DNA of 64,000 nucleotides from Aquabacterium sp. OR-4 (GTDB lineage: Bacteria > Pseudomonadota > Gammaproteobacteria > Burkholderiales > Burkholderiaceae_C). Location: NCBI RefSeq assembly GCF_025290835.2, contig NZ_JAOCQD020000001.1:248001-312000 (forward strand), read 5' to 3'. The translations under genes were made by a program, and so were the position numbers. How positions within the stretch are numbered: position 1 is the stretch's first letter; the number at the start of each line of letters is the position of its first letter. The notes beneath the pieces are model-generated. The model had not been told where the DNA came from. It saw only the letters and a program-made list of their open reading frames with translations, and ran no database searches. Below are positions 1 to 64,000 of the stretch, piece by piece.

Positions 1-2
1 TG

Positions 3-368
3 GAGATCGAGGGCGTGCGCATCCACGCCATCGGCGCCGATGGCCGGATCACCGACGCCACGGCACGCCGCGCGCTGGCCAATGGCGACGGCAGCGAGGT
101 GCAGCTGCTGGGCGGCGCCCAGGTGCGCAGCCAGCTGCCCGGCGGCGACACGCTCGAGGTCGACGGCGAGTTCCTGCACGCCTTCACGCGCTTCGAGCGC
201 CTGCGCTCGCACCTGCCGGTGCGCGTGCGGCGCGGCGGCAGCGACATCCATGCCGGCGGGCTCGACTACGACAACCTGGCTCAGCAACTGCAGCTGGCCG
301 GCCCGGTGCGCGCCAGCCTGGCGCCCGGCCGGCGCGCGCCAGCCGCCACCCCGGAGCGCCGTCCATGA
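3..368 (+). CDS. lptC: LptC-like LPS export protein, C-terminal fragment
   Basis: The reading frame is open from the left edge, so the N-terminus lies outside the window. The visible ~121 residues form a beta-rich repeat pattern typical of LptC/OstA-fold proteins. The end, SHLPV..RGG..I.AGGLDYDNL...LQLAGPVRASLAP, resembles the C-terminus of Burkholderiales LptC, the inner-membrane-anchored periplasmic link between LptB2FG and LptA. The stop overlaps the start of the next gene (ATGA), implying translational coupling. The call rests on recognising this C-terminal pattern; the membrane anchor is not visible. Confidence 0.6.
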   Translation, partial: EIEGVRIHAIGADGRITDATARRALANGDGSEVQLLGGAQVRSQLPGGDTLEVDGEFLHAFTRFERLRSHLPVRVRRGGSDIHAGGLDYDNLAQQLQLAGPVRASLAPGRRAPAATPERRP

Positions 369-1162
369 ACCCCCAAGCCACCGCGCCGGCCGCGCCGCTG
401 GTCTTCATCACCGGCGCGTCCAGCGGCATCGGCCAGGCCCTGGCGCTGCGCTACCACCGCGCCGGCTGGCGCCTGGCGCTGGTGGCGCGCCGTGCCAGTG
501 AACTGCAGCAATGGGCCGACGCGCAGGGCCTGCCACGCGAGCGGGTGGCCATCTACGGCGCCGATGTGCGCGACGTGGCCGCCATCACCGCCACCGGGCG
601 CGCCTGCATCGCCGCCCAGGGCCTGCCCGAGGTCGTGATTGCCAACGCCGGCATCAGCGTGGGCATCGACACCGCCGATGCCGCCGACCTCGAGGTGCTG
701 CGCAGCATCTACGAAACCAACAACATCGGCATGGCCGCCACCTTCCAGCCGTTTCTGGCGGCGATGTGCACGCGCGGCCATGGCACGCTGGTGGGCGTGG
801 CCAGCGTGGCCGGCATCCGCGGCCTGCCCGGCCATGGCGGCTACTGCGCCAGCAAGGCGGCGGTGATCAGTTACTGCGAGAGCCTGCGCGGCGAATGCCG
901 TGCGCAGGGCGTGACGGTGGTGACCCTCGCGCCGGGGTATGTCGATACACCGCTGACGCAGAAGAACCGCTACGCGATGCCCTTTCTGATGAGCGCCGAG
1001 GCCTTTGCCGACCAGGCGTTCGCAGCCATTTCGTCCGGCGTGCGCTTTCGCGTGATCCCCTGGCAGATGGGTGTGGTGGCCCGGTTGCTGCGCGTGCTGC
1101 CCGGTGCACTGTTCGACCGCCTGCTGGCCGGCCGCCCGCGCAAGCACCGCCAGCCGCAGTAG
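365..1162 (+). CDS. Short-chain dehydrogenase/reductase
   Basis: A 265-residue classical SDR. The cofactor-binding TGASSGIG motif is at residues ~16-23, NAGIS at ~97, and the catalytic Ser and YxxxK (YCASK) at ~145-165. It probably oxidises or reduces a small alcohol or ketone with NAD(P)(H); the substrate cannot be read from sequence. The C-terminal ~50 residues are hydrophobic and basic (VVARLLRVLPGALFDRLL), suggesting membrane association as in SDRs acting on lipids. The start overlaps lptC by 4 nt, so it may share that operon, but whether it has a role in envelope lipid metabolism is inference. Confidence 0.85.
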   Translation: MNPQATAPAAPLVFITGASSGIGQALALRYHRAGWRLALVARRASELQQWADAQGLPRERVAIYGADVRDVAAITATGRACIAAQGLPEVVIANAGISVGIDTADAADLEVLRSIYETNNIGMAATFQPFLAAMCTRGHGTLVGVASVAGIRGLPGHGGYCASKAAVISYCESLRGECRAQGVTVVTLAPGYVDTPLTQKNRYAMPFLMSAEAFADQAFAAISSGVRFRVIPWQMGVVARLLRVLPGALFDRLLAGRPRKHRQPQ

Positions 1163-1219
1163 GCCGCCAGGCTTTGTTTTCCCACCCCAAGCTCCTGAGG
1201 CGCTGAGCCGCCGTCCCGA

Positions 1220-1272
1220 ACGACAAGTCCAGAAACGACAAGTCCAGAAACGACAAGTCCAGAAACGACAAG
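1220..1272. repeat. 15-bp tandem repeat, 3.5 copies
   Basis: Unit ACGACAAGTCCAGAA repeats perfectly at 1220, 1235 and 1250, with a partial fourth copy at 1265 that runs into the terminator hairpin. It lies between the SDR gene and the 3' end of the RRM gene and encodes nothing convincing. Confidence 0.9.
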
Positions 1273-1289
1273 GGCACCCGAAGGTGCCC
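1272..1289 (-). terminator. Hairpin terminator of the RRM gene
   Basis: A perfect 7-bp stem (GGGCACC/GGTGCCC) that on the minus strand closes a stable UUCG tetraloop. It lies ~80 nt past the RRM gene stop. The U-tract is weak (TTGTCGTTT), but position and loop fit a terminator or 3'-end-stabilising hairpin. It also lies 110 nt past the plus-strand SDR gene and could serve both. Confidence 0.65.
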
Positions 1290-1367
1290 ATTGTTTGTGC
1301 AGCAGGCACCAGCGTGGGTGCCCGTTGCGGTGCAGCGCCAGCCGGGTGTTGCCACCCGGCATGCGGA

Positions 1368-1901
1368 TCAGTAGCCGCCTTGGCCGCCGCCGTAGCCGCC
1401 ACCACCGCCGCCGCGCGGGCCGCGGCCGGTGCCGTAGGGGCTGCGACCACCGCCGCCGCCACTACCACCGCCACCACCGTAGCCGCCGCCACCACCGCTG
1501 CCGCCACCGCCGTAGCCGCCGCCACCACCGCTGCGGCCACCGCCGCCGCCGCCGTAGCCGCCGCCACCACCACCGTAGCCACCACCACCGCCGCCGTAGC
1601 CACCGCCACCGCTGCGGCCACCGCCGCCGCCACCGAAGCCGCCCGGACGCTCTTCGCGCGGACGGGCCTCGTTCACCACCAGCGGACGGCCTTCCAGCGG
1701 CTGACCGTTCATGGCGTTCATGGCAGCGGTAGCCTCGGCAGGCGACGACATCTCGACGAAGCCGAAGCCCTTCGAGCGACCGGTTTCACGGTCCATCATC
1801 ACCTTGGCGGACGTCACAGCGCCGAATTGACCAAACGCTTCTTGAAGCGATTCATCACGCACCGAGTAGGCCAGGTTGCCTACATAAAGCTTGTTTCCCA
1901 T
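1368..1901 (-). CDS. Glycine-rich RRM RNA-binding protein
   Basis: A 177-residue protein with one RNA recognition motif at residues ~3-80, with RNP2 LYVGNL and RNP1 KGFGFVEM. A ~90-residue Gly/Tyr/Arg tail follows, made of YGGGGG- and RSGGGG-type repeats. The architecture matches the cold- or stress-responsive RNA chaperones of cyanobacteria and Betaproteobacteria. The Shine-Dalgarno AAGGAG lies at 1911-1916, 9 nt before the ATG, which fixes the start. It probably binds single-stranded RNA in the cytoplasm. Cold induction is suggested by the family, not shown by sequence. Confidence 0.92.
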   Translation of the reverse strand: MGNKLYVGNLAYSVRDESLQEAFGQFGAVTSAKVMMDRETGRSKGFGFVEMSSPAEATAAMNAMNGQPLEGRPLVVNEARPREERPGGFGGGGGGRSGGGGYGGGGGGYGGGGGGYGGGGGGRSGGGGGYGGGGSGGGGGYGGGGGSGGGGGRSPYGTGRGPRGGGGGGYGGGQGGY

Positions 1902-2023
1902 GAGGGGAAGCTCCTTAACGAGAAAAGAAAACCATGTGGAGCTTCTACCCAGCGTGAACCACTCAAGCTACAGGCGCCGTCTCCATACACGGGCCGGGGC
2001 ACATAAACCCGTGCGGACATTAT

Positions 2024-2044
2024 GGTGGCAAACAATGTGCCACC
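2024..2044. promoter_or_regulatory. Inverted repeat between divergent genes
   Basis: GGTGGCA-N7-TGCCACC is a perfect 7-bp inverted repeat, ~120 bp upstream of the RRM gene start and just before the divergent membrane protein. On the minus strand it overlaps a CATAAT hexamer that could be a -10 box. It may be an operator or a cruciform; no known regulator is assigned. Confidence 0.35.
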
Positions 2045-2093
2045 ACCAGAGTCGGGGGCCCGTGCAAACCCGAAAAGTATCATGGGCGCCACG

Positions 2094-3131
2094 ATGTCGA
2101 GCGATTCTTCGAGAAGTCCAGCCAGCCGTCCGCGGCCCATGAGGCCCGGTTCGGGCTCGTTGCGGGCCCTGGATGCGGTGCTGCAGAGCGTGGAGTCGGT
2201 GCGCAACGGCGGCGCGCTGTATCTGCTGCTGCTCAGTTTTGCGCTGGCCGGCTGGTTGCTGGTGAGCGCGCAGCGGCTGCTGGGCGGTGAATCGTGGTGG
2301 CCGGGTGGCGCCCTGGCGGCGGCGGCCTTTCTGGTGGTGTTGTACGGCAGCACGGCGGCGGGGCTGGTGTTGATGGACGAGGCCCTGGGCCGCGTGCCGC
2401 GCCACCCGCTGGATGCGCTGCGTGCGGCACCGGCGCCGGCGCACCGCCTGCTGGCCGTGGTGCTGACCGTGCTGCTGCTGGCCGCCGTGTTGCTGGTCGC
2501 CACTGCCGGTCTGTTGTGGCTGGCGCGCCTGCCGGGCGTGGGCGCCGCGTGGCTGGGCCTGCTGGTGCCGGTGGTGGTGCCGGTGCTGGGCCTGGTCGCG
2601 CTGGTGATGGTGACGCTGGTGGGGCCGATCGCTGCGCCGGCGGCCTGGTTCGGGCTGCGCTGGCGGCAGATTCTGGCGCTGCTTATGCGTCAGTTGCAGG
2701 TGCGGCCGGTGCATGCGGTGCTGCTGTCGGCGGCGGTGAGCCTGCTGTCGGCGGCGGTGGCCGGCCTGATCAGCTTCATGGTGCTGGCTGGCGGGCGCGC
2801 CTTTGCGGCGCTGGCGGCGGGCCTGCTCGGGCTGCCGCTGGCGGTGCCGCCCTTTCTGTCGGCGCTGTTCGGCATGGGCTTGCGGGTGGCGCCCGGCGCC
2901 GCGCCGCTGCCCGAGCACACCAGCGCGGCGATCACTGGCGCCGGCCTGGTGTTTGCGCTGGGCCTGGTGGTGCCGGGTGCGGTGTACCTGCGCGGACTGT
3001 GCGAGCTGTTTCTGGCGCTGCGGGGTGCAGATGCCGGCGCCGACGCCGACGCCGACCTGGAGGCCGATGCCGCCCGCAGCGCGCCCGTGGCGGATCCGGG
3101 TGCATCCCCAGCGACCGCGGCCCCCGATTGA
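2094..3131 (+). CDS. Multi-pass membrane protein, unknown function
   Basis: About 345 residues. After an Arg/Pro/Ser-rich N-terminus there are several hydrophobic segments (e.g. LYLLLLSFALAGWLL, LLAVVLTVLLLAAVLLVA, GLLVPVVVPVLGLVALVM), probably 7-8 transmembrane helices, and a ~35-residue Ala/Asp-rich cytoplasmic tail. I do not recognise the family. In-frame ATGs occur at 2022, 2082 and 2094. I chose 2094 because the earliest one overlaps the inverted repeat and none has a clear Shine-Dalgarno. It ends 15 nt before the MarC gene, so they are probably cotranscribed. Confidence 0.7.
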   Translation: MSSDSSRSPASRPRPMRPGSGSLRALDAVLQSVESVRNGGALYLLLLSFALAGWLLVSAQRLLGGESWWPGGALAAAAFLVVLYGSTAAGLVLMDEALGRVPRHPLDALRAAPAPAHRLLAVVLTVLLLAAVLLVATAGLLWLARLPGVGAAWLGLLVPVVVPVLGLVALVMVTLVGPIAAPAAWFGLRWRQILALLMRQLQVRPVHAVLLSAAVSLLSAAVAGLISFMVLAGGRAFAALAAGLLGLPLAVPPFLSALFGMGLRVAPGAAPLPEHTSAAITGAGLVFALGLVVPGAVYLRGLCELFLALRGADAGADADADLEADAARSAPVADPGASPATAAPD

Positions 3132-3146
3132 CGCGATGATCGCGCG

Positions 3147-3788
3147 ATGGATCTGCTCAAACCGCTGATCGCCCTGCTGGCGATCGTCAACCCGATCGGC
3201 GCGGTGCCGTTTTTTCTGGCCTTCACGCAGGGCCTGACACGCGAGCAGCGGCTGCGCACGCTGCGAGTGGCCAGCTTCTCGGCGTTTTGCGTGATCGCGA
3301 TCAGCGGCCTGGCCGGGCTGCAGATCATTGCGTTTTTCGGCATCTCGATCGCGTCGTTCCAGGTCGGCGGCGGCATGCTGCTGCTGATCTCGGCGCTGCA
3401 CATGCTCAACGCCCAGCCGGCCGAGAGCGGCAAGGACGACATCGACGAGGGCCATTCCAAGGCCGACGCCGGTGCCAGCGTGGCCGTGGTGCCGCTGACC
3501 ATTCCGCTGCTCACCGGCCCGGCCACGATCTCGACGATGGTGATCTACGCCGAGAAGACCAAGCACCTGTGGCAGCTCGCGGTGCTGGTGGGCTATGGCG
3601 TGGTGATCGGCCTGGCCACCTATGCCGCCTTTGCCGCGTCGGGGCGCATCGCCAAGGTGCTGGGGCGCACCGGCATCAATGTGATGACCCGGCTGATGGG
3701 CCTGATCCTGGCCGCGATGGCGGTTGAACTGCTGGCCGACGGGCTGGTGAAGCTGTTTCCGATCCTGGGCAGTGCTGCGCTGAAGTGA
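3147..3788 (+). CDS. MarC family integral membrane protein
   Basis: A 213-residue protein with six predicted membrane segments and the MarC/UPF0056 hallmarks: LAIVNPIGAVPFFLAFT near the N-terminus and PLTIPLLTGPATIS at ~115-130, two pseudo-repeated Pro-rich segments. The molecular function of MarC proteins is unsettled; the early link to multiple antibiotic resistance was not upheld. It lies 15 nt after an unknown membrane protein and overlaps the start of the GMC oxidoreductase by 1 nt (TGATG), so these are likely one operon. Confidence 0.9.
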   Translation: MDLLKPLIALLAIVNPIGAVPFFLAFTQGLTREQRLRTLRVASFSAFCVIAISGLAGLQIIAFFGISIASFQVGGGMLLLISALHMLNAQPAESGKDDIDEGHSKADAGASVAVVPLTIPLLTGPATISTMVIYAEKTKHLWQLAVLVGYGVVIGLATYAAFAASGRIAKVLGRTGINVMTRLMGLILAAMAVELLADGLVKLFPILGSAALK

Positions 3789-5485
3789 TGTTGTCGATGA
3801 ACGACCCGACTCCTGTGTTTGACCACATCGTCGTGGGTGCCGGCACGGCCGGCTGCCTGCTGGCCAACCGACTGAGCGCCGATCCGCGCAAGCGGGTGCT
3901 GCTGATCGAGGCCGGCGGCAATGACGACTACCTGTGGGTGCACATCCCGGTGGGCTATCTGTACTGCATCGGCAACCCGCGCACCGACTGGCTCTACAAG
4001 ACCGAGCCCGACCCCGGCCTGAACGGGCGCAGCCTGCGCTACCCGCGCGGCAAGGTGCTCGGCGGCTGCAGCAGCATCAACGGCATGATCTACATGCGCG
4101 GCCAGCGCCGCGACTATGACCACTGGGCCACCGTGACCGGCGATGCACGCTGGCGCTGGGACCAGGTGCTGCCGGTGTTCAAGCAGCACGAGGATCACTG
4201 GCGCGGCGCCAGCGAGCACCACGCGGCACCAGGCTTCGACGCCCACGGCGCGCGTGCCGGCGGCGAGTGGCGGGTGGAAAAGCAGCGCCTGTCGTGGGCG
4301 ATCCTCGACGCCTTCTCGGCCGCCGCGCAGCAGGCCGGCATCCCGGCCACCGACGATTTCAACCGCGGCAGCAACGAGGGCGTGGGTTATTTCGAGGTCA
4401 ACCAGCGCGGCGGCCTGCGCTGGAACGCCACCAAGGCCTTCCTGCGGCCGGTGATGCACCGCGACAACCTGGCGGTGTGGACGGGCGCCCAGGTGTCGCG
4501 CCTGCTCACCGCGCGCGACGCCGACGGCCGCCTGCGCGTGACCGGTGTGGAGCTGCGGCCCGAGGGCCACGACCACCAGCGCGGCGCGCCGCTGATCGCC
4601 CGGCTGCGCGACGACGTGGCCGCCGCCGAGGTGGTGATGGCCGCCGGCGCGGTGGGCACGCCGCAGATCCTGCAGCTGTCGGGCATCGGCCCCGGCGCGC
4701 TGCTGCAGCGCCACGGCATCAGCGTGCAGCACGAGCTGCCGGGCGTGGGCGCCAACCTGCAGGACCACCTGCAGATCCGTGCGGTGTTCGAGGTGCAGGG
4801 CGTGAAGACGCTCAACACCCAGGCCGCCAGCTGGCTGGGCAAGGGCCTGATCGGGCTGGACTACCTGCTGCGCCGGCGCGGGCCGATGAGCATGGCGCCG
4901 TCGCAGCTGGGCTGCTTCACGCGCTCGTCGGCGGCCCAGGCCGAGCCCAATGTGCAGTACCACGTGCAGCCGCTGAGCCTGGACGCCTTTGGCGAGCCGC
5001 TGCACCGCTTCAATGCCTTCACCGCCAGCGTGTGCAACCTCAACCCGACCAGCCGCGGCACGGTGCAGATCCGTTCGGCGCGGCCCGAGGACGCGCCGGC
5101 CATCCTGGCCAACTACCTGAGCACGCCCGAAGACCGCCAGGTGGCGGCCGACTCGCTGCGGCTCACGCGCCGCATCGCCAGCCAGCCGGCGCTGGCCCGC
5201 TACCAGCCGCGCGAGGTGAAGCCGGGCCTGCAGTTCCAGAGCGACGACGACCTGGCGCGCCTGGCCGGCGACATCGGCACCACCATCTTCCACCCGGTGG
5301 GCACCTGCCGCATGGGCCGGGCCGACGACGCGATGGCGGTGGTCGACCCCGAACTGCGGGTGCGCGGCGTGGCTGGCCTGCGCATTGCCGATGCCAGCGT
5401 GATGCCCACCATCACCAGCGGCAACACCAACAGCCCCACGCTGATGATTGCCGAGCGCGCGGCGGCGCTGATGCGCGGCATCTAG
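3788..5485 (+). CDS. GMC-family FAD-dependent alcohol/choline dehydrogenase
   Basis: A ~565-residue glucose-methanol-choline oxidoreductase. The N-terminal FAD motif is VVGAGTAGCLLANRLS with the acidic ribose-binding end LLIEAGG. The GMC signature GGCSSINGMIYMRGQ is at ~90, and the C-terminal half carries GTCRMG and the conserved ending DASVMPTITSGNTNSPTLMIAERAA. Closest in type to choline dehydrogenase BetA or alkanol dehydrogenase AlkJ; probably oxidises a primary alcohol and passes electrons to the respiratory chain. Start at the ATG overlapping the marC-like stop; another ATG is at 3797. The substrate is not determinable, and no betaine-synthesis partner genes are adjacent. Confidence 0.92.
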   Translation: MLSMNDPTPVFDHIVVGAGTAGCLLANRLSADPRKRVLLIEAGGNDDYLWVHIPVGYLYCIGNPRTDWLYKTEPDPGLNGRSLRYPRGKVLGGCSSINGMIYMRGQRRDYDHWATVTGDARWRWDQVLPVFKQHEDHWRGASEHHAAPGFDAHGARAGGEWRVEKQRLSWAILDAFSAAAQQAGIPATDDFNRGSNEGVGYFEVNQRGGLRWNATKAFLRPVMHRDNLAVWTGAQVSRLLTARDADGRLRVTGVELRPEGHDHQRGAPLIARLRDDVAAAEVVMAAGAVGTPQILQLSGIGPGALLQRHGISVQHELPGVGANLQDHLQIRAVFEVQGVKTLNTQAASWLGKGLIGLDYLLRRRGPMSMAPSQLGCFTRSSAAQAEPNVQYHVQPLSLDAFGEPLHRFNAFTASVCNLNPTSRGTVQIRSARPEDAPAILANYLSTPEDRQVAADSLRLTRRIASQPALARYQPREVKPGLQFQSDDDLARLAGDIGTTIFHPVGTCRMGRADDAMAVVDPELRVRGVAGLRIADASVMPTITSGNTNSPTLMIAERAAALMRGI

Positions 5486-5865
5486 TCCACAGCCCCGTAT
5501 CCAAATGTGGCAGAAATGTCATCACGCGGGGTTATCCCCACGTGTCTTGGCGGCATGGGCTCCGTAAAGTCACCTCACTCGGTTCTGCGGCGCATGCGCC
5601 GCCAGAGCCTGGGGGACTGAGGAGACATCGACAGCACCAGAACAGCCGGGTCGGCCGGCAGGGCAGCCACAAAGCATTAAAGCGCCCGCGCCGCACCCCA
5701 TTTGCTTCAACGCCAGGCCATGTGCCTGGCGTTTTTTTTTGGTGCGCCGCGGCTGGCGTGGAAAAGCGGGGTGCGGGGGCGCTGTTTCGGCGGTTTGCGG
5801 CGGGCGGGCAGCCCTAGCCTCAACGCCGTCAAGCCATCAGCCCGGCCGCCGCGCCACCCACCGCC
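5486..5865 (+). other. Hairpin-rich intergenic region, possible sRNA
   Basis: 380 bp without a protein gene. It contains a GGGGTTATCCCC inverted repeat (~5529-5540), a perfect 16-bp palindrome GCGGCGCATGCGCCGC at 5587-5602, and the strong terminator at 5709-5740. The ~200 nt between the GMC gene and that terminator is longer than a normal 3' UTR. I see no convincing promoter and no recognisable RNA family. Confidence 0.4.
5709..5740 (+). terminator. Strong intrinsic terminator
   Basis: A perfect 10-bp stem (AACGCCAGGC/GCCTGGCGTT) with a CATGT loop, followed by a T-run to 5740. It ends transcription from the GMC operon or from a small RNA in the preceding intergenic region. Confidence 0.92.
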
Positions 5866-6693
5866 ATGTCCGTCGATCCGCAACTGCGCACCCTTGAAAT
5901 CGATATCCCGGCCCAGCCGGATTCGCTGGTCAAACTGTCGCTGCTGCTGGCCGACGACGAGGTCAACCAGCAGGCCGTGGCGGCGCTGGTGCAGGCCGAC
6001 ATGGCGCTGGCCGCGGCGGTGATGAAGGCCGTGAACTCGTCGCTCTACGGCCTGGCCGGCCGGGTGCAGAGCGTGCAGCAGGCAGTGACCTACCTGGGCA
6101 CGCGCGAAATCGCCGGCATCACCTTCGAGATGGGCCTGCGGGCGGCGTTTCCGCCGGCGCCCGAGCTGCAGCCGATCTGGGATCGCGCGGCGCTGCGCGG
6201 GGTGCTGATGGGCCGGCTGGCGCAGGCCGTGGGCCTGGATGCCTGGGCGGCGCACTCGGGCGGCCTGTTCGAGGAGTGCGGCAAGGCGGTGCTGTTTCGC
6301 CATGCGCCCGACCACTACCGGGCGATGCTGCGCGCCGCGGCCACCGATGGCGACCTGATCCAGCTGGAGCATGTGGGCTTTGGCGTCAGCCACGACGCGC
6401 TGGGCGCGGCGCTGTGCGACAGCTGGGGGCTCGACCCCGCGGCGGTGACCAGCGTGCGCCACCACGTCGTGGCCCAGGGCCTGCTGGAGCTGCCGGCCGC
6501 GCCGGCGCGGCGCGCGGTGCTGGCGCTGTCGGTGATCGTGCAGGCGCTGATGACCGTGCCGGCCTCGATCGACGAGGTGGTGCCCGCGGTGGCGCCGCAG
6601 GCCGACCTGGATGCCACGCTGGTCTTGCGCGCCGCGCGCCGCCTGGCCGAGCAGCAGGCCGAGGCCATGGCCCACGGCCGCAAGGCCGCGTGA
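5866..6693 (+). CDS. HDOD domain signal-transduction protein
   Basis: A 275-residue protein made almost entirely of one HDOD domain: VNQQAVAALVQADMALAAAVMKAVNSSLYGLAGRVQSVQQAVTYLG-type helices at ~35-80, and LFEECGKAVLF and HDALGAALCDSWGLDPAAVTSVRHH further on. HDOD proteins are non-catalytic relatives of HD phosphohydrolases and act in signalling, often with c-di-GMP, motility or stress pathways. No receiver, GGDEF or EAL domain is attached. It sits alone between a terminator and an acyl-CoA ligase; the ATG lacks a strong Shine-Dalgarno. Confidence 0.85.
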   Translation: MSVDPQLRTLEIDIPAQPDSLVKLSLLLADDEVNQQAVAALVQADMALAAAVMKAVNSSLYGLAGRVQSVQQAVTYLGTREIAGITFEMGLRAAFPPAPELQPIWDRAALRGVLMGRLAQAVGLDAWAAHSGGLFEECGKAVLFRHAPDHYRAMLRAAATDGDLIQLEHVGFGVSHDALGAALCDSWGLDPAAVTSVRHHVVAQGLLELPAAPARRAVLALSVIVQALMTVPASIDEVVPAVAPQADLDATLVLRAARRLAEQQAEAMAHGRKAA

Positions 6694-6807
6694 TGGGTGT
6701 GGCGGGGCGGTGAACCGGTAGTCACCCGCTGCAGGTAAGCCCTGTGGCCCGGGGGCGGTGCCGCGGCTACGCTGCGGCGGGTATCCCCTGCCACCGAAAG
6801 GCCTGTC

Positions 6808-8559
6808 ATGCGTCATGTGCCCGTCGACCCCGCCAAGCTCGCGCTGCAACGGCTGTACCACTGGGAGCAGACCGCACCCGGGCGCGTGATCCTCACCCAG
6901 CCGATGGGCCGCGAGCACGGCGGCGCGGTGCGTGACTTCACCTGGGCCCAGGTGATGGATCAGGCGCGGCGCATCGCCGCCTGGCTGCAGGCGCAGGGCC
7001 TGCAACGCGGCGACCGCGTGGCCATGATCAGCAAGAACACCGCCTGGTGGCTGATCGCCGATTTCGGCATCTGGATGGCGGGCGGCGTGTCGGTGCCGCT
7101 GTATCCCACGCTGGCGGCCGGCTCGATCCGCCAGATCTGCCAGCACAGCGAGTCGCGCTGGCTGTTCATCGGCAAGCTCGACGGCTGGGCCGGCATGCGC
7201 GCCGGCGTGCCCGAGGGCCTGCCCTGCATCCGCATGCCGCTGGCGCCGCCGCTGTCGGAGATGCCCGGCGGCACGGTGGCCTGGGACGACATCTGCGCCC
7301 GCACCGAGCCGCTGGCCGGCTCGCCCGAGCGCGATGGCGACGAGCTGGCCACCATCATGTACACCTCGGGCACCACCGGTGCGCCCAAGGGCGTGATGCA
7401 GAGCTTTGGCACCTTCGCGTGGTCGGTCGATGCCGGGCTGAGCCGGCTGGCCACCATCGACGAGAACGCGCGCATGCTGAGCTATCTGCCGCTGTCGCAC
7501 GTGGCCGAGCGCACGCTGGTCGAGCACGGCCTGCTGTTCACCGGCATGCATGTGTTCTTTGCCGAATCGCTGGACACCTTCACGCAAGACCTGCAGCGCG
7601 CGCGGCCGACGGCGTTTTTCTCGGTGCCGCGGCTGTGGGTCAAGTTCCAGCAGGGCGTCAGCGCCAAGATGCCGCCGGCCAAGCTGGCGCGGCTGCTCAA
7701 GATTCCCATCCTGGGCGGCCTGGTGCGCAAGAAGGTGCTGGGTGCGCTGGGCCTCGACCAATGCCAGTTCGCCGCCGGTGGCGCGGCGCCGATGCCGCCC
7801 GCGCTGCTCGACTGGTATGCGCGGCTGGGCCTGCCCATCGTCGAGGTCTACGGCATGACCGAGAACTGCGGCATCTCGCATGCCACGCTGCCCGGCGTGC
7901 AGCGCCCCGGCACGGTGGGCCAGGCCTACGACGGCGTGGCCAGCCGCATCGACCCCGCCAGCGGCGAGATCCAGGTCAAGAGCCACGGCCTGATGCTGGG
8001 CTACTACAAGGAGCCCGAGCTCACGCGCGAGGCCTTCACCGACGACGGCTGGCTGCACACCGGTGACAAGGGCGCGCTCGATGCCGAGGGCAACCTCAAG
8101 ATCACCGGCCGCGTGAAGGACCTGTTCAAGACCAGCAAGGGCAAGTATGTGGCGCCAGCGCCCATCGAAGACCGGCTGGTGATGCACAACGCCGTCGAGG
8201 CCTGCTGCGTGACCGGTGCCAACCTGGGCCAGCCGCTGGCGCTGGTGATGCTGAACCTCGAGGCGATGGCGCGCGCCGCCGATGCGGCGGGCCGCGCGGC
8301 GCTGAAGGCCTCGCTGGCCGAGCACCTGCAGGGCATCAACGCCCAGCTCGACCCGCACGAGCAGCTCGACTGCCTGGTGGTGGTGGCCGAGCCCTGGACG
8401 GTGGACAACGGCTTCGTCACGCCCACCTTCAAGGTCAAGCGCAACCGCGTGGAAGAGGTGTATGCCCAGCACTGGGAGCGCTGGGCCGGCAGCGGCGAGA
8501 CGGTGATCTGGGTCGAGCGCAGCACGCCGGCCCAGGCCGGCCTGAAGCTGGCGGCCTGA
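6808..8559 (+). CDS. Long-chain acyl-CoA synthetase (AMP-binding)
   Basis: A 583-residue member of the ANL adenylating superfamily. The P-loop-like motif TIMYTSGTTGAPKGVM is at ~185, VEVYGMTENCG at ~348, the TGD motif DDGWLHTGDKG at ~410, and the hinge GRVKDLFKTSKGKYVAP at ~433. The SKGKYVAP form is typical of long-chain fatty acyl-CoA ligases related to FadD15/FAA1. It activates fatty acids with ATP and CoA for beta-oxidation or lipid synthesis. GAAAGG precedes the ATG by 8 nt. It converges with the Bug-type gene. Confidence 0.9.
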   Translation: MRHVPVDPAKLALQRLYHWEQTAPGRVILTQPMGREHGGAVRDFTWAQVMDQARRIAAWLQAQGLQRGDRVAMISKNTAWWLIADFGIWMAGGVSVPLYPTLAAGSIRQICQHSESRWLFIGKLDGWAGMRAGVPEGLPCIRMPLAPPLSEMPGGTVAWDDICARTEPLAGSPERDGDELATIMYTSGTTGAPKGVMQSFGTFAWSVDAGLSRLATIDENARMLSYLPLSHVAERTLVEHGLLFTGMHVFFAESLDTFTQDLQRARPTAFFSVPRLWVKFQQGVSAKMPPAKLARLLKIPILGGLVRKKVLGALGLDQCQFAAGGAAPMPPALLDWYARLGLPIVEVYGMTENCGISHATLPGVQRPGTVGQAYDGVASRIDPASGEIQVKSHGLMLGYYKEPELTREAFTDDGWLHTGDKGALDAEGNLKITGRVKDLFKTSKGKYVAPAPIEDRLVMHNAVEACCVTGANLGQPLALVMLNLEAMARAADAAGRAALKASLAEHLQGINAQLDPHEQLDCLVVVAEPWTVDNGFVTPTFKVKRNRVEEVYAQHWERWAGSGETVIWVERSTPAQAGLKLAA

Positions 8560-8571
8560 GCGGGGGCGCCC

Positions 8572-8594
8572 GGCCTCGCCGCGGGCGCGAGGCC
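8572..8594. terminator. GC-rich hairpin between convergent genes
   Basis: GGCCTCG-N9-CGAGGCC lies in the 76-bp gap between the convergent acyl-CoA ligase and Bug-protein genes. There is no T-run on either side, so an intrinsic-terminator role is uncertain. Confidence 0.35.
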
Positions 8595-8635
8595 AGCCGT
8601 CGGGCGGCCCGACCTGCCCGACTCGCCCGGCGCGC

Positions 8636-9664
8636 TCAGTCGACCTTGGCGCCCGAGGTCTTCACCACCTTGGCCCACTTGGTGGTCTCGGCGCCGATCA
8701 TCGCGGCGAACTGCGCGCTGGTGATGCCGCTGGGAATCGCGCCCTGCGACTTCAGCCGCTCCTGCATGGCCGGGCTGGCCAGGGCCTTGGCGGTTTCCTG
8801 CTGCACGCGGGCCACCACGTCGGCCGGGGTGCCGGCCGGCGCCAGCAGGCCGAACCAGCTGCTGGCCTCGTAACCCTTGAGCGGCGCGCCGCCCACCTCT
8901 TCGACCGTGGGCACCTCGGGCAGCGCCTCCGAGCGCTTGGCGCTGGTCACTGCCAGGGCCTTGAGCCGGCCGCTCTTGATGTGCGGCAGGGCCGACGGCA
9001 GGTTGTCGAACATCAGGTCCATGTTGCCGGCGATCAGGTCGATCAGTGCCGGGCCCGAGCCGCGGTACGGAAAGTGCACCATGTAGCTGCCGGTGCTGGC
9101 CTTGAACAGCTCGCCGGCCAGGTGGATGGAGGTGCCGTTGCCCGAGCTGGCCATGTTCAGCTTGCCGGGGTTGGCCTTGGCCACGCGCACCAGATCGGCC
9201 ACGCTGGCGATGCCGTACTTCTGCGCATTGGCCGGGTTGATCACCAGCACATTGGGCACCCCGGCCACCAGTGTGACGGGCACGAAGTCCTTCACGTGGT
9301 CGTAGGGCATCTTGGGGTACAGCGAGGGATTGATGGCGTGCGTGCCCACCGTGCCCATCAGCAGGGTGTGGCCGTCGGCCGCGGCCTTGGCCACCTCGGC
9401 GGCGCCGCTGTTGCCGCCGGCACCGGGCTTGTTGTCCACCACGAAGGGCTGGCCGAAGGCCTTCTGCAGCTCGGGCGCCAGCGCGCGCGCCAGCAAGTCG
9501 GTGGTGCCGCCGGCGGCAAAGGGCACGACGATGCGCACCGGCCTGGCGGGCCAGGCGCTCTGGGCCTGCGACGGGGCAGGCGCCAGCGTGGTGGCGGCAA
9601 GGGCCAGCAGCGGCAGGGCCGGCAGCGTGGCAAGCGCCTGGCGGCGGCTGATCGAACGGGTCAT
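8636..9664 (-). CDS. Bug-family (TctC-type) periplasmic solute-binding protein
   Basis: A 342-residue tripartite tricarboxylate transporter substrate-binding receptor. The signal peptide has a twin-Arg-like SISRRQAL start and ends near SQAQS. Mature-protein signatures are [36 protein letters not shown] and the [18 protein letters not shown] segment. Bug proteins bind small carboxylates in the periplasm; most are orphans without adjacent TctAB, as here. GAGGAGA lies just upstream of the ATG. The ligand is not determinable. Confidence 0.93.
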
Positions 9665-9770
9665 GCGTGTCTCCTCGGTCGGCGTGCCCGGCGGAGGCCG
9701 GGCCGGCGGCCCTTGTGGCGGGCTGCTGCCGCTGGAGTGTGCCGCAAGCCCTGCCGGCCGCCGCAGCCTC

Positions 9771-11468
<1,698 letters not shown>

Positions 11469-11473
11469 CGGAT

Positions 11474-12535
11474 TCACTCCAGCCCACGCAGCTTGGGGTC
11501 GAGCGCATCGCGCAGCGCATCGGCCATCAACGAGAACGCGGTGACGAACACCGCCATGAAGGCGGTGGCCGCCACCAGCTGCCACCAGTGGCCGAGGATC
11601 AGCTCGCTTTGCGCCTCCGACAGCATGGTGCCCCAGCTGACCTGGTCGATCGAGACGCCCAGGCCCAGGTACGACAGGATCACCTCGGCCTTGATGAAGC
11701 CCACCACCAGCAGGCCCATGCGCACCAGGATCACGTGGCTCACGTTGGGCAGGATGTGGCGGAACATGCGCCGCGCGCTGCTGGCGCCGATGGCCTCGGC
11801 GGCGCGCACGTACTCGCGGCTGCTGTGCTTCATGAACTCGGCGCGCACCTGGCGGTACAGGCCGGTCCAGCCGGTCAGGCCCAGGATGATGACCACGGTG
11901 TCGATGCCGCGGCCCAGCACCGCGGCAAAGGCGAAGATCAGCAGGATGCTGGGAATGGCCTCGAACACGTTGTAGAGCCACTCGAGCAGATCGCCCACCT
12001 TGCCGCCGAAGAAGCCCGACGCGGCGCCCAGCAGCGTGCCGATCAGCGTGGCCACCAGGGCCGCCGCCACGCCCACGAAGACCGAGATCTCGGTGCCCTT
12101 GATGGTCTTGGCCAGCACGTCGCGGCCCAGGCGGTCGCCGCCAAAGGGCAGGGTGTCGGCCTTCTTCACCTCGGTGGTGCTGTACTGCTTGGCGCGCTCG
12201 GTCCACTCGGCGTACTTGGGTGCCAGCGGGTCGATGGCCGTCAGGTCGACGTTGGGGCCCTTGGGCTGGGCGATGGTGGTCGCCGCCTCGGGCGGCGCGG
12301 CGCCCATGAAGCCCGGCCGGGCATTGGGCACGCCCACCTCGGCCTGCCAGCCGCTGGCCACCAGGCCCAGCGCCGCGGCGCCGATCAGTGCAAAGAAGCC
12401 CAGCACGATGGCCAGCGAGACCATGCCCACGCGGTCGGTCTTGAAGCGCCGCCAGGCGGCGTGCCACACGCCTTCAGACTGCTCGATGCCGGTGGCCGGT
12501 GCCACCACGTTCGGGGTCGACATCACCGCGCTCAC
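11474..12535 (-). CDS. Peptide ABC transporter permease (DppC/YejE type)
   Basis: A 353-residue inner-membrane permease. TM1 is at ~40-60, followed by a ~90-residue periplasmic loop, then the BPD-transport domain with EYVRAAEAIGASSARRMFRHILPNV, the EAA loop that contacts the ATPase. I start at the GTG overlapping the upstream permease stop (GTGA), which suggests translational coupling; an ATG 12 nt downstream is the alternative. It works with the other permease, the dual ATPase and one or more of the divergent solute-binding proteins. Confidence 0.92.
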   Translation of the reverse strand: MSAVMSTPNVVAPATGIEQSEGVWHAAWRRFKTDRVGMVSLAIVLGFFALIGAAALGLVASGWQAEVGVPNARPGFMGAAPPEAATTIAQPKGPNVDLTAIDPLAPKYAEWTERAKQYSTTEVKKADTLPFGGDRLGRDVLAKTIKGTEISVFVGVAAALVATLIGTLLGAASGFFGGKVGDLLEWLYNVFEAIPSILLIFAFAAVLGRGIDTVVIILGLTGWTGLYRQVRAEFMKHSSREYVRAAEAIGASSARRMFRHILPNVSHVILVRMGLLVVGFIKAEVILSYLGLGVSIDQVSWGTMLSEAQSELILGHWWQLVAATAFMAVFVTAFSLMADALRDALDPKLRGLE

Positions 12536-13470
12536 TTCAGCACCACCCGCGGATCGACTGCCTTGAAGGCCAGATCGGTGAGCAGGTTGATCACCATGGT
12601 CAAGACCGCCAGGTACACGGTGACCGCCTGGATCACCGGGTAGTCACTGCGGTTGACGGCCAGCAGCACCTCGCGGCCCAGGCCCGGGATGGAGAAGAAG
12701 GTCTCGATCAGGAACGAGCCCAGAAACACCCCCGGCAGCAGCAGGCCCACGTTGGTGAGGATGGGGATCATGGCGTTGCGCAGCACATGCTTGAACAGCA
12801 CCACGCCCTCGCCCAGGCCCTTGGCGCGGGCGGTGCGCACATAGTCGTGGCCCAGCTCGTCGAGCAGGAAGCTGCGGTACAGCCGGGTCTGCGGGGCCAG
12901 GCCCACCATCACCGCCAGCAGCGCCGGCAGCGGCACATAGGTGATCAGGTTGGTCCACACGCTGTCGCCCCAGCCCTGCACCGGAAACCAGCCCAGCTGG
13001 AACCCGAACAGGTACTGCCCGACGATGATGTAGACCAGGAAGCTGATCGACAGCGCGATGGTGGTCACCACCATCAGCGTGCGGTCGACCAGCGAGCCGC
13101 GGCGGTAGGCCACCCACATCGCGATGGGCAGTGCCAGCACCACCTCCATCGCCAGGATCGGCAGCATCACGGTCAGCGTGGCCGGCATGCGCGTGGCGAA
13201 CAACTGGCTCACCGCCTCGTTGGTGGCCCAGCTCTTGCCCCAGTCGAAGGTGACGATGCCCTTCAGGAAGATGCCCAGCTGCACGTACCAGGGGTCGTTG
13301 AGACCGAGCTGGTCGCGGATCGCCTCGATCTGCTGCTGCGTGGCGTTCAGGCCACCGAGGATCTCGGCGGGGTCGCCGCCAAAGAACTTGAACAGAAAAA
13401 ACACCAGCAGCACGACGCCCGCCATGGTCGGGACCATCTGCCACAGGCGCCGGATCAGATAAGCCAGCAT
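12532..13470 (-). CDS. Peptide ABC transporter permease (DppB/YejB type)
   Basis: A 312-residue permease starting MLAYLIRRLWQMVPTMAGV, the typical DppB/OppB N-terminus, with six membrane segments and the EAA loop DYVRTARAKGLGEGVVLFKHVLRNA at ~205-230. At 312 residues it is shorter than E. coli YejB and nearer the DppB size. It is first in the minus-strand permease-permease-ATPase operon and overlaps the next permease by 4 nt. Confidence 0.93.
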   Translation of the reverse strand: MLAYLIRRLWQMVPTMAGVVLLVFFLFKFFGGDPAEILGGLNATQQQIEAIRDQLGLNDPWYVQLGIFLKGIVTFDWGKSWATNEAVSQLFATRMPATLTVMLPILAMEVVLALPIAMWVAYRRGSLVDRTLMVVTTIALSISFLVYIIVGQYLFGFQLGWFPVQGWGDSVWTNLITYVPLPALLAVMVGLAPQTRLYRSFLLDELGHDYVRTARAKGLGEGVVLFKHVLRNAMIPILTNVGLLLPGVFLGSFLIETFFSIPGLGREVLLAVNRSDYPVIQAVTVYLAVLTMVINLLTDLAFKAVDPRVVLK

Positions 13471-13915
13471 CGGTGAGCACTCTCCCAGCGCCCGGCGGAT
13501 GCCGGACCCTGTCGACAAGACAAGGGGCGCGCGCAGGCTTGTGGCCTGCCGTGGCGCCCCGGATTTCCAAGATGCGCGAGTGTAGGGGGGCTGCAGCACA
13601 GCGCCGCCCCGCGTTTCCCCCCGGCTGGCGGGGGCCGGGCCACCGCGCAACCGGATGCCACCCGCACCCGCCGCGGCGCTGGTGTGCAAGTCGCGTGCCG
13701 CGGCGCGGCGCACCAGCGGTGGGCACGGCAGGGGCGCAGGGCGGGCGCCGCGCCACGCGCCGGTGCCCCGCGCAGGCATGGGGTCGATCGTGATGCGGCA
13801 CGCCGGCACGCGCCGCTAGACTGCGCGCTTCGTCTCATCCGACCACGCGGCCAGGGCGGGGGCACCACCCCTTGCACAATCCTTGCAGATCCCGGCGCCG
13901 CATCTCCCGAAGCCG
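13471..13915. other. Divergent intergenic region of the peptide transporter locus
   Basis: 445 bp between the minus-strand permease operon and the plus-strand binding-protein genes; promoters for both must lie here. A nested stem-loop (outer GGGGCGC/GCGCCCC at 13524-13530 and 13554-13560, inner GCAGGC/GCCTGC at 13533-13549) would fall in the permease mRNA leader. TAGACT near 13816 is a possible -10 for the plus strand. No protein gene is seen. Confidence 0.45.
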
Positions 13916-15823
13916 ATGAAGCCTCGTCTCCTGTCTTGCAGCCCGCGCATCCGGCGCGCGCTGCTGGCCCTGCCCATGGTGGCGGGCCTGCTGTCGATCT
14001 CTGCCCATGCCGCCGGCCCCACGGCGCCGGCCTCGGGTGCCGGTGCCGGTGCCACTGCCCACGGCGGCGCGGCGTCGCAGCCGGGCCGGGCCGCGCCCAA
14101 GGTGCTGCGCTACGCCTTCCGCGTGGCCGAGACCGGCTTCGACCCGGCGCAGATCTCCGACCTGTACTCGCGCATCGTCGTGGCCAACATGCTCGAGGCG
14201 CCGCTGGCCTACGACTACCTGGCGCGTCCGGCCAAGGTGGTGCCGCGCACGGCTGCCGCGCTGCCCGAGGCCAGTGACGACTTCAAGCGCTGGGTGTTCC
14301 GCATCCGGCCCGGCATCTACTTTGCCGACGATCCGGCCTTCAAGGGCCAGCGCCGCGAGCTCACCGCGGCCGACTACGTCTACTCGGTCAAGCGCCACTA
14401 CGACCCGGTGCAGAAAAGCCCCAGCCTGTTCCAGCTGGAGGGCATGCAGATCCTCGGGCTGGGCGCGCTGCGCCAGAAGGCGCTGCAGAGCAAGCAGCCG
14501 TTTGACTACGACAGCGAGGCCGAAGGCCTGCGCGTGCTCGACCGCTACAGCTTCGAGCTGCGCCTGGCCGCACCGGCGCCGCGCCTGCCCTATGTGTTTG
14601 CCGACGCCGGCACCATGGGCGCGGTGGCACGCGAGGTGATCGAGGCCTACCCCGGCAAGGCCATGGAGCACCCGGTGGGCACGGGGGCCTTCAGGCTGGC
14701 GCGCTGGGCCCGCGCCTCGCGCATCGTGCTCGAGCGCAACCCCGGCTACCGCGAGGAGTTCTTCGACGCCCAGCCCGCCGCCGATGACGCCACCGGTCAG
14801 GCCATCCTGGCCCGCCTGAAGGGCCGACGGCTGCCGATGGTCGACCGCGTGGAGGTCAGCATCATCGACGAGAACCAGCCGCGCTGGCTGGCCTATCTGA
14901 ACGGCGAGCACGACATGCTCGACCGCCTGCCCGAAGATTTTTCGGGCCTGGCCGTGCCCAATGGCCGGCTGGCGCCGCACCTGGTGCGCAAGGGCATCCA
15001 GATGGAGCGCGTGCCGGCGGTGGACGCCACGTTCACCTTCTTCAACGTGGCGCATCCGCTGGTGGGCGGGCTCACGCCCGACAAGGTGGCGCTGCGCCGC
15101 GCGCTGGCCCTGTCCTACGACAGCCAGGCCGAGATCGACCTGGTGCGCCGCGGCCAGGCCATCGTGGCGCAAAGCATGCTACCGCCGATGGTGAGCGGCC
15201 ACGACGCCACGCTGCGCACCGAGATGAGCGAACACAGCGTGGCCCGCGCCAAGGCCCTGCTCGACCTGTACGGCTACACCGACAAGAACGGCGACGGCCT
15301 GCGCGACCTGCCCGACGGCAAGCCCCTGGTGCTGGAGTACACCAGCCAGCCCGACCAGCAGAGCAAGCAGCTGCAGGAGCTGTGGCGCAAGGCCATGGGC
15401 GGCATTGGCGTGAAGATCGAGTTCAAGACCGCCAAGTGGCCCGAGAACCTGAAGGCCAGCCGCGCCGGCAAGCTGATGATGTGGGGCGTGGCCTGGGGCG
15501 GCGTGAGTCCTGACGGCGGCTACTTTCTTGACCTGATGAACGGCGCGGCCATCGGCCAGTCGAACCACTCGCGCATCAACCTGCCGGCCATCAACACGCT
15601 GCTGGCGCGCATCCAGGTGCTGCCCGACGGCGCCGAGCGCGAGGCGCTGATGCGCGAGGTGGCGCTGCTGGGCGTGGCCTACATGCCCTACAAGGTGAAC
15701 ACCCACCGCATCCTCACCGACCTGATGCACCCGCAGGTGGTGGGCTACCGCCGCCACCCGTTCATGCGCGAGTTCTGGCGCTACGTCGACATCGACACCG
15801 CTGTTTTGGAGAAGTCCCGATGA
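13916..15823 (+). CDS. Peptide/family 5 extracellular solute-binding protein, paralog 1
   Basis: A 635-residue periplasmic binding protein. The signal peptide has basic RIRRALLALPMVAGLL and cleavage near AHAAG. The SBP_bac_5 pattern includes RYAFRVAETGFDPAQI, DYVYSVKRHYDPV, HPVGTGAFRLARW and DKNGDGLRDLPDG. It captures oligopeptides or similar ligands for the ABC permeases encoded divergently. ATG 13916 is preferred because the signal peptide begins there. Its stop overlaps the next paralog (ATGA). It is the first of three tandem paralogs. Confidence 0.9.
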   Translation: MKPRLLSCSPRIRRALLALPMVAGLLSISAHAAGPTAPASGAGAGATAHGGAASQPGRAAPKVLRYAFRVAETGFDPAQISDLYSRIVVANMLEAPLAYDYLARPAKVVPRTAAALPEASDDFKRWVFRIRPGIYFADDPAFKGQRRELTAADYVYSVKRHYDPVQKSPSLFQLEGMQILGLGALRQKALQSKQPFDYDSEAEGLRVLDRYSFELRLAAPAPRLPYVFADAGTMGAVAREVIEAYPGKAMEHPVGTGAFRLARWARASRIVLERNPGYREEFFDAQPAADDATGQAILARLKGRRLPMVDRVEVSIIDENQPRWLAYLNGEHDMLDRLPEDFSGLAVPNGRLAPHLVRKGIQMERVPAVDATFTFFNVAHPLVGGLTPDKVALRRALALSYDSQAEIDLVRRGQAIVAQSMLPPMVSGHDATLRTEMSEHSVARAKALLDLYGYTDKNGDGLRDLPDGKPLVLEYTSQPDQQSKQLQELWRKAMGGIGVKIEFKTAKWPENLKASRAGKLMMWGVAWGGVSPDGGYFLDLMNGAAIGQSNHSRINLPAINTLLARIQVLPDGAEREALMREVALLGVAYMPYKVNTHRILTDLMHPQVVGYRRHPFMREFWRYVDIDTAVLEKSR

Positions 15824-17724
15824 GCCGCCGCAGCCTGCCCCCGTCGCAACGCACGCGCCGCCGCCTGCTGGCCGCCCTCGGCCTGATGACCGGTGGCGCC
15901 ACGATGGCCGCCGCCGCGGCGCGGGCGGCCAGCGCGCCCGCTGCATCGTCTGCCGCAGCGGCCGCCAGCACGCCGGGCGGCGCCGCACAGAAGGTGCTGC
16001 GCCTGCCGCTGCGCAACCCCGAGACCAGCCTCGACCCGGCGCGCATCGTCGACACCTACTCGCGCGCCGTCACCGAGCACATCTACGAGGCGCTGTACGG
16101 CTACGACCACCTGGCGCGCCCGCCCAAGATCCGCCCGCTGGCCGCCGACGGCATGCCCGAGCACAACGCCGACTTCACGGTCTGGACGGTGAAGCTCAAG
16201 CCCGGCCAGTTCTACGCGCCCGATGCGGCCTTCAAGGGCCAGAAGCGGCCGCTGCGCGCGGCGGATTTCGTCTACGCGCTCAAGCGCTTCGTCGACCCCG
16301 AGAACAAGAGCCCGCTGTTCGGCAGCATGCTGGAGACCGGCTACAAGGGCCTGGCCGGCCTGCGCGACGAGGCGCTCAAAAGCAAGAAGCCCTTCGACTA
16401 CGACAAGCCCATCGAGGGCATGCAGGCGCTGGACGACAACACCCTGCGCTTCGTGCTCGAGCGGCCCAGCCCGCGCTTCATGCAGGACCTGTGCAACAGC
16501 GACCTGTTCGGCGGCATTGCGCGCGAGGTGGTCGAGTTCTACGGCGACAAGATCATCGAGCACCCGGTGGGCACCGGCCCCTACCGCGTGGTGCAGTGGC
16601 GGCGCTCGTCCTTCATCGCGCTGGAGCGCAACCCGCACTACCGCGAGCGCTATTACGAGGCCGACCCGGCGCCCGACGATGCCGAAGGCCAGGCCATGCT
16701 GGCACGCTTCAAGGGCCGGCGCATCCCGATGATCGACCGGGTGGAGCTGTCGGTGATCGAGGAGAGCCAGCCGCGCTGGCTGTCCTTCCTGAACACCCAG
16801 GTCGATGCGCTGGCCACCACGGCCAGCGAGATGCCGATCGACTTCGTCAACATCGCCATGCCCGGCGGCAAGGTGGCGCCCAACCTGGCCAAGCGCGGCG
16901 TGCAGGGCGTTCGCACGCTCAATGCCGATTGCGGCTTCACCTTCTTCAACATGGAAGACCCGGTGGTGGGCGGCTACACGGCCGACAAGGTGGCGCTGCG
17001 CCGCGCCATCGGCCTGGGCATCGACGTGCAGCGCGAGATCCGCCTGGCGCGGCGCGGCCAGGCGATTCCGGCGCAGTCGATGCTGCTGCCCCATACCAGC
17101 GGCTACGACCCGGCGTTCAAGAGCGAGAACGGTGACTACGACCCGGCGCGCGCCCGCGCCCTGCTCGACACCTACGGCTATGTCGACCGCAATGGCGACG
17201 GCTGGCGCGAGCTGCCCGACGGCAGCCCGCTGGAGCTGGAGGTGGCCACCCAGCCCGACCAGATCAACCGCCAGTTCGACGAGCTGTGGAAGAAGAACAT
17301 GAACGCGCTGGGCCTGCGCGTGCGCTTCAAGATCGGCAAGTTCCCCGAGAACCTGAAAGCCGCGCGAGCCGGCAGGCTGCAGGTGTGGATGCTGGGCTCG
17401 TCGGCCGACCGGCTGGACGGCCAGAGCTCGATGGCGCGGCTGTACGGGCCGCAGTCGGCCGGGCAGAACATGGCGCGCTTCAAGCATGCGCGCTACGACG
17501 AGTTGTATGACCGCATCAAGGTGCTGCCCGACGGCCCCGAGCGCGAGGCGCTGATTTTGGAGGCCAAGAAGATCGCCGTGGCCTACATGCCGCAGAAGAT
17601 CCATGTGCACCGCTTCTCCAACGACCTGCTGCACCCCTGGGTGGTGGGCTACCGGCGCCCGGTCTACAACTGGGAGTGGTGGCACCTCGTCGACATCGAC
17701 GAAAGCAAGCGCCCGAGGGCCTGA
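15820..17724 (+). CDS. Peptide/family 5 extracellular solute-binding protein, paralog 2
   Basis: 634 residues, clearly homologous end to end with its neighbours (NPETSLDPARI, DFVYALKRFVDPE, HPVGTGPYRVVQW, DRNGDGWRELPDG). The N-terminus TRRRLLAALGLMTGG resembles a Tat signal, followed by a ~30-residue Ala-rich linker. It overlaps paralog 1 by 4 nt and precedes paralog 3 by 1 nt, so all three are likely translated from one mRNA. Ligand unknown. Confidence 0.9.
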   Translation: MSRRSLPPSQRTRRRLLAALGLMTGGATMAAAAARAASAPAASSAAAAASTPGGAAQKVLRLPLRNPETSLDPARIVDTYSRAVTEHIYEALYGYDHLARPPKIRPLAADGMPEHNADFTVWTVKLKPGQFYAPDAAFKGQKRPLRAADFVYALKRFVDPENKSPLFGSMLETGYKGLAGLRDEALKSKKPFDYDKPIEGMQALDDNTLRFVLERPSPRFMQDLCNSDLFGGIAREVVEFYGDKIIEHPVGTGPYRVVQWRRSSFIALERNPHYRERYYEADPAPDDAEGQAMLARFKGRRIPMIDRVELSVIEESQPRWLSFLNTQVDALATTASEMPIDFVNIAMPGGKVAPNLAKRGVQGVRTLNADCGFTFFNMEDPVVGGYTADKVALRRAIGLGIDVQREIRLARRGQAIPAQSMLLPHTSGYDPAFKSENGDYDPARARALLDTYGYVDRNGDGWRELPDGSPLELEVATQPDQINRQFDELWKKNMNALGLRVRFKIGKFPENLKAARAGRLQVWMLGSSADRLDGQSSMARLYGPQSAGQNMARFKHARYDELYDRIKVLPDGPEREALILEAKKIAVAYMPQKIHVHRFSNDLLHPWVVGYRRPVYNWEWWHLVDIDESKRPRA

Positions 17725-17725
17725 G

Positions 17726-19540
17726 ATGGATCCCCAGGCGCGGCGCCGCTGGCTGCAAGGCCTGGCCCTGGGAGCCTCGGCGGCCGCGCTGCCGGTGCCG
17801 GCCGGCGCCCGGCCCGGCCGCAAGGTGCTGCGCCTGGCCCAGCAAGCGCCCGAGACCGGCTTCGACCCGGCGCAGATCAACAGCGACTACTACTCGGCCA
17901 CGCTGATCGCGCAGATGCTGGAGCCGCCGCTGGGCTACGACTACCTGGCGCTGCCGGCCCGCCTGGTGCCGCGCACCGCCGTGGCGCTGCCCGAGGCCTC
18001 GGCCGACCACCGGGTCTTCACGCTGCGCATCCGGCCGGGCATCTTCTACAGCGACGATCCAGCCTTCGGCGGCCGGCCGCGCGAGCTGGTGGCGGCCGAC
18101 TACGTCTACGCCATCAAGCGCTTCTTCGACCCGCAGCACAAATCGGGCGACCTTTACCAGTTCGAGGCGCTGAAGCTGCCGGGCATGGCCGCGCTGCGCG
18201 AGCGGGCGCTGCGCGACAAGGCGCCGTTCGACTACGACAGCCAGGTGGAAGGCCTGCGCACGCTGGACCGCTACACGCTGCGCTTCACGCTGGGCGCGCC
18301 CGACCCGCGGTTTCCGTTCATGCTGGCCACCGTGTACTGCAGCCCGATCGCGCGCGAGGTGGTGGCGCACTACGGTGCGGCGCAGATGGGCGCGCACCCG
18401 GTGGGCACCGGCGCCTTTCGCCTCAAGCGCTGGCTGCGCGGCTCGCGCATCGAGCTCGAGCGCTCGCCCGGCTTTCGCGGCGAGGTCTACCAGGGGCAGC
18501 CCGCCGCGCAGCCGCTGCAGCAGGCCCTGGCGGCCGACCTGGCCGGCCAGCGCCTGCCGCGCGTGGACGAGGTGGTGGTGGAGGTGGTCGAGGAAGAGCA
18601 GCCACGCTGGCTGGGCTTTCTGAACGGCCGCTACCACCAGCTGCAGGTGCCCTACGGCCTGGTGCCCAGCGTGGCGCCACGCGGCGAGCTGGCGCCCTAC
18701 CTGGTGCAGCGCGGTGTGCAGATGCAGCGCCAGCCGCTGGCCGACATGGGCATGAGCTACTTCACGATGACCCATCCGGTGGTGGGCGGCTACACGCCCG
18801 AGAAGGTGGCGCTGCGCCGCGCGGTGGCGCTGGGCTTCGACCAGGCCGGCTACATCCGCCATGTGCTGGGTGGCCAGGCCATCATCGGCCAGTCGCTGAT
18901 CGGGCCCTTCACCTCGGGCTACGACCCGGCCTACAAAAGCGAGATGGGCGACCACGACCCGGCGCGCGCCAAGGCCCTGCTCGACGCCTATGGCTATGTG
19001 GACCGCAACGGCGACGGCTGGCGCGAGATGCCCGACGGCTCGCCGCTGGTGCTGGAGAAGGCCAGCCTGAGCACCCAGCGCGACCGCCTGGCCAACGAGG
19101 TGTGGAAGCGCTCGATGGACCGCATCGGCGTGCGCATCAGCTTTCGCATCAGCACCTGGAGCGAGCTGCTCAAGCTCACCCGCAGCGGCACGCTGATGAT
19201 GTGGGGCTTTGCCTGGAGCGCGAGCTCGCCCGACGGCGGCTTTTTTCTTGACACCGCCTACGGCCCGAACGCCGGCGAATCCAACGACAGCCGCTTTGCG
19301 TTGCCAGCCTACGACCGCCTGGTGGAACGCCAGAAGCGCCTGCCCGACGGCCCCGAGCGCGAGGCGGTGATGCGCGAGGCCAAGAACCTGCTGGCCGCCT
19401 ACATGCCCTACAAGGTGCACGGCCACCGCATCGTCACCGATGTGCTGAAGGCCGGCACGCGCGGATACTGGCGCCACCCCTTCATGCGCGACACCTGGCG
19501 CTACATCGATGTCCCTGCCGACGACGGGCCAGCGGCCTGA
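17726..19540 (+). CDS. Peptide/family 5 extracellular solute-binding protein, paralog 3
   Basis: 604 residues, closest in pattern to paralog 1 (QAPETGFDPAQI, RLVPRTAVALPEAS, IRPGIFYSDDPAFGG). The N-terminus RRRWLQGLALGASAAAL is a short Tat-like signal. ATG 17726 directly follows the preceding stop. Its 3' end overlaps the proposed acetoacetyl-CoA ligase start by 32 nt. The small membrane-proximal difference from paralogs 1 and 2 is the lack of an Ala-rich spacer after the signal. Confidence 0.9.
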   Translation: MDPQARRRWLQGLALGASAAALPVPAGARPGRKVLRLAQQAPETGFDPAQINSDYYSATLIAQMLEPPLGYDYLALPARLVPRTAVALPEASADHRVFTLRIRPGIFYSDDPAFGGRPRELVAADYVYAIKRFFDPQHKSGDLYQFEALKLPGMAALRERALRDKAPFDYDSQVEGLRTLDRYTLRFTLGAPDPRFPFMLATVYCSPIAREVVAHYGAAQMGAHPVGTGAFRLKRWLRGSRIELERSPGFRGEVYQGQPAAQPLQQALAADLAGQRLPRVDEVVVEVVEEEQPRWLGFLNGRYHQLQVPYGLVPSVAPRGELAPYLVQRGVQMQRQPLADMGMSYFTMTHPVVGGYTPEKVALRRAVALGFDQAGYIRHVLGGQAIIGQSLIGPFTSGYDPAYKSEMGDHDPARAKALLDAYGYVDRNGDGWREMPDGSPLVLEKASLSTQRDRLANEVWKRSMDRIGVRISFRISTWSELLKLTRSGTLMMWGFAWSASSPDGGFFLDTAYGPNAGESNDSRFALPAYDRLVERQKRLPDGPEREAVMREAKNLLAAYMPYKVHGHRIVTDVLKAGTRGYWRHPFMRDTWRYIDVPADDGPAA

Positions 19541-21656
19541 GCCCACCCCGCAGATCACCCGCTACCAGCAGTGGCTGGCCGCCCAGCGTGGCCTGCACTT
19601 CGAGGCCTATCAAGACCTGTGGCAATGGTCGGTGGATGAGCTGCCGGCCTTCTGGCAATCGATCTGGGATTTTTTCGACATCCAGTCGCCCACGCCGGCC
19701 GCCCAGGTGCTGGATGCCGAGCGCATGCCCGGTGCGCGCTGGTTCAGCGGCGCCCAGGTCAACTACGCGCAGCAGGTGCTGCGCCATGCCGATGCGCTGC
19801 ACGCCGCCGGCCACCCGGCCATCGTGTTTGCCGACGAGCCGCTGCTGGCCGCCGGCCAGCTGCGCGAGCTGAGCTGGCCCGAGCTGCGGCGCCAGGTGGC
19901 CAGCATGGCGCTGGCGCTGCGCGGCATGGGCGTGCAGCGCGGCGACCGGGTGTGCGCGGTGCTGGCCAACACGCCCGAGACGGCGGTGGTGTTCCTGGCC
20001 TGCGCCAGCATCGGCGCGCTGTGGTCGGTGTGCTCGCCCGACATGGGGCCGGTGGCCGTGCTCGACCGTTTTCGCCAGATCGAGCCCACGGTGCTGATCG
20101 CCGCCGACGGCTACCGCTGGGGCGGCCAGGCCTACGACCGCCGCGCCGTGCTGGCCGAACTGCTGGCCGGCCTGCCCAGCGTGCGGCATGCGGTGCTGTG
20201 GGCGCGGGTGGATGAGTCGGCGCCGGCGCAGGCCCTGGCCGGGCCGCACCGGCAGGCCCACGATCTGGCCGCGCTGCTGCGCGGCGACGGCCTGGCGCCC
20301 GAGGCGGTGGCCGGCTTCGCGCCCGAGTGGCTGCCGTTCGATCAGCCGCTGTGGGTGGTGTATTCGAGCGGCACCACGGGGCTGCCAAAGCCCATCGTGC
20401 ACGGCCATGGCGGCGTGATGCTCGAGGCGCTGAAGCTCGGCGTGCTGCACAACGACGTGGGGCCCACGCTGCTGACCGGCGACCGCTTCCACTGGTTCTC
20501 GACCACCGGCTGGATCATGTGGAACAGCCAGATCGGCGGCCTGCTGGGTGGCACCACGGTGTGCATCTTCGACGGCAACCCGGCCGGCACCCCGGCCAGT
20601 GCCTCACCCGGCACGCACGACTGGTCGACGCTGTGGCGCTTTGCCGGCCTGGCCGGCGTGAGCTTCTTCGGCGCTGGCGCGGCCTTCTATGCCTCGTGCG
20701 CCAAGGCCGGCGTCGAGCCGACGGCGCTGGCCGACCTGTCGCGGCTGCGCGCGGTGGGCTCCACCGGTTCGCCCTTGTCGGAAGACAGCTACCGCTGGAT
20801 CTGGGGCCACCTGCCCCGGCGCGAGGGCCGCGACATCTGGCTGACCTCGATCTCGGGCGGCACCGACTTTGCCGGCGCCTTTCTGGCCGGCGTGCCCAGC
20901 GTGCCGGTGCGCGCCGGCGAGATGAGCTGCCGCTGCCTGGGCGCCGCGGTGCAGGCCTGGAGCGAAGACGGCCAGCCGCTGATCGACGCCGTGGGCGAGC
21001 TGGTGTGCGTGAAGCCCATGCCCTCGATGCCGCTGTACCTGTGGAACGACCCCGACGGCCAGCGCCTGCACGACAGCTACTTCGACATGTACCCCGGCGG
21101 AAACGGAAAACCGGCGGTCTGGCGCCACGGCGACTGGCTGCGCCTGGTGCCGCACGACGATGCCGGCCCGGGCTCGGGCACCTGCGGCGCGGTCATCTAC
21201 GGCCGCAGCGACGCCACCATCAACCGCCACGGCGTGCGCATGGGCACGGCCGAGCTGTACCGCGCGGTCGAGGCCCTGCCCGAGGTGCTGGACAGCCTGG
21301 TGGTCGACCTGGAGTACCTGGGCCGCGAATCGTGGATGCCGTTGTTCGTGGTGCTGCGCGAGGGCGTGGTGCTCGATGACGCGCTCAGCGCGCGCATCAA
21401 GGCCGAGGTGCGCCAGGCGCTGTCGCCACGCCATGTGCCCAACGAGGTGTTCCAGGTGGCGGCCGTGCCGCGCACGCTGTCGGGCAAGAAGATGGAGCTG
21501 CCGGTCAAGAAGCTGCTGATGGGCGCCGACCCCGACACGGTGATGAAGCGCGATGCGATGGCCAATGCCCAGTGCGTGGACTGGTTCATCGGCCTGGCGC
21601 AACGGCGTGGTGCCCCGGCGCCCGCAGACACGCGAGCCCGGCTGCCGGGCGGGTGA
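19509..21656 (+). CDS. Acetoacetate-CoA ligase
   Basis: A 715-residue ANL enzyme with the long N-terminal region typical of acetoacetyl-CoA synthetases (QWSVDELPAFWQSIWDFF at ~40). The AMP motif VVYSSGTTGLPKPIVHGHGG is at ~280, FHWFSTTGWIMWN at ~325, and the C-terminal Lys motif is RTLSGKKMELPVKK. It converts acetoacetate to acetoacetyl-CoA with ATP, feeding ketone-body or polyhydroxybutyrate metabolism. The start lies inside the 3' end of the binding-protein gene; the next in-frame ATG is far into the conserved region. Its link to the peptide transporter appears positional only. Confidence 0.9.
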   Translation: MSLPTTGQRPEPTPQITRYQQWLAAQRGLHFEAYQDLWQWSVDELPAFWQSIWDFFDIQSPTPAAQVLDAERMPGARWFSGAQVNYAQQVLRHADALHAAGHPAIVFADEPLLAAGQLRELSWPELRRQVASMALALRGMGVQRGDRVCAVLANTPETAVVFLACASIGALWSVCSPDMGPVAVLDRFRQIEPTVLIAADGYRWGGQAYDRRAVLAELLAGLPSVRHAVLWARVDESAPAQALAGPHRQAHDLAALLRGDGLAPEAVAGFAPEWLPFDQPLWVVYSSGTTGLPKPIVHGHGGVMLEALKLGVLHNDVGPTLLTGDRFHWFSTTGWIMWNSQIGGLLGGTTVCIFDGNPAGTPASASPGTHDWSTLWRFAGLAGVSFFGAGAAFYASCAKAGVEPTALADLSRLRAVGSTGSPLSEDSYRWIWGHLPRREGRDIWLTSISGGTDFAGAFLAGVPSVPVRAGEMSCRCLGAAVQAWSEDGQPLIDAVGELVCVKPMPSMPLYLWNDPDGQRLHDSYFDMYPGGNGKPAVWRHGDWLRLVPHDDAGPGSGTCGAVIYGRSDATINRHGVRMGTAELYRAVEALPEVLDSLVVDLEYLGRESWMPLFVVLREGVVLDDALSARIKAEVRQALSPRHVPNEVFQVAAVPRTLSGKKMELPVKKLLMGADPDTVMKRDAMANAQCVDWFIGLAQRRGAPAPADTRARLPGG

Positions 21657-21717
21657 TCGGCCGGCTTGGGGCGGCCCGGCGTTCGGCCGATCCGCCTTCG
21701 ACGAGATGGACTGTGAC

Positions 21718-22635
21718 ATGAGCGACCCGATGAAACCCGTGATCCTGCTGCTGGTGCCGATGAAGCCGATGGAGGACGGCCTGGTGGCCGCCTTGTCGGC
21801 GCTGCGCCCCGATCTCGAACTGCTGCGCTGGCGCGCCGATCTGGGCGAGGCCGAGTTGGCCCGCGTCAACGTGGTGCTGGGCTGGGCCTTTCCGCCCGGG
21901 CTGGCCGGCCGGCTGCCCGCGCTGCGCTGGGTGTGCGCCATGGCCGCCGGCGTGGAGAAGCTGCTGGTGCCTGATCTGCCGGCCGCGGTGCCGATCAGCC
22001 GCATCGTCGATCCCGACCAGGCGCTGGGCATTGCGCAGTACGTGGCCGCGGTGGTGCTGGACCATGCGCGCGGCCTGGCCCGCTACCGCGCCCAGGCGCC
22101 GCAGCGCGACTGGACGCGCCACCCGATGGCCGCCGCCCGCCACCGCGTGGGCGTGCTGGGCTACGGCGAGGTGGGCCGCGAGGTGGGCCGCGTCTTGCAG
22201 GCGCTGGGTTTTGCGGTGCAGGGCTGGCGGCGCGACGGCAGCGCGCTGCATGACTTTTTGCGCGGCTGCGACATCGTGGTCAACAGCCTGCCGCTCACCC
22301 CGGCCACGCGCGGACTGCTGGACGCCGCGGCCCTGGCCGCGATGCCGCGCGGCGGCTACCTGGTCAACATTGCCCGCGGCGGCCATGTGGTGGAGGCCGA
22401 CCTGATCGCCGCGCTGCGCAGCGGCCAGCTGGCCGGCGCCGCGCTCGATGTGCAGCAGCGCGAGCCGCTGCCGGCCGACGATGCGCTGTGGGCCGAGCCC
22501 GGCATCACCATCACGCCGCACATCGCGGCGCAATCCTCGCTGGCCACGGTGGCGGCGCAGTTCGTGGCCGGGCTGGACGCGCTGGCCGGCGGCCGGCCGC
22601 TGCCCAACCCGGTGGACCGCGCACGGGGCTACTGA
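21718..22635 (+). CDS. ghrA: GhrA-type glyoxylate/hydroxypyruvate reductase
   Basis: A ~305-residue D-isomer-specific 2-hydroxyacid dehydrogenase. The Rossmann motif VGVLGYGEVGREVGRVLQALGF is at ~140, followed by LPLTPATRGLLDA, VNIARGGHVVEADLI and the catalytic His in ITPHIAAQS. Domain order and sequence resemble GhrA, which reduces glyoxylate and hydroxypyruvate with NADPH. ATG 21718 gives MSDPMKPVILLL; ATG 21706 is also possible. It lies ~60 nt after the acetoacetate-CoA ligase. Confidence 0.85.
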   Translation: MSDPMKPVILLLVPMKPMEDGLVAALSALRPDLELLRWRADLGEAELARVNVVLGWAFPPGLAGRLPALRWVCAMAAGVEKLLVPDLPAAVPISRIVDPDQALGIAQYVAAVVLDHARGLARYRAQAPQRDWTRHPMAAARHRVGVLGYGEVGREVGRVLQALGFAVQGWRRDGSALHDFLRGCDIVVNSLPLTPATRGLLDAAALAAMPRGGYLVNIARGGHVVEADLIAALRSGQLAGAALDVQQREPLPADDALWAEPGITITPHIAAQSSLATVAAQFVAGLDALAGGRPLPNPVDRARGY

Positions 22636-22726
22636 GCGGCGCGCGGGCCGGGCCGCGCTCAACCGCCGGCCGAACCGGCCGATAAACCGGCTTGCGGGTG
22701 GCAGTTGGGCCCTGCACCCCCCCGCC

Positions 22727-24172
22727 ATGGCCAAGCTCCGCCTTCTTCTCCAAGCTCCGCAAGCCCTGTCGGCGCCGCAGCGCCGCAGCTGGCGCATGCT
22801 GGCCTGGATCAACCTGATCACGGTCGTGTCCACGCTGCTGTGGGCGCCGGCACTGTGGCTGCAGGGCGACCGGTTGGGCGGGCTGTCGTATGCCGCGGCC
22901 GGGTTGGCGGCGGCCGGCGCCTTGCGGGTGCTGGCCCGCGGCCGGCTGCGGCTGTGCGTGCGGCTCACCATCGTGCTGACGCTGGGCTTCGTGACGGCCA
23001 ATGCGCTGTGGCTGAACCCGCCGGTCAGCGGCCTGCCGCGCTCGGCCCACCAGTACCTGCTGATGCTGGGCGTGGTGTCCACCCTCGTCACCCGCGACGA
23101 CCTGCCGTGGGTGCGCTACGGCTACCCGGCGCTGTGCCTGGGCCTGTATGCCTGGCTGGCCGGCAGCCACTTCACGCTGCACCCGGGGCCGCCGGTGAGC
23201 GCGGCGGTGTATGTCTGGGGCGCCTGGTTCGACCACCTGATGGCGCTGGGCGTGATCCTGCTGACGTTGCATGTGCTGCAGACCGACTCGGCCCGGCCCG
23301 AAGGACTGGCGGCTGATCTGCGCCAGGCCATCGAGCTGCACGAACTCGAGCTGCACTACCAGCCGCAGGTGGACGACCAGGGCCGCGTGATCGGTGCCGA
23401 GGCCCTGCTGCGCTGGACGCATCCCCAGCGCGGGCCGGTATCGCCGGCCGAGTTCGTGCCGCTGGCCGAGCGCTGCGGCCTGATGCCCGAACTGGGCGCC
23501 TGGGTGCTGCGCGAGGCCTGCGTGCAGCTGGCGCGCTGGGCCGGCGACGCGCGCCTGCGCGGGCTGGTGCTGGCAGTCAACGTGAGCGCGCAGCAGTTCG
23601 ACCAGCCCGACTTCGTGCCGCGGCTGCTGGCCCTGGTGAAGCAGCACCGCGTGGCGCCCGAGCGCCTGAAGATCGAGCTGACCGAGAGCGCCCTGGCCCA
23701 TGACCTGGACAGCGTGATCCGCAAGATGCAGGCACTGCGCCGCCACGGCCTGTCGCTGGCGCTTGACGACTTCGGCACTGGCTTTTCTTCATTGAGCCTG
23801 CTGCGCCGCCTGCCACTCGACCAGATCAAGATCGACCAGTCCTTCGTGCGCGACATGGCCGACGGGGCGCAGGGCGAGGCCATCGCCCGGGCCATCGTGA
23901 TGATGGGCCTGAGCCTGGGCATGGAGGTCATTGCCGAGGGCGTGGAGACCGAGACCCACCGCGAGGCGCTTGCGCGCATCGGCTGCAGCCGCTACCAGGG
24001 CTGGCTGTTTGCACGGCCGATGCCGGCCCCGGCCTTGCTGGCCTGGGTGCATGCGCGGCCGGCACCGGCTTCGGGCACCGGTGCGGCGCTTGCTGCGGCG
24101 GGGGCGGCTCCGGCTGCCCCGACTGCTGCGGCGGCACCGGCGGTTGCCGCCGGCGCCCAGGCTGGCGCCTGA
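22727..24172 (+). CDS. Membrane EAL-domain c-di-GMP phosphodiesterase
   Basis: 481 residues. Five or six hydrophobic helices occupy residues ~25-185, followed by a complete EAL domain at ~200-445. Catalytic and metal-binding residues look intact: EALLRW, NVSAQQ, ELTES, LDDFGTGFSS, IKIDQSF, AEGVET and YQGWLF. An Ala/Pro-rich tail of ~35 residues ends the protein. It probably hydrolyses c-di-GMP to pGpG in response to an unknown membrane signal. It has no GGDEF partner domain and starts 91 nt after ghrA. Confidence 0.92.
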   Translation: MAKLRLLLQAPQALSAPQRRSWRMLAWINLITVVSTLLWAPALWLQGDRLGGLSYAAAGLAAAGALRVLARGRLRLCVRLTIVLTLGFVTANALWLNPPVSGLPRSAHQYLLMLGVVSTLVTRDDLPWVRYGYPALCLGLYAWLAGSHFTLHPGPPVSAAVYVWGAWFDHLMALGVILLTLHVLQTDSARPEGLAADLRQAIELHELELHYQPQVDDQGRVIGAEALLRWTHPQRGPVSPAEFVPLAERCGLMPELGAWVLREACVQLARWAGDARLRGLVLAVNVSAQQFDQPDFVPRLLALVKQHRVAPERLKIELTESALAHDLDSVIRKMQALRRHGLSLALDDFGTGFSSLSLLRRLPLDQIKIDQSFVRDMADGAQGEAIARAIVMMGLSLGMEVIAEGVETETHREALARIGCSRYQGWLFARPMPAPALLAWVHARPAPASGTGAALAAAGAAPAAPTAAAAPAVAAGAQAGA

Positions 24173-24179
24173 ACCGCGC

Positions 24180-24605
24180 TCAGGCGCTGGCCAGGCCCAC
24201 GATCTGCCCGGCCGGCAGCGCCCCCGTTTGACGGGCCAGCTCGCGCCCGCCCTGCAGCTTGACCAGCGTGGGGATGCTGCGGATGCCGAACTGCGCCGCC
24301 AGCTGCGGGTTCTGGTCACTGTCGACCTTGGCAAAGATCACCCGCCCCTTGAGCTGACGCGCCGCCGCCTCGAACTGCGGCGCCATCTGCCGGCACGGCC
24401 CGCACCATGGCGCCCAGAAGTCCACCAGCACCGGCAGCGTGGTCTGGCCCAGCAGCTTGGCCGCGTTGGCATCGGTCAAGGTGATCGGCAGGCCATCCAG
24501 CAGCGGCTGGTGGCAGCGCCCGCAATCGGGCCCATCGGCCAGTCGATCAGCCTGCACCCGGTTGGTGGCTTGGCAATGCGGGCAGACGATGTGGTGGGTG
24601 TCCAT
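24180..24605 (-). CDS. trxC: Thioredoxin 2
   Basis: A 141-residue TrxC. The N-terminal zinc finger uses CPHC and CGRC at ~8-34, then a thioredoxin fold with active site WAPWCGPC and cis-Pro in IRSIPTLV. It reduces protein disulfides with thioredoxin reductase in the cytoplasm; the zinc-bearing form is linked to oxidative stress. The ATG encoding MDTHHIVCPHC is preferred over a TTG 9 nt upstream. It converges with the EAL gene, 7 bp apart. Confidence 0.95.
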   Translation of the reverse strand: MDTHHIVCPHCQATNRVQADRLADGPDCGRCHQPLLDGLPITLTDANAAKLLGQTTLPVLVDFWAPWCGPCRQMAPQFEAAARQLKGRVIFAKVDSDQNPQLAAQFGIRSIPTLVKLQGGRELARQTGALPAGQIVGLASA

Positions 24606-24644
24606 GCCGACCAAGGTGGATGCCCCGGCGCTGGTTTCAAGGCA

Positions 24645-25130
24645 TCAATGGGTGCCCGCCACCCGGACGGACGCGCCGTGCCCCATCGCGCGCGGCACAA
24701 ACCAGGTGGGCATGGTGTCGCGGGTTTCTCCGGGGGTCTGGGGTGATTGGCTGATGGCTTGCTCGACCGCCTGTTGCCAGGGCAGGCCATGCACAATGCC
24801 GTTGATATGACGCGCCGTTTCCATGCTGGGCAGCGGTTCGCCCTGGTCGTCCACAAGCCGAAGATTGGTCACGATGGCCATGGGGTCGACCATGGCGAAC
24901 ACGCCTTCCGACAACTCCACCCAGTCCCAGGCCATGGCGGCGCGACCATGCTGGCAACTGGCTGCCCACAGGGTTTGACCCAGCGACCGAAAGGCGGGAT
25001 CGTTGGCCGGGCTGACCTGCGTGCACAGATGCTGCAGAGGTAACGAATTGCTCTTGGTAAGCTGCCACAATATCGGCGGCCAGGCGCGTATCGCCCAAGG
25101 TGGGCATTGCGGCGTTTTGTGGTCGTTCAT
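24645..25130 (-). CDS. RsaM-like small protein divergent from luxR (tentative)
   Basis: 161 residues, acidic and Trp-rich, with no signal peptide or membrane segment. The core MAWDWVELSEGVFAMVD...SNLRLVDDQGEPL-like pattern followed by HGLPWQQAVEQAI resembles, from memory, the RsaM/DUF4902 quorum-sensing modulators found beside LuxR genes in Burkholderia. GGAGG at 25136-25140 fixes the ATG at 25130. Divergence from a LuxR gene supports the idea, but family membership is not proven and RsaM proteins act by an unknown mechanism. G+C here is lower than in neighbouring genes. Confidence 0.5.
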   Translation of the reverse strand: MNDHKTPQCPPWAIRAWPPILWQLTKSNSLPLQHLCTQVSPANDPAFRSLGQTLWAASCQHGRAAMAWDWVELSEGVFAMVDPMAIVTNLRLVDDQGEPLPSMETARHINGIVHGLPWQQAVEQAISQSPQTPGETRDTMPTWFVPRAMGHGASVRVAGTH

Positions 25131-25155
25131 CTGGGCCTCCACGGCAGTGATTTCG

Positions 25156-25175
25156 ATGCCAGCAGTTTTCGGCAT
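25156..25175. promoter_or_regulatory. Inverted repeat in the luxR/RsaM-like divergent promoter region
   Basis: ATGCC-N10-GGCAT, a 20-bp dyad, lies between the two divergent genes, 26 bp from the start of the RsaM-like gene. The length suits a LuxR-type site, but the half-sites do not fit the CT-N12-AG pattern, so the regulator is uncertain. Confidence 0.3.
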
Positions 25176-25245
25176 GCTTCGCGCGAAGAGAACATGTAAA
25201 CCCTTTCAGGGGTGGCCGGTGAGGCCTGTCTAGTTGGACGTTGGG

Positions 25246-25959
25246 ATGCTGCACGGGGAGTTCGCGTCGGTGCTTCAAGCCGGAACCCGTGAGGACTTCC
25301 GGGGCGAGGTGGTGCGCTTCGCGCAGCGCCTGGGCTTCGACACCGTCTCGGTGATTTCGGTGGTCGATCTGGGCATCAACCGCCTCGAGATCGAGTCGAT
25401 CGACAACGCGCCCGCCGGTTACGCCGATTCGATCAGCGACACCCGCGCCGCGCGTCGCGATCCGGTCATGCAGCACTGCCGCAAGCAGTCGGTGCCGATC
25501 GTCTGGAACCAGGACACCTACACCCGCGAAGGCCTGGGTGATCTCTGGGAAGAGCAGGCCCATTTCGGTTATTGCACCGGCATTGCGATGGCGCTGCACC
25601 TGCCGCAGGGGCGGCATTTCGCGATGGGGGTAGAGCGAGATCAGCCGCTGCCGAGCGACCGCGGCGAACTCACCCGCATCGTGGCCGATCTTCAGCTTTT
25701 TGCGGTGCACGCACTGGACGCCGCCATGCGGGTTCTGACGCCCGGCCCGGCCGTCGGCGAGCGCACGATCCTCACGCCGCGCGAGATCGAGGTGCTGCAC
25801 TGGACGATGGAAGGCAAGACGGCGTGGGAGGTTGGCGCCATCCTGGGAATCAGCGAGCGCACCGCGGTATTGCACATCAACAACGCGATGCACAAGCTCG
25901 AATGTGGCAGCAAGCACCAGGCCGTCTTGAAGGCGCTGCGCCTGGGCCTGATCGGCTGA
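25246..25959 (+). CDS. LuxR-family regulator with autoinducer-binding domain
   Basis: ~237 residues. The N-terminal autoinducer-binding domain (residues ~5-160) shows FDTVSV, YADSISDTRAARRDPVMQHCRKQSVPIVWNQ-type spacing, FGYCTGIAMALHLP and RHFAMGVERDQ. The C-terminal LuxR HTH at ~170-235 has LTPREIEVLHWTMEGKTAWEVGAILGIS and HINNAMHKLECGSKHQAVLKALRLG. It should bind an acyl-homoserine lactone or related signal and control transcription. No luxI-type synthase is visible in the window. ATG 25246 is chosen over an in-frame TTG at 25234. Confidence 0.9.
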   Translation: MLHGEFASVLQAGTREDFRGEVVRFAQRLGFDTVSVISVVDLGINRLEIESIDNAPAGYADSISDTRAARRDPVMQHCRKQSVPIVWNQDTYTREGLGDLWEEQAHFGYCTGIAMALHLPQGRHFAMGVERDQPLPSDRGELTRIVADLQLFAVHALDAAMRVLTPGPAVGERTILTPREIEVLHWTMEGKTAWEVGAILGISERTAVLHINNAMHKLECGSKHQAVLKALRLGLIG

Positions 25960-25990
25960 CGCGACGGGCTGTGTCGGGTCGGTGTCAGCC
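25954..25990 (+). terminator. Hairpin across the luxR stop codon
   Basis: GGCTGAC at 25954-25960 pairs with GTCAGCC at 25984-25990, extended by an inner CGAC/GTCG pairing. It includes the luxR stop codon. It has no U-tract, but probably separates luxR from the downstream unit with its own promoter. Confidence 0.45.
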
Positions 25991-25993
25991 GCC

Positions 25994-26009
25994 CTGTAAG
26001 ACTTGACAG
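25994..26009 (+). promoter_or_regulatory. Candidate lux box upstream of a micropeptide gene
   Basis: CTGTAAGACTTGACAG fits the LuxR/LasR operator form CT-N12-AG with outer CTGT/ACAG half-sites. It is followed by TTACCG (26010-26015), 17 nt, and TGAAAT (26033-26038), a plausible -35/-10 pair. The box centre would be at about -43 from the predicted start near 26045, the spacing of LuxR-activated luxI-type promoters. Confidence 0.55.
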
Positions 26010-26100
26010 TTACCGCCAGCCCGGACCGCTGGTGAAATTGCTCCTGAGCGCTGACGAACAGTCGCCAGCTGCCAAAGCCCAAACCTCAGGAGTGGATGCC

Positions 26101-26133
26101 ATGCAAGTTCTGCTGCCCCGTAACGCCTGGTAA
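26101..26133 (+). CDS. Predicted 10-residue micropeptide, possibly LuxR-controlled
   Basis: The ORF encodes MQVLLPRNAW and stops at TAA. AGGAG at 26088-26092 sits 8 nt before this ATG, an ideal distance; an overlapping ATG at 26096 would be only 3 nt from it and its frame runs through the terminator. The unit has its own putative lux-box promoter upstream and two hairpins downstream, the second a terminator, giving a ~175-nt transcript. The function is unknown: peptide signal, toxin-like peptide, or a translated small RNA. No downstream plus-strand gene exists that it could attenuate. Confidence 0.5.
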   Translation: MQVLLPRNAW

Positions 26134-26155
26134 GGCCAGGTTTCTAGTTTTGCTC

Positions 26156-26179
26156 CCGACCCTGTGCCCGCAGGGTCGG
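26156..26179 (+). other. Stable hairpin between the micropeptide and its terminator
   Basis: A perfect 9-bp stem CCGACCCTG/CAGGGTCGG with loop TGCCCG, just after the 10-codon ORF and 5 nt before the terminator hairpin. The pair of tandem hairpins is typical of the 3' half of structured small RNAs. Confidence 0.7.
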
Positions 26180-26184
26180 CTTCG

Positions 26185-26220
26185 CGGCCCGGATTCGTTT
26201 CCGGGCCGTTCTTGTTTTTG
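26185..26220 (+). terminator. Intrinsic terminator of the micropeptide/sRNA unit
   Basis: The 9-bp stem CGGCCCGGA/TCCGGGCCG with loop TTCGTT is followed by TTCTTGTTTTT. It closes a short transcription unit that starts after luxR. Confidence 0.88.
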
Positions 26221-26339
26221 GGCGCCGCCATTCATCGGCACGCTTCATCGGCGTGCAGCCTGGTTCCGGGCCATTGCGGCGAACGGGCCGCACGTCTCGG
26301 CGGTGGCCTGGCGTCGCGAGCGGGCGTTGCCAACGTAAC

Positions 26340-26360
26340 AAGGGGCCCGTCGGGCCCCTT
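26340..26360 (-). terminator. GC-rich hairpin after the DUF2892 gene
   Basis: AAGGGGCCC/GGGCCCCTT is a perfect 9-bp stem with loop GTC, ~30 nt beyond the stop of the minus-strand DUF2892 gene. The following minus-strand bases are moderately T-rich (TTACGTT). Confidence 0.65.
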
Positions 26361-26390
26361 GCAGTGCTGGCGCAGGCGCCGGCCGGGGTG

Positions 26391-26585
26391 TCAGCCCTTG
26401 TTCATCGGGCAGGTGTTCATGCCCACCAGGGGGTACAGCGGGCAAAAGCCCACGGCCCCGGTGAGCAGTGGCACCACGCCGATCCAGCCCCAGGCCCCCA
26501 CGGTGCCCGTGGCCGCCAGGCCCACCAGCACCAGGCCGGCGCTGATGCGAAGAATGCGGTCCATGCCGCCAACGTTCAGTTTCAT
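26391..26585 (-). CDS. DUF2892 (YgaP-type transmembrane) small protein
   Basis: 64 residues starting MKLNVGGMDRILRISAGLVLVGL, with two membrane helices at ~12-30 and ~34-50 and a Cys-containing end GFCPLYPLVGMNTCPMNKG. This is the DUF2892 domain, found alone or fused to rhodanese in YgaP. The two Cys at the membrane edge are conserved in the family. AGGAGG lies just upstream of the ATG. It lies ~80 bp downstream of the Crp/Fnr gene on the same strand; role unknown, commonly linked to sulfur or redox stress. Confidence 0.88.
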   Translation of the reverse strand: MKLNVGGMDRILRISAGLVLVGLAATGTVGAWGWIGVVPLLTGAVGFCPLYPLVGMNTCPMNKG

Positions 26586-26665
26586 GCTTCGGTCCTCCTG
26601 ACAACTCGGCCCGCGGCCGATGGGGGCACTGTGCGCCGCCAGCGGGCAGGCGTCTGTGACCAGGG

Positions 26666-27427
26666 TCACCGAGGGTTGTCGGCGGGCGGTGTCGGCCGCG
26701 CTGGAAGCGGGATCGTGGCCGGGGCTGGGGTCGGTGCCGGTGGCAGGCCGGCAGACAGTGCGCGCAGTGCGCTGGCGTCGAGGATCTCCACCCGCTCGCG
26801 GCCCAGGCGCAGCCAGCCGGCGCGCTCGAAGCGGCGCAGCAGCCGGGTGACGATCTCGCGCACCGTGCCCAGCTCGTCGGCCAGGGCCTGGTGGGTGGCG
26901 GCGATCACGCTGCCATGGCCCAGCAGCGCGCTGGCCAGGCGCTGATCGAGGCGCTGGAAGGCCACCGCCTCGGCCAGCGCCATCAACTCGGCCAGACGGT
27001 CGGCGAACACGCCGAACACGAAGCGGCGAAACGCCGGCACCGCCGTCCAGCGCTCGAAGCCGGCGGGTGACAGCACGGCCAGCTCGGTGGGGGCCACTGT
27101 GCCGCCATGGGCCACCAGCAGGCGGTGGCCGAACAGGCAGGAGGTGGACACCACGCACAGCTCGCCGGGCAAGACGCGGTAGAGCTCCAGCGAGCGGCCC
27201 TGCGGGCTGCCGCGCGCCACCCGCACCTCGCCACGCAGCACCATCGGAAAGCCCTGGCAGGGCGCGCCTTCGTCAAACAGCGCCTGGCCTTCGGGCAGGT
27301 GCAGCTGCAGGCAGTCGTGGGCCAGCACCTCGTCGCGCACCTCGGCGGGCAGCTCCGCCAGCACCGGGTAGAGCGACAGCAGGCGGTCGGCCAAGGGGGT
27401 GGGCATGGCGGGCAGGGCGGGCGGCAT
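26666..27427 (-). CDS. Crp/Fnr-family transcriptional regulator
   Basis: 253 residues. A cyclic-nucleotide-binding-like beta-barrel (LHLPEGQALFDEGAPCQGFPMVLRGEVRV) occupies ~40-140 and a winged helix-turn-helix (THQALADELGTVREIVTRLLRRFERAGWLRLGRERVEILD) ~175-225; a Pro/Ala tail follows. It has no Fnr-type Cys cluster at the N-terminus, and the barrel does not show the cAMP-binding motif. Homologs respond to oxygen, NO or sulfur signals, but the signal here is unknown. Start is uncertain between the first Met codons. It diverges from the DUF2061 gene across an AT-rich dyad that may be its operator. Confidence 0.88.
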   Translation of the reverse strand: MPPALPAMPTPLADRLLSLYPVLAELPAEVRDEVLAHDCLQLHLPEGQALFDEGAPCQGFPMVLRGEVRVARGSPQGRSLELYRVLPGELCVVSTSCLFGHRLLVAHGGTVAPTELAVLSPAGFERWTAVPAFRRFVFGVFADRLAELMALAEAVAFQRLDQRLASALLGHGSVIAATHQALADELGTVREIVTRLLRRFERAGWLRLGRERVEILDASALRALSAGLPPAPTPAPATIPLPARPTPPADNPR

Positions 27428-27486
27428 GGGGTGGGCTGGGGCGTGACAGCGGGCGGGCCTGCCGGCAGTCTAGGGCCGGACTATGG

Positions 27487-27533
27487 TTGTCATGAATACT
27501 ATCGAACATCAACTATTGATAGCTGAATGACAA
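27487..27533. promoter_or_regulatory. Nested AT-rich inverted repeats in a divergent promoter
   Basis: TTGTCAT (27487-27493) pairs with ATGACAA (27527-27533), and inside it CTATC (27499-27503) with GATAG (27518-27522). The stretch is strikingly AT-rich in a ~70% G+C genome and lies between the crp/fnr-type gene and the DUF2061 gene. TTGTCA on both strands could be a -35 box for each direction. Likely an operator for the adjacent regulator. Confidence 0.5.
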
Positions 27534-27566
27534 TGGCGTCCATCATTGACCCGGCAGGAGATCCAG

Positions 27567-27758
27567 ATGGCCAAGTCAGCCAGTTTTGGCGCCATGCACG
27601 TCGGCATCGCGTTTGGGGTGGGTTATGCGCTCACCGGCAGCGTGACGGTGGCAGGGGCCATCACCGTGGTGGAGCCGCTGTGCAACACCGTGGCGCACTA
27701 CTTCTTTGACCGCTGGTGGGACGCGCGCGACAACGCGGCACTGGGCGCCGCCGGCTGA
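27567..27758 (+). CDS. DUF2061 small membrane protein
   Basis: 63 residues: MAKSASFGAMHVGIAFGVGYALTGSVTVAGAITVVEPLCNTVAHYFFDRWWD. It has two hydrophobic segments and the DUF2061 pattern with conserved E-P-x-x-N and H-Y-x-x-x-x-x-W. AGGAG 7 nt upstream supports this ATG over an in-frame TTG at 27546. Function is unknown. It is divergent from the Crp/Fnr regulator and probably under its control. Confidence 0.85.
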   Translation: MAKSASFGAMHVGIAFGVGYALTGSVTVAGAITVVEPLCNTVAHYFFDRWWDARDNAALGAAG

Positions 27759-27774
27759 AGGCTCGGGCGCCGGC

Positions 27775-28110
27775 TCAGCCGGCCTGGCCGAGCCGGGCCG
27801 GCACGGTGGCGCGCGCCGCGCCGTGGTACGCGGTCGCGGCACCGCACTCAGGCGGTGGCGGGGCGGTGGCGGCTTCGAGCTGCGACAACCAGTGCAGTGC
27901 ATGGGTGCGCCCATCGCCGCACATCTCGGCCACCGGCCGCAGTGAGCCGCACACCGCCGGCCGGTCGGCGTGGCCGAACAGCCGGCAGCGCAGTGCCTCG
28001 TCGAGCTGCACGCAGGGCACGCCGGCCGGCTTGCCCTGGGGCATGCCCGGAATGGGGGTGCTGATCGACGGTGCGATGCAGCAGGCGGCGCAGGCGGGGC
28101 GGCAGTCCAT
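27775..28110 (-). CDS. YkgJ-family cysteine cluster protein
   Basis: 111 residues beginning [16 protein letters not shown], with the Cys cluster CxxxCxxCC and further Cys at RCRLF, PAVC and EMCGD. This matches the YkgJ/UPF0153 family, thought to bind a metal or Fe-S cluster; function unknown. The start matches the usual N-terminus of the family. Its 3' end converges with the DUF2061 gene and its 5' end diverges from mnmG. Confidence 0.88.
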
Positions 28111-28200
28111 GGTGGTGGCAGGCGAGGAGCGGCGGGTTCCGCCAGCGTGGCCGGCGCGACGCCTGGGCATGGCCTGGCGCAGCGGCTGACTGGCGGCCCG

Positions 28201-28230
28201 GATGATAGGCGGCGGGATGATAGGCGGCGG
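28201..28230. repeat. 15-bp direct repeat, two copies
   Basis: GATGATAGGCGGCGG occurs twice back to back in the gap between the ykgJ-like gene and mnmG. Confidence 0.85.
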
Positions 28231-28277
28231 GCAGGGCCAATGTGCAATCGGCCGCCCGCCACAGGGGGTGGGCTTTT

Positions 28278-28283
28278 TACAAT
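28278..28283 (+). promoter_or_regulatory. Probable -10 box of mnmG
   Basis: TACAAT, preceded by a T-run in an otherwise GC-rich leader, lies 53 nt before the proposed mnmG start. No good -35 hexamer is seen 16-18 nt upstream. Confidence 0.45.
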
Positions 28284-28335
28284 ACGCCTCCTCCCGCCCA
28301 ACTGGCGGCGCCGGTGCGGCGCTGCCCTCCCCACC

Positions 28336-30434
<2,099 letters not shown>

Positions 30435-30438
<4 letters not shown>

Positions 30439-31232
30439 ACCGCAAACCGCACGCCACCGGGCCCGACCAGGGCGGCGACACCTGGGCAGGCGACGCCCAG
30501 CACGCCGCCCAGCGCGCGGCTTTTGATGCCCGCAGCCAGGCGGCGGCCGGTGACCGGCGCGCCCGCCTGCTGGCCGCTGCCGAGGCGCTGCACACGCCGC
30601 TGGACGAAGCCGCCGCCAACCGCCTGATGGCCTACCTGGGCCTGCTGCAGCGCTGGAACAAGGTCTACAACCTGACCGCGCTGCGCGACCCGGAAGAGAT
30701 GTTGAGCCACCATCTGGTGGATTGCCTGGCCGTGCTGGCGCCGCTGCGCCGCCACATCGCCAGCCTGGTGCAAGGCGACCACAGCGAGCCGGCCCAGCGC
30801 CCGGATGCGCCGCACATCCTGGATGTGGGCAGCGGCGGGGGCCTGCCGGGCGTGGTGCTGGCGGTGCTGGAACCCGGCTGGCAGGTGGATTGCGTGGACA
30901 CCGTGGCCAAGAAGGCCAGCTTCATCCGCCAGGTGGCGGCCGAGGTGGGGCTGCCCAATCTGCGCGGTCTGCATGCCCGGGTGGAGGCGCTGAGCCCGGC
31001 CGCTCGACGCTACCAGGTGGTCACATCGCGGGCCTTTGCCTCGCTGCCCGACTTCACGTCGCTCACCCGGCACCTGCTGGCAGAGCAGGGCGTGTGGATG
31101 GCCATGAAGGGCAGGGCGCCGGGCGACGAACAGGCGGCACTGCCCGCCAGCGTGCAAGTGTTTCACGTGGAACAACTGGCCGTGCCGGGCCTGGATGCCC
31201 AGCGCTGCCTGGTGTGGATGCGGCCGGCCTGA
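30435..31232 (+). CDS. rsmG: 16S rRNA (guanine527-N7)-methyltransferase RsmG
   Basis: 265 residues with the SAM-binding motif [20 protein letters not shown] at ~133-150 and [26 protein letters not shown] upstream. It methylates G527 of 16S rRNA; loss gives low-level streptomycin resistance. The N-terminal ~45 residues are an extra low-complexity extension compared with usual RsmG (~210 residues). It overlaps mnmG (ATGA) and contains a near-consensus parS at 31159-31174. Confidence 0.95.
31159..31174. promoter_or_regulatory. parS: parS site (one mismatch) within rsmG
   Basis: TGTTTCACGTGGAACA differs from the consensus parS at one position. It lies near the 3' end of rsmG, 350 bp before parA and 1.15 kb from the perfect site. 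Confidence 0.85.
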
Positions 31233-31523
31233 GAGGTTGCCGCCAACCAAGCGGCGGTCAGCGGCTGACCAAGGGCCCATCCACTCCCGGCTGGCCGCGC
31301 GCCGGGCAATGGATGGGCAGCCCGGCCTCCGCGCCGGGCACGCCCTGGCTCTTGATCGGGCCTGGCCAGCCGCGGCACCCGCGCTGCCGTGCCCGCGTTG
31401 CCTTGCCCGCGTTGCCGTACCCAAGTCTGGCCGCCCCAACACCACCATTCGCCCCCGCTTTTTGCCATCGCCCAGGGCTGAACCGCAGCCCGGCCACGGC
31501 GGCCAGCGGCGATACTTCCACCC

Positions 31524-32324
<801 letters not shown>

Positions 32325-32433
32325 TCGCGGCGCCCGCGCCGCCCCACCCACACGCCCCACCATCCACCGCGTGCAGGCGCTGCAGGCCCCCAGCCTGCCG
32401 TGATCGCTGCACCGCGCCACCGCCGAAACCGTC

Positions 32434-33234
32434 ATGAGCTCCAAGATCCAGCTGATCACTGATTTGTCACCGGCCCTGCTGGCCCGGGTGGAGGATGCCG
32501 GGCTCAACGCCAGCGCGCCGTCGCAGCAGCGCTGGATGGACGGCTGGCTGGTGCGCCTGTCACCGGGCAAGGCCAAGCGCGCCCGCTGCGTCAACGCCGT
32601 GGCCCCCGGCGTGCGGCCGCTGCCCGACAAGCTGGCCGCGTGCGCCACCCTGTACCGCGAGGCCGGCCTGCCCTGGCTGTTTCGCATCACGCCCTTCAGC
32701 CAGCCGGCCGATCTGGATGGGCAGTTGGCCGCGCGCGGCTTCTTGTCCGAAGACGACACCCGGGTGATGGTCTGCACCGACCTGCCCGCCGCCATTGCCG
32801 AGGCCGCGGCCTCACCGCCGCCGGCGGTGGACATGAGCTGGCGCGAGATCGACCCGGCCGACTACGCGCCCATCGTCGGCGCCTGGCGCGGCACGCCGGC
32901 CGAGGGTGTGCAGGCGCATGTGGAGCGCCTGCGCACCTGCCCCGTGGCCTATCGCGCCTGGATCGGTTGCGACGCCACCGGCGAGTTGCTGGCCGGCGGA
33001 CAAACCGCCGCCGAGGATGGCCTGGTGGGCCTGTACGACATCTTCACCGCGCCGGCCGCACGCGGCCAGGGCCTGGCCACCGCCTTGTGCGGCGCCTTGT
33101 TGGCCGCTGCGTGCGAACGTGGTGCCGAGGTGGCCTACCTGCAGGTGGATGCCGACAACCGCGCCGCGCGGCGCATCTACGAGCGCCTGGGCTTCGCCGA
33201 TGCATACGCCTACCACTACCGCCTGGCGCCCTGA
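32434..33234 (+). CDS. GNAT-family N-acetyltransferase
   Basis: 266 residues. An N-terminal degenerate half (~1-125) precedes a C-terminal GNAT domain with LYDIFTAPAARGQGLATALCGALLAAACERGA, the acetyl-CoA-binding R/Q-x-x-G-x-A loop, and LQVDADNRAARRIYERLGF. The substrate is unknown. It separates parA from the rest of the locus; the 109-bp gap after parA has no clear terminator, so cotranscription is possible. Confidence 0.88.
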   Translation: MSSKIQLITDLSPALLARVEDAGLNASAPSQQRWMDGWLVRLSPGKAKRARCVNAVAPGVRPLPDKLAACATLYREAGLPWLFRITPFSQPADLDGQLAARGFLSEDDTRVMVCTDLPAAIAEAAASPPPAVDMSWREIDPADYAPIVGAWRGTPAEGVQAHVERLRTCPVAYRAWIGCDATGELLAGGQTAAEDGLVGLYDIFTAPAARGQGLATALCGALLAAACERGAEVAYLQVDADNRAARRIYERLGFADAYAYHYRLAP

Positions 33235-33288
33235 GCCCAGGCCGGTGTGAACCGCCCGCGCCAATTCGCGGCGGAAGTTAGCGCACGC

Positions 33289-34233
33289 TCACAAACCGAG
33301 GCCTTCGTCCAGGCCCAGGTGCACGTTCATGGACTGCACCGCGGCGCCGCTGGCGCCCTTGCCCAGGTTGTCGAGCCGGGCGATCAACACCGCCTGCTGT
33401 GCGTCGGCAAACACCGCGATCTCGCAGCGGTTGCTGTCGTTGCAGGCCTGCACATCGAAGAAGCCGCCGTCCAGCGCCGCCGCGTCGCCCAGCGGCAGCA
33501 CCCGCACGAAGGGCTCGCCCTCGTAGCGCTGGGCCAGCGCGCGCTGGATGGCGGCACCGTCGGTGCCCGGTGCCAGCTGCGAGAAGTGCAGCGGCACGCT
33601 CACCGCCAGGCCCTTGTAGAAGTTGCCGACGATGGGCACGAACACCGGCTTGGTGGCCAGGCCGGTGTGGGCCATCATTTCGGGGATGTGCTTGTGCGCC
33701 AGCGTCAGGCCATAGGGCCGCGGCGACTGCAGCCTGGCATTGCCGCCGGCCTGGTACTCGGCAATCATGCTCTTGCCACCGCCCGAGAAACCGGTGATCG
33801 AGGTGGCGCTCAGCGGCAGCGCGGCCGGCACGATGCCGGCATCCACCAGCGGGCGCAGCGCCAGGATGAACGCGCTGGCATGGCAGCCCGGGTTGGCGAT
33901 GCGCTTGCTGGCGCGCAGCCTGGCGCGCTGGTCGGCGGCCAGTTCGGGCAGGCCGAACGCCCAGCCCGCCACGGTGCGGTGCGCCGTGCTGGCGTCGATC
34001 AGGCAGGTGTCGGGGTTGCTCACCAGCGCCGCGGCCTCGCGCGCCGCGGCATCGGGCAGGCACAGAAAGGCCACGTCGGCGGCGTTCAGCAGGCGTGCGC
34101 GCTCGGCGCTGTCCTTGCGCTTGTCGGCGTCGATCAGCAGCACTTCCACATCGCTGCGGCGCGCCAGCATCTCGTGGATGCGAAGGCCGGTGGTGCCTTC
34201 CTGTCCGTCAACGAAGATGCGGTAGCGGCTCAT
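33289..34233 (-). CDS. argC: N-acetyl-gamma-glutamyl-phosphate reductase (type 2)
   Basis: 314 residues starting [21 protein letters not shown], with the NADP-binding segment and catalytic Cys in [10 protein letters not shown] at ~115. Length and motifs match the shorter, type 2 AGPR rather than the 340-residue type 1. It catalyses the third step of arginine synthesis, reducing N-acetylglutamyl phosphate. No other arg genes are nearby. It is inserted, in opposite orientation, between parA and parB. Confidence 0.94.
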
Positions 34234-34295
34234 GGCGTGTCTCGAAGAAGCTTGGTGAAGAATGCGGGTGAACCCCGAAGGATAAGGCAGCCCCC

Positions 34296-34889
34296 GTGAC
34301 GACCGCGCGAATTCTCTTGCTCCCCGGCTGGCAAAACTCCGGCCCCGGCCATTGGCAGACGCTGTGGGAGCAGCAGCATGGCTTCGAGCGCCTGATGCAG
34401 GACGACTGGTGGTGGCCACGCCGCGGCGACTGGATGGCGCGCCTGGACGACGTGCTGCAGGCCGAGGCGCCCAACCCTGCCCAGGCCGCCGCGGCCGATA
34501 CCCGCCCGGTGGTGCTGGTGGCGCACAGCCTGGGCTGCCACCTGGTGGCCGCCTGGGCGGCGCATTCGCGGCACACGGCGCGGGTGGGTGCCGCGCTGCT
34601 GGTGGCCCCGCCCGACCTCGAGCGCGCCGACATGCCGCCGCAGGTGCAGGCCTGGGCGCCGGTGCAGCGCCAGCCGCTGCCGATGCCGGCCACCGCGGTG
34701 ATCAGCCGCGACGACCCCTACTGCAGCGCCGAACGCGGGGCCCAGTTTGCCGCCGCCTGGGGCTGCCAGTGGGTCGATGGCGGCGCCGGCGGCCACCTCA
34801 ATGCCGCCAGCGGTCTGGGCCACTGGCCCGAGGGCCTGACGCAGCTGCGCGCCCTGATGGCCCGCGCGGGCATCCCCCCGGGTTTTTGA
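34296..34889 (+). CDS. RBBP9/YdeN-type serine hydrolase
   Basis: 197 residues starting from GTG ([24 protein letters not shown]). An alpha/beta hydrolase with nucleophile Ser in [10 protein letters not shown] at ~78, Asp in ISRDDPYC and His in [16 protein letters not shown]. These match the RBBP9/YdeN family, small hydrolases of uncertain substrate. It diverges from argC across 62 bp and precedes parB by 108 bp. Confidence 0.9.
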
Positions 34890-34997
34890 TCGCCCGGAGA
34901 GTCGGGCCACACCCGCTGCGCTCGCCGCGGCAGCGCGAACACCCGGCGTGGCCCGGCGTTGTCTGCTGAGCCCGCAACTGCACGACAATCGCGCCCC

Positions 34998-35978
34998 ATG
35001 GTCACCAAGAAACCCAAGGGCCTGGGCCTCGGCCTCGAGGCCTTGCTCGGCCCCAAGGTCAGCGATGCGCCCGCCGCGCCCGCCGGCCAGCCCACCACGC
35101 TGAAGCTCGACCGCCTGCAGGCCGGCAAGTACCAGCCGCGCACGCGCATGGACGAGGGCTCGCTGTACGAACTGGCCGAGAGCATCAAGAGCCAGGGGAT
35201 CATGCAGCCGATTCTGGTGCGCCCGCTGGGCGGACCCGATCGGACGGCCGGTGATGGCAAGTCGCAAGGGCCGTCGCCGGCGACCGGTGCGTTGAGCGAC
35301 TCGACGCGCCAGTATGAAATCATCGCCGGCGAGCGCCGCTTCCGCGCCGCCCGGCTGGCCGGGCTGGACGAGGTGCCGGTGCTGGTCAAGCAGGTGCCCG
35401 ACGATGCCGCCGCGGTGATGGCGCTGATCGAGAACATCCAGCGCGAAGACCTCAACCCGCTCGAAGAAGCCCAGGGCCTGAAGCGCCTGGTGGACGAGTT
35501 CGGCCTCACCCACGAGCAGGCGGCGCAGTCGGTGGGCCGCTCGCGCAGCGCTGCCAGCAACCTGCTGCGCCTGCTGAACCTGGCCGCACCGGTGCAGCAG
35601 ATGCTGATGGCCGGTGACCTGGACATGGGCCACGCCCGTGCGCTGCTGGCGCTGGACGCCGCGCAGCAGATCCTCAGCGCCAACGAGATCGCGGCCAAGA
35701 AGCTCAGCGTGCGCGACGCCGAGAAGCTGGTGGCCAAGACCCAGGGCCTGAGCGGCACGGGCCGCCAGACACCGCTGCTGCGCGTCAAGAAGGACAAGCC
35801 GCGCGACGTGGTGCGGCTGGAAGAGCAGCTGGCCGATGCGCTGACCGCGCAGGTCGAGATCCGCATCCACCGCCAGACCAAGCGCGGTCTGCAGGGCGAG
35901 GTGGCGATCAGCTTCGGCTCGCTCGACGAGCTGAACGGCCTGCTCGACAAGCTGGGCGCCAACGTCACCGAGCGCTGA
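34998..35978 (+). CDS. parB: Chromosome partitioning protein ParB
   Basis: 326 residues beginning MVTKKPKGLGLGLEALLG. The CTPase/ParB-N domain contains YQPRTRMDEGSLYELAESIKSQG, GERRFRAARLAG and ENIQREDLNPLEEAQG; the central HTH has LTHEQAAQSVGRSRSAASNLLRLLNL; a C-terminal dimerisation region follows. It loads at parS and slides as a CTP clamp. Odd feature: a ~25-residue Gly/Pro/Ser-rich insertion between PILVRPL and YEIIAGERR (residues ~79-104), inside the normally compact N domain. Confidence 0.96.
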   Translation: MVTKKPKGLGLGLEALLGPKVSDAPAAPAGQPTTLKLDRLQAGKYQPRTRMDEGSLYELAESIKSQGIMQPILVRPLGGPDRTAGDGKSQGPSPATGALSDSTRQYEIIAGERRFRAARLAGLDEVPVLVKQVPDDAAAVMALIENIQREDLNPLEEAQGLKRLVDEFGLTHEQAAQSVGRSRSAASNLLRLLNLAAPVQQMLMAGDLDMGHARALLALDAAQQILSANEIAAKKLSVRDAEKLVAKTQGLSGTGRQTPLLRVKKDKPRDVVRLEEQLADALTAQVEIRIHRQTKRGLQGEVAISFGSLDELNGLLDKLGANVTER

Positions 35979-36219
35979 GCGGCGGCCACCGGCCGCCCTG
36001 CCCACAGAGGGGCCTGTTGCGCCGCCGTGCGCCGTGCGCCGGGCGCGCAGGCCGCGCCGTGCCGTGCCTGCACATCGTGAAGCTGACCGATGCCACGCCG
36101 CGTCGTCCTCAAGCCTGACGGCGACGCCGCCGCGGCCGCTGTCTAGCCTGCAGGCCTGCCTGTCAGGGCAGCCGTGCCGGCGGGCGGTCTGCCGTCTCGG
36201 TTGAACGAGGAGGTCTGCC

Positions 36220-39141
36220 ATGCGTCACCCGAAACAACCTCTGCCCTCGCGCCTGCAGCGCGGCGGGCTGCGCCTCGGTCTGGTGGCCGCGGCGGCGCTG
36301 CTGAGTGCCTGCCTGGGCTCAGGCGATGATGCGGCCGAAGCCCCGGTGGCGCTCAGCGGCCAGGTGGTCGATGGTCCGCTGCAGGGCGCCGTGGTCTGCC
36401 TGGACCTCAACGACAACGGCCAGTGCGACAGTGGCGAGCCGCAGTCGATCACCGATGCCGATGGCCGCTACCGCCTCGACGTGGCGGCCGGCGAGGCCGG
36501 CCTGCATGCCATCGTGGCCATGGCGCCGCCCGGCGCCATCGACAAGGAGACCGGCGCCGCCATCGGCACGGCGCTGCTGCTGAAGGCCCCACCCAGCGGC
36601 ACCCCCGGCGCGCAGTCGGTGTTTGTCAGCCCCTTGAGCACCGTGGTGGCCGATACCGCGGCCCTCAACGGCATCAGCGTGGCCGAGGCCGCGGCCTCGG
36701 TGCAGGCGCAACTGGGGCTGGCAGCCTCGCCGCTCAGCGACTTCACCGCCAGCGGGGCCGATGCCGGTCTGGGCCAGGCGGCGCGGGCCGTTGGCCGGCT
36801 GATGCTGGACACCGCCAGGCTGGCGGCCGATGCCAGCGTGCCGGCAGCGGCAGCCGCCACCCTGGTGCGCGAGGCCGTCACCCGGCAGCTGCCGGTGCTG
36901 GCCACGGCGCTGGCCGCCGTGCCGGCCGAGGCCAGCGCCGCCGAGCGCAGCCAGGCCGCCGCCGTCGCGGTGACCGAGGCGCTGAACCTGAGCCCCGGCA
37001 CCGTGGCCGTGGTGGCCGCGACGCTGGCCAAGCCCGCGGGCACCAGCGATGCGGCCGGCCCCTTCGTCAGCGTGCGCCGATTCAGCTACACCGACGCCGC
37101 CAACTACAGCTACCAGATCTTCACCGGCGACAGCAGCAAGACCGACAGCACCGGGGCCTGGGTGGCCCATGAGCCGCGCGCCAGCATGGTGGCGGGCGAG
37201 GCCATCGCCTACAGCCGCAACCAGCTGTACTGGACCGGCAGCGCCTGGAACCGCTGCGACAACGGCTACGCCGTGGTCAGCACCGTGGCGGCCACCGGCA
37301 CCCGGCCGCAGAAGAGCCTTTACTGCGGCGCCTCCAGAACCGAGTCCTGGCCGGTCTGGGAAGACATCGGCGGCCAGACCCTGCGGGCCGTGATCACGCG
37401 CATGCGGGCCTTTCCGCTGCGCGACACCGTGGGCAGCACCACCGACAACAGCGGCCTGCCGGTGAAGTGGGGCCCCGATCCGGCGCTGCTGCCGGCCGAC
37501 GCCGTGTTTCCCGCCGGCGCGCGCTACTCGCACCGCAGCGCCACCAGCGATCTGGGCGGCACCGACCGCATCGAGCTGGCGGTCAAGCCCACCGTGCGCT
37601 GGCCCGACGGCGTGTTCCGCCAGGCCACCACGCTGGAGCACTACAGCGGCATGGGCGGCGACCTGGCCGGCGCCGTGACGATCAGCTCCAGCAACACCGC
37701 CTACCTCGACGACGAGCCGCCGGGCGTGCAGACCGACGACACGCTGGAGGCCTTCAAGCGCTGGCGCATCGCCGTCGACGTGGCCGGCCTGAAGGCGCGC
37801 TTCTACCGCTGCGACCTGCGCAAGAGCGACCAGGTCAGCATCAACTGCGTGGCCATGGGTGACGGCACGCTGTCCATCGCCACGCAGGGCGGCCTGCGCC
37901 TGCTGCGCGTGGCCGGCGGCTACCCGCCGGCGCTCAAGCAGCGGGTGTCGCGCCAGCGCTTCTGGGTCGAGCATGTGGGCACGGTGTTTCGCGGCACCAC
38001 CGACCTGCAGCGCAGCTACCACGACCAGCGCCTGAACGCCGTGGCCTGGGACGCCTTGCGCAGCGCGCTGGGCCTGAGCGCGCACACCGAGCCGCAGGCG
38101 CCTGCCGAGCCGGGTGTGTTCGAGACCCTGCGCAACTTCAGCTTCACCGACGCGCGCAACTACAACTGGCGCCGCTTCACCGGCGACCAGCGTGTGCGCG
38201 ACGCCGACGGCTATTACGAGGCCGTGGAGCAGCGCAAGACCGTGGCCAACGGCCTTGACCAGGCCTTTGCCCGCCACCGCGCCTACTGGACCGGCAGCAC
38301 CTGGTTCGACTGCCCGAACGACGGGCCGGTGGTGCGGGTGCAGGCCGCGGCGCCGTTCCGCTCGGTGTACTGCGGCGCCTATGTCGACGAGCGGGTGGGC
38401 GATCAGCCGATCAGCCTGGGCGGCCGGCTGATGAGTGAGGTGGTCAACGAGATTCGCAGCTACGCCAGCACCGATGGCGCCTACAGCTACGCCGGCTGGG
38501 GGCCGGTGGTGTCGCGCGTGCCGGCGCTGGCCAGCACGCGCTTCCCGGCCGGCGCGGAGCTCACCTACCGCGGCTACCTGCCGCTGACCCTGCCCGAAGC
38601 CATCGCCACCGACCCCGCCAGCGACCGCGTGCGCATCGCGCCCAGCGCCACCAGCAGCCTGGCTTTTGCCGACTGGCCACTGGCCGGCACGCTGGAGGCA
38701 GTGATCGCCGCCTATCCCGGCAGCCTGAAGGGCAGCGTGCTCAACGGCAACACCACGCTGTTCGTCTGGTCGACCACCGAGACGCCCGCCGATCCGGCCC
38801 ACACCAACCGGGTGGAGATCCGCGTGGCCTTCGATGCCGAGGGCGCCAAGGCCCGCTTCACGCGCAACAACCGGCTGGTGAGCAACGGCCAGTCGACCAA
38901 CTACAGCACCCTGCTCGACACCACCTACAGCGTCGAGACCATGGGCGGCGTGCGCCTGCTGAAGTTTGCCGCGATGCCCGAGGGCTTCGAGAGCAGCTTC
39001 CGCTTTGCGCGGCGCTACGCCGAGCGCGACGGCGCCGTCTGGTACGCGTTCAAGGACTCGGCCGGCACCACGCCCAACTGGTCGATCCGGCTCAACGGCA
39101 CGGCCTCGCAGGCCTTGCGCACCGCGCTGGGCATCGAGTGA
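36220..39141 (+). CDS. Large secreted lipoprotein with duplicated domain, unknown function
   Basis: 973 residues. The N-terminal signal has lipobox LLSAC (Cys ~28), so it is probably an outer-membrane lipoprotein. A carboxypeptidase-regulatory-like segment (SGQVVDGPLQGAVVCLDLNDNGQCDSGE-type, with DADGRYRLDV) follows at ~42-100, then an Ala-rich helical region. Two homologous ~330-residue units start at ~283 (FVSVRRFSYTDAANYSY) and ~633 (FETLRNFSFTDARNYNW), each with YWTGS.W, YCGA and FPAGA.. .YR motifs. GAGGAGG precedes the ATG. It has no known catalytic motif; a surface adhesin or binding role is a guess. Confidence 0.85.
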   Translation: MRHPKQPLPSRLQRGGLRLGLVAAAALLSACLGSGDDAAEAPVALSGQVVDGPLQGAVVCLDLNDNGQCDSGEPQSITDADGRYRLDVAAGEAGLHAIVAMAPPGAIDKETGAAIGTALLLKAPPSGTPGAQSVFVSPLSTVVADTAALNGISVAEAAASVQAQLGLAASPLSDFTASGADAGLGQAARAVGRLMLDTARLAADASVPAAAAATLVREAVTRQLPVLATALAAVPAEASAAERSQAAAVAVTEALNLSPGTVAVVAATLAKPAGTSDAAGPFVSVRRFSYTDAANYSYQIFTGDSSKTDSTGAWVAHEPRASMVAGEAIAYSRNQLYWTGSAWNRCDNGYAVVSTVAATGTRPQKSLYCGASRTESWPVWEDIGGQTLRAVITRMRAFPLRDTVGSTTDNSGLPVKWGPDPALLPADAVFPAGARYSHRSATSDLGGTDRIELAVKPTVRWPDGVFRQATTLEHYSGMGGDLAGAVTISSSNTAYLDDEPPGVQTDDTLEAFKRWRIAVDVAGLKARFYRCDLRKSDQVSINCVAMGDGTLSIATQGGLRLLRVAGGYPPALKQRVSRQRFWVEHVGTVFRGTTDLQRSYHDQRLNAVAWDALRSALGLSAHTEPQAPAEPGVFETLRNFSFTDARNYNWRRFTGDQRVRDADGYYEAVEQRKTVANGLDQAFARHRAYWTGSTWFDCPNDGPVVRVQAAAPFRSVYCGAYVDERVGDQPISLGGRLMSEVVNEIRSYASTDGAYSYAGWGPVVSRVPALASTRFPAGAELTYRGYLPLTLPEAIATDPASDRVRIAPSATSSLAFADWPLAGTLEAVIAAYPGSLKGSVLNGNTTLFVWSTTETPADPAHTNRVEIRVAFDAEGAKARFTRNNRLVSNGQSTNYSTLLDTTYSVETMGGVRLLKFAAMPEGFESSFRFARRYAERDGAVWYAFKDSAGTTPNWSIRLNGTASQALRTALGIE

Positions 39142-39563
39142 GCGCCTGATCCGCCGCGGCCGGCGCCGCCGGCCCGGTTCTTGTTCTGCCGCAGCCCGCA
39201 TGCCCGCAACGGCATGCGGGCTGCCCGCTTTCGGCGCATCATGCACCGCGAGAGCCCATGCTTGTCGTCCGTCAGGCGGTGTCGCGCGTTGCCTGAACAG
39301 GGCGGCGGCTTGGCCCGGGCCTTGCTGAAGAACTGCAAACGATTTGAAAATGGACCGGGAAGGCTGGCTTGATCACGGCATTGCCACCCTTCAGGATCGA
39401 CGAAGCTGGAGACATCGAACTGCCATAGACAGACAACGCATGCAGACCGGAAAGCTCTGATGGCGCCCGGGCCCGTGAAGCCGGGACGTCATCAGAACTT
39501 CCCCGATACCGAGGGCAATTTCGCCCGCCTTCGGCTCGCCACAGGTCCCTTCAAGGAGGTCGC
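39142..39563. other. Intergenic region before the prkA operon
   Basis: 422 bp without a gene. It holds a hairpin terminator at 39191-39224 and an AT-richer stretch around 39330-39350 where the prkA promoter may lie. I looked for a sigma-54 site, as reported for E. coli yeaG, and found no GG-N10-GC element that fits. Confidence 0.5.
39191..39224 (+). terminator. Hairpin terminator after the lipoprotein gene
   Basis: GCAGCCCGCATGCC/GGCATGCGGGCTGC is a perfect 14-bp stem with loop CGCAAC, 50 nt after the lipoprotein stop. Only a short T-run (CTTT) follows. Confidence 0.75.
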
Positions 39564-41486
39564 ATGGACGTCATCAGCAGTTTCGCCGCGCGCTACGAGC
39601 GCACCCGTGAAGAAGAGATGTCCCTTGAGGACTACCTCGCCGAGTGCAAGCGCAATCCGCTGGCCTTTGCCACTGCCGCCGAGCGCATGCTGCGCGCCAT
39701 CGGCGAGCCGCAGATGGTGGACACGCGCAACGATCCGCGCATGTCACGGCTGTTCGCCAACAAGCTGATCAAGATCTACCCGGCGTTTGCCGAGTTCTAT
39801 GGCATGGAAGACGCCATCGAACAGGTGGTGTCGTACTTCCGCCATGCCGCCCAGGGCCTGGAGGAAAAAAAGCAGATCCTGTACCTGCTGGGCCCGGTGG
39901 GCGGCGGCAAGAGCTCGATCGCCGAGCGCCTGAAGGCGCTGATGCAGGAGGTGCCGTTCTACGCGATCAAGGATTCGCCGGTGAACGAGTCGCCGCTGGG
40001 CCTGTTCGATGCGGCCGAGGATGGTCCCATCCTGGAGCAGGAGTTCGGCATCCCGCGTCGCTATCTGCAACGTGTCATGAGCCCCTGGGCCGTGAAGCGG
40101 CTGGAAGAGTTTGGCGGTGACATCCGCAAGTTCAAGGTCGTCAAGCGCTACCCCAGCATCCTCAAGCAGGTGGGCATCGCCAAGACGGAACCAGGCGACG
40201 AGAACAACCAGGACATCTCCAGCCTGGTGGGCAAGGTCGACATCCGCAAGCTCGAAACCTTTGCCCAGGACGACCCCGACGCCTACAGCTACTCGGGCGG
40301 CCTGTGCCTGGCCAACCAGGGCCTGCTGGAGTTCGTGGAGATGTTCAAGGCGCCGATCAAGGTGCTGCATCCGCTGCTCACGGCCACGCAGGAAGGCAAC
40401 TTCAAGGGCACCGAGGGCTTCGGCGCCATCCCGTTCGACGGCGTGGTGCTGGCCCACAGCAACGAGAGCGAGTGGAAGGCCTTTCGCAACAACAAGAACA
40501 ACGAGGCCTTCCTCGACCGCATCTACATCGTCAAGGTGCCGTACTGCCTGCGGGTGAGCGAAGAGATCAAGATCTACGAGAAGCTGGTCAAGGGCAGCAG
40601 CCTCGGCGAGGCCAAGTGCGCCCCCGGCACGCTGAAGATGATGAGCCAGTTCGCCATCCTCACGCGGCTGAAGGAGCCCGAGAACTCGTCGCTGTTCAGC
40701 AAGATGCTGGTCTACGACGGTGACAACCTCAAGGACACCGACCCGCGCGCCAAGAGCTTCCAGGAGTACCGCGACTACGCCGGCGTGGATGAAGGCATGA
40801 GCGGCATCAGCACCCGCTTCGCCTACAAGATCCTCTCCAAGGTGTTCAACTTCGACAGCCAGGAAGTGGCCGCCAACCCGGTGCACCTGATGTATGTGCT
40901 GGAGCAGCAGATCGAGCGCGAGCAGTTCCCGAAGGAGCTGGAAGAGAAGTACGTCGCCTTCATCAAGGAGCAGCTGAGCCCGCGTTATGCCGAGTTCATC
41001 GGCAAGGAGATCCAGACCGCGTACCTGGAGAGCTATTCGGAGTACGGCCAGAACATCTTCGACCGCTACGTCACCTACGCCGACTACTGGATCCAGGATC
41101 AGGAGTACCGCGACACCGACACCGGCGAGGTGTTCGACCGCGGCGCGCTGAACGCCGAGCTCGAGAAGATCGAGAAACCGGCGGGCATTGCCAACCCCAA
41201 GGACTTCCGCAACGAGATCGTCAACTTCGTGCTGCGCGCACGGGCCAACAACCAGGGCAACAACCCGGTGTGGACCAGCTACGAGAAGCTGCGCACGGTG
41301 ATCGAGAAGAAGATGTTCTCCAACACCGAGGAGCTGCTGCCGGTCATCAGCTTCAACGCCAAGGCCAGCGCCGACGAGGCCAAGAAGCACGAGGACTTCG
41401 TCAACCGCATGGTGGCCAAGGGCTACACGCCCAAGCAGGTGCGCCTGCTGTGCGAGTGGTACCTGCGCGTACGCAAGAGCTCGTGA
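39564..41486 (+). CDS. prkA: PrkA-type serine protein kinase (YeaG)
   Basis: 640 residues. The N-terminal AAA-type domain has P-loop LLGPVGGGKSSIAERLK at ~108; the C-terminal PrkA kinase-like domain ends LLCEWYLRVRKSS. Homologs include E. coli YeaG and Bacillus PrkA, linked to starvation, stationary-phase and stress adaptation; some members act as AAA proteases rather than kinases. AAGGAGGT 5 nt upstream of the ATG is a near-perfect Shine-Dalgarno. It heads the prkA-yeaH-spoVR cluster. Confidence 0.95.
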   Translation: MDVISSFAARYERTREEEMSLEDYLAECKRNPLAFATAAERMLRAIGEPQMVDTRNDPRMSRLFANKLIKIYPAFAEFYGMEDAIEQVVSYFRHAAQGLEEKKQILYLLGPVGGGKSSIAERLKALMQEVPFYAIKDSPVNESPLGLFDAAEDGPILEQEFGIPRRYLQRVMSPWAVKRLEEFGGDIRKFKVVKRYPSILKQVGIAKTEPGDENNQDISSLVGKVDIRKLETFAQDDPDAYSYSGGLCLANQGLLEFVEMFKAPIKVLHPLLTATQEGNFKGTEGFGAIPFDGVVLAHSNESEWKAFRNNKNNEAFLDRIYIVKVPYCLRVSEEIKIYEKLVKGSSLGEAKCAPGTLKMMSQFAILTRLKEPENSSLFSKMLVYDGDNLKDTDPRAKSFQEYRDYAGVDEGMSGISTRFAYKILSKVFNFDSQEVAANPVHLMYVLEQQIEREQFPKELEEKYVAFIKEQLSPRYAEFIGKEIQTAYLESYSEYGQNIFDRYVTYADYWIQDQEYRDTDTGEVFDRGALNAELEKIEKPAGIANPKDFRNEIVNFVLRARANNQGNNPVWTSYEKLRTVIEKKMFSNTEELLPVISFNAKASADEAKKHEDFVNRMVAKGYTPKQVRLLCEWYLRVRKSS

Positions 41487-41521
41487 GCCATGCATAGGCC
41501 TACTGCGCGACCCGATCTTGC

Positions 41522-41590
41522 GCCTGCGCTGCTCGCCGTACGGAAGTACGGCTGTGCTGCTCGCCGCAACCTCGGGCCGCTCGCTACGGC
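41522..41590 (+). repeat. Dispersed intergenic repeat, copy A
   Basis: Contains CTGCGCTGCTCGCC with a GCCGTAC-GGAA-GTACGGC hairpin (41535-41552), then GCTGTGCTGCTCGC. Copy B, on the opposite strand at ~47650-47714, matches over ~60 bp with a few changes. It sits between prkA and yeaH, where it may cause pausing or processing. Confidence 0.75.
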
Positions 41591-41629
41591 CTCTGCACGA
41601 CTCACGCGTGCGGTCATTTGAGGTTCCAC

Positions 41630-42922
41630 ATGCTTCAGCAAATCATCGACAGGCGGTTGGCGGGCAAGAACAAGTCCATCGGCAACCGCGAGCGCTTCAT
41701 GCGGCGCTACAAGACCCAGATCCGCGAGGCCGTGCGCCGCGCGGTGGATGGCCGGGGCATCCGCGACCTCGAGCGCGGCGAGGAAGTTCGCATCCCGAAG
41801 AAGGACTTGTCCGAACCGGTGTTCCACCACGGCCAGGGCGGCGTGCGCGAAATGGTGCACCCGGGCAATCAAGATTACGTCAAGGGCGACCGCATCAAGC
41901 GGCCGCAGGGCGGCGGCGGCGGCGGCAGCGGCAAGGGCCAGGCCTCTGACCAGGGCGAGGGCGACGACGACTTCAGCTTCGCGCTCAGCAAGGAAGAGTT
42001 CATGGAGGTCTTCTTTGAAGACCTGGCGCTGCCGCACCTGGTGCGCACCCAGCTCGCCGAGACGCCCGAGTTCAAGACCCACCGCGCCGGCTACACCAGC
42101 GACGGCACGCCCAACAACCTGCACGTGGTGCGCTCGATGCGCGGCGCACTCGGCCGGCGCATCGCGCTGGGCATGGGCTCGCGCCGCGAGCTGCACGAGC
42201 TGGAGGCGCGCCTGGCCATCGCCCAGGCCGCCGCGGCCGCCGGTGATGTGGCCGCCGAGCGCGAGCTGCCCGAGCTGCTGGCCCAGATCGAGGCGCTGCG
42301 CGCGCGCATCCAGCGCATTCCCTTTCTCGACCCGATCGACCTGAAGTTCCGCAGCCGCGTGAAGACGCCGGTGCCCACCAGCAAGGCGGTGATGTTCTGC
42401 CTGATGGACGTGTCGGGCTCGATGGACGAGGCGCGCAAGGAGCTGTCCAAGCGCTTCTTCATCCTGCTGTACCTGTTTCTCACGCGGCACTACGAGAAGA
42501 TCGAGATCGTCTTCATCCGCCACCACACCCAGGCGCAGGAGGTGGACGAGCAGAACTTCTTCCATGCCCGCGAGACGGGCGGCACCGTGGTGAGCTCGGC
42601 CCTGGTGCTGATGGAAGAGATCATCAAGGCCCGCTTCAACCCGACCGAGTGGAACATCTACGGCGCCCAGGCCAGCGACGGCGACAACTGGCACCACGAC
42701 TCGGGCCGCTGCCGCGAGCTGCTGGCCGACAAGATCCTGCCCTTGTGCCGCTACTTCGCTTATGTGCAGGTGGCCGAGGAGGAGCAGAACCTCTGGGAAG
42801 AATACTGCCAGCTCGCGCAGAGCCAGCCGCACTTTGCCATGCGCAAGGCGGTCGAGGCCTCGCAGATCTACCCGGTGTTCCGCGACCTGTTCAAGAAGGA
42901 GGGCGTCGCGCAGGCGGCGTGA
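41630..42922 (+). CDS. yeaH: YeaH/DUF444 von Willebrand-like protein
   Basis: 430 residues starting MLQQIIDRRLAGKNKSIGNRERFMRRYK, the typical DUF444 N-terminus. A Gly-rich stretch lies at ~90-110, and a C-terminal VWA-like domain carries the metal site motif FCLMDVSGSMDEARKELSKRFF at ~255. Family members act with the PrkA kinase in the same stress pathway. GAGG precedes the ATG. The stop overlaps a possible GTG start of the next gene. Confidence 0.93.
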   Translation: MLQQIIDRRLAGKNKSIGNRERFMRRYKTQIREAVRRAVDGRGIRDLERGEEVRIPKKDLSEPVFHHGQGGVREMVHPGNQDYVKGDRIKRPQGGGGGGSGKGQASDQGEGDDDFSFALSKEEFMEVFFEDLALPHLVRTQLAETPEFKTHRAGYTSDGTPNNLHVVRSMRGALGRRIALGMGSRRELHELEARLAIAQAAAAAGDVAAERELPELLAQIEALRARIQRIPFLDPIDLKFRSRVKTPVPTSKAVMFCLMDVSGSMDEARKELSKRFFILLYLFLTRHYEKIEIVFIRHHTQAQEVDEQNFFHARETGGTVVSSALVLMEEIIKARFNPTEWNIYGAQASDGDNWHHDSGRCRELLADKILPLCRYFAYVQVAEEEQNLWEEYCQLAQSQPHFAMRKAVEASQIYPVFRDLFKKEGVAQAA

Positions 42923-42927
42923 GCACG

Positions 42928-44538
42928 ATGAGCACCTCGCACGAATCGCTGCCCGACCTGGGCGCCATCACCCCCGCGGCCGTGGCCGCCGCACCCGAGC
43001 GGCCGCTGCGCGGCCCGCTGCCGCTCAAGCGCGCGGTGCACAAGCTGGCCGGGCCCAGCGACTGGTCGTTCGAGCTGGTGCACGAGTACCACGAGGTGAT
43101 CCGCCACACGGCCGAGCGCTACGGGATCGACACCTACCCGAACCAGCTCGAGATCATCACCGCCGAGCAGATGATGGACGCCTATGCCAGCGTGGGCATG
43201 CCGGTGGGCTACCGCCACTGGAGCTATGGCAAGGAGTTCATCGCCACCGAGAAGAACTACAAGCGTGGCCACATGGGCCTGGCCTACGAGATCGTGATCA
43301 ACAGCAACCCCTGCATCAGCTACCTGATGGAGGAGAACACCATGGCCATGCAGGCCCTGGTGATTGCGCACGCCGCCTACGGCCACAACAGCTTCTTCAA
43401 GGGCAACTACCTGTTCCGCATGTGGACCGATGCGGCCTCGATCGTCGACTACCTGGTCTATGCCAAGAACTACATCGCCGAGTGCGAGGAGCGCCACGGC
43501 CTCGACACGGTGGAGGAGTTTCTCGACTCCTGCCACGCGCTGCAGAACCACGGTGTCGACCGCTACCGCCGCCCCAGCCGCAAGAGCCTGGCGCAGGAGC
43601 TGAGCGAACGCCGCGACCGCGAGGCCTATGCCCAGCAGCAGATCAACGACCTGTGGCGCACGCTGCCGCGCAAGGCCGACAAGGCCGACGAGCCCGCCGA
43701 GGCGCGGCGCTTTCCGGCCGAGCCGCAGGAGAACCTGCTGTACTTCATCGAGAAGAACGCGCCGCTGCTCGAGCCCTGGCAGCGCGAGATCGTGCGCATC
43801 GTGCGCAAGATCGCGCAGTACTTCTATCCGCAGCGGCAAAGCCAGGTCATGAACGAGGGCTGGGCCACCTTCTGGCACCACAAGCTGCTCAACACCATGT
43901 ACGACGACGGCTACCTGACCGACGGCGTGATGATCGAATGGCTCAAGAGCCACACCAACGTGGTGTACCAGCCGCGCGTGGGCGACCGCGGCTACTCGGG
44001 CCTGAACCCCTATGCGCTGGGCTTCGCGATGTACACCGACATCAAGCGCATCTGCGAGAAGCCCACCGACGAGGACCGCGCCTGGTTCCCCGACATCGCC
44101 GGCGCCGACTGGGTGCCCACGCTCGACCACGCGATGCGCAACTACAAGGACGAGAGCTTCGTCGGCCAGTTCCTGAGCCCCAAGCTGATGCGTGACTTCC
44201 GCCTGTTCGCGATCACCGACGACGAGAAGGCGCCCGAGCTCGAGGTGAGCGCCATCCACGACGACTCGGGCTACCGCCAGGTGCGCGAGATGCTGTCGCA
44301 CCAGTACGACCTGGGCTCGCGCGAGCCCAACATCCAGGTCTGGAACGTCAACCTGCGCGGCGACCGCTCGCTCACGCTGCGCCACTTCCAGCACAAGGAC
44401 CGCCCGCTCGATGACAGCGCCGCCGAGGTGCTCAAGCACGTGGCGCGGCTGTGGGGCTTTGGCGTTCACCTCGAAAGCGCCAACGGCCGCGGCGACGTGA
44501 CCAAGCGCTTCAGCGCGCCGGCCCCCGTGCACGCCTGA
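42928..44538 (+). CDS. SpoVR family protein (YcgB)
   Basis: 536 residues with the SpoVR core: WSFELVHEYHEVIRHTAERYGIDTYPNQLEIIT near the N-terminus, MGLAYEIVINSNPCISYLMEENTMAMQALVIAHAAYGHN at ~115-150, and MNEGWATFWHHKL at ~305. SpoVR was named for spore cortex formation in Bacillus; in Proteobacteria it occurs with prkA and yeaH and is stress-related. ATG 42928 is preferred; GTG 42919 overlaps the yeaH stop. It ends the three-gene operon. Confidence 0.94.
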   Translation: MSTSHESLPDLGAITPAAVAAAPERPLRGPLPLKRAVHKLAGPSDWSFELVHEYHEVIRHTAERYGIDTYPNQLEIITAEQMMDAYASVGMPVGYRHWSYGKEFIATEKNYKRGHMGLAYEIVINSNPCISYLMEENTMAMQALVIAHAAYGHNSFFKGNYLFRMWTDAASIVDYLVYAKNYIAECEERHGLDTVEEFLDSCHALQNHGVDRYRRPSRKSLAQELSERRDREAYAQQQINDLWRTLPRKADKADEPAEARRFPAEPQENLLYFIEKNAPLLEPWQREIVRIVRKIAQYFYPQRQSQVMNEGWATFWHHKLLNTMYDDGYLTDGVMIEWLKSHTNVVYQPRVGDRGYSGLNPYALGFAMYTDIKRICEKPTDEDRAWFPDIAGADWVPTLDHAMRNYKDESFVGQFLSPKLMRDFRLFAITDDEKAPELEVSAIHDDSGYRQVREMLSHQYDLGSREPNIQVWNVNLRGDRSLTLRHFQHKDRPLDDSAAEVLKHVARLWGFGVHLESANGRGDVTKRFSAPAPVHA

Positions 44539-44629
44539 GCGGGAACACACGGGGTCAAGTCCGCGGCCGCGGCGCCGATACCTCCACGAGCATGCACGCC
44601 CACGCTGTCGGGTCGGGTGCTGTCTTGCT

Positions 44630-47623
44630 GTGGAGATCTGCGCGTTGCCCCCATCCCCTGCGTCCACCGTCGATCCGCATCCGCCGCGCCGCCTGGCCTG
44701 GCTCCAGTGGCGCCGTGCGCCAATGGGCCCGCACCAGCGCATCCGCCTGGGCATGCTGGTGCTGCTGTGCCTGGTGGCCCTGGCCTCGGGCATCCAGGCC
44801 TGGCGTTTCGACGGGCTGGAGCGCCAGCGCCTGAGCGACCTGCGCCTGCACAGCCTGGCGCTGGCGGTCAACAGCACGGCCCAGGCCATGGCCTGGTCGG
44901 CCGCGCGCACGCAGCAGGCCGGCGCCTTGCCGGGCGAATCGCTGGCCCGTTTGCAGCAAGCGCTGGACCATTCGCGCAGCGAGGCGCTGCAGCTCGATGC
45001 CCTGGTGCAGGGCCAGCAGCGCCGCCTGCTGGCCGCCGGCGATGGCAACGAGGCCAGCAGCCTGGGCGAGGCGCTGGAGCAGTGGCATCGGCTGCGCGAG
45101 CGCCTGTGGTACCGGGCCGAAGCCCTGCTGGTGGCCATCGAGGCGCAGCAGCCCGCCCGCCTGACAGCCGCCGCCCAGGCCCTGCAGGCCCAGGCCGAGC
45201 CGGCCAGCCATGCCGGCGTGCTGCTGGCGGGGCGTGCCGCCGCGGTCAGTGAGCTGCTGCGCCAGGCCGAGCTGTCGCACTGGCGGGTCTGGAGCGCGGT
45301 GATCGTGGGCCTGCTGGTGCTGCTGATCCTGTTGCTGGGCGAGCCCACCGCGCGGGCCGTGCAGCGCCAGCACCGGCGCCTGCGCGAGCAGCAGCGCCAG
45401 ATGGCGCGGCTGGCCCGCGTGGCCCAGCGCAATGCCCATGGCACGGCCATCATCCAGTCCGATGGCCGGGTGGAATGGGCCAACGCCGCCTTCGGCGCGC
45501 TGTGCCTGCAGCCCGCGCACCAGGCGCCCGGGCAGGAGTTTGTTGATGTGCTGCAGCGCGCCGGCATCAGCGCCAGCGCGCCGGCCACGCTGCTGGCGGC
45601 GCTGGCCTCGGGCGCCCGGCTGCGCGCCGAGCTGCGCCAGACCCTGCCCGACGGCACGCAGCGCGGCCTCGAGCTCGATCTGCAACCGCTGGGCGGAGCC
45701 GCCGCCACGCCGGGTGATGCCGTGCCGGGTGATGCCCTGCCCGGCGAGGCGCAGGCCGGCGCCGCGGGCGAGATCTGCCCCTCGGGCGGCTTCATCGCGG
45801 TGCTGATCGACCGCACCGAGCAGCTGCAGCGCGAAGAAACCGCCGCGCTGCTGGCGCACACGGTGGACGCCGCCGGCGTGGGCACCTGGCAGTGGGATCT
45901 GCGCGACGGCCGCCTGCAGTGCAACGACCGTTTCCTGGCCATGCTGGGCTATCGCCGCGGCGAGCTCGACAACTCGCTCAACACCTGGCTGGGCCTGCTG
46001 CACCCCGACGACCGCAAGGCCTGGCGCGCCGCGCTCGACATCCACCTGCAAGACCCCAGCATGCCCTGCCGCATGGAGCTGCGCCTGCGCCGCCCCGATG
46101 GCCACTGGGCCGTGGGCCAGAGCTGCGGCGTGGTGATCGAGCGCAGCAGCTCGGGCCGGGCGCGGCGCATGGCCGGCATCCACATCGACCTGACCGAGCA
46201 GGTGCAGATGCAGGCCATGCTGCGCCATGCCGCGCGCACCGACGGCCTGACCCAGATGCCCAACCGCGCGGCGGTGTTCGACCATGTGCAGCAGGTGATC
46301 GACCGCGCCGCGCAGCGCCCCGAGGAGGGCTACGCGGTGCTGTTCATGGACTTCGACCGCTTCAAGCAGGTGAACGACACGCTGGGCCACGGCGCCGGCG
46401 ACGAGCTGCTGCGCCAGATTGCCCAGCGCCTGCGCAGCGCGCTGCGCACCGGCGACGCGGTGCGCCCTGGCGCCGCCCACCAGCCGGGCCCGGCCGCCGA
46501 CCGCAGCCACACCGCCGGGCGCATCGGCGGTGACGAGTTCGTGGTGGTGCTCGAGGGCGTGGCCGGCCGCGACGAGGCCTGCGCCATTGCCCAGCGCCTG
46601 ATGGACGTGCTGGCCGCGCCCTACCGCATCGGCACGCACAGCGTGCACTCCACGGCCAGCATCGGCATCGTCACCTCCGAACATCCGGCCAATGACGCGC
46701 ACACCGTGATGCGCGACGCCGACACCGCGATGTACGAGGCCAAGCGCAACGGCCGCGGGCGCTATGCCGTGTTCGATCCCGACATGCACGAGCGCGTGGC
46801 GCGCACCCTGGCCATCGAGGGCGAGCTGCGCCAGGCGCTGGCGCGCAACGAGCTGTTCGTGGTCTACCAGCCGGTGGTGGGCCTGCAGCCGCTGCCGGGC
46901 GGCGCACGCGGCGCGGCACCCAGCCCGCTGGGCGTGGAGGCGCTGGTGCGCTGGCGCCATCCGCAGCGCGGCCTGGTGTCGCCGGCCGAGTTCGTGCCGG
47001 TGGCCGAGGAGTCGGGGCTGATCGTCGAGCTGGGCCTGTTTGTGCTGCGCGCCGCCTGCCTGCAGTTTGCCGACTGGCAGCGCACGCTGGGCGCTGCGGC
47101 GCCGGGCTCGCTGGCGGTGAACCTGTCGCCGCTGCAGCTGCGCACCGCCGGGCTGATTGCCGGCGTGCAGGCCTGCCTGGCCGACAGCGGCATTGCCCCG
47201 GCCACGCTGCAGCTCGAGGTGACCGAAAGCCTGGCCGCGCAGGACGACGCGGCGCGCGAACGCCTGCGCGAGCTCAAGGCCCTGGGCGTGCGCATCGCGC
47301 TCGACGACTTTGGCACCGGCTACTCATCGCTGGCCTGCCTGCACCAGCTGCCGGTGGACACGGTGAAGGTCGACCGCTCCTTCGTCGTGCATGCCGAGAC
47401 CAGCGCCTACCACCGCGCCCTGATCGAGGCCACCATCCGCGTGGCCCAGACCCTGGGCATGGACACCGTGGCCGAGGGCATCGAGACCACCAGCCAGGCG
47501 GCGCTGATGCAGGCCCTGCACTGCGACCGCGGCCAGGGCTACCTGTACGCCCGGCCGCTGGAGTCGCAGGCGCTGGCCGAGTGGTGCCTGCAGCGCGCTG
47601 CGCCGGTGGCCCAGGCAGCCTGA
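44630..47623 (+). CDS. PAS-GGDEF-EAL c-di-GMP signalling membrane protein
   Basis: ~997 residues. TM1 ~38-58, a periplasmic helical sensor region ~60-215 and TM2 ~220-242 precede a degenerate PAS, a second PAS (~410-520), GGDEF (~535-710) and EAL (~728-985). GGDEF is intact at ~630 and EAL residues VEALVRW, LDDFGTGYSS, VKVDRSF and AEGIET are present, so both activities are possible. A ~22-residue Pro/Ala/His-rich insertion splits the GGDEF domain just before GRIGGDEF. The GTG start is uncertain; the first ATG in frame is at 44723. Confidence 0.9.
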   Translation: MEICALPPSPASTVDPHPPRRLAWLQWRRAPMGPHQRIRLGMLVLLCLVALASGIQAWRFDGLERQRLSDLRLHSLALAVNSTAQAMAWSAARTQQAGALPGESLARLQQALDHSRSEALQLDALVQGQQRRLLAAGDGNEASSLGEALEQWHRLRERLWYRAEALLVAIEAQQPARLTAAAQALQAQAEPASHAGVLLAGRAAAVSELLRQAELSHWRVWSAVIVGLLVLLILLLGEPTARAVQRQHRRLREQQRQMARLARVAQRNAHGTAIIQSDGRVEWANAAFGALCLQPAHQAPGQEFVDVLQRAGISASAPATLLAALASGARLRAELRQTLPDGTQRGLELDLQPLGGAAATPGDAVPGDALPGEAQAGAAGEICPSGGFIAVLIDRTEQLQREETAALLAHTVDAAGVGTWQWDLRDGRLQCNDRFLAMLGYRRGELDNSLNTWLGLLHPDDRKAWRAALDIHLQDPSMPCRMELRLRRPDGHWAVGQSCGVVIERSSSGRARRMAGIHIDLTEQVQMQAMLRHAARTDGLTQMPNRAAVFDHVQQVIDRAAQRPEEGYAVLFMDFDRFKQVNDTLGHGAGDELLRQIAQRLRSALRTGDAVRPGAAHQPGPAADRSHTAGRIGGDEFVVVLEGVAGRDEACAIAQRLMDVLAAPYRIGTHSVHSTASIGIVTSEHPANDAHTVMRDADTAMYEAKRNGRGRYAVFDPDMHERVARTLAIEGELRQALARNELFVVYQPVVGLQPLPGGARGAAPSPLGVEALVRWRHPQRGLVSPAEFVPVAEESGLIVELGLFVLRAACLQFADWQRTLGAAAPGSLAVNLSPLQLRTAGLIAGVQACLADSGIAPATLQLEVTESLAAQDDAARERLRELKALGVRIALDDFGTGYSSLACLHQLPVDTVKVDRSFVVHAETSAYHRALIEATIRVAQTLGMDTVAEGIETTSQAALMQALHCDRGQGYLYARPLESQALAEWCLQRAAPVAQAA

Positions 47624-47649
47624 GCACGGCTGAGCTGAGCGCGCTTCGT

Positions 47650-47714
47650 CGCGAGCGGGCTCAGGGTGGTGCGAGCAACGCAGCCGTACACCCGTACGGC
47701 GAGTAGCGCAGGGC
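47650..47714 (-). repeat. Dispersed intergenic repeat, copy B
   Basis: Reverse orientation of copy A: read on the minus strand it has CTGCGCTACTCGCC, the GCCGTAC-N4-GTACGGC hairpin (47683-47700) and GCTGCGTTGCTCGC. It lies between the convergent 3' ends of the PAS-GGDEF-EAL and GlcD-like genes. Confidence 0.75.
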
Positions 47715-47743
47715 CGCCATGTGCCCGCGCAGCAGAAGATCGC

Positions 47744-49168
47744 TCAGCTCAGCGAAAAGATCTTGCCGGGGTTCATGATGTTGTGCGGGTCGAGCGCCAG
47801 CTTCACGCTGCGCATCAGGGCCACCGCGCCGGCGCCGGCCTCGTCGACCAGAAAGCCCATCTTGTGCAGGCCGATGCCGTGCTCGCCGGTGCAGGTGCCT
47901 TCCAGCGCGATGGCGCGCTGCACCATCTGGTGGCTCAGGCGCTCGGCCAGCGCGCGCTGCGCGGCATCGCCTTCCTTCACCAGATAGGCCAGGTGGAAGT
48001 TGCCGTCGCCGACATGGCCCACGATGTAGTACGGCAGGCCGCTGGCGTCGGCCTCGGCCACCGAGACGTTCAACAGCTCGGCCAGGCGCGAGATCGGCAC
48101 GCAGGTGTCGGTGGTCACGGTGCGGCAGCCGGGGTGGGCCTGCATGCCGGCAAAGTAGGCCTTGTGCCGCGCCGTCCACAGCCGGGTGCGCTCTTCGGGC
48201 GTGCTGGCCCACTCAAAGTCTTCGCCGCCCAGCTCGCTGGCGATGGCCTGCACAACTTCAGCCTGCTCCTTCACGCCGTGCTGGCTGCCGTGAAACTCCA
48301 TCAGCAGCATCGGCTGCTCGCGCAGGCCCAGCTTGCTTTGCGCATTGACGAAGCGCACCGCGTTCACGTCCAGCAGCTCGCAGCGCGCGATGGGCACACC
48401 CATCTGGGTGAGCTGGATGGTGGTGTTGACCGCCGCGTCGATGCTGGCGAAGTGGCAGATCGCCGCGCTCACCGCCTCGGGCAGCGGGTACAGGCGCAGC
48501 GTCACCTCGGTGATCACGCCCAGCGTGCCCTCGCTGCCCACGAACAGGCGGGTGAGGTCGTAGCCGGCGCTGCTTTTCTTGGCGCGCGTGCCGGTGCGCA
48601 CCACCTCGCCGCTGGCCGTGACCACGGTCAGGCCCAGCACGTTCTCGCGCATGGTGCCGTAGCGCACGGCGTTGGTGCCGCTGGCGCGGGTGGCGGCCAT
48701 GCCACCCAGGCTGGCGTTGGCGCCGGGGTCGATCGGGAAGAACAGGCCCGAATCGCGGATCTCGCGGTTGAGCTGCTCGCGCGTGACGCCGGCCTGCACG
48801 GTGACCGTCAGGTCTTCGGGGTTCAGGCGCACGATCTGGGTCATGCGCGACACATCCACGCTGATGCCGCCCTGCACCGCCAGCAGGTGGCCCTCGAGCG
48901 AGCTGCCGGTGCCGAACGCGATCACCGGCACGCGGTGCGCGGCGGCAATGGCCACCGCGGCGGCCACCTCGTCGGTGCTGTCGCAGAACACCACCGCGTC
49001 GGGCGGCGTCACCGGAAACGGCGATTCGTCGCGGCCATGCTGCTCGCGCACCGCGGCCACGGTGCTGCAGCGCTCGGCAAAACGCGCGCGCAGCGCGGCC
49101 AGCGCGGCCTCGGGCAGCGGGCGGCGCGGGGCGTTCAGCAGGTGGGCATCGGTCAGCGGCGCGTTCAT
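47744..49168 (-). CDS. GlcD/Dld-type FAD-binding 2-hydroxyacid dehydrogenase
   Basis: 474 residues of the FAD_binding_4 plus FAD-oxidase C type. VIAFGTGSSLEGHLLAVQGGISVDVSRM and FFPIDPGANASLGGMAATRASGTNAVRYGTMRENV form the FAD site; the C-terminal domain has GHVGDGNFHLAYL and GTCTGEHGIGLHKMGFL. It probably oxidises D-lactate or another D-2-hydroxyacid and reduces cytochrome c or quinone. GGAGA precedes the ATG. It is divergent from the adenosyltransferase gene. Confidence 0.92.
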   Translation of the reverse strand: MNAPLTDAHLLNAPRRPLPEAALAALRARFAERCSTVAAVREQHGRDESPFPVTPPDAVVFCDSTDEVAAAVAIAAAHRVPVIAFGTGSSLEGHLLAVQGGISVDVSRMTQIVRLNPEDLTVTVQAGVTREQLNREIRDSGLFFPIDPGANASLGGMAATRASGTNAVRYGTMRENVLGLTVVTASGEVVRTGTRAKKSSAGYDLTRLFVGSEGTLGVITEVTLRLYPLPEAVSAAICHFASIDAAVNTTIQLTQMGVPIARCELLDVNAVRFVNAQSKLGLREQPMLLMEFHGSQHGVKEQAEVVQAIASELGGEDFEWASTPEERTRLWTARHKAYFAGMQAHPGCRTVTTDTCVPISRLAELLNVSVAEADASGLPYYIVGHVGDGNFHLAYLVKEGDAAQRALAERLSHQMVQRAIALEGTCTGEHGIGLHKMGFLVDEAGAGAVALMRSVKLALDPHNIMNPGKIFSLS

Positions 49169-49318
49169 GGGTGTGTCTCCGGCGGGGGGCATCAATGGTA
49201 TGACGATCGGCGCCGCGGCTGCGCTGCAAGCCTGCAGAGCCGGCCCGCCACGAACGCCGGCCCCGGCCGCCGGATCGGGCAAGATGCGCGGCTGTCGCAA
49301 CCGCCTGAATGCACCGCC

Positions 49319-49897
49319 ATGGCCAATCGCCTGACCCAGATCGCCACCCGCACCGGAGACGACGGCAGCACCGGCCTGGGTGACGGCAGCCGCGTGCCCA
49401 AGGACCACCTGCGCGTGATGGCCATGGGCGATGTGGACGAGCTCAATTCCAGCCTGGGCGTGCTGCTGGCCGAGCCGCTGCCGGCCGACGTGCGCGAGCT
49501 GCTGGTGGTGATCCAGCACGAGCTGTTCAACCTGGGCGGCGAGCTGTCGATCCCCGGCTACCAGCTGCTCAAGCCCGAGGCCCTGCTGACGCTGGACAAC
49601 GCGCTGGAGACGCACAACGCCGCGCTGCCGCGGCTGGCCGAGTTCATCCTGCCGGCCGGCACGCGCAGCGCCGCGCTGGCGCACGTGAGCCGCAGCATCG
49701 CCCGCCGCGCCGAGCGTGCGGTGGTGGCGCTGGGCGCGCAGGAGACCCTCAACGACGCACCGCGCCAGTACCTCAACCGCCTCTCCGACCTGATGTTCGT
49801 GCTGGCGCGCGTGCTCAACCGCGCCAACCTCGACGGCCTGGGCGGTGACGACGTGTACTGGAAGAGCGAGCGTCTGAGCCGGCAGCAAGCCGACTGA
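49319..49897 (+). CDS. PduO-type cob(I)alamin adenosyltransferase
   Basis: 192 residues: ATP-binding N-terminus IATRTGDDGSTGLGDGSRVPKDH, VDELNSSLGVLLAE, the helix SRSIARRAERAVVAL, and YLNRLSDLMFVLARVLNR. These match the PduO-type ATP:cob(I)alamin adenosyltransferase that makes adenosylcobalamin. No cobalamin-dependent enzyme or B12 riboswitch is visible nearby, so it probably supports salvage for an enzyme encoded elsewhere. Confidence 0.94.
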   Translation: MANRLTQIATRTGDDGSTGLGDGSRVPKDHLRVMAMGDVDELNSSLGVLLAEPLPADVRELLVVIQHELFNLGGELSIPGYQLLKPEALLTLDNALETHNAALPRLAEFILPAGTRSAALAHVSRSIARRAERAVVALGAQETLNDAPRQYLNRLSDLMFVLARVLNRANLDGLGGDDVYWKSERLSRQQAD

Positions 49898-50027
49898 AGC
49901 GGGCGCGTTCCACCCCTGCAACTGCGGGGGGGTGGCGAATGAGCCGTGGGCCGGCATGGCGCGGCGTAGGTGGAGGTCGATGCCCCGATGTGGGTGCATC
50001 CCGCACCTCCCAGCCACGGAAACTGCC

Positions 50028-51302
50028 ATGCCCTCACTGCCGTCATTGCGCTCACTGACCTCGTCTGCGGCGCTGCTCACCGCCGCGCTGACCCTGACTG
50101 CGCCCGCCGCCCAGGCGCTCAGCTTCCGCCTCACCGACCTGGGCCCCACGGCCGGATTCAACCCGCAGTTCTCGGCCGGTCGCGGGCTCAACGAGCAGGG
50201 CCTGGCGGTCGGCCACATCGGTGGCGATGGCATCAATGCCCAGGCCGCCTGGTGGCTGGCACCGGCGGTCGAGGGCACGGGCCGCACGGCGGTCTACCAG
50301 GCGCCACCCGCCGGGGGCAGCAACGGCCTGCTGCAGGCCGTCAACGAGAGCGGCCAGGCCGTTGGCGCGATCAGTGGCAACGGCACGGGCCTGCGCGCCG
50401 TGCTGCGCAGCTCACCCGGCAGCACGCTGCTGCTGCCCAAGGCGTCGGCGCGCTCCACCGGCGAGCAGGCCTTCGGCATCAACGATGCCGGCGTGGTGGT
50501 CGGCCAGCACCAGCCCGACAACTACGGCTTTCCGCTGCGCTGGCTGCCCGACGGCCAGGGCGGCTACACGGTGCAGGCGCTGGGCGGCCTGGGCGGCGGC
50601 GGCATCGCGCGCGACATCAACACCGCCGGCCAGATCGCCGGCAGCTCCAACCTGGGGGTTCTGCTGGGCGCCACCCATGCCGTGCGCTGGCAGGCCGATG
50701 GCAGCGTGCGCGACCTGGGCGTGCTCGACGCCCAGCGCAACCATTCCGAAGCCTATGCCTTGAACGACGCAGGCACGGTGGTGGGCCGCTCGGTCAATGC
50801 CCAGGGCAGGTACGAGGCCTTCCGCTGGGCCGATGGCGTGATGACCGGCCTGGGGGCGCTGGATGGCTGGCAGGGCCATGCCCACCTGGGCACGGTGGTC
50901 AACCTGAGCGTGGCGCGCGACATCAACCGCGCCGGCTGGATCGTGGGCGAGGCCCTGCGCGCCGATGGCCAGGCCCCGGGCTTCCTGTACCTGCCCGGTG
51001 TGGGCATGCGCGATCTCAACAGCCTGGTGGCTGCCGGCGATCCGTTCTTGGCGCGCAGCGATGTCTATGCACCGCTGCCGGGCTTGCGTATCGAGGACGC
51101 CTATGCCGTCAACGATGCCGGGCAGATCGTGGCGTCGGCCGTCTTCAACTACGTGTACCCGAATGGCGCTGTGCGCCAGGCCACGCATGCCGTCCTGCTG
51201 ACCCCTGACGTGGCCCCGGCCGTGCCCGAGCCGCAGACCTGGGCGATGATGGTCGCCGGCCTGCTGCTGGTGTCCGGGCTGGCGCGCCGCAGCCGCGTCT
51301 GA
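50028..51302 (+). CDS. HAF-repeat PEP-CTERM secreted protein
   Basis: 424 residues. The signal peptide has cleavage near AAQALS. At least seven HAF/DUF3466-type repeats of ~45 residues follow, each carrying a motif such as GLNEQGLAVG, AVNESGQAVG, GINDAGVVVG, DINTAGQIAG, ALNDAGTVVG, DINRAGWIVG or AVNDAGQIVA. The C-terminus VPEPQTWAMMVAGLLLVSG-L-ARRSRV is a PEP-CTERM sorting signal for exosortase. The exported product probably has a beta-propeller fold; function unknown. ATG 50028 is chosen because the signal peptide begins there. Confidence 0.92.
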   Translation: MPSLPSLRSLTSSAALLTAALTLTAPAAQALSFRLTDLGPTAGFNPQFSAGRGLNEQGLAVGHIGGDGINAQAAWWLAPAVEGTGRTAVYQAPPAGGSNGLLQAVNESGQAVGAISGNGTGLRAVLRSSPGSTLLLPKASARSTGEQAFGINDAGVVVGQHQPDNYGFPLRWLPDGQGGYTVQALGGLGGGGIARDINTAGQIAGSSNLGVLLGATHAVRWQADGSVRDLGVLDAQRNHSEAYALNDAGTVVGRSVNAQGRYEAFRWADGVMTGLGALDGWQGHAHLGTVVNLSVARDINRAGWIVGEALRADGQAPGFLYLPGVGMRDLNSLVAAGDPFLARSDVYAPLPGLRIEDAYAVNDAGQIVASAVFNYVYPNGAVRQATHAVLLTPDVAPAVPEPQTWAMMVAGLLLVSGLARRSRV

Positions 51303-51337
51303 ACGGGTGGGGGCGCTTGCGGCCGGCTTGAACACCG

Positions 51338-51997
51338 TCAGGCCGTGCTGCCGCCCAGCTCGCGGTGCAGCCAGGCGCGGGCCAGCGTCCAGTCGCGCTT
51401 GACGGTGGCCAGCGAGATGCCCAGCACCGTGGCCACCTCCTCGTTCTCGAGGCCGCCAAAAAAGCGCAGCTCCACCACCCGGGCCGCGCGCGGGTCGATG
51501 GCCTCGAAGGCCAGCAGGGCCTCGTGCACGGCCAGCATGTCGCGGTCGGGCGCCACGCCGATCTGCGCCAGCCCCGACAGCGTGATGGCCACCAGCTCGG
51601 CATCGCGCTTGGCGGCGCGCCGCGCCGTCTCGTGGTTGACCAGGATGCGCCGCATCATCGTCGAGGCCACGGCCAGGAAGTGGCTGCGGTTCTTCCACTG
51701 CGTGCGGGTCTGCTCGGCCATGCGGAACCAGGCCTCGTGCGCCAGCGCGGTGGCGCTCAGCGTGTGGCCGGGCGCCTCGCGCCGCAGGTGGTTGCGCGCA
51801 ATGCGCCGCAATTCGCCGTACAGCAGCGCGAACAGCTGGTCGCCGGTGGCGCGGTCGGTGGCCGAGGCCAGCCCGCTGAGCCAGCGGGTGACCTCGCCGG
51901 CCTCGAATTCAGGTGCTGCTTCCAACGACATGTCTGCTGCGGGCGTGACGGCAGGGGTGCCCGATCCTTGGGCCGGATTGTCACCACGCCCCGCCAT
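51338..51997 (-). CDS. ECF-subfamily RNA polymerase sigma factor
   Basis: 219 residues. Region 2 has LFALLYGELRRIARNHLRREAPGHTLSATALAHEAWFRM and region 4 has LVELRFFGGLENEEVATVLGISLATVKRDWTLARAWLHRELG. The TALAHEA pattern fits the ECF type usually encoded beside a Ser/Thr protein kinase, as here where the kinase gene is divergent. No anti-sigma factor is visible; regulation by the kinase is therefore likely. A shorter start at MSLEAAPEF (51931) is possible. Confidence 0.92.
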   Translation of the reverse strand: MAGRGDNPAQGSGTPAVTPAADMSLEAAPEFEAGEVTRWLSGLASATDRATGDQLFALLYGELRRIARNHLRREAPGHTLSATALAHEAWFRMAEQTRTQWKNRSHFLAVASTMMRRILVNHETARRAAKRDAELVAITLSGLAQIGVAPDRDMLAVHEALLAFEAIDPRAARVVELRFFGGLENEEVATVLGISLATVKRDWTLARAWLHRELGGSTA

Positions 51998-52174
51998 CGG
52001 CGACCATGCGCGTTGTCACGGCCCCGGCCTGGCCGATCGCCGGCCGCTGCCCACACCCGCCCGAAGCTGTCCGAACCTGCCTGCACACCCGCCCGCCGCC
52101 CCGTGCCTGCCTGACATGGCCGATCAGCCCCGCCCACCTCCCCCGCCGGCCCCACGGGCGCCGACTGGGCCGCC

Positions 52175-55100
52175 GTGCGCGCGCTGTTCGAGCAGCTGCA
52201 GGATCTGCCCGCCGCCGCGCGCATGGCCGCGCTGGCGGCCAGCGGCGCGGGCGCGGCGGTGTGCGCCGAGGTGCTGTCGCTGCTGGCCCATGTGCAGGAC
52301 GAGGCCGATGGCGATGGCCAAGCCGCCGCGCCCGGCGCCCGCCCCGCCGGCTTTCTGGCCACGCCGGCCGCCGCGCTGGCCGGCCCGCTGGATGGTCGGC
52401 TGGATGGTCGGCTGGATGCCGGCCTTGCCGGCGCCACCGCCTGGCACACCGGCACCGAGGGCGGCACTCACGCTGGCAGCCACGGCGACCCGGCCGGCGC
52501 CGGCGGGCCGGGCCCTGCCGACGATGCGGCGTCCATCGACCGCAGCGGCCAGCGCCTGGGCGCCTGGCAGGTGGCGGGCCTGCTGGGCCACGGCGGCATG
52601 GGCGATGTCTGGCGCGCTCACCGCGCCGACGGCGCCTGGGACGGCACGGCGGCCATCAAGGTGCTGCGCCGCGGCATGGATTCGCAGGCCGTGCTGGCGC
52701 GCTTTGCGCGGGAGCAGCGCGCGCTGGCGCGGCTGGATCACCCGCACATCGCGCGCCTGCTCGATGCCGGCCGCACGCCCGACGGCCTGCCCTACTTCGT
52801 GATGGAGGCGGTGGACGGCGAGCCGATCGACCGCGCCTGCGCCGGCCGGCCGCTGGCCGAGCGTCTGGCGCTGTTTCTGCAGCTGGCCGATGCGGTGAGC
52901 CATGCCCACCGCCAGCTGCTGCTGCACCGCGATCTCAAGCCCAGCAACGTGCTGGTCACGCGCGCGGCGGCCCGTGGCGGCGGCGGCGAGGTCAAGCTGC
53001 TCGACTTCGGCATCGCCAAAGCGCTCGATCCGCTGGACGGCGATGCCGCTGATGCCGGCGGCGCCACCGTGCTGGGCGGGCGTGCCTTCACGCCGCACTA
53101 CGCCAGCCCCGAGCAGGTGCGCGGCGAGCCGGTGGGCACGGCCACCGACATCTACAGCCTGGGCGTGCTGCTGTACGTGATGCTCACCGGCCAGCGCCCC
53201 TATGGCCGCGGCGCCACCACCGCCGCCGCGGCCGCCCGCGCGGTGCTCGACGAGGCCGTGCCACGGCCCAGCAGCGCGCTGCCGGGCGACGCGCCGCCGC
53301 TGCGCGCACTGCGTCGCCAGCTGCAGGGCGATCTCGACAACATCCTGCTCAAGGCGCTCGACAAGGCGCCGGCCCGCCGCTACGCCAGCGTCGACGCCTT
53401 TGCCGCCGACCTGCGCGCCTGGCTGGCCGGGTTTCCGGTGGCGGCGCGGCCGCTGGGCTGGGGCCGGCGCGCCATGCGCTGGGTGGCCCGCCACCGCGCC
53501 ACCAGCGCCGCGGCGGCGCTGGCGGTGGGCGCGGTGCTGGCCTCCACCGTGCTGGCCTGGCACCAGGCCGGCCGTGCCGAGGCCCAGCGCGCGCTGGCCC
53601 AGGCGCGCATGGCGCAGGTGCGGCAGCTGGCCAACCAGCTGGTGTTCAAGTACCACGACCAGATCGCCTTCCTGCCCGGTGCCACGCCGGTGCGCGAGGC
53701 CTTGCTGACCGATGCCGCCGACTTTCTCGACAAGCTGCGCCAGGACGCCGCCACCGACACCGCGCTGGCGGTCGAGCTGGCCGGCACCTACTACCGCATC
53801 AGCAAGCTGCAGGGCATCGACCCGTCCATCCACACCGGCCGCCACGATGCCGCCGAGGCCAACCTGGCCAAGGCGCTGACGCTGGCCCGCGCCTATGCCG
53901 GGCAGGCCGGCATCACCATGCAGGCGCTCACCGACGCGGTGAACATGCATGTCAGCCGCAGTGAGCTGCTGCAGCGCACCGGTCAGGTGGCCGAGGCCGA
54001 TGCCGCGCTGCGCGAGGGCCTGGCCCTGCTCGAGCGTGCGCTGGCGCGCGACGCGCGCGACACGCGGGCGCTGACCAGCGCCATCCGCCTGCACGGCGTG
54101 CATGCGCGCATCCTGGGCAACCAGGTCGGCCAGGCCGCGCTGGGCCGCTGGCAGGCCGCCTGCGACAGCGCCGACCGCTCGCGCGCCGCGGCCGAGGCCA
54201 CGCTGGCGGCCGACCCGGTCAACATCTACCTGCCCGACAGCCTGGCCTTTGCACTGCGCGAGCAGGCGCAGTGCCGCCAGCTCGACGGCCGCAGCGCCGA
54301 GGCGCTGGCCCTGGTGCAGCAGCAGCGGGCGTTGCGCGACCAGATGGCGCAGAAGTTTCCCGACGACCTCGACTTTCGCTGGCAGCAGGCCCTGGTGCGC
54401 GCCCACCAGGCCGAGCTGCAGTCGGCGCTGGGCCAGCACGCGCAGGCGCTGGCCGGCCTGACCCAGGCGCGGCAGCTGGCCGGCGCGGCGGTGGCGGCCG
54501 ACCGCAGCAACGTGGCCGGCCAGCAGCGCCGCGATGCCCTGGAGCTGTTGCACGCCCGGCTGCTGGCCGCCGCCGGCCAGGCCGACGCGGCGCGGCAGGC
54601 GGTGCTGCAGGCGCTGGCGCGCTGGCCGCTGCCGGGTTCTGAGACAGGAACACGGCCGGGGTCAGGGCCAGCGAGTGCAGCGGGTGCAGCGGGTGCAGCG
54701 GGTGCAGCGGGTGTTGCGGGTGTTGCGGGTGTTGCGGGTGTTGCGGGTGCTGCCGCCGCGGCCAGCGCCGCCAAATCGGCCAGGGTGGCCTCGGCCCCCG
54801 CGGCCGGCACGCAGCACGAGCCGCCGGTTTTTGCCGAGCAACGCCCGCGCGCCGAGGCGCGGGTGTGGGCCGCCCGGCTGTGGCGTGCGGCCGACCCGGC
54901 GCGCGCCCTGGCCTGGGCGCGCGAGGCCGAGGCCTTGCTGCGGCCGGCCACCGCGGCCAGCCCGGCTGGCGGGTCTGAGGCGAGCGATGCCAATGCGGTG
55001 CGCCGCTGGTGGCTGGCCCAGGCCCAGGCTGAGGTGGCGGCGGCGCTGGCCGCCTTGGGCCGCAGCGACGAAGCCGCCGCCGCGGCGCGCCAGGCCCAGG

Positions 55101-55180
55101 CCAGCTGGGGGCCGGCGCACGAGGTGCCGCCGGCGCTGCGGGCCGCCCGCCAGGCGCTGCCGGCCATGCCGGCGCCCTGA
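52175..55180 (+). CDS. Membrane Ser/Thr protein kinase with TPR-like C-terminus
   Basis: ~1001 residues as written. The kinase domain spans ~128-410: GHGGMGDVWRAH loop, AAIKVLRR (Lys ~161), HRDLKPSN catalytic loop ~251 and LDFGIAK. TM follows at ~443-463, then a long helical, TPR-like C-terminal region with an Ala/Gly run encoded by 9-bp repeats. It likely works with the divergent ECF sigma factor. The GTG start is doubtful: an ATG in another frame at 52116 encodes MADQPRPPPPPAPRAP, and a one-base shift would join it to DWAAVRALFEQ, the usual N-terminus, so a frameshift or sequencing error is possible. Confidence 0.88.
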   Translation: MRALFEQLQDLPAAARMAALAASGAGAAVCAEVLSLLAHVQDEADGDGQAAAPGARPAGFLATPAAALAGPLDGRLDGRLDAGLAGATAWHTGTEGGTHAGSHGDPAGAGGPGPADDAASIDRSGQRLGAWQVAGLLGHGGMGDVWRAHRADGAWDGTAAIKVLRRGMDSQAVLARFAREQRALARLDHPHIARLLDAGRTPDGLPYFVMEAVDGEPIDRACAGRPLAERLALFLQLADAVSHAHRQLLLHRDLKPSNVLVTRAAARGGGGEVKLLDFGIAKALDPLDGDAADAGGATVLGGRAFTPHYASPEQVRGEPVGTATDIYSLGVLLYVMLTGQRPYGRGATTAAAAARAVLDEAVPRPSSALPGDAPPLRALRRQLQGDLDNILLKALDKAPARRYASVDAFAADLRAWLAGFPVAARPLGWGRRAMRWVARHRATSAAAALAVGAVLASTVLAWHQAGRAEAQRALAQARMAQVRQLANQLVFKYHDQIAFLPGATPVREALLTDAADFLDKLRQDAATDTALAVELAGTYYRISKLQGIDPSIHTGRHDAAEANLAKALTLARAYAGQAGITMQALTDAVNMHVSRSELLQRTGQVAEADAALREGLALLERALARDARDTRALTSAIRLHGVHARILGNQVGQAALGRWQAACDSADRSRAAAEATLAADPVNIYLPDSLAFALREQAQCRQLDGRSAEALALVQQQRALRDQMAQKFPDDLDFRWQQALVRAHQAELQSALGQHAQALAGLTQARQLAGAAVAADRSNVAGQQRRDALELLHARLLAAAGQADAARQAVLQALARWPLPGSETGTRPGSGPASAAGAAGAAGAAGVAGVAGVAGVAGAAAAASAAKSARVASAPAAGTQHEPPVFAEQRPRAEARVWAARLWRAADPARALAWAREAEALLRPATAASPAGGSEASDANAVRRWWLAQAQAEVAAALAALGRSDEAAAAARQAQASWGPAHEVPPALRAARQALPAMPAP
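54671..54751 (+). repeat. 9-bp tandem repeat within the kinase gene
   Basis: Nine 9-bp units: GCGAGTGCA, then GCGGGTGCA three times, GCGGGTGTT four times, and GCGGGTGCT. In frame it encodes (AGA/AGV) repeats in the C-terminal region. Copy-number change would keep the frame. Confidence 0.9.
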
Positions 55181-55183
55181 GCC

Positions 55184-55414
55184 TCAGGCCGGGGGCAGGG
55201 CGATGCCCAGCGCGTCGGCCAGGCGCTGCGAGGTGTCGCGCAGCAGGCGCACGCGCGAGCAGGCGCCGCGCGCCAGGCATTCACCGGCGTACAGGCGGTC
55301 GGCCTGCATGCGTTCGACATGCACATCGAGCCCGGCGCCTGCCATCAACCACTTGAAGTCGATGATGTCGACCAGCGGCAGGCCCTTGGCCTGGGCGGGA
55401 GTGAGTACGGTCAT
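55184..55414 (-). CDS. Conserved small protein of unknown function
   Basis: 76 residues: starts MTVLTPAQAKGLPLVDIIDFKWLMAG and contains DVHVERMQADRLYAGECLARGA and RLADALGIALP. I recall similar small cytoplasmic proteins from Burkholderiales genomes with the same DFKWLMAG core, but no function is known. It has no signal or membrane segment. The Shine-Dalgarno is weak. It converges with the kinase gene 3 bp from its stop. Confidence 0.65.
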   Translation of the reverse strand: MTVLTPAQAKGLPLVDIIDFKWLMAGAGLDVHVERMQADRLYAGECLARGACSRVRLLRDTSQRLADALGIALPPA

Positions 55415-55758
55415 GGCGGCAATCGTTGTCAGTGCCTGCACGTTAACGGCTGGCGAGGGTCTGTGGCTGACAGTTGCGTCCAGGTCACAGAGCCGGTGCG
55501 CGCGCAAAGCGTCACGGCGCTGTCGCGTGCCATCGCGCGGCGCGCCCGCCACACCCCGCCACACCCCGCCACACCCCGCTGAGGCCCCGTTGAGGCCTTG
55601 CTGAGGCCTTGCTGAGGCCCCGCTGCCCCCGGGTTGCGGGGGGCGGCCCTGGCCGCGTGATCCCTGCCGCGTGCCGATGTGGCGCTGCTCAGCAAGCCCG
55701 GCACTGTCTTGACGACCGGGTACGCCCCCCACCCTCGGATCCCGGAAAGGACCTCGCC
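55415..55758. other. Repeat-containing intergenic region
   Basis: 344 bp between the small minus-strand gene and a PEP-CTERM gene. It holds three copies of CCACACCCCG (55549-55578), followed by GCTGAGGCC-type repeats (~55579-55623). No protein gene or terminator is convincing; the promoter of the downstream gene is not clear. Confidence 0.6.
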
Positions 55759-56415
55759 ATGTTCACCCCCACCCTGCGCGCCGCCGCGCTGGCCGCCTGC
55801 CTGCTGCCCGGCCTGGCGCACGCCGTGGCCAGCGGCCCCGTCACGCTGACCGAGCTGCCCGGCGTCAGCGCCACGGCCAGCAGCTGCTACCAGTCGAGCG
55901 ATTGCGCGCCCGGCCGCTGGTCGGCCGTCAATGTGTTCGACCACCTGGCCTATGCGCCCGGCGTCGGCGGCAACGCCTGGAACGCTGGCACCTGGGCCAG
56001 CGCCAGCGCGCCAGCCTGGGTGCGGGTGGATCTGGGCCGCCAGGCGCTGATCGAGCGCGTGAGCCTGCGCTTCACCGACAACCGGGGCGGCTGGAACGGC
56101 TACACCAACGTGTACGAGCTGCGTGGCAGTGCCGACGGCCAGGCCTGGCAGCTGCTGGGCAGCGGCACGCTGGTCGACATCACCGGCAACGCCGACGCGC
56201 TGACCGATACCCACCAATGGGCCGCCGGCAGCCAGCCGCTGCTGCGGGCGCTGGAGTACCGCGTGGTGGGCGGCAGCCACTGGGCGGCGCTGGACGAGAT
56301 GGAGGTGCTGGGCACGCCGCTCAGTGCGGTGCCCGAGCCCGGCCACGCCGCGCTGCTGGCCAGCGGCCTGGGCGCGCTGGCCTGGCTGGCGCGGCGCCGC
56401 GGCCCGCGCGGCTGA
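55759..56415 (+). CDS. Discoidin-like (F5/8 type C) PEP-CTERM protein
   Basis: 218 residues. Signal peptide cleaves near AHAVA. The middle resembles an F5/8 type C carbohydrate-binding domain: WSAVNVFDH, WASASAPAWVRVDLGRQALIERVSLRFTDN, YELRGSADGQAWQLLGSG, ALEYRVVGG. The C-terminus VPEPGHAALLASGLGALAWLARRR is a PEP-CTERM signal. AAGGA precedes the ATG. It is probably exported and processed by exosortase, binding polysaccharide at the cell surface. Confidence 0.88.
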   Translation: MFTPTLRAAALAACLLPGLAHAVASGPVTLTELPGVSATASSCYQSSDCAPGRWSAVNVFDHLAYAPGVGGNAWNAGTWASASAPAWVRVDLGRQALIERVSLRFTDNRGGWNGYTNVYELRGSADGQAWQLLGSGTLVDITGNADALTDTHQWAAGSQPLLRALEYRVVGGSHWAALDEMEVLGTPLSAVPEPGHAALLASGLGALAWLARRRGPRG

Positions 56416-56448
56416 TGCCATGCCGGCCGGGCCGGTGCGGGCCGGCAG

Positions 56449-57591
56449 TTACTTGCCGGCCTTGCGGCGGCCCTTGACGGCGTCGCTCAGCACCTGCAGC
56501 ACGGTCAGCGAGTCGTCCCAGCCGATGCACGCGTCGGTGATGCTCTGGCCATAGGCCAGCTTGGCCACGTCGTCCTTGCCCGGGCTGAACTTCTGCGCGC
56601 CGGCCTGCAGGTGGCTTTCCACCATCACGCCGAAGATGCTGCGGTTGCCGGCGGCCATCTGCGTGGCGATGTCGCGCGCCACATCCACCTGCCGCTCATG
56701 CTGCTTGCTGCTGTTGGCATGGCTGCAGTCGACCATCAGCTTCTCGGGCAGCTTGGCGGCGGCCAGTTCGGCGCCGGCCGCGGCCACGCTGTCGGCGTCG
56801 TAGTTGGGCTTCTTGCCGCCGCGCAGGATCACGTGGCAATCCTTGTTGCCCTTGGTCTGCACGATGGCCACCTGGCCGTTCTTGTGCACGCTCATGAAGT
56901 GGTGCGGGCGGCTGGCGGCCTGGATCGCGTCGGTGGCGATCTTCAGGTTGCCGTCGGTGCCGTTCTTGAAGCCGATGGGGGCGGAGAGGCCCGAGGCCAG
57001 CTCGCGGTGCACCTGGCTTTCGGTGGTGCGCGCGCCGATCGCGCCCCAGCTGATCAGGTCGCCGATGTACTGCGGGCTGATCACGTCGAGAAACTCGCTG
57101 CCGGCCGGCACGCCCAGGCGGTTGATGTCCACCAGCAGCTGGCGCGCGATGCGCAGGCCTTCGTGGATGCGGTAGCTCTCGTCGAGGTAGGGGTCATTGA
57201 TCAGGCCCTTCCAGCCCACCGTGGTGCGCGGCTTCTCGAAGTACACGCGCATCACGATCTCCAGCGTGTCGCTGTACTTCTCGCGCTCGGTCTTGAGCTT
57301 GCGCGCGTACTCCAGCGCCGCGGCCGGGTCGTGGATCGAGCAGGGGCCGATGACCACCAGCAGGCGGTCGTCCTTGCCCTCGAGCTGCTTGCGGATGCTG
57401 CGGCGGGTGTCGGCGATCAGCGTCTCCACCGGCGTGCCGGCAATCGGGAAGAAGCGGATCAGGTGCTCGGGCGGCGGCAAGGGGGTCACCTCCTGGATGC
57501 GCTGGTCGTCGGTCTGGCTGGTCTTCTCGCTGAGCGTGTAGCCATAGCCCGCGTCCGTGCTGGTGTGGCTGCTGGGGGATTTCGGGGCCAT
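56449..57591 (-). CDS. aroG: 3-deoxy-7-phosphoheptulonate synthase (class I DAHP synthase)
   Basis: 380 residues of the AroFGH type: VVIGPCSIHDPAAALEYA, MRVYFEKPRTTVGWKGLINDP, GFKNGTDGNLKIATDAIQAA and MVDCSHANSSKQHERQ. It condenses phosphoenolpyruvate and erythrose 4-phosphate, the first step of the shikimate pathway, and is a known feedback-control point. AGGAG lies 7 nt before the ATG. Upstream is an aromatic leader peptide and terminator hairpin, which suggest transcription attenuation. Confidence 0.96.
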   Translation of the reverse strand: MAPKSPSSHTSTDAGYGYTLSEKTSQTDDQRIQEVTPLPPPEHLIRFFPIAGTPVETLIADTRRSIRKQLEGKDDRLLVVIGPCSIHDPAAALEYARKLKTEREKYSDTLEIVMRVYFEKPRTTVGWKGLINDPYLDESYRIHEGLRIARQLLVDINRLGVPAGSEFLDVISPQYIGDLISWGAIGARTTESQVHRELASGLSAPIGFKNGTDGNLKIATDAIQAASRPHHFMSVHKNGQVAIVQTKGNKDCHVILRGGKKPNYDADSVAAAGAELAAAKLPEKLMVDCSHANSSKQHERQVDVARDIATQMAAGNRSIFGVMVESHLQAGAQKFSPGKDDVAKLAYGQSITDACIGWDDSLTVLQVLSDAVKGRRKAGK

Positions 57592-57649
57592 GGGGTACTC
57601 CTGTGGACGGATTGCCGTGTCGTGGGGGTGTTTGCGATCCGAACAGACG

Positions 57650-57681
57650 AAAAAAAACCGCCGGGGTGAACCGGCGGTTTT
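57650..57681 (-). terminator. Attenuator-like terminator in the aroG leader
   Basis: On the minus strand AAAACCGCCGG-TTCACC-CCGGCGGTTTT forms an 11-bp stem, followed by more T to make eight in all. It lies 58 nt before the aroG start and 22 nt past the leader peptide stop. Its position in the leader makes it an attenuator candidate; on the plus strand it is also a symmetrical hairpin. Confidence 0.85.
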
Positions 57682-57703
57682 CTGGGTGTTCGGTTTGCGG
57701 TGC

Positions 57704-57781
57704 TTACGCGCGCTTGCCTCTCCAGCCGCCGGTCAGGGGCGAGAACCAAAAGTAGGCAAAGAAAAATCGCGGGGCGCGCAT
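57704..57781 (-). CDS. Aromatic-rich leader peptide of aroG (candidate)
   Basis: 25 residues: begins MRAPR, then FFFAYFWF, and ends GWRGKRA. Seven of eight successive residues are Phe, Tyr or Trp, the end products of the pathway that aroG starts. It is followed 22 nt later by the terminator hairpin. A TACATT (-10-like) lies 8 nt before the ATG, so the mRNA may start at or within a few bases of the AUG, leaderless. Short ORFs with an FFAYF core appear, from memory, in other Burkholderiales intergenic regions, so specificity is not certain. Confidence 0.55.
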   Translation of the reverse strand: MRAPRFFFAYFWFSPLTGGWRGKRA

Positions 57782-57789
57782 GGGCGGCG

Positions 57790-57795
57790 AATGTA
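57790..57795 (-). promoter_or_regulatory. Possible -10 box of the aroG leader
   Basis: TACATT on the minus strand, 8 nt upstream of the leader peptide ATG, would give a transcription start at or next to the AUG. No strong -35 is seen 17 nt further upstream. Confidence 0.4.
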
Positions 57796-57921
57796 GCACG
57801 GGCGGGCTGACAGGCGCATGACGCGGGCGCAGCGGCGCCGGCCGAGCGCCCGGCCACCCAAAGCCGGCCGGCCAAGCCGCCCGCTGGGTGGCGGCGGCAC
57901 CGCGCTGCCGGACGCGCCAGG

Positions 57922-59385
57922 TCACGCTGTGCCGCCCACGGTGAGGCCGTCGATGCGCAGCGTCGGCTGGCCCACGCCCACCGGCACGCTCTGGCCCTCT
58001 TTGCCGCACACGCCCACGCCGGTGTCGAGCTGCAGGTCGTTGCCGATCATGCTCACGCGCGTGAGCGCGTCGGGGCCGTTGCCGATGATGGTCGCGCCCT
58101 TCACGGGGTAGAGGATCTTGCCGTTCTCCACCCAGTAGGCCTCGCTGGCCGAGAACACGAACTTGCCGCTGGTGATGTCGACCTGGCCGCCGCCGAAGTT
58201 GGTGGCGTAGACGCCGCGCTTGATGCTGGCGACGATCTCGTCCCTGGTCTTGTCGCCGGCCAGCATGTAGGTGTTGGTCATGCGCGGCATCGGCACATGG
58301 GCGTAGCTCTCGCGGCGGCCGTTGCCGGTGGGCTTCACGCCCATCAGGCGGGCGTTCATGCTGTCCTGGATGTAGCCCTTGAGGATGCCGTCCTCGATCA
58401 GCACATTGCGCTGGCTGGCATGGCCTTCGTCATCCACATTGAGGCTGCCGCGGCGGTCGGGGATGGTGCCGTCGTCGAGCACCGTCACGCCCTTGGCCGC
58501 CACGCGCTGGCCGATCTTGCCGCTGAAGGCGCTGCTGCCCTTGCGGTTGAAGTCGCCTTCCAGGCCATGGCCCACGGCCTCGTGCAGCAGCACGCCGGGC
58601 CAGCCCGGGCCCAGCACCACGGTCATCTGGCCGGCCGGCACCGGGCGCGACTCGAGGTTGGTGAGCGCGGCGTTGACGGCCTGGTCGACGTACTGGGTCA
58701 GCAGCTCGTCCTGGAAGTAGCCCAGGCCGTAGCGGCCACCGCCGCCGCCCGAGCCGATCTCGCGGCGGCCGTTGCTCTCGGCGATCACCGTGACCGACAG
58801 GCGCACCAGCGGGCGCACATCGGCGGCGCGGGTGCCGTCGGCGCGGGCCACCAGCACCACGTCGTATTCGGCGGCCACGCCAGCCATCACCTGCACCACA
58901 CGCGGGTCACGCGCGCGGGCCATGCGCTCGACCTTCTCGAGCAGGGCCACCTTCTGCGCGCTGTCGAGGGTGCCGATCGGGTCGGTGCTGGGGTACAGCG
59001 CGCGGCTGGCGGCCACCTTGGCGGCGCGGCCCACCTGGATGCGCTTGCTCTGGCCGGCCGCGGCGATCGAGCGCACGGTGCGCGCGGCGTCGAGCAGGCT
59101 GGCTTCGGAGATGTCGTCGCTGTAGGCGAAGGCGGTTTTTTCGCCGGCCACGGCGCGCACGCCCACGCCCTGGTCGATGCCGAAGCTGCCGCTCTTGACG
59201 ATGCCTTCTTCCAGGCTCCAGCCCTCGTGGCGGGTGATCTGGAAGTAGAGATCCGCGTCGTCGACACGGTGCTGGCCGATCACTGCAAGCGCATTCGCGA
59301 TCTTGGCCTCGTCGAGGCCGAAGGGATCGATCAGCAGTTGCTGCGCGGTGGCTAGCCGCTCGAGGGTGGGTTCGCGCGAAATCAT
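57922..59385 (-). CDS. tldD: Metalloprotease TldD
   Basis: 487 residues of the TldD/PmbA family. The zinc-binding HExxxH lies in LLHEAVGHGLEGDFNRKGSS at ~245, with a distal Cys near VGVCGKEGQS. TldD with TldE (PmbA) forms a protease that processes peptides such as microcin B17 and CcdA. No tldE gene is adjacent in the window. The start MISREPTLERLATAQQLLIDPFGLDE matches the family N-terminus. It precedes the leader peptide-aroG unit by ~140 bp on the same strand. Confidence 0.95.
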   Translation of the reverse strand: MISREPTLERLATAQQLLIDPFGLDEAKIANALAVIGQHRVDDADLYFQITRHEGWSLEEGIVKSGSFGIDQGVGVRAVAGEKTAFAYSDDISEASLLDAARTVRSIAAAGQSKRIQVGRAAKVAASRALYPSTDPIGTLDSAQKVALLEKVERMARARDPRVVQVMAGVAAEYDVVLVARADGTRAADVRPLVRLSVTVIAESNGRREIGSGGGGGRYGLGYFQDELLTQYVDQAVNAALTNLESRPVPAGQMTVVLGPGWPGVLLHEAVGHGLEGDFNRKGSSAFSGKIGQRVAAKGVTVLDDGTIPDRRGSLNVDDEGHASQRNVLIEDGILKGYIQDSMNARLMGVKPTGNGRRESYAHVPMPRMTNTYMLAGDKTRDEIVASIKRGVYATNFGGGQVDITSGKFVFSASEAYWVENGKILYPVKGATIIGNGPDALTRVSMIGNDLQLDTGVGVCGKEGQSVPVGVGQPTLRIDGLTVGGTA

Positions 59386-59508
59386 CGGGCCATTGTAGGA
59401 GCCGGGGTGTTTTGGCGCTGGGCCGAAATGGCGCGCAACAGCGGCCGGATGGCCGGGCCGCCAAGGCCCTCGGCGCAGGGCTGGCGGCCGGCAATTGCTT
59501 GACCAAGG

Positions 59509-59522
59509 CAATCATTTGATTG
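59509..59522. promoter_or_regulatory. Palindrome at the MarR-GNAT gene start
   Basis: CAATCA-TT-TGATTG is a perfect 14-bp palindrome ending 3 nt before the ATG of the MarR-like gene. An imperfect palindrome (TTGCTTGACCAAGGCAA) lies just upstream. They fit self-repression, as common for MarR proteins. Confidence 0.5.
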
Positions 59523-59525
59523 ACG

Positions 59526-60536
59526 ATGGCAAGCATGACCTGGCCTGAACCCCCGCCGCCGCCCGACCCGGCGACCGCCCGTGCCGCCGATGCCGTTGAC
59601 GCCCCCGATGCCGCCGCCATTGCCGCGGTGCGGCGCTTCAACCGCTTCTACACCCGGCACGCCGGCGTGCTGGCGCCGTACCTGGGCAGCCCGCTCACGC
59701 TCACCGAGGTGCGTGTGCTGTACGAGCTGGCGCACCAGCCGGCGCCGGTGGCCAGCCAGCTGGCCCGGGCGCTGGGGCTGGATGGCGGCTACCTCAGCCG
59801 CATCCTCAAGCGCTTCGAGCAGGCCGGCTGGCTGCAGCGTGCCAGCAGCACCCGCGATGCGCGGCAAAGCCTGCTGAGCCTCACCGCCGCCGGGCAGGCG
59901 GTGCTGGCGCCGCTGCAGCAGAAATCCTGCGACGAGGCCGCGGCCCTGCTGGCCCCGCTGCCGGTGGCCGACCGCCAGGCCGTGGTGGCGGCCATGGGCC
60001 GGATCGAGGCCTTGCTGCAGCCGGCCGCCGCCGGCAACGGCCGCGCCCTCACCCGCACCGCGCTGCTGCGCGAGCCGGTGCCGGGCGACCTGGGCTGGGT
60101 GGTGCAGCAGCACGCCGAGCTGTACGCCCGGGAACACGGCTTCGACAGCCGCTTCGAGGGCCTGGTGGCCGGCATCGTGGCCGACCATGTGCGCCAGTTC
60201 CAGCCCGGCTTCGAGCGCTGCTGGATGGCCGAGCTGGACGGCCAGCGCGCGGGCTCGGTGTTCGTGGTGCGGCAGTCGGCGCACACGGCCCAGCTGCGCC
60301 TGCTGCTGCTGCGCCCCGAGGCCCGTGGCCTGGGCCTGGGCGGGCGGCTCACCGACGCCTGCATCGCCTTCGCCCGCCAGGCCGGCTACCGCGAGATGGT
60401 GCTGGGCACCCAGCGCAGCCTCGAGGCGGCGCGCGCCATCTACGCCAGCCGCGGTTTTGTCTGCGTGGCCAGCGAGCCGCACAGCGACTACGGCACGCCG
60501 CAGGTGGCCGAAACCTGGCGCCTGGCCCTGGCCTGA
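59526..60536 (+). CDS. MarR-GNAT fusion protein
   Basis: ~336 residues. The N-terminal MarR winged helix at ~25-150 has FYTRHAGVLAPYLGSPLTLTEVRVLYELAHQP and LGLDGGYLSRILKRFEQAGWLQR. The C-terminal GNAT domain at ~175-335 has LRLLLLRPEARGLGLGGRLTDACIAFARQAGY and SRGFVCV. Such fusions may sense a small molecule and acetylate a substrate. The start ATG overlaps a palindromic region likely to be its operator. It diverges from tldD; 60537-60682 is a non-coding gap before rsmI's 3' end. Confidence 0.92.
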   Translation: MASMTWPEPPPPPDPATARAADAVDAPDAAAIAAVRRFNRFYTRHAGVLAPYLGSPLTLTEVRVLYELAHQPAPVASQLARALGLDGGYLSRILKRFEQAGWLQRASSTRDARQSLLSLTAAGQAVLAPLQQKSCDEAAALLAPLPVADRQAVVAAMGRIEALLQPAAAGNGRALTRTALLREPVPGDLGWVVQQHAELYAREHGFDSRFEGLVAGIVADHVRQFQPGFERCWMAELDGQRAGSVFVVRQSAHTAQLRLLLLRPEARGLGLGGRLTDACIAFARQAGYREMVLGTQRSLEAARAIYASRGFVCVASEPHSDYGTPQVAETWRLALA

Positions 60537-60682
60537 GCGGTTGTGGGCTGCGCGGGCCCCTGGCGGTTTGGCGCGACGCGCCGCACCGGTGGATGCGTGT
60601 ACAGGTGGGTGTGGCCGCGCTGCCTGACCGCCCCGAGCCTGCTCGCGACGAAACCCACTCAGCCTCTGAGGTGAGTGCCCGC

Positions 60683-61772
<1,090 letters not shown>

Positions 61773-61780
<8 letters not shown>

Positions 61781-62192
61781 GGCGTGGGGCCGGGGCGGCG
61801 GGTCGGGCGATCGGGGCGGAAGCGAGGGGCGCACCACCAAGGCGGTGGGCGACGATGCCGAGGCGCGGGCTCTGGCCCATCTGCAGGCCCAGGGCCTGAC
61901 GCTGCTGGCGCGCAATTATCGGCTGGCCGGTGGCCCGCGCCAGCGCGGCGCCGAGATCGACCTGATCTGCCGCGAGCGCGACGGCACCCTGGTGTTCGTG
62001 GAGGTGCGCGCGCGGCGCAGCGCTGGCCACGGCGGCGCGGCGGCCAGCGTGGGCCATGGCAAGCAGCAGCGCATCGTGCGGGCCGCCCAGCACTACCTGC
62101 TGCGCTTTGACCGCCTGCCGCCGTGCCGCTTTGATGTGGTGGCCATCGACGGCGGCGAGATCGCCTGGCTGCGCGGCGCCTTCGAGGCCTGA
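61773..62192 (+). CDS. yraN: YraN family (UPF0102) endonuclease-like protein
   Basis: 139 residues. [25 protein letters not shown], the [23 protein letters not shown] motif (nuclease-like D-x-E-x-K variant) and FDVVAIDG are typical of UPF0102. Family function is unproven. ATG 61773 overlaps the proposed rsmI start divergently, as often seen for rsmI-yraN. Next genes are a SIS-domain protein and a BON lipoprotein. Confidence 0.9.
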
Positions 62193-62270
62193 ACCAGTTC
62201 GGTGCGCGCGCGGCGCGGCTTGACCGGGCGGCAACGGCCGCGACACCCCGGGCACTTATCATCGCGCACC

Positions 62271-62867
62271 ATGCTTGAGCAGCGAATCCAGCAGCATTTC
62301 TTCGAGAGTGCCGACCTGCAATACCAGGCCGCCGAGGCGCTGGGCCGGCCGATCGCCGAGGCCGCGCAGGCCCTGGTGGCCGGCCTCACCGCTGGCGGCC
62401 GCGTGCTGCTGGCCGGCCTGGGGCCTTGCGCCGCACTGGCCCAGATGGGCGCGGCGGCCCTCACCGGCCGCTTCGAGCGCGACCGCCCGGGCCTGGCCGC
62501 GCTGGCGCTGGGCGCCGATGCCGTGGCCCTGGCCAGCCTGGCGGCCGACGGCGGGTTGGATGGCGTGCTGGCGCGCCAGATCGACACCCTGGGCCAGCCC
62601 GGCGATCTGCTGCTGCTGATCGACCCCGAGGGCGACGCGCCGGCCCTGCTGGCCGCCGCCGCCGCTGCCCAGGGCAAGGACATGACCGTGATCGCGCTCA
62701 CCGGGCGCACCGGCGGCGCGCTGCGTGGCCTGCTGGGCGAAACCGATGTGCTGGTGGCCGTGCCGCACGAGCGCCGCGCGCGCGTGCTCGAGGTGCAGCT
62801 GCTGCTGCTGCACTGCCTGTGCGACGCGATCGATCTGCAATTGTTGGGTGAACAGGATTCCGCATGA
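62271..62867 (+). CDS. SIS-domain protein (DiaA/GmhA-like), degenerate
   Basis: 198 residues in the DiaA/GmhA position and length. The N-terminus MLEQRIQQHFFESADLQYQAAE and ALTGRFERDRPGLAALAL fit, but the sugar-phosphate-binding GNGGSA is GLGPCA and the later GISTSGNS-type loop is LLIDPEGDAP. Thus isomerase activity is unlikely; a structural role like DiaA, which binds DnaA, is possible. It overlaps the BON gene by 4 nt (ATGA). Confidence 0.8.
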   Translation: MLEQRIQQHFFESADLQYQAAEALGRPIAEAAQALVAGLTAGGRVLLAGLGPCAALAQMGAAALTGRFERDRPGLAALALGADAVALASLAADGGLDGVLARQIDTLGQPGDLLLLIDPEGDAPALLAAAAAAQGKDMTVIALTGRTGGALRGLLGETDVLVAVPHERRARVLEVQLLLLHCLCDAIDLQLLGEQDSA

Positions 62868-63508
62868 CCCGTCGTTTTTCGCCCCTTCCGCGCAGCCTGC
62901 GCTCCCCTGCCGTGCTGGCCGCCCTGGTGGGCGCCTTGCTGGCCGGCGGCTGCGCCGCGCCGCTGGTGGTGGGCGGCGCCATGGTGGGCACCGCGCTGTC
63001 GGTGACCGACCGCCGCACCACCGGCGCGCAACTGGAAGACCAGGCCATCGAGCTGAAGACCATCAGCCGGGTGCGCGAGGCCGTCGCCGACCGCGGCCAC
63101 GTCAACACCACCAGCTACAACCGCAGCGTGCTGATCACCGGCGAGGTGCCCAGCGAGGCCGACCGCCAGGCGGTGGAGCAGGCCATCGCCCGCATCGAGA
63201 ACGTGCGCAGCACGGTCAACGAGCTGGCCCTGGCGGGCAACAGCTCGCTGGGCTCGCGCACCAACGACGGCGTGCTGACCAGCAAGGTGAAGGCCACCTT
63301 CATCGACGCCAAGGACCTGCAGTCCAACGCCATCAAGGTGACCACCGAGCGCGGCACGGCCTACCTGATGGGCATCGTCACCGAGCGCGAGGCCGCCCGC
63401 GCCACCGAGCTGGCCCGCTCGGTGGGCGGCGTGACCAAGGTGGTGCGCGTGTTCGAGGTGATCAGCGAGGCCGAGCTGGCCCAGCTGCAGCCACCCGCAA
63501 AAAAGTAA
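62864..63508 (+). CDS. BON-domain outer-membrane lipoprotein (DolP/YraP-like)
   Basis: 214 residues. The signal ends in lipobox LLAGGC (Cys ~30). Two BON domains follow: ~65-130 (TISRVREAVADRGHVNTTSYNRSVLITGEVPSEADR) and ~140-205 (VKATFIDAKDLQSNAIKVTTERGTAYLMGIVTEREA). The gene order yraN-SIS-BON matches enterobacterial yraN-diaA-dolP. DolP binds phospholipid at division sites and keeps the outer membrane intact. It has ATGA coupling to the SIS gene. Confidence 0.93.
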   Translation: MTRRFSPLPRSLRSPAVLAALVGALLAGGCAAPLVVGGAMVGTALSVTDRRTTGAQLEDQAIELKTISRVREAVADRGHVNTTSYNRSVLITGEVPSEADRQAVEQAIARIENVRSTVNELALAGNSSLGSRTNDGVLTSKVKATFIDAKDLQSNAIKVTTERGTAYLMGIVTEREAARATELARSVGGVTKVVRVFEVISEAELAQLQPPAKK

Positions 63509-63613
63509 GCAGACAGCGGTCCAGCCCAGTGCTCGCCGCGGACCCGGCATGGCCGGTCCGCCATCGACCGCCCCCTTGACGGGGAGGTGGCGAGGCCGCT
63601 TCGGGGGGGGGGC

Positions 63614-64000
63614 CTACTTCAACCGCTTGATCAGGCTGCTGGTGTCCCAGCGGTGGCCGCCCAGGCCCTGCACGTCGCCGTAGAACTGGTCGACCAGGGC
63701 GGTCACCGGCACGCGTGCGCCGTTGCGGCGGGCCTCGTCGAGCACCAGGCCGAGGTCCTTGCGCATCCAGTCGACGGCAAAGCCGAAGTCGAACTGGTCG
63801 TTGACCATGGTCTTGCCGCGGTTGTCCATCTGCCAGCTCTGGGCCGCACCCTTGCCGATGACCTCGAGCACCTGGTGCATGTCGAGCCCGGCCTTCTGGC
63901 CAAAGGCGATGGCCTCGGCCAGGCCCTGCACCAGGCCGGCAATGCAGATCTGGTTGACCATCTTGGCCAGCTGGCCGGCGCCGCTGTCGCCCACCCGGGT
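63614..64000 (-). CDS. Beta-hydroxyacid dehydrogenase (3-hydroxyisobutyrate type), C-terminal part
   Basis: The C-terminal ~128 residues of a GarR/MmsB-type dehydrogenase; the start lies beyond the right edge. GAGQLAKMVNQICIAG contains the catalytic Lys of the family, followed by GLVQGLAEAIAFGQKAGLD and the DFGFAVDWMRKDLGLVLDEAR helix. The substrate could be 3-hydroxyisobutyrate, tartronate semialdehyde or similar. It converges with the BON lipoprotein gene. Confidence 0.92.
   Translation of the reverse strand, partial: TRVGDSGAGQLAKMVNQICIAGLVQGLAEAIAFGQKAGLDMHQVLEVIGKGAAQSWQMDNRGKTMVNDQFDFGFAVDWMRKDLGLVLDEARRNGARVPVTALVDQFYGDVQGLGGHRWDTSSLIKRLK

What the first reader, a model, noticed from the sequence alone, without database searches (positions are those of the whole stretch)
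25994..26220. LuxR-box-controlled transcription unit encoding a 10-residue peptide
Immediately after a luxR gene, a CT-N12-AG palindrome (CTGTAAGACTTGACAG) sits at class-II activator spacing from a plausible -35/-10 pair. The ~175-nt predicted transcript carries AGGAG, eight nt, then a complete 10-codon ORF (MQVLLPRNAW), a 9-bp hairpin and a T-rich terminator. No downstream plus-strand gene could be attenuated, so the peptide or RNA itself should be the product. I know of no described system of this form. The small peptide may be a signal, an inhibitor or a dual-function RNA.
Basis: partly seen in the sequence, partly recalled or inferred. Interest (0 to 1): 0.8.

Follow-up and report, generated by a model that had tools for sequence, protein, structure and literature searches.

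The report
LuxR-controlled tiny peptide, likely a signal
A bacterial receptor of the kind that normally senses small lipid-like signals sits beside, and appears to switch on, a tiny gene for a short peptide that in many relatives is repeated within the gene and has its own exporter, which points to an undescribed peptide-based way for these bacteria to signal.

Summary
After the orthologous luxR in 80 Burkholderiales loci (best 80 of 324 relatives), a lux-type box is followed by a -10-like element at one fixed distance (80 of 81 with the window) and a small ORF (79 of 80). Most ORFs (67 of 80) encode a double-glycine-type leader and then one to four copies of a core, usually xPxxxW (APKSTW, LPRGTW). 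Copies inside one precursor differ almost only synonymously (75 synonymous, 3 non-synonymous at the free positions). A C39-peptidase exporter gene follows in 56 of 64 such loci. In the window's lineage, leader and neighbouring exporter are both absent, but receptor, box, promoter and core (LPRNAW) remain. A divergent RsaM-like gene is present in 80 of 80; no luxI was found in the window's genome. The best reading is a peptide-signal circuit built on a LuxR solo, leaderless and probably intracellular in the window's organism. That the peptide is a signal, and that LuxR binds it, are inferred and untested.

The parts
24645..25175 (-). RsaM-like gene (DUF4902-related, 176 aa), divergent from luxR
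   Evidence: PF16245 E=1.1e-4, below the Pfam cut-off of 25 bits; profile of 16 orthologues matches 4o2h (BCAM1869) at E=0.0011; a divergent homologue in 80 of 80 loci
25194..25209 (.). second lux-type box-like site (ATGTAAACCCTTTCAG) between the rsaM-like gene and luxR
   Evidence: Seen directly; similar sites read by eye in the upstream regions printed for 13 loci, weaker in L100 and cut by the edge of the printed stretch in L048. A strict regular expression found only 12 of 80, so this is weaker than the downstream box
25246..25959 (+). luxR solo (ORF listing gives a TTG start at 25234; ATG 25246 fits orthologues that begin MLQGG)
   Evidence: Autoind_bind PF03472 E=5e-24 and GerE PF00196 E=7e-17; predicted fold (mean pLDDT 82) matches QscR, RhlR, LasR, SdiA
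25994..26009 (+). lux-type box CTGTAAGACTTGACAG
   Evidence: single exact CCTGTNAGANNTGACAG site in the genome; 70 of 80 orthologous loci match the 16-base consensus at 14 or more positions
26033..26038 (+). -10-like element TGAAAT
   Evidence: TNN[AC]AT at the same offset from the box in 80 of 81 sequences
26088..26092 (+). Shine-Dalgarno AGGAG
26101..26133 (+). micropeptide gene, MQVLLPRNAW plus TAA, core LPRNAW
   Evidence: orthologues; codon test
26156..26220 (+). two 10-pair hairpins (26156-26179 and 26184-26209) and T-rich tail, likely terminator
   Evidence: fold of 26045-26220 has z = -2.69

Best explanation
This is a peptide-signal circuit built around a LuxR solo. LuxR binds the lux-type box and activates the promoter of a small precursor gene. 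In most relatives the precursor has a double-glycine-type leader that directs it to a dedicated C39-peptidase ABC exporter with a HlyD partner; leader removal and further cutting release short C-terminal peptides (usually xPxxxW), which feed back on LuxR, directly or after re-uptake, with the divergent RsaM-like protein as modulator. In the window's lineage leader and neighbouring exporter are both absent and core, box, promoter, luxR and rsaM-like gene remain, so MQVLLPRNAW most likely acts inside the cell as the ligand or co-effector of its own LuxR. Shown by sequence comparison: gene order, box and -10 spacing, coding selection on the core, co-absence of leader and adjacent exporter, absence of luxI in the window's genome. 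Inferred: that LuxR activates this promoter, that the peptide is the ligand, the sign of the feedback, processing and re-uptake.
For: (1) Box, -10 and small ORF at fixed spacing after luxR in nearly all of 80 orthologous loci, and in 25 of 27 family loci scanned afterwards, of which 11 have precursors not already counted. (2) Core copies within a precursor: 75 synonymous against 3 non-synonymous differences at the free positions; random pairs between precursors 13% synonymous, 63% non-synonymous: the short peptide is what is selected. (3) 38 different cores among the 73 of 81 precursors that hold xPxxxW, while copies within one precursor are nearly identical, as expected of a specific signal (inference). 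(4) HlyD and C39-ABC genes downstream (one whole operon, Pfam): a C39-ABC follows in 56 of 64 leader-bearing loci and 0 of 13 leaderless loci with at least 3.9 kb downstream, Fisher p = 1e-9, not corrected for relatedness. (5) Leaderless forms fall in several separate places of the LuxR tree yet keep box and, mostly, core, so the core seems useful without that neighbour. (6) No luxI in the window's genome; the model does find LuxI in 5 of the 40 genomes of the same search. (7) AHL-contact positions are changed: LasR W60 is Y or F in 81 of 83 and Y56 is never Y in 83, Y64 is Y in 17 of 83, while D73 (82) and W88 (83) are kept (LasR roles recalled). (8) Core distance correlates weakly with LuxR ligand-domain distance after control for DNA-binding-domain distance (72 sequences, partial r = 0.13, permutation p = 0.01) and not the reverse (r = -0.03, p = 0.67). 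(9) Three genomes of the genus (G003, G015, G019) carry two LuxR-peptide pairs with different endings. (10) A LuxR solo, PipR, is reported to respond to a peptide in vivo (PMC4981722, passages).
Against: No transcript, peptide or binding data. The ligand correlation is weak and does not fully remove shared ancestry. 8 of 64 leader-bearing loci have no C39-ABC adjacent; in two of them (L100, L105) a weak C39-domain match lies 422 and 608 nt after luxR, and the 5 of the 8 that were all have C39 matches in their genome. Conversely two leaderless genomes of the genus (G003, G014) have strong C39 matches somewhere in the genome, so export of a leaderless peptide is not excluded. 8 of 81 precursors lack xPxxxW. 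One family locus (L165) has luxR and the rsaM-like gene but no recognisable box or core. No dedicated importer was sought. Without export the leaderless form can hardly be an intercellular signal, so the two forms may differ in function.
Confidence: 0.6

Rival explanations
1. Feedback inhibitor: the peptide is made under LuxR control and binds LuxR (or the RsaM-like protein) to switch it off, as PatS-derived peptides do with HetR (recalled) or as small anti-activators of LuxR proteins do.
For: Same gene layout; solved complexes of LuxR proteins with small protein inhibitors exist (LasR-Aqs1 and a TraR anti-activation complex in the hit list); it explains why the core persists without an adjacent exporter in leaderless lineages.
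Against: Repeated cores and a dedicated exporter in most relatives suggest release rather than purely internal inhibition.
Confidence: 0.17
2. LuxR-controlled secreted antimicrobial or toxin-like peptide (microcin-like) whose cleaved core acts on other cells.
For: Double-glycine leader and C39-ABC export are typical of bacteriocins; core diversity between species; the L100-type leader resembles bacteriocin and lanthipeptide leaders below cut-off (best 16 bits against a cut-off of 32, E=0.01).
Against: In the one operon read gene by gene (L088) only the precursor fits between luxR and the exporter genes, so no immunity or maturation gene lies there; genes beyond the exporter were not examined. 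Very short core; retained in lineages with neither leader nor adjacent exporter; of 5 precursors scanned none reached a family cut-off in NCBIfam, and of 4 none had a match in Pfam.
Confidence: 0.13
3. The peptide is an effector of a regulon output, acting on another cellular target, and LuxR responds to an unrelated ligand (AHL from others or a metabolite).
For: D73 and W88 equivalents are kept; phage LuxR proteins control small proteins that inactivate a repressor (PMC10432266, passages).
Against: In the window's genome the exact box occurs only here. In 28 other genome handles (two of them the same genome) a strict form of the box gave 15 sites in 12 handles, 12 of the 15 at this locus and 3 elsewhere; the strict form misses variant boxes, as the 16 handles without hits show. 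This fits a self-contained loop better than a broad regulon.
Confidence: 0.07
4. Regulatory RNA or attenuator leader peptide; the ORF is incidental.
For: Stable fold (z = -2.69) and terminator-like hairpins; short ORF.
Against: Almost only synonymous differences between core copies; no plus-strand gene to attenuate was recognised: the next gene of a known family, 26391-26603, is on the minus strand.
Confidence: 0.03

Closest known systems
LuxR solos, in particular PipR of Pseudomonas sp. GM79 (PMC4981722, passages read)
   Same: LuxR solo that activates a flanking gene; PipR responds to a peptide (Ser-His-Ser at high concentration) and needs an ABC importer.
   Different: No self-encoded precursor peptide or exporter appears in the passages read; here the peptide gene is next to luxR and in most relatives has a C39 exporter beside it.
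RsaM-luxR solo topology type 6 (PMC10710839, passages read)
   Different: A term search of that review found no occurrence of 'peptide' or 'ABC transporter'; the gene after luxR is new here.
RRNPP peptide quorum sensing of Firmicutes (PMC10075063, search listing and start of abstract only)
   Same: Adjacent genes for an intracellular receptor and a short propeptide; mature signal of about 5-8 residues (recalled).
   Different: Receptor is a LuxR protein, not a TPR protein; leader is double-glycine or absent.
Double-glycine peptides exported by C39-peptidase ABC transporters
   Same: Leader ending in GG (GA in 4 of 67) and an adjacent C39-ABC plus HlyD in most relatives.
   Different: Window lineage has neither; the core is a short peptide, often repeated, tied to a LuxR box.
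Phage LuxR-smORF modules (PMC10432266, passages read)
   Same: A LuxR-type factor controls a neighbouring small ORF.
   Different: There the small protein inactivates a phage repressor and LuxR needs C4-HSL and a partner XRE protein; the smORF is counter-oriented and of 156 nt in one case.
PatS-HetR of cyanobacteria (recalled; PatS named in passages of PMC10986499)
   Same: Very short peptide with a conserved C-terminal core beside its regulatory circuit.
   Different: Unrelated regulator; inhibition is the known sign there (recalled).

Membership tests
LuxI/LuxR quorum sensing | LuxR with autoinducer-binding and GerE domains | tested here: met
   PF03472 and PF00196 over cut-off; LuxR fold
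LuxI/LuxR quorum sensing | cognate luxI | tested here: not met
   0 of 21 genus genomes (where the control was silent); window genome none, where the model did find LuxI in 5 of 40 genomes
LuxI/LuxR quorum sensing | AHL-contacting residues Y56, W60, Y64, D73, W88 (LasR numbering, recalled) | tested here: not met
   W60 changed in 81 of 83 and Y56 in 83 of 83, Y64 kept in 17 of 83; D73 kept in 82 and W88 in 83
LuxI/LuxR quorum sensing | lux-type box before the signal gene | tested here: met
   Box before the peptide gene; that the peptide is the signal is inferred
LuxR solo | LuxR-type regulator without cognate luxI | tested here: met
RRNPP system | regulator gene adjacent to a short propeptide gene | tested here: met
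RRNPP system | TPR-domain receptor | tested here: not met
   LuxR domains and fold
RRNPP system | peptide is exported, re-imported and bound by the receptor | not testable with these tools
   Needs biochemistry
Double-glycine / C39-exported peptide | GG leader | tested here: not met
   Window: no leader. Relatives: 67 of 80 loci (GG, or GA in 4; regular expression with one manual correction)
Double-glycine / C39-exported peptide | C39-peptidase ABC exporter | tested here: not met
   Window: no C39 match near the locus; the only match in its genome is a HlyB-like frame of 462 aa in which I see no Q...C motif (recalled). Relatives: adjacent in 56 of 64 leader-bearing loci with at least 3.9 kb downstream
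RsaM (DUF4902) family, for the divergent gene | match to PF16245 over its cut-off | tested here: inconclusive
   22.6 bits against a cut-off of 25; 4 of 16 orthologues match at E<=0.001; profile hits 4o2h at 0.0011

The most novel reading that the evidence does not exclude
A quorum-sensing class in Gram-negative bacteria in which LuxR-type receptors sense a self-encoded ribosomal short peptide (usually xPxxxW) exported by a dedicated C39 transporter, and which in several lineages, the window's included, lacks leader and neighbouring exporter and has become a private intracellular switch.
Probability: 0.5. Interest if true: 0.95.

Novelty: new variant of a known kind. Interest (0 to 1): 0.85.

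Why it matters
LuxR receptors are the textbook sensors of acyl-homoserine lactones, and peptide pheromones are the textbook signals of Gram-positive bacteria. A LuxR solo wired to its own ribosomal peptide and exporter would join the two, give a ligand candidate to a group of receptors matched in 81 of 299 genomes sampled from one family (E<=1e-50), and provide a ready series of related receptor-peptide pairs with different cores for studying specificity. The repeated absence of leader and adjacent exporter beside a retained core makes a shift from outside to inside signalling directly testable.

Tried and rejected
LuxI-remnant idea (that MQVLLPRNAW is the stump of a deleted luxI): rejected, since the orthologues keep a full short ORF with the same kind of ending and no luxI was found in the genus. 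Rfam search of the window: 0 families. Broad regulon: no excess of box sites in the window's genome; the 3 extra exact sites, in two Ideonella genomes, gave no related small ORF. Known precursor families: no match above cut-off. Wider spread: apart from the window's genome, none of 274 genomes drawn from the class matched the LuxR profile at E<=1e-55, and one of 399 drawn from the order, of the same family, matched the RsaM-like profile at 1e-12. These thresholds are strict and the draws hold few genomes of the window's family, so more distant forms are not excluded. Phage records: no tblastn match to the L119 LuxR at E<=1e-15. Ten literature searches (listings with starts of abstracts) listed no paper describing a LuxR solo with a double-glycine or leaderless peptide gene; the library lacks most subscription journals.

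Biases to know: the ORF picker gives points for the core motif, so its 79 of 80 is not an unbiased count; applies one fixed rule to real and resampled sequence. The first repeat analysis fixed P, [KRNA] and W by its pattern; one search relaxed it to xPxxxW, which still fixes P and W, so only positions 1, 3, 4 and 5 are counted. L091 (TPRGGGW once, TPRGGSW four times) escapes that pattern. L089 was flagged as leader-bearing by the regular expression and recoded by hand; GA endings were counted with GG; L063 has no ATG start and was counted as leaderless. Of the 25 hits, 14 are precursors already among the 80 loci and 11 are new. L165 has luxR and a divergent rsaM-like gene but no recognisable box or core; L177 was read from a wrong offset, being a short locus, and does carry box and precursor, identical to that of L085. 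For one search I gave 24 of the 80 named loci.

Full report
What was checked. The promoter claim needs one change: no consensus -35/-10 pair was found, but a -10-like hexamer lies 39 nt after the first base of the box, and the same spacing holds in 80 of 81 sequences, 80 loci plus the window. The box then sits in the -35 region, as in class II activation (inference). The luxR gene has both LuxR domains, and its model (mean pLDDT 82) is closest to QscR, RhlR, LasR and SdiA.

The family. In the window's genus, 21 of 21 genomes have some LuxR-type match, but the orthologue-like hits read here (the window and L005-L019, the last at 48% identity) come from 16 genomes. Downstream of them lie MQATHQTQTTTLLPRNGW (two genomes), MQVFTQAQAVALLPRNGW, MQAVKTVSTRPVQLPRAGW, MQVTTIQTRAQDTTQLPKGGW, and multi-copy forms such as MQRTTRRISTCLLPKSGWITTLLPKSGWSPCLPKSGW and a sequence with GPRGTW seven times. 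Plain DNA search did not show this: only 2 of the 99 other genomes matched, over the box-to-promoter part. The one scan of GTDB genomes found 324 relatives of the LuxR alignment, of which the best 80 were returned and all 80 examined. Of these, 79 gave a small ORF 82-111 nt (median 93) after the first base of the box; L063 has no ATG. Lengths run from 18 to 73 residues, so the window's 10 is the shortest; 78 of the 79 precursors are distinct. Twenty-seven family loci scanned afterwards (L162-L188) gave 25 with box and ORF by a like script, 11 of them new and 14 already counted; of the other two, L177 carries both on inspection and L165 does not.

Leader and exporter. 67 of 80 precursors end their leader in ...LxxVxGG-like sequence (GA in 4) and continue into the core, for example MQNQKQVSPSQTLSNDKLAAPREIDASLLHLVSGG-APKSTW-GAQILSTQ-APKSTW (L088). 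These 67 hold one (33), two (23), three (1) or four (4) xPxxxW copies, or none (6). In L088 the operon reads RsaM-like gene (opposite strand), luxR, box, precursor, HlyD-family adaptor and C39-peptidase ABC transporter. Over the 77 loci with at least 3.9 kb downstream, 56 have leader and C39-ABC, 8 leader without adjacent C39-ABC, 13 neither, and none has the exporter without the leader (Fisher p = 1.1e-9, not corrected for relatedness). Of the 8, L100 and L105 have a weak C39-domain match nearby, and the 5 that were searched genome-wide all have C39 matches. In that search 22 of 24 named relatives (24 of the 80 loci given) have a C39 match, and the two without are leaderless. In the window's genus 9 of 21 genomes have any match; of the 16 genomes with the luxR, 11 have none, three (G000, G006, G015) only weak ones, and two leaderless ones (G003, G014) strong ones. 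The match in the window's own genome is a truncated HlyB-like frame in which I see no catalytic Q...C motif (motif recalled). On the LuxR tree the leaderless label needs 6 changes (3 forced by well-supported branches), and leaderless groups include the window's (11 rows, support 91/82; 10 rows at 99/91), L091 with L106, two further genus genomes, and L068. Long branches near the root leave the ancestral state open.

Selection on the core. Thirty-two precursors have two or more xPxxxW copies (80 copies). At the free positions 1, 3, 4 and 5, adjacent copies show 75 synonymous and 3 non-synonymous differences; the exceptions are L068 (two) and L018 (one). Random pairs taken from different precursors are 24% identical, 13% synonymous and 63% non-synonymous. 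Between related species, in the 20 pairs I chose, cores are mostly identical while the rest of the precursor changes more (for example 12/12 against 30/51 in L103-L112; 24/24 against 28/42 in L100-L105), with exceptions such as L093-L094 (4/6 against 41/47), L083-L097 (5/6 against 44/46) and L058-L070 (5/6 against 41/44); one pair, L061-L081, has no xPxxxW. An SD-led ORF with PxxxW occurs in 68 of 80 loci against a mean of 0.7 in resampled sequence.

Receptor. No luxI was found in the window's genome, nor in the other 6 genomes of its genus; among 19 named relatives in that one search had a match (one of them partial), and 3 genomes of the same order outside the family did too, so the model works. 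Positions equal to LasR Y56, W60 and mostly Y64 are changed while D73 and W88 are kept (roles recalled), which fits a ligand other than an AHL. Core differences follow the ligand domain weakly (72 sequences, partial r = 0.13, p = 0.01) and not the DNA-binding domain (r = -0.03, p = 0.67); shared ancestry is only partly controlled. The exact box occurs once in the window's genome. In 28 other handles, two of which are the same genome, a strict form of the box gave 15 sites in 12 handles, 12 of them at this locus, so the circuit looks largely self-contained, with the caution that the strict form misses variant boxes.

Mechanism. The evidence supports a box-linked gene for a short peptide product, with its own exporter in most relatives. 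The step to a signal sensed by the same LuxR rests on gene order, identical cores within but not between precursors, lack of luxI, altered ligand contacts and the PipR precedent (PMC4981722, passages). In the leaderless lineage the same parts persist without the adjacent exporter, so the target is probably inside the cell, and LuxR is the nearest candidate. An inhibitor role is the main rival.

Known work. The rsaM-luxR solo pair is known as topology 6 (PMC10710839, passages). The passages shown of two LuxR-solo surveys (PMC10134790, PMC4357305) mention no self-encoded peptide. Ten library searches listed nothing of this form. The library is incomplete, so novelty is likely but not proven.

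Limits. The orthologues read are the best 80 of 324 plus genus and family samples, and the ORF picker favours the motif it reports, which is why the resampling test is given beside it.

Noticed in passing
L114, L115, L116, L119 and L197 on contigs of the viral collection; L193 and L194 on chromosomes: More distant LuxR genes are followed, 100-123 nt after the stop, by another kind of SD-led micropeptide: a short hydrophobic stretch plus LG[LI]P-type or LPRTGGGG-type ending (MHSFFDAFLELLGIPYGGG, MSFFELIAELLGLPYVGGN, MSLFDLLLEALGLPRNGG). Possibly a phage-borne LuxR-peptide switch. L117 (same contig as L199) showed none there, and L118 was not examined.
   Followed up: partly
L189, L190, L191, L192: Arrays of 3-5 luxR paralogues (one partial) at the same locus, with one boxed double-glycine precursor after the copy most like the window's.
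   Followed up: partly
window 25194-25209: A second lux-type site between the rsaM-like gene and luxR, suggesting that both may be under the same control.
   Followed up: partly
window 26125-26141: Seven-pair hairpin that spans the end of the micropeptide gene and overlaps its stop codon; not looked for systematically in relatives.
   Followed up: no
L063, after the box: Precursor frame ...TTTTTTSRTHTTTLLPKNGW has no ATG; a CTG after AGGA may serve as start.
   Followed up: no
L153 1597-2985 (minus): Truncated HlyB-like C39-ABC frame in the window's genome, about 1.28 Mb from the locus.
   Followed up: partly
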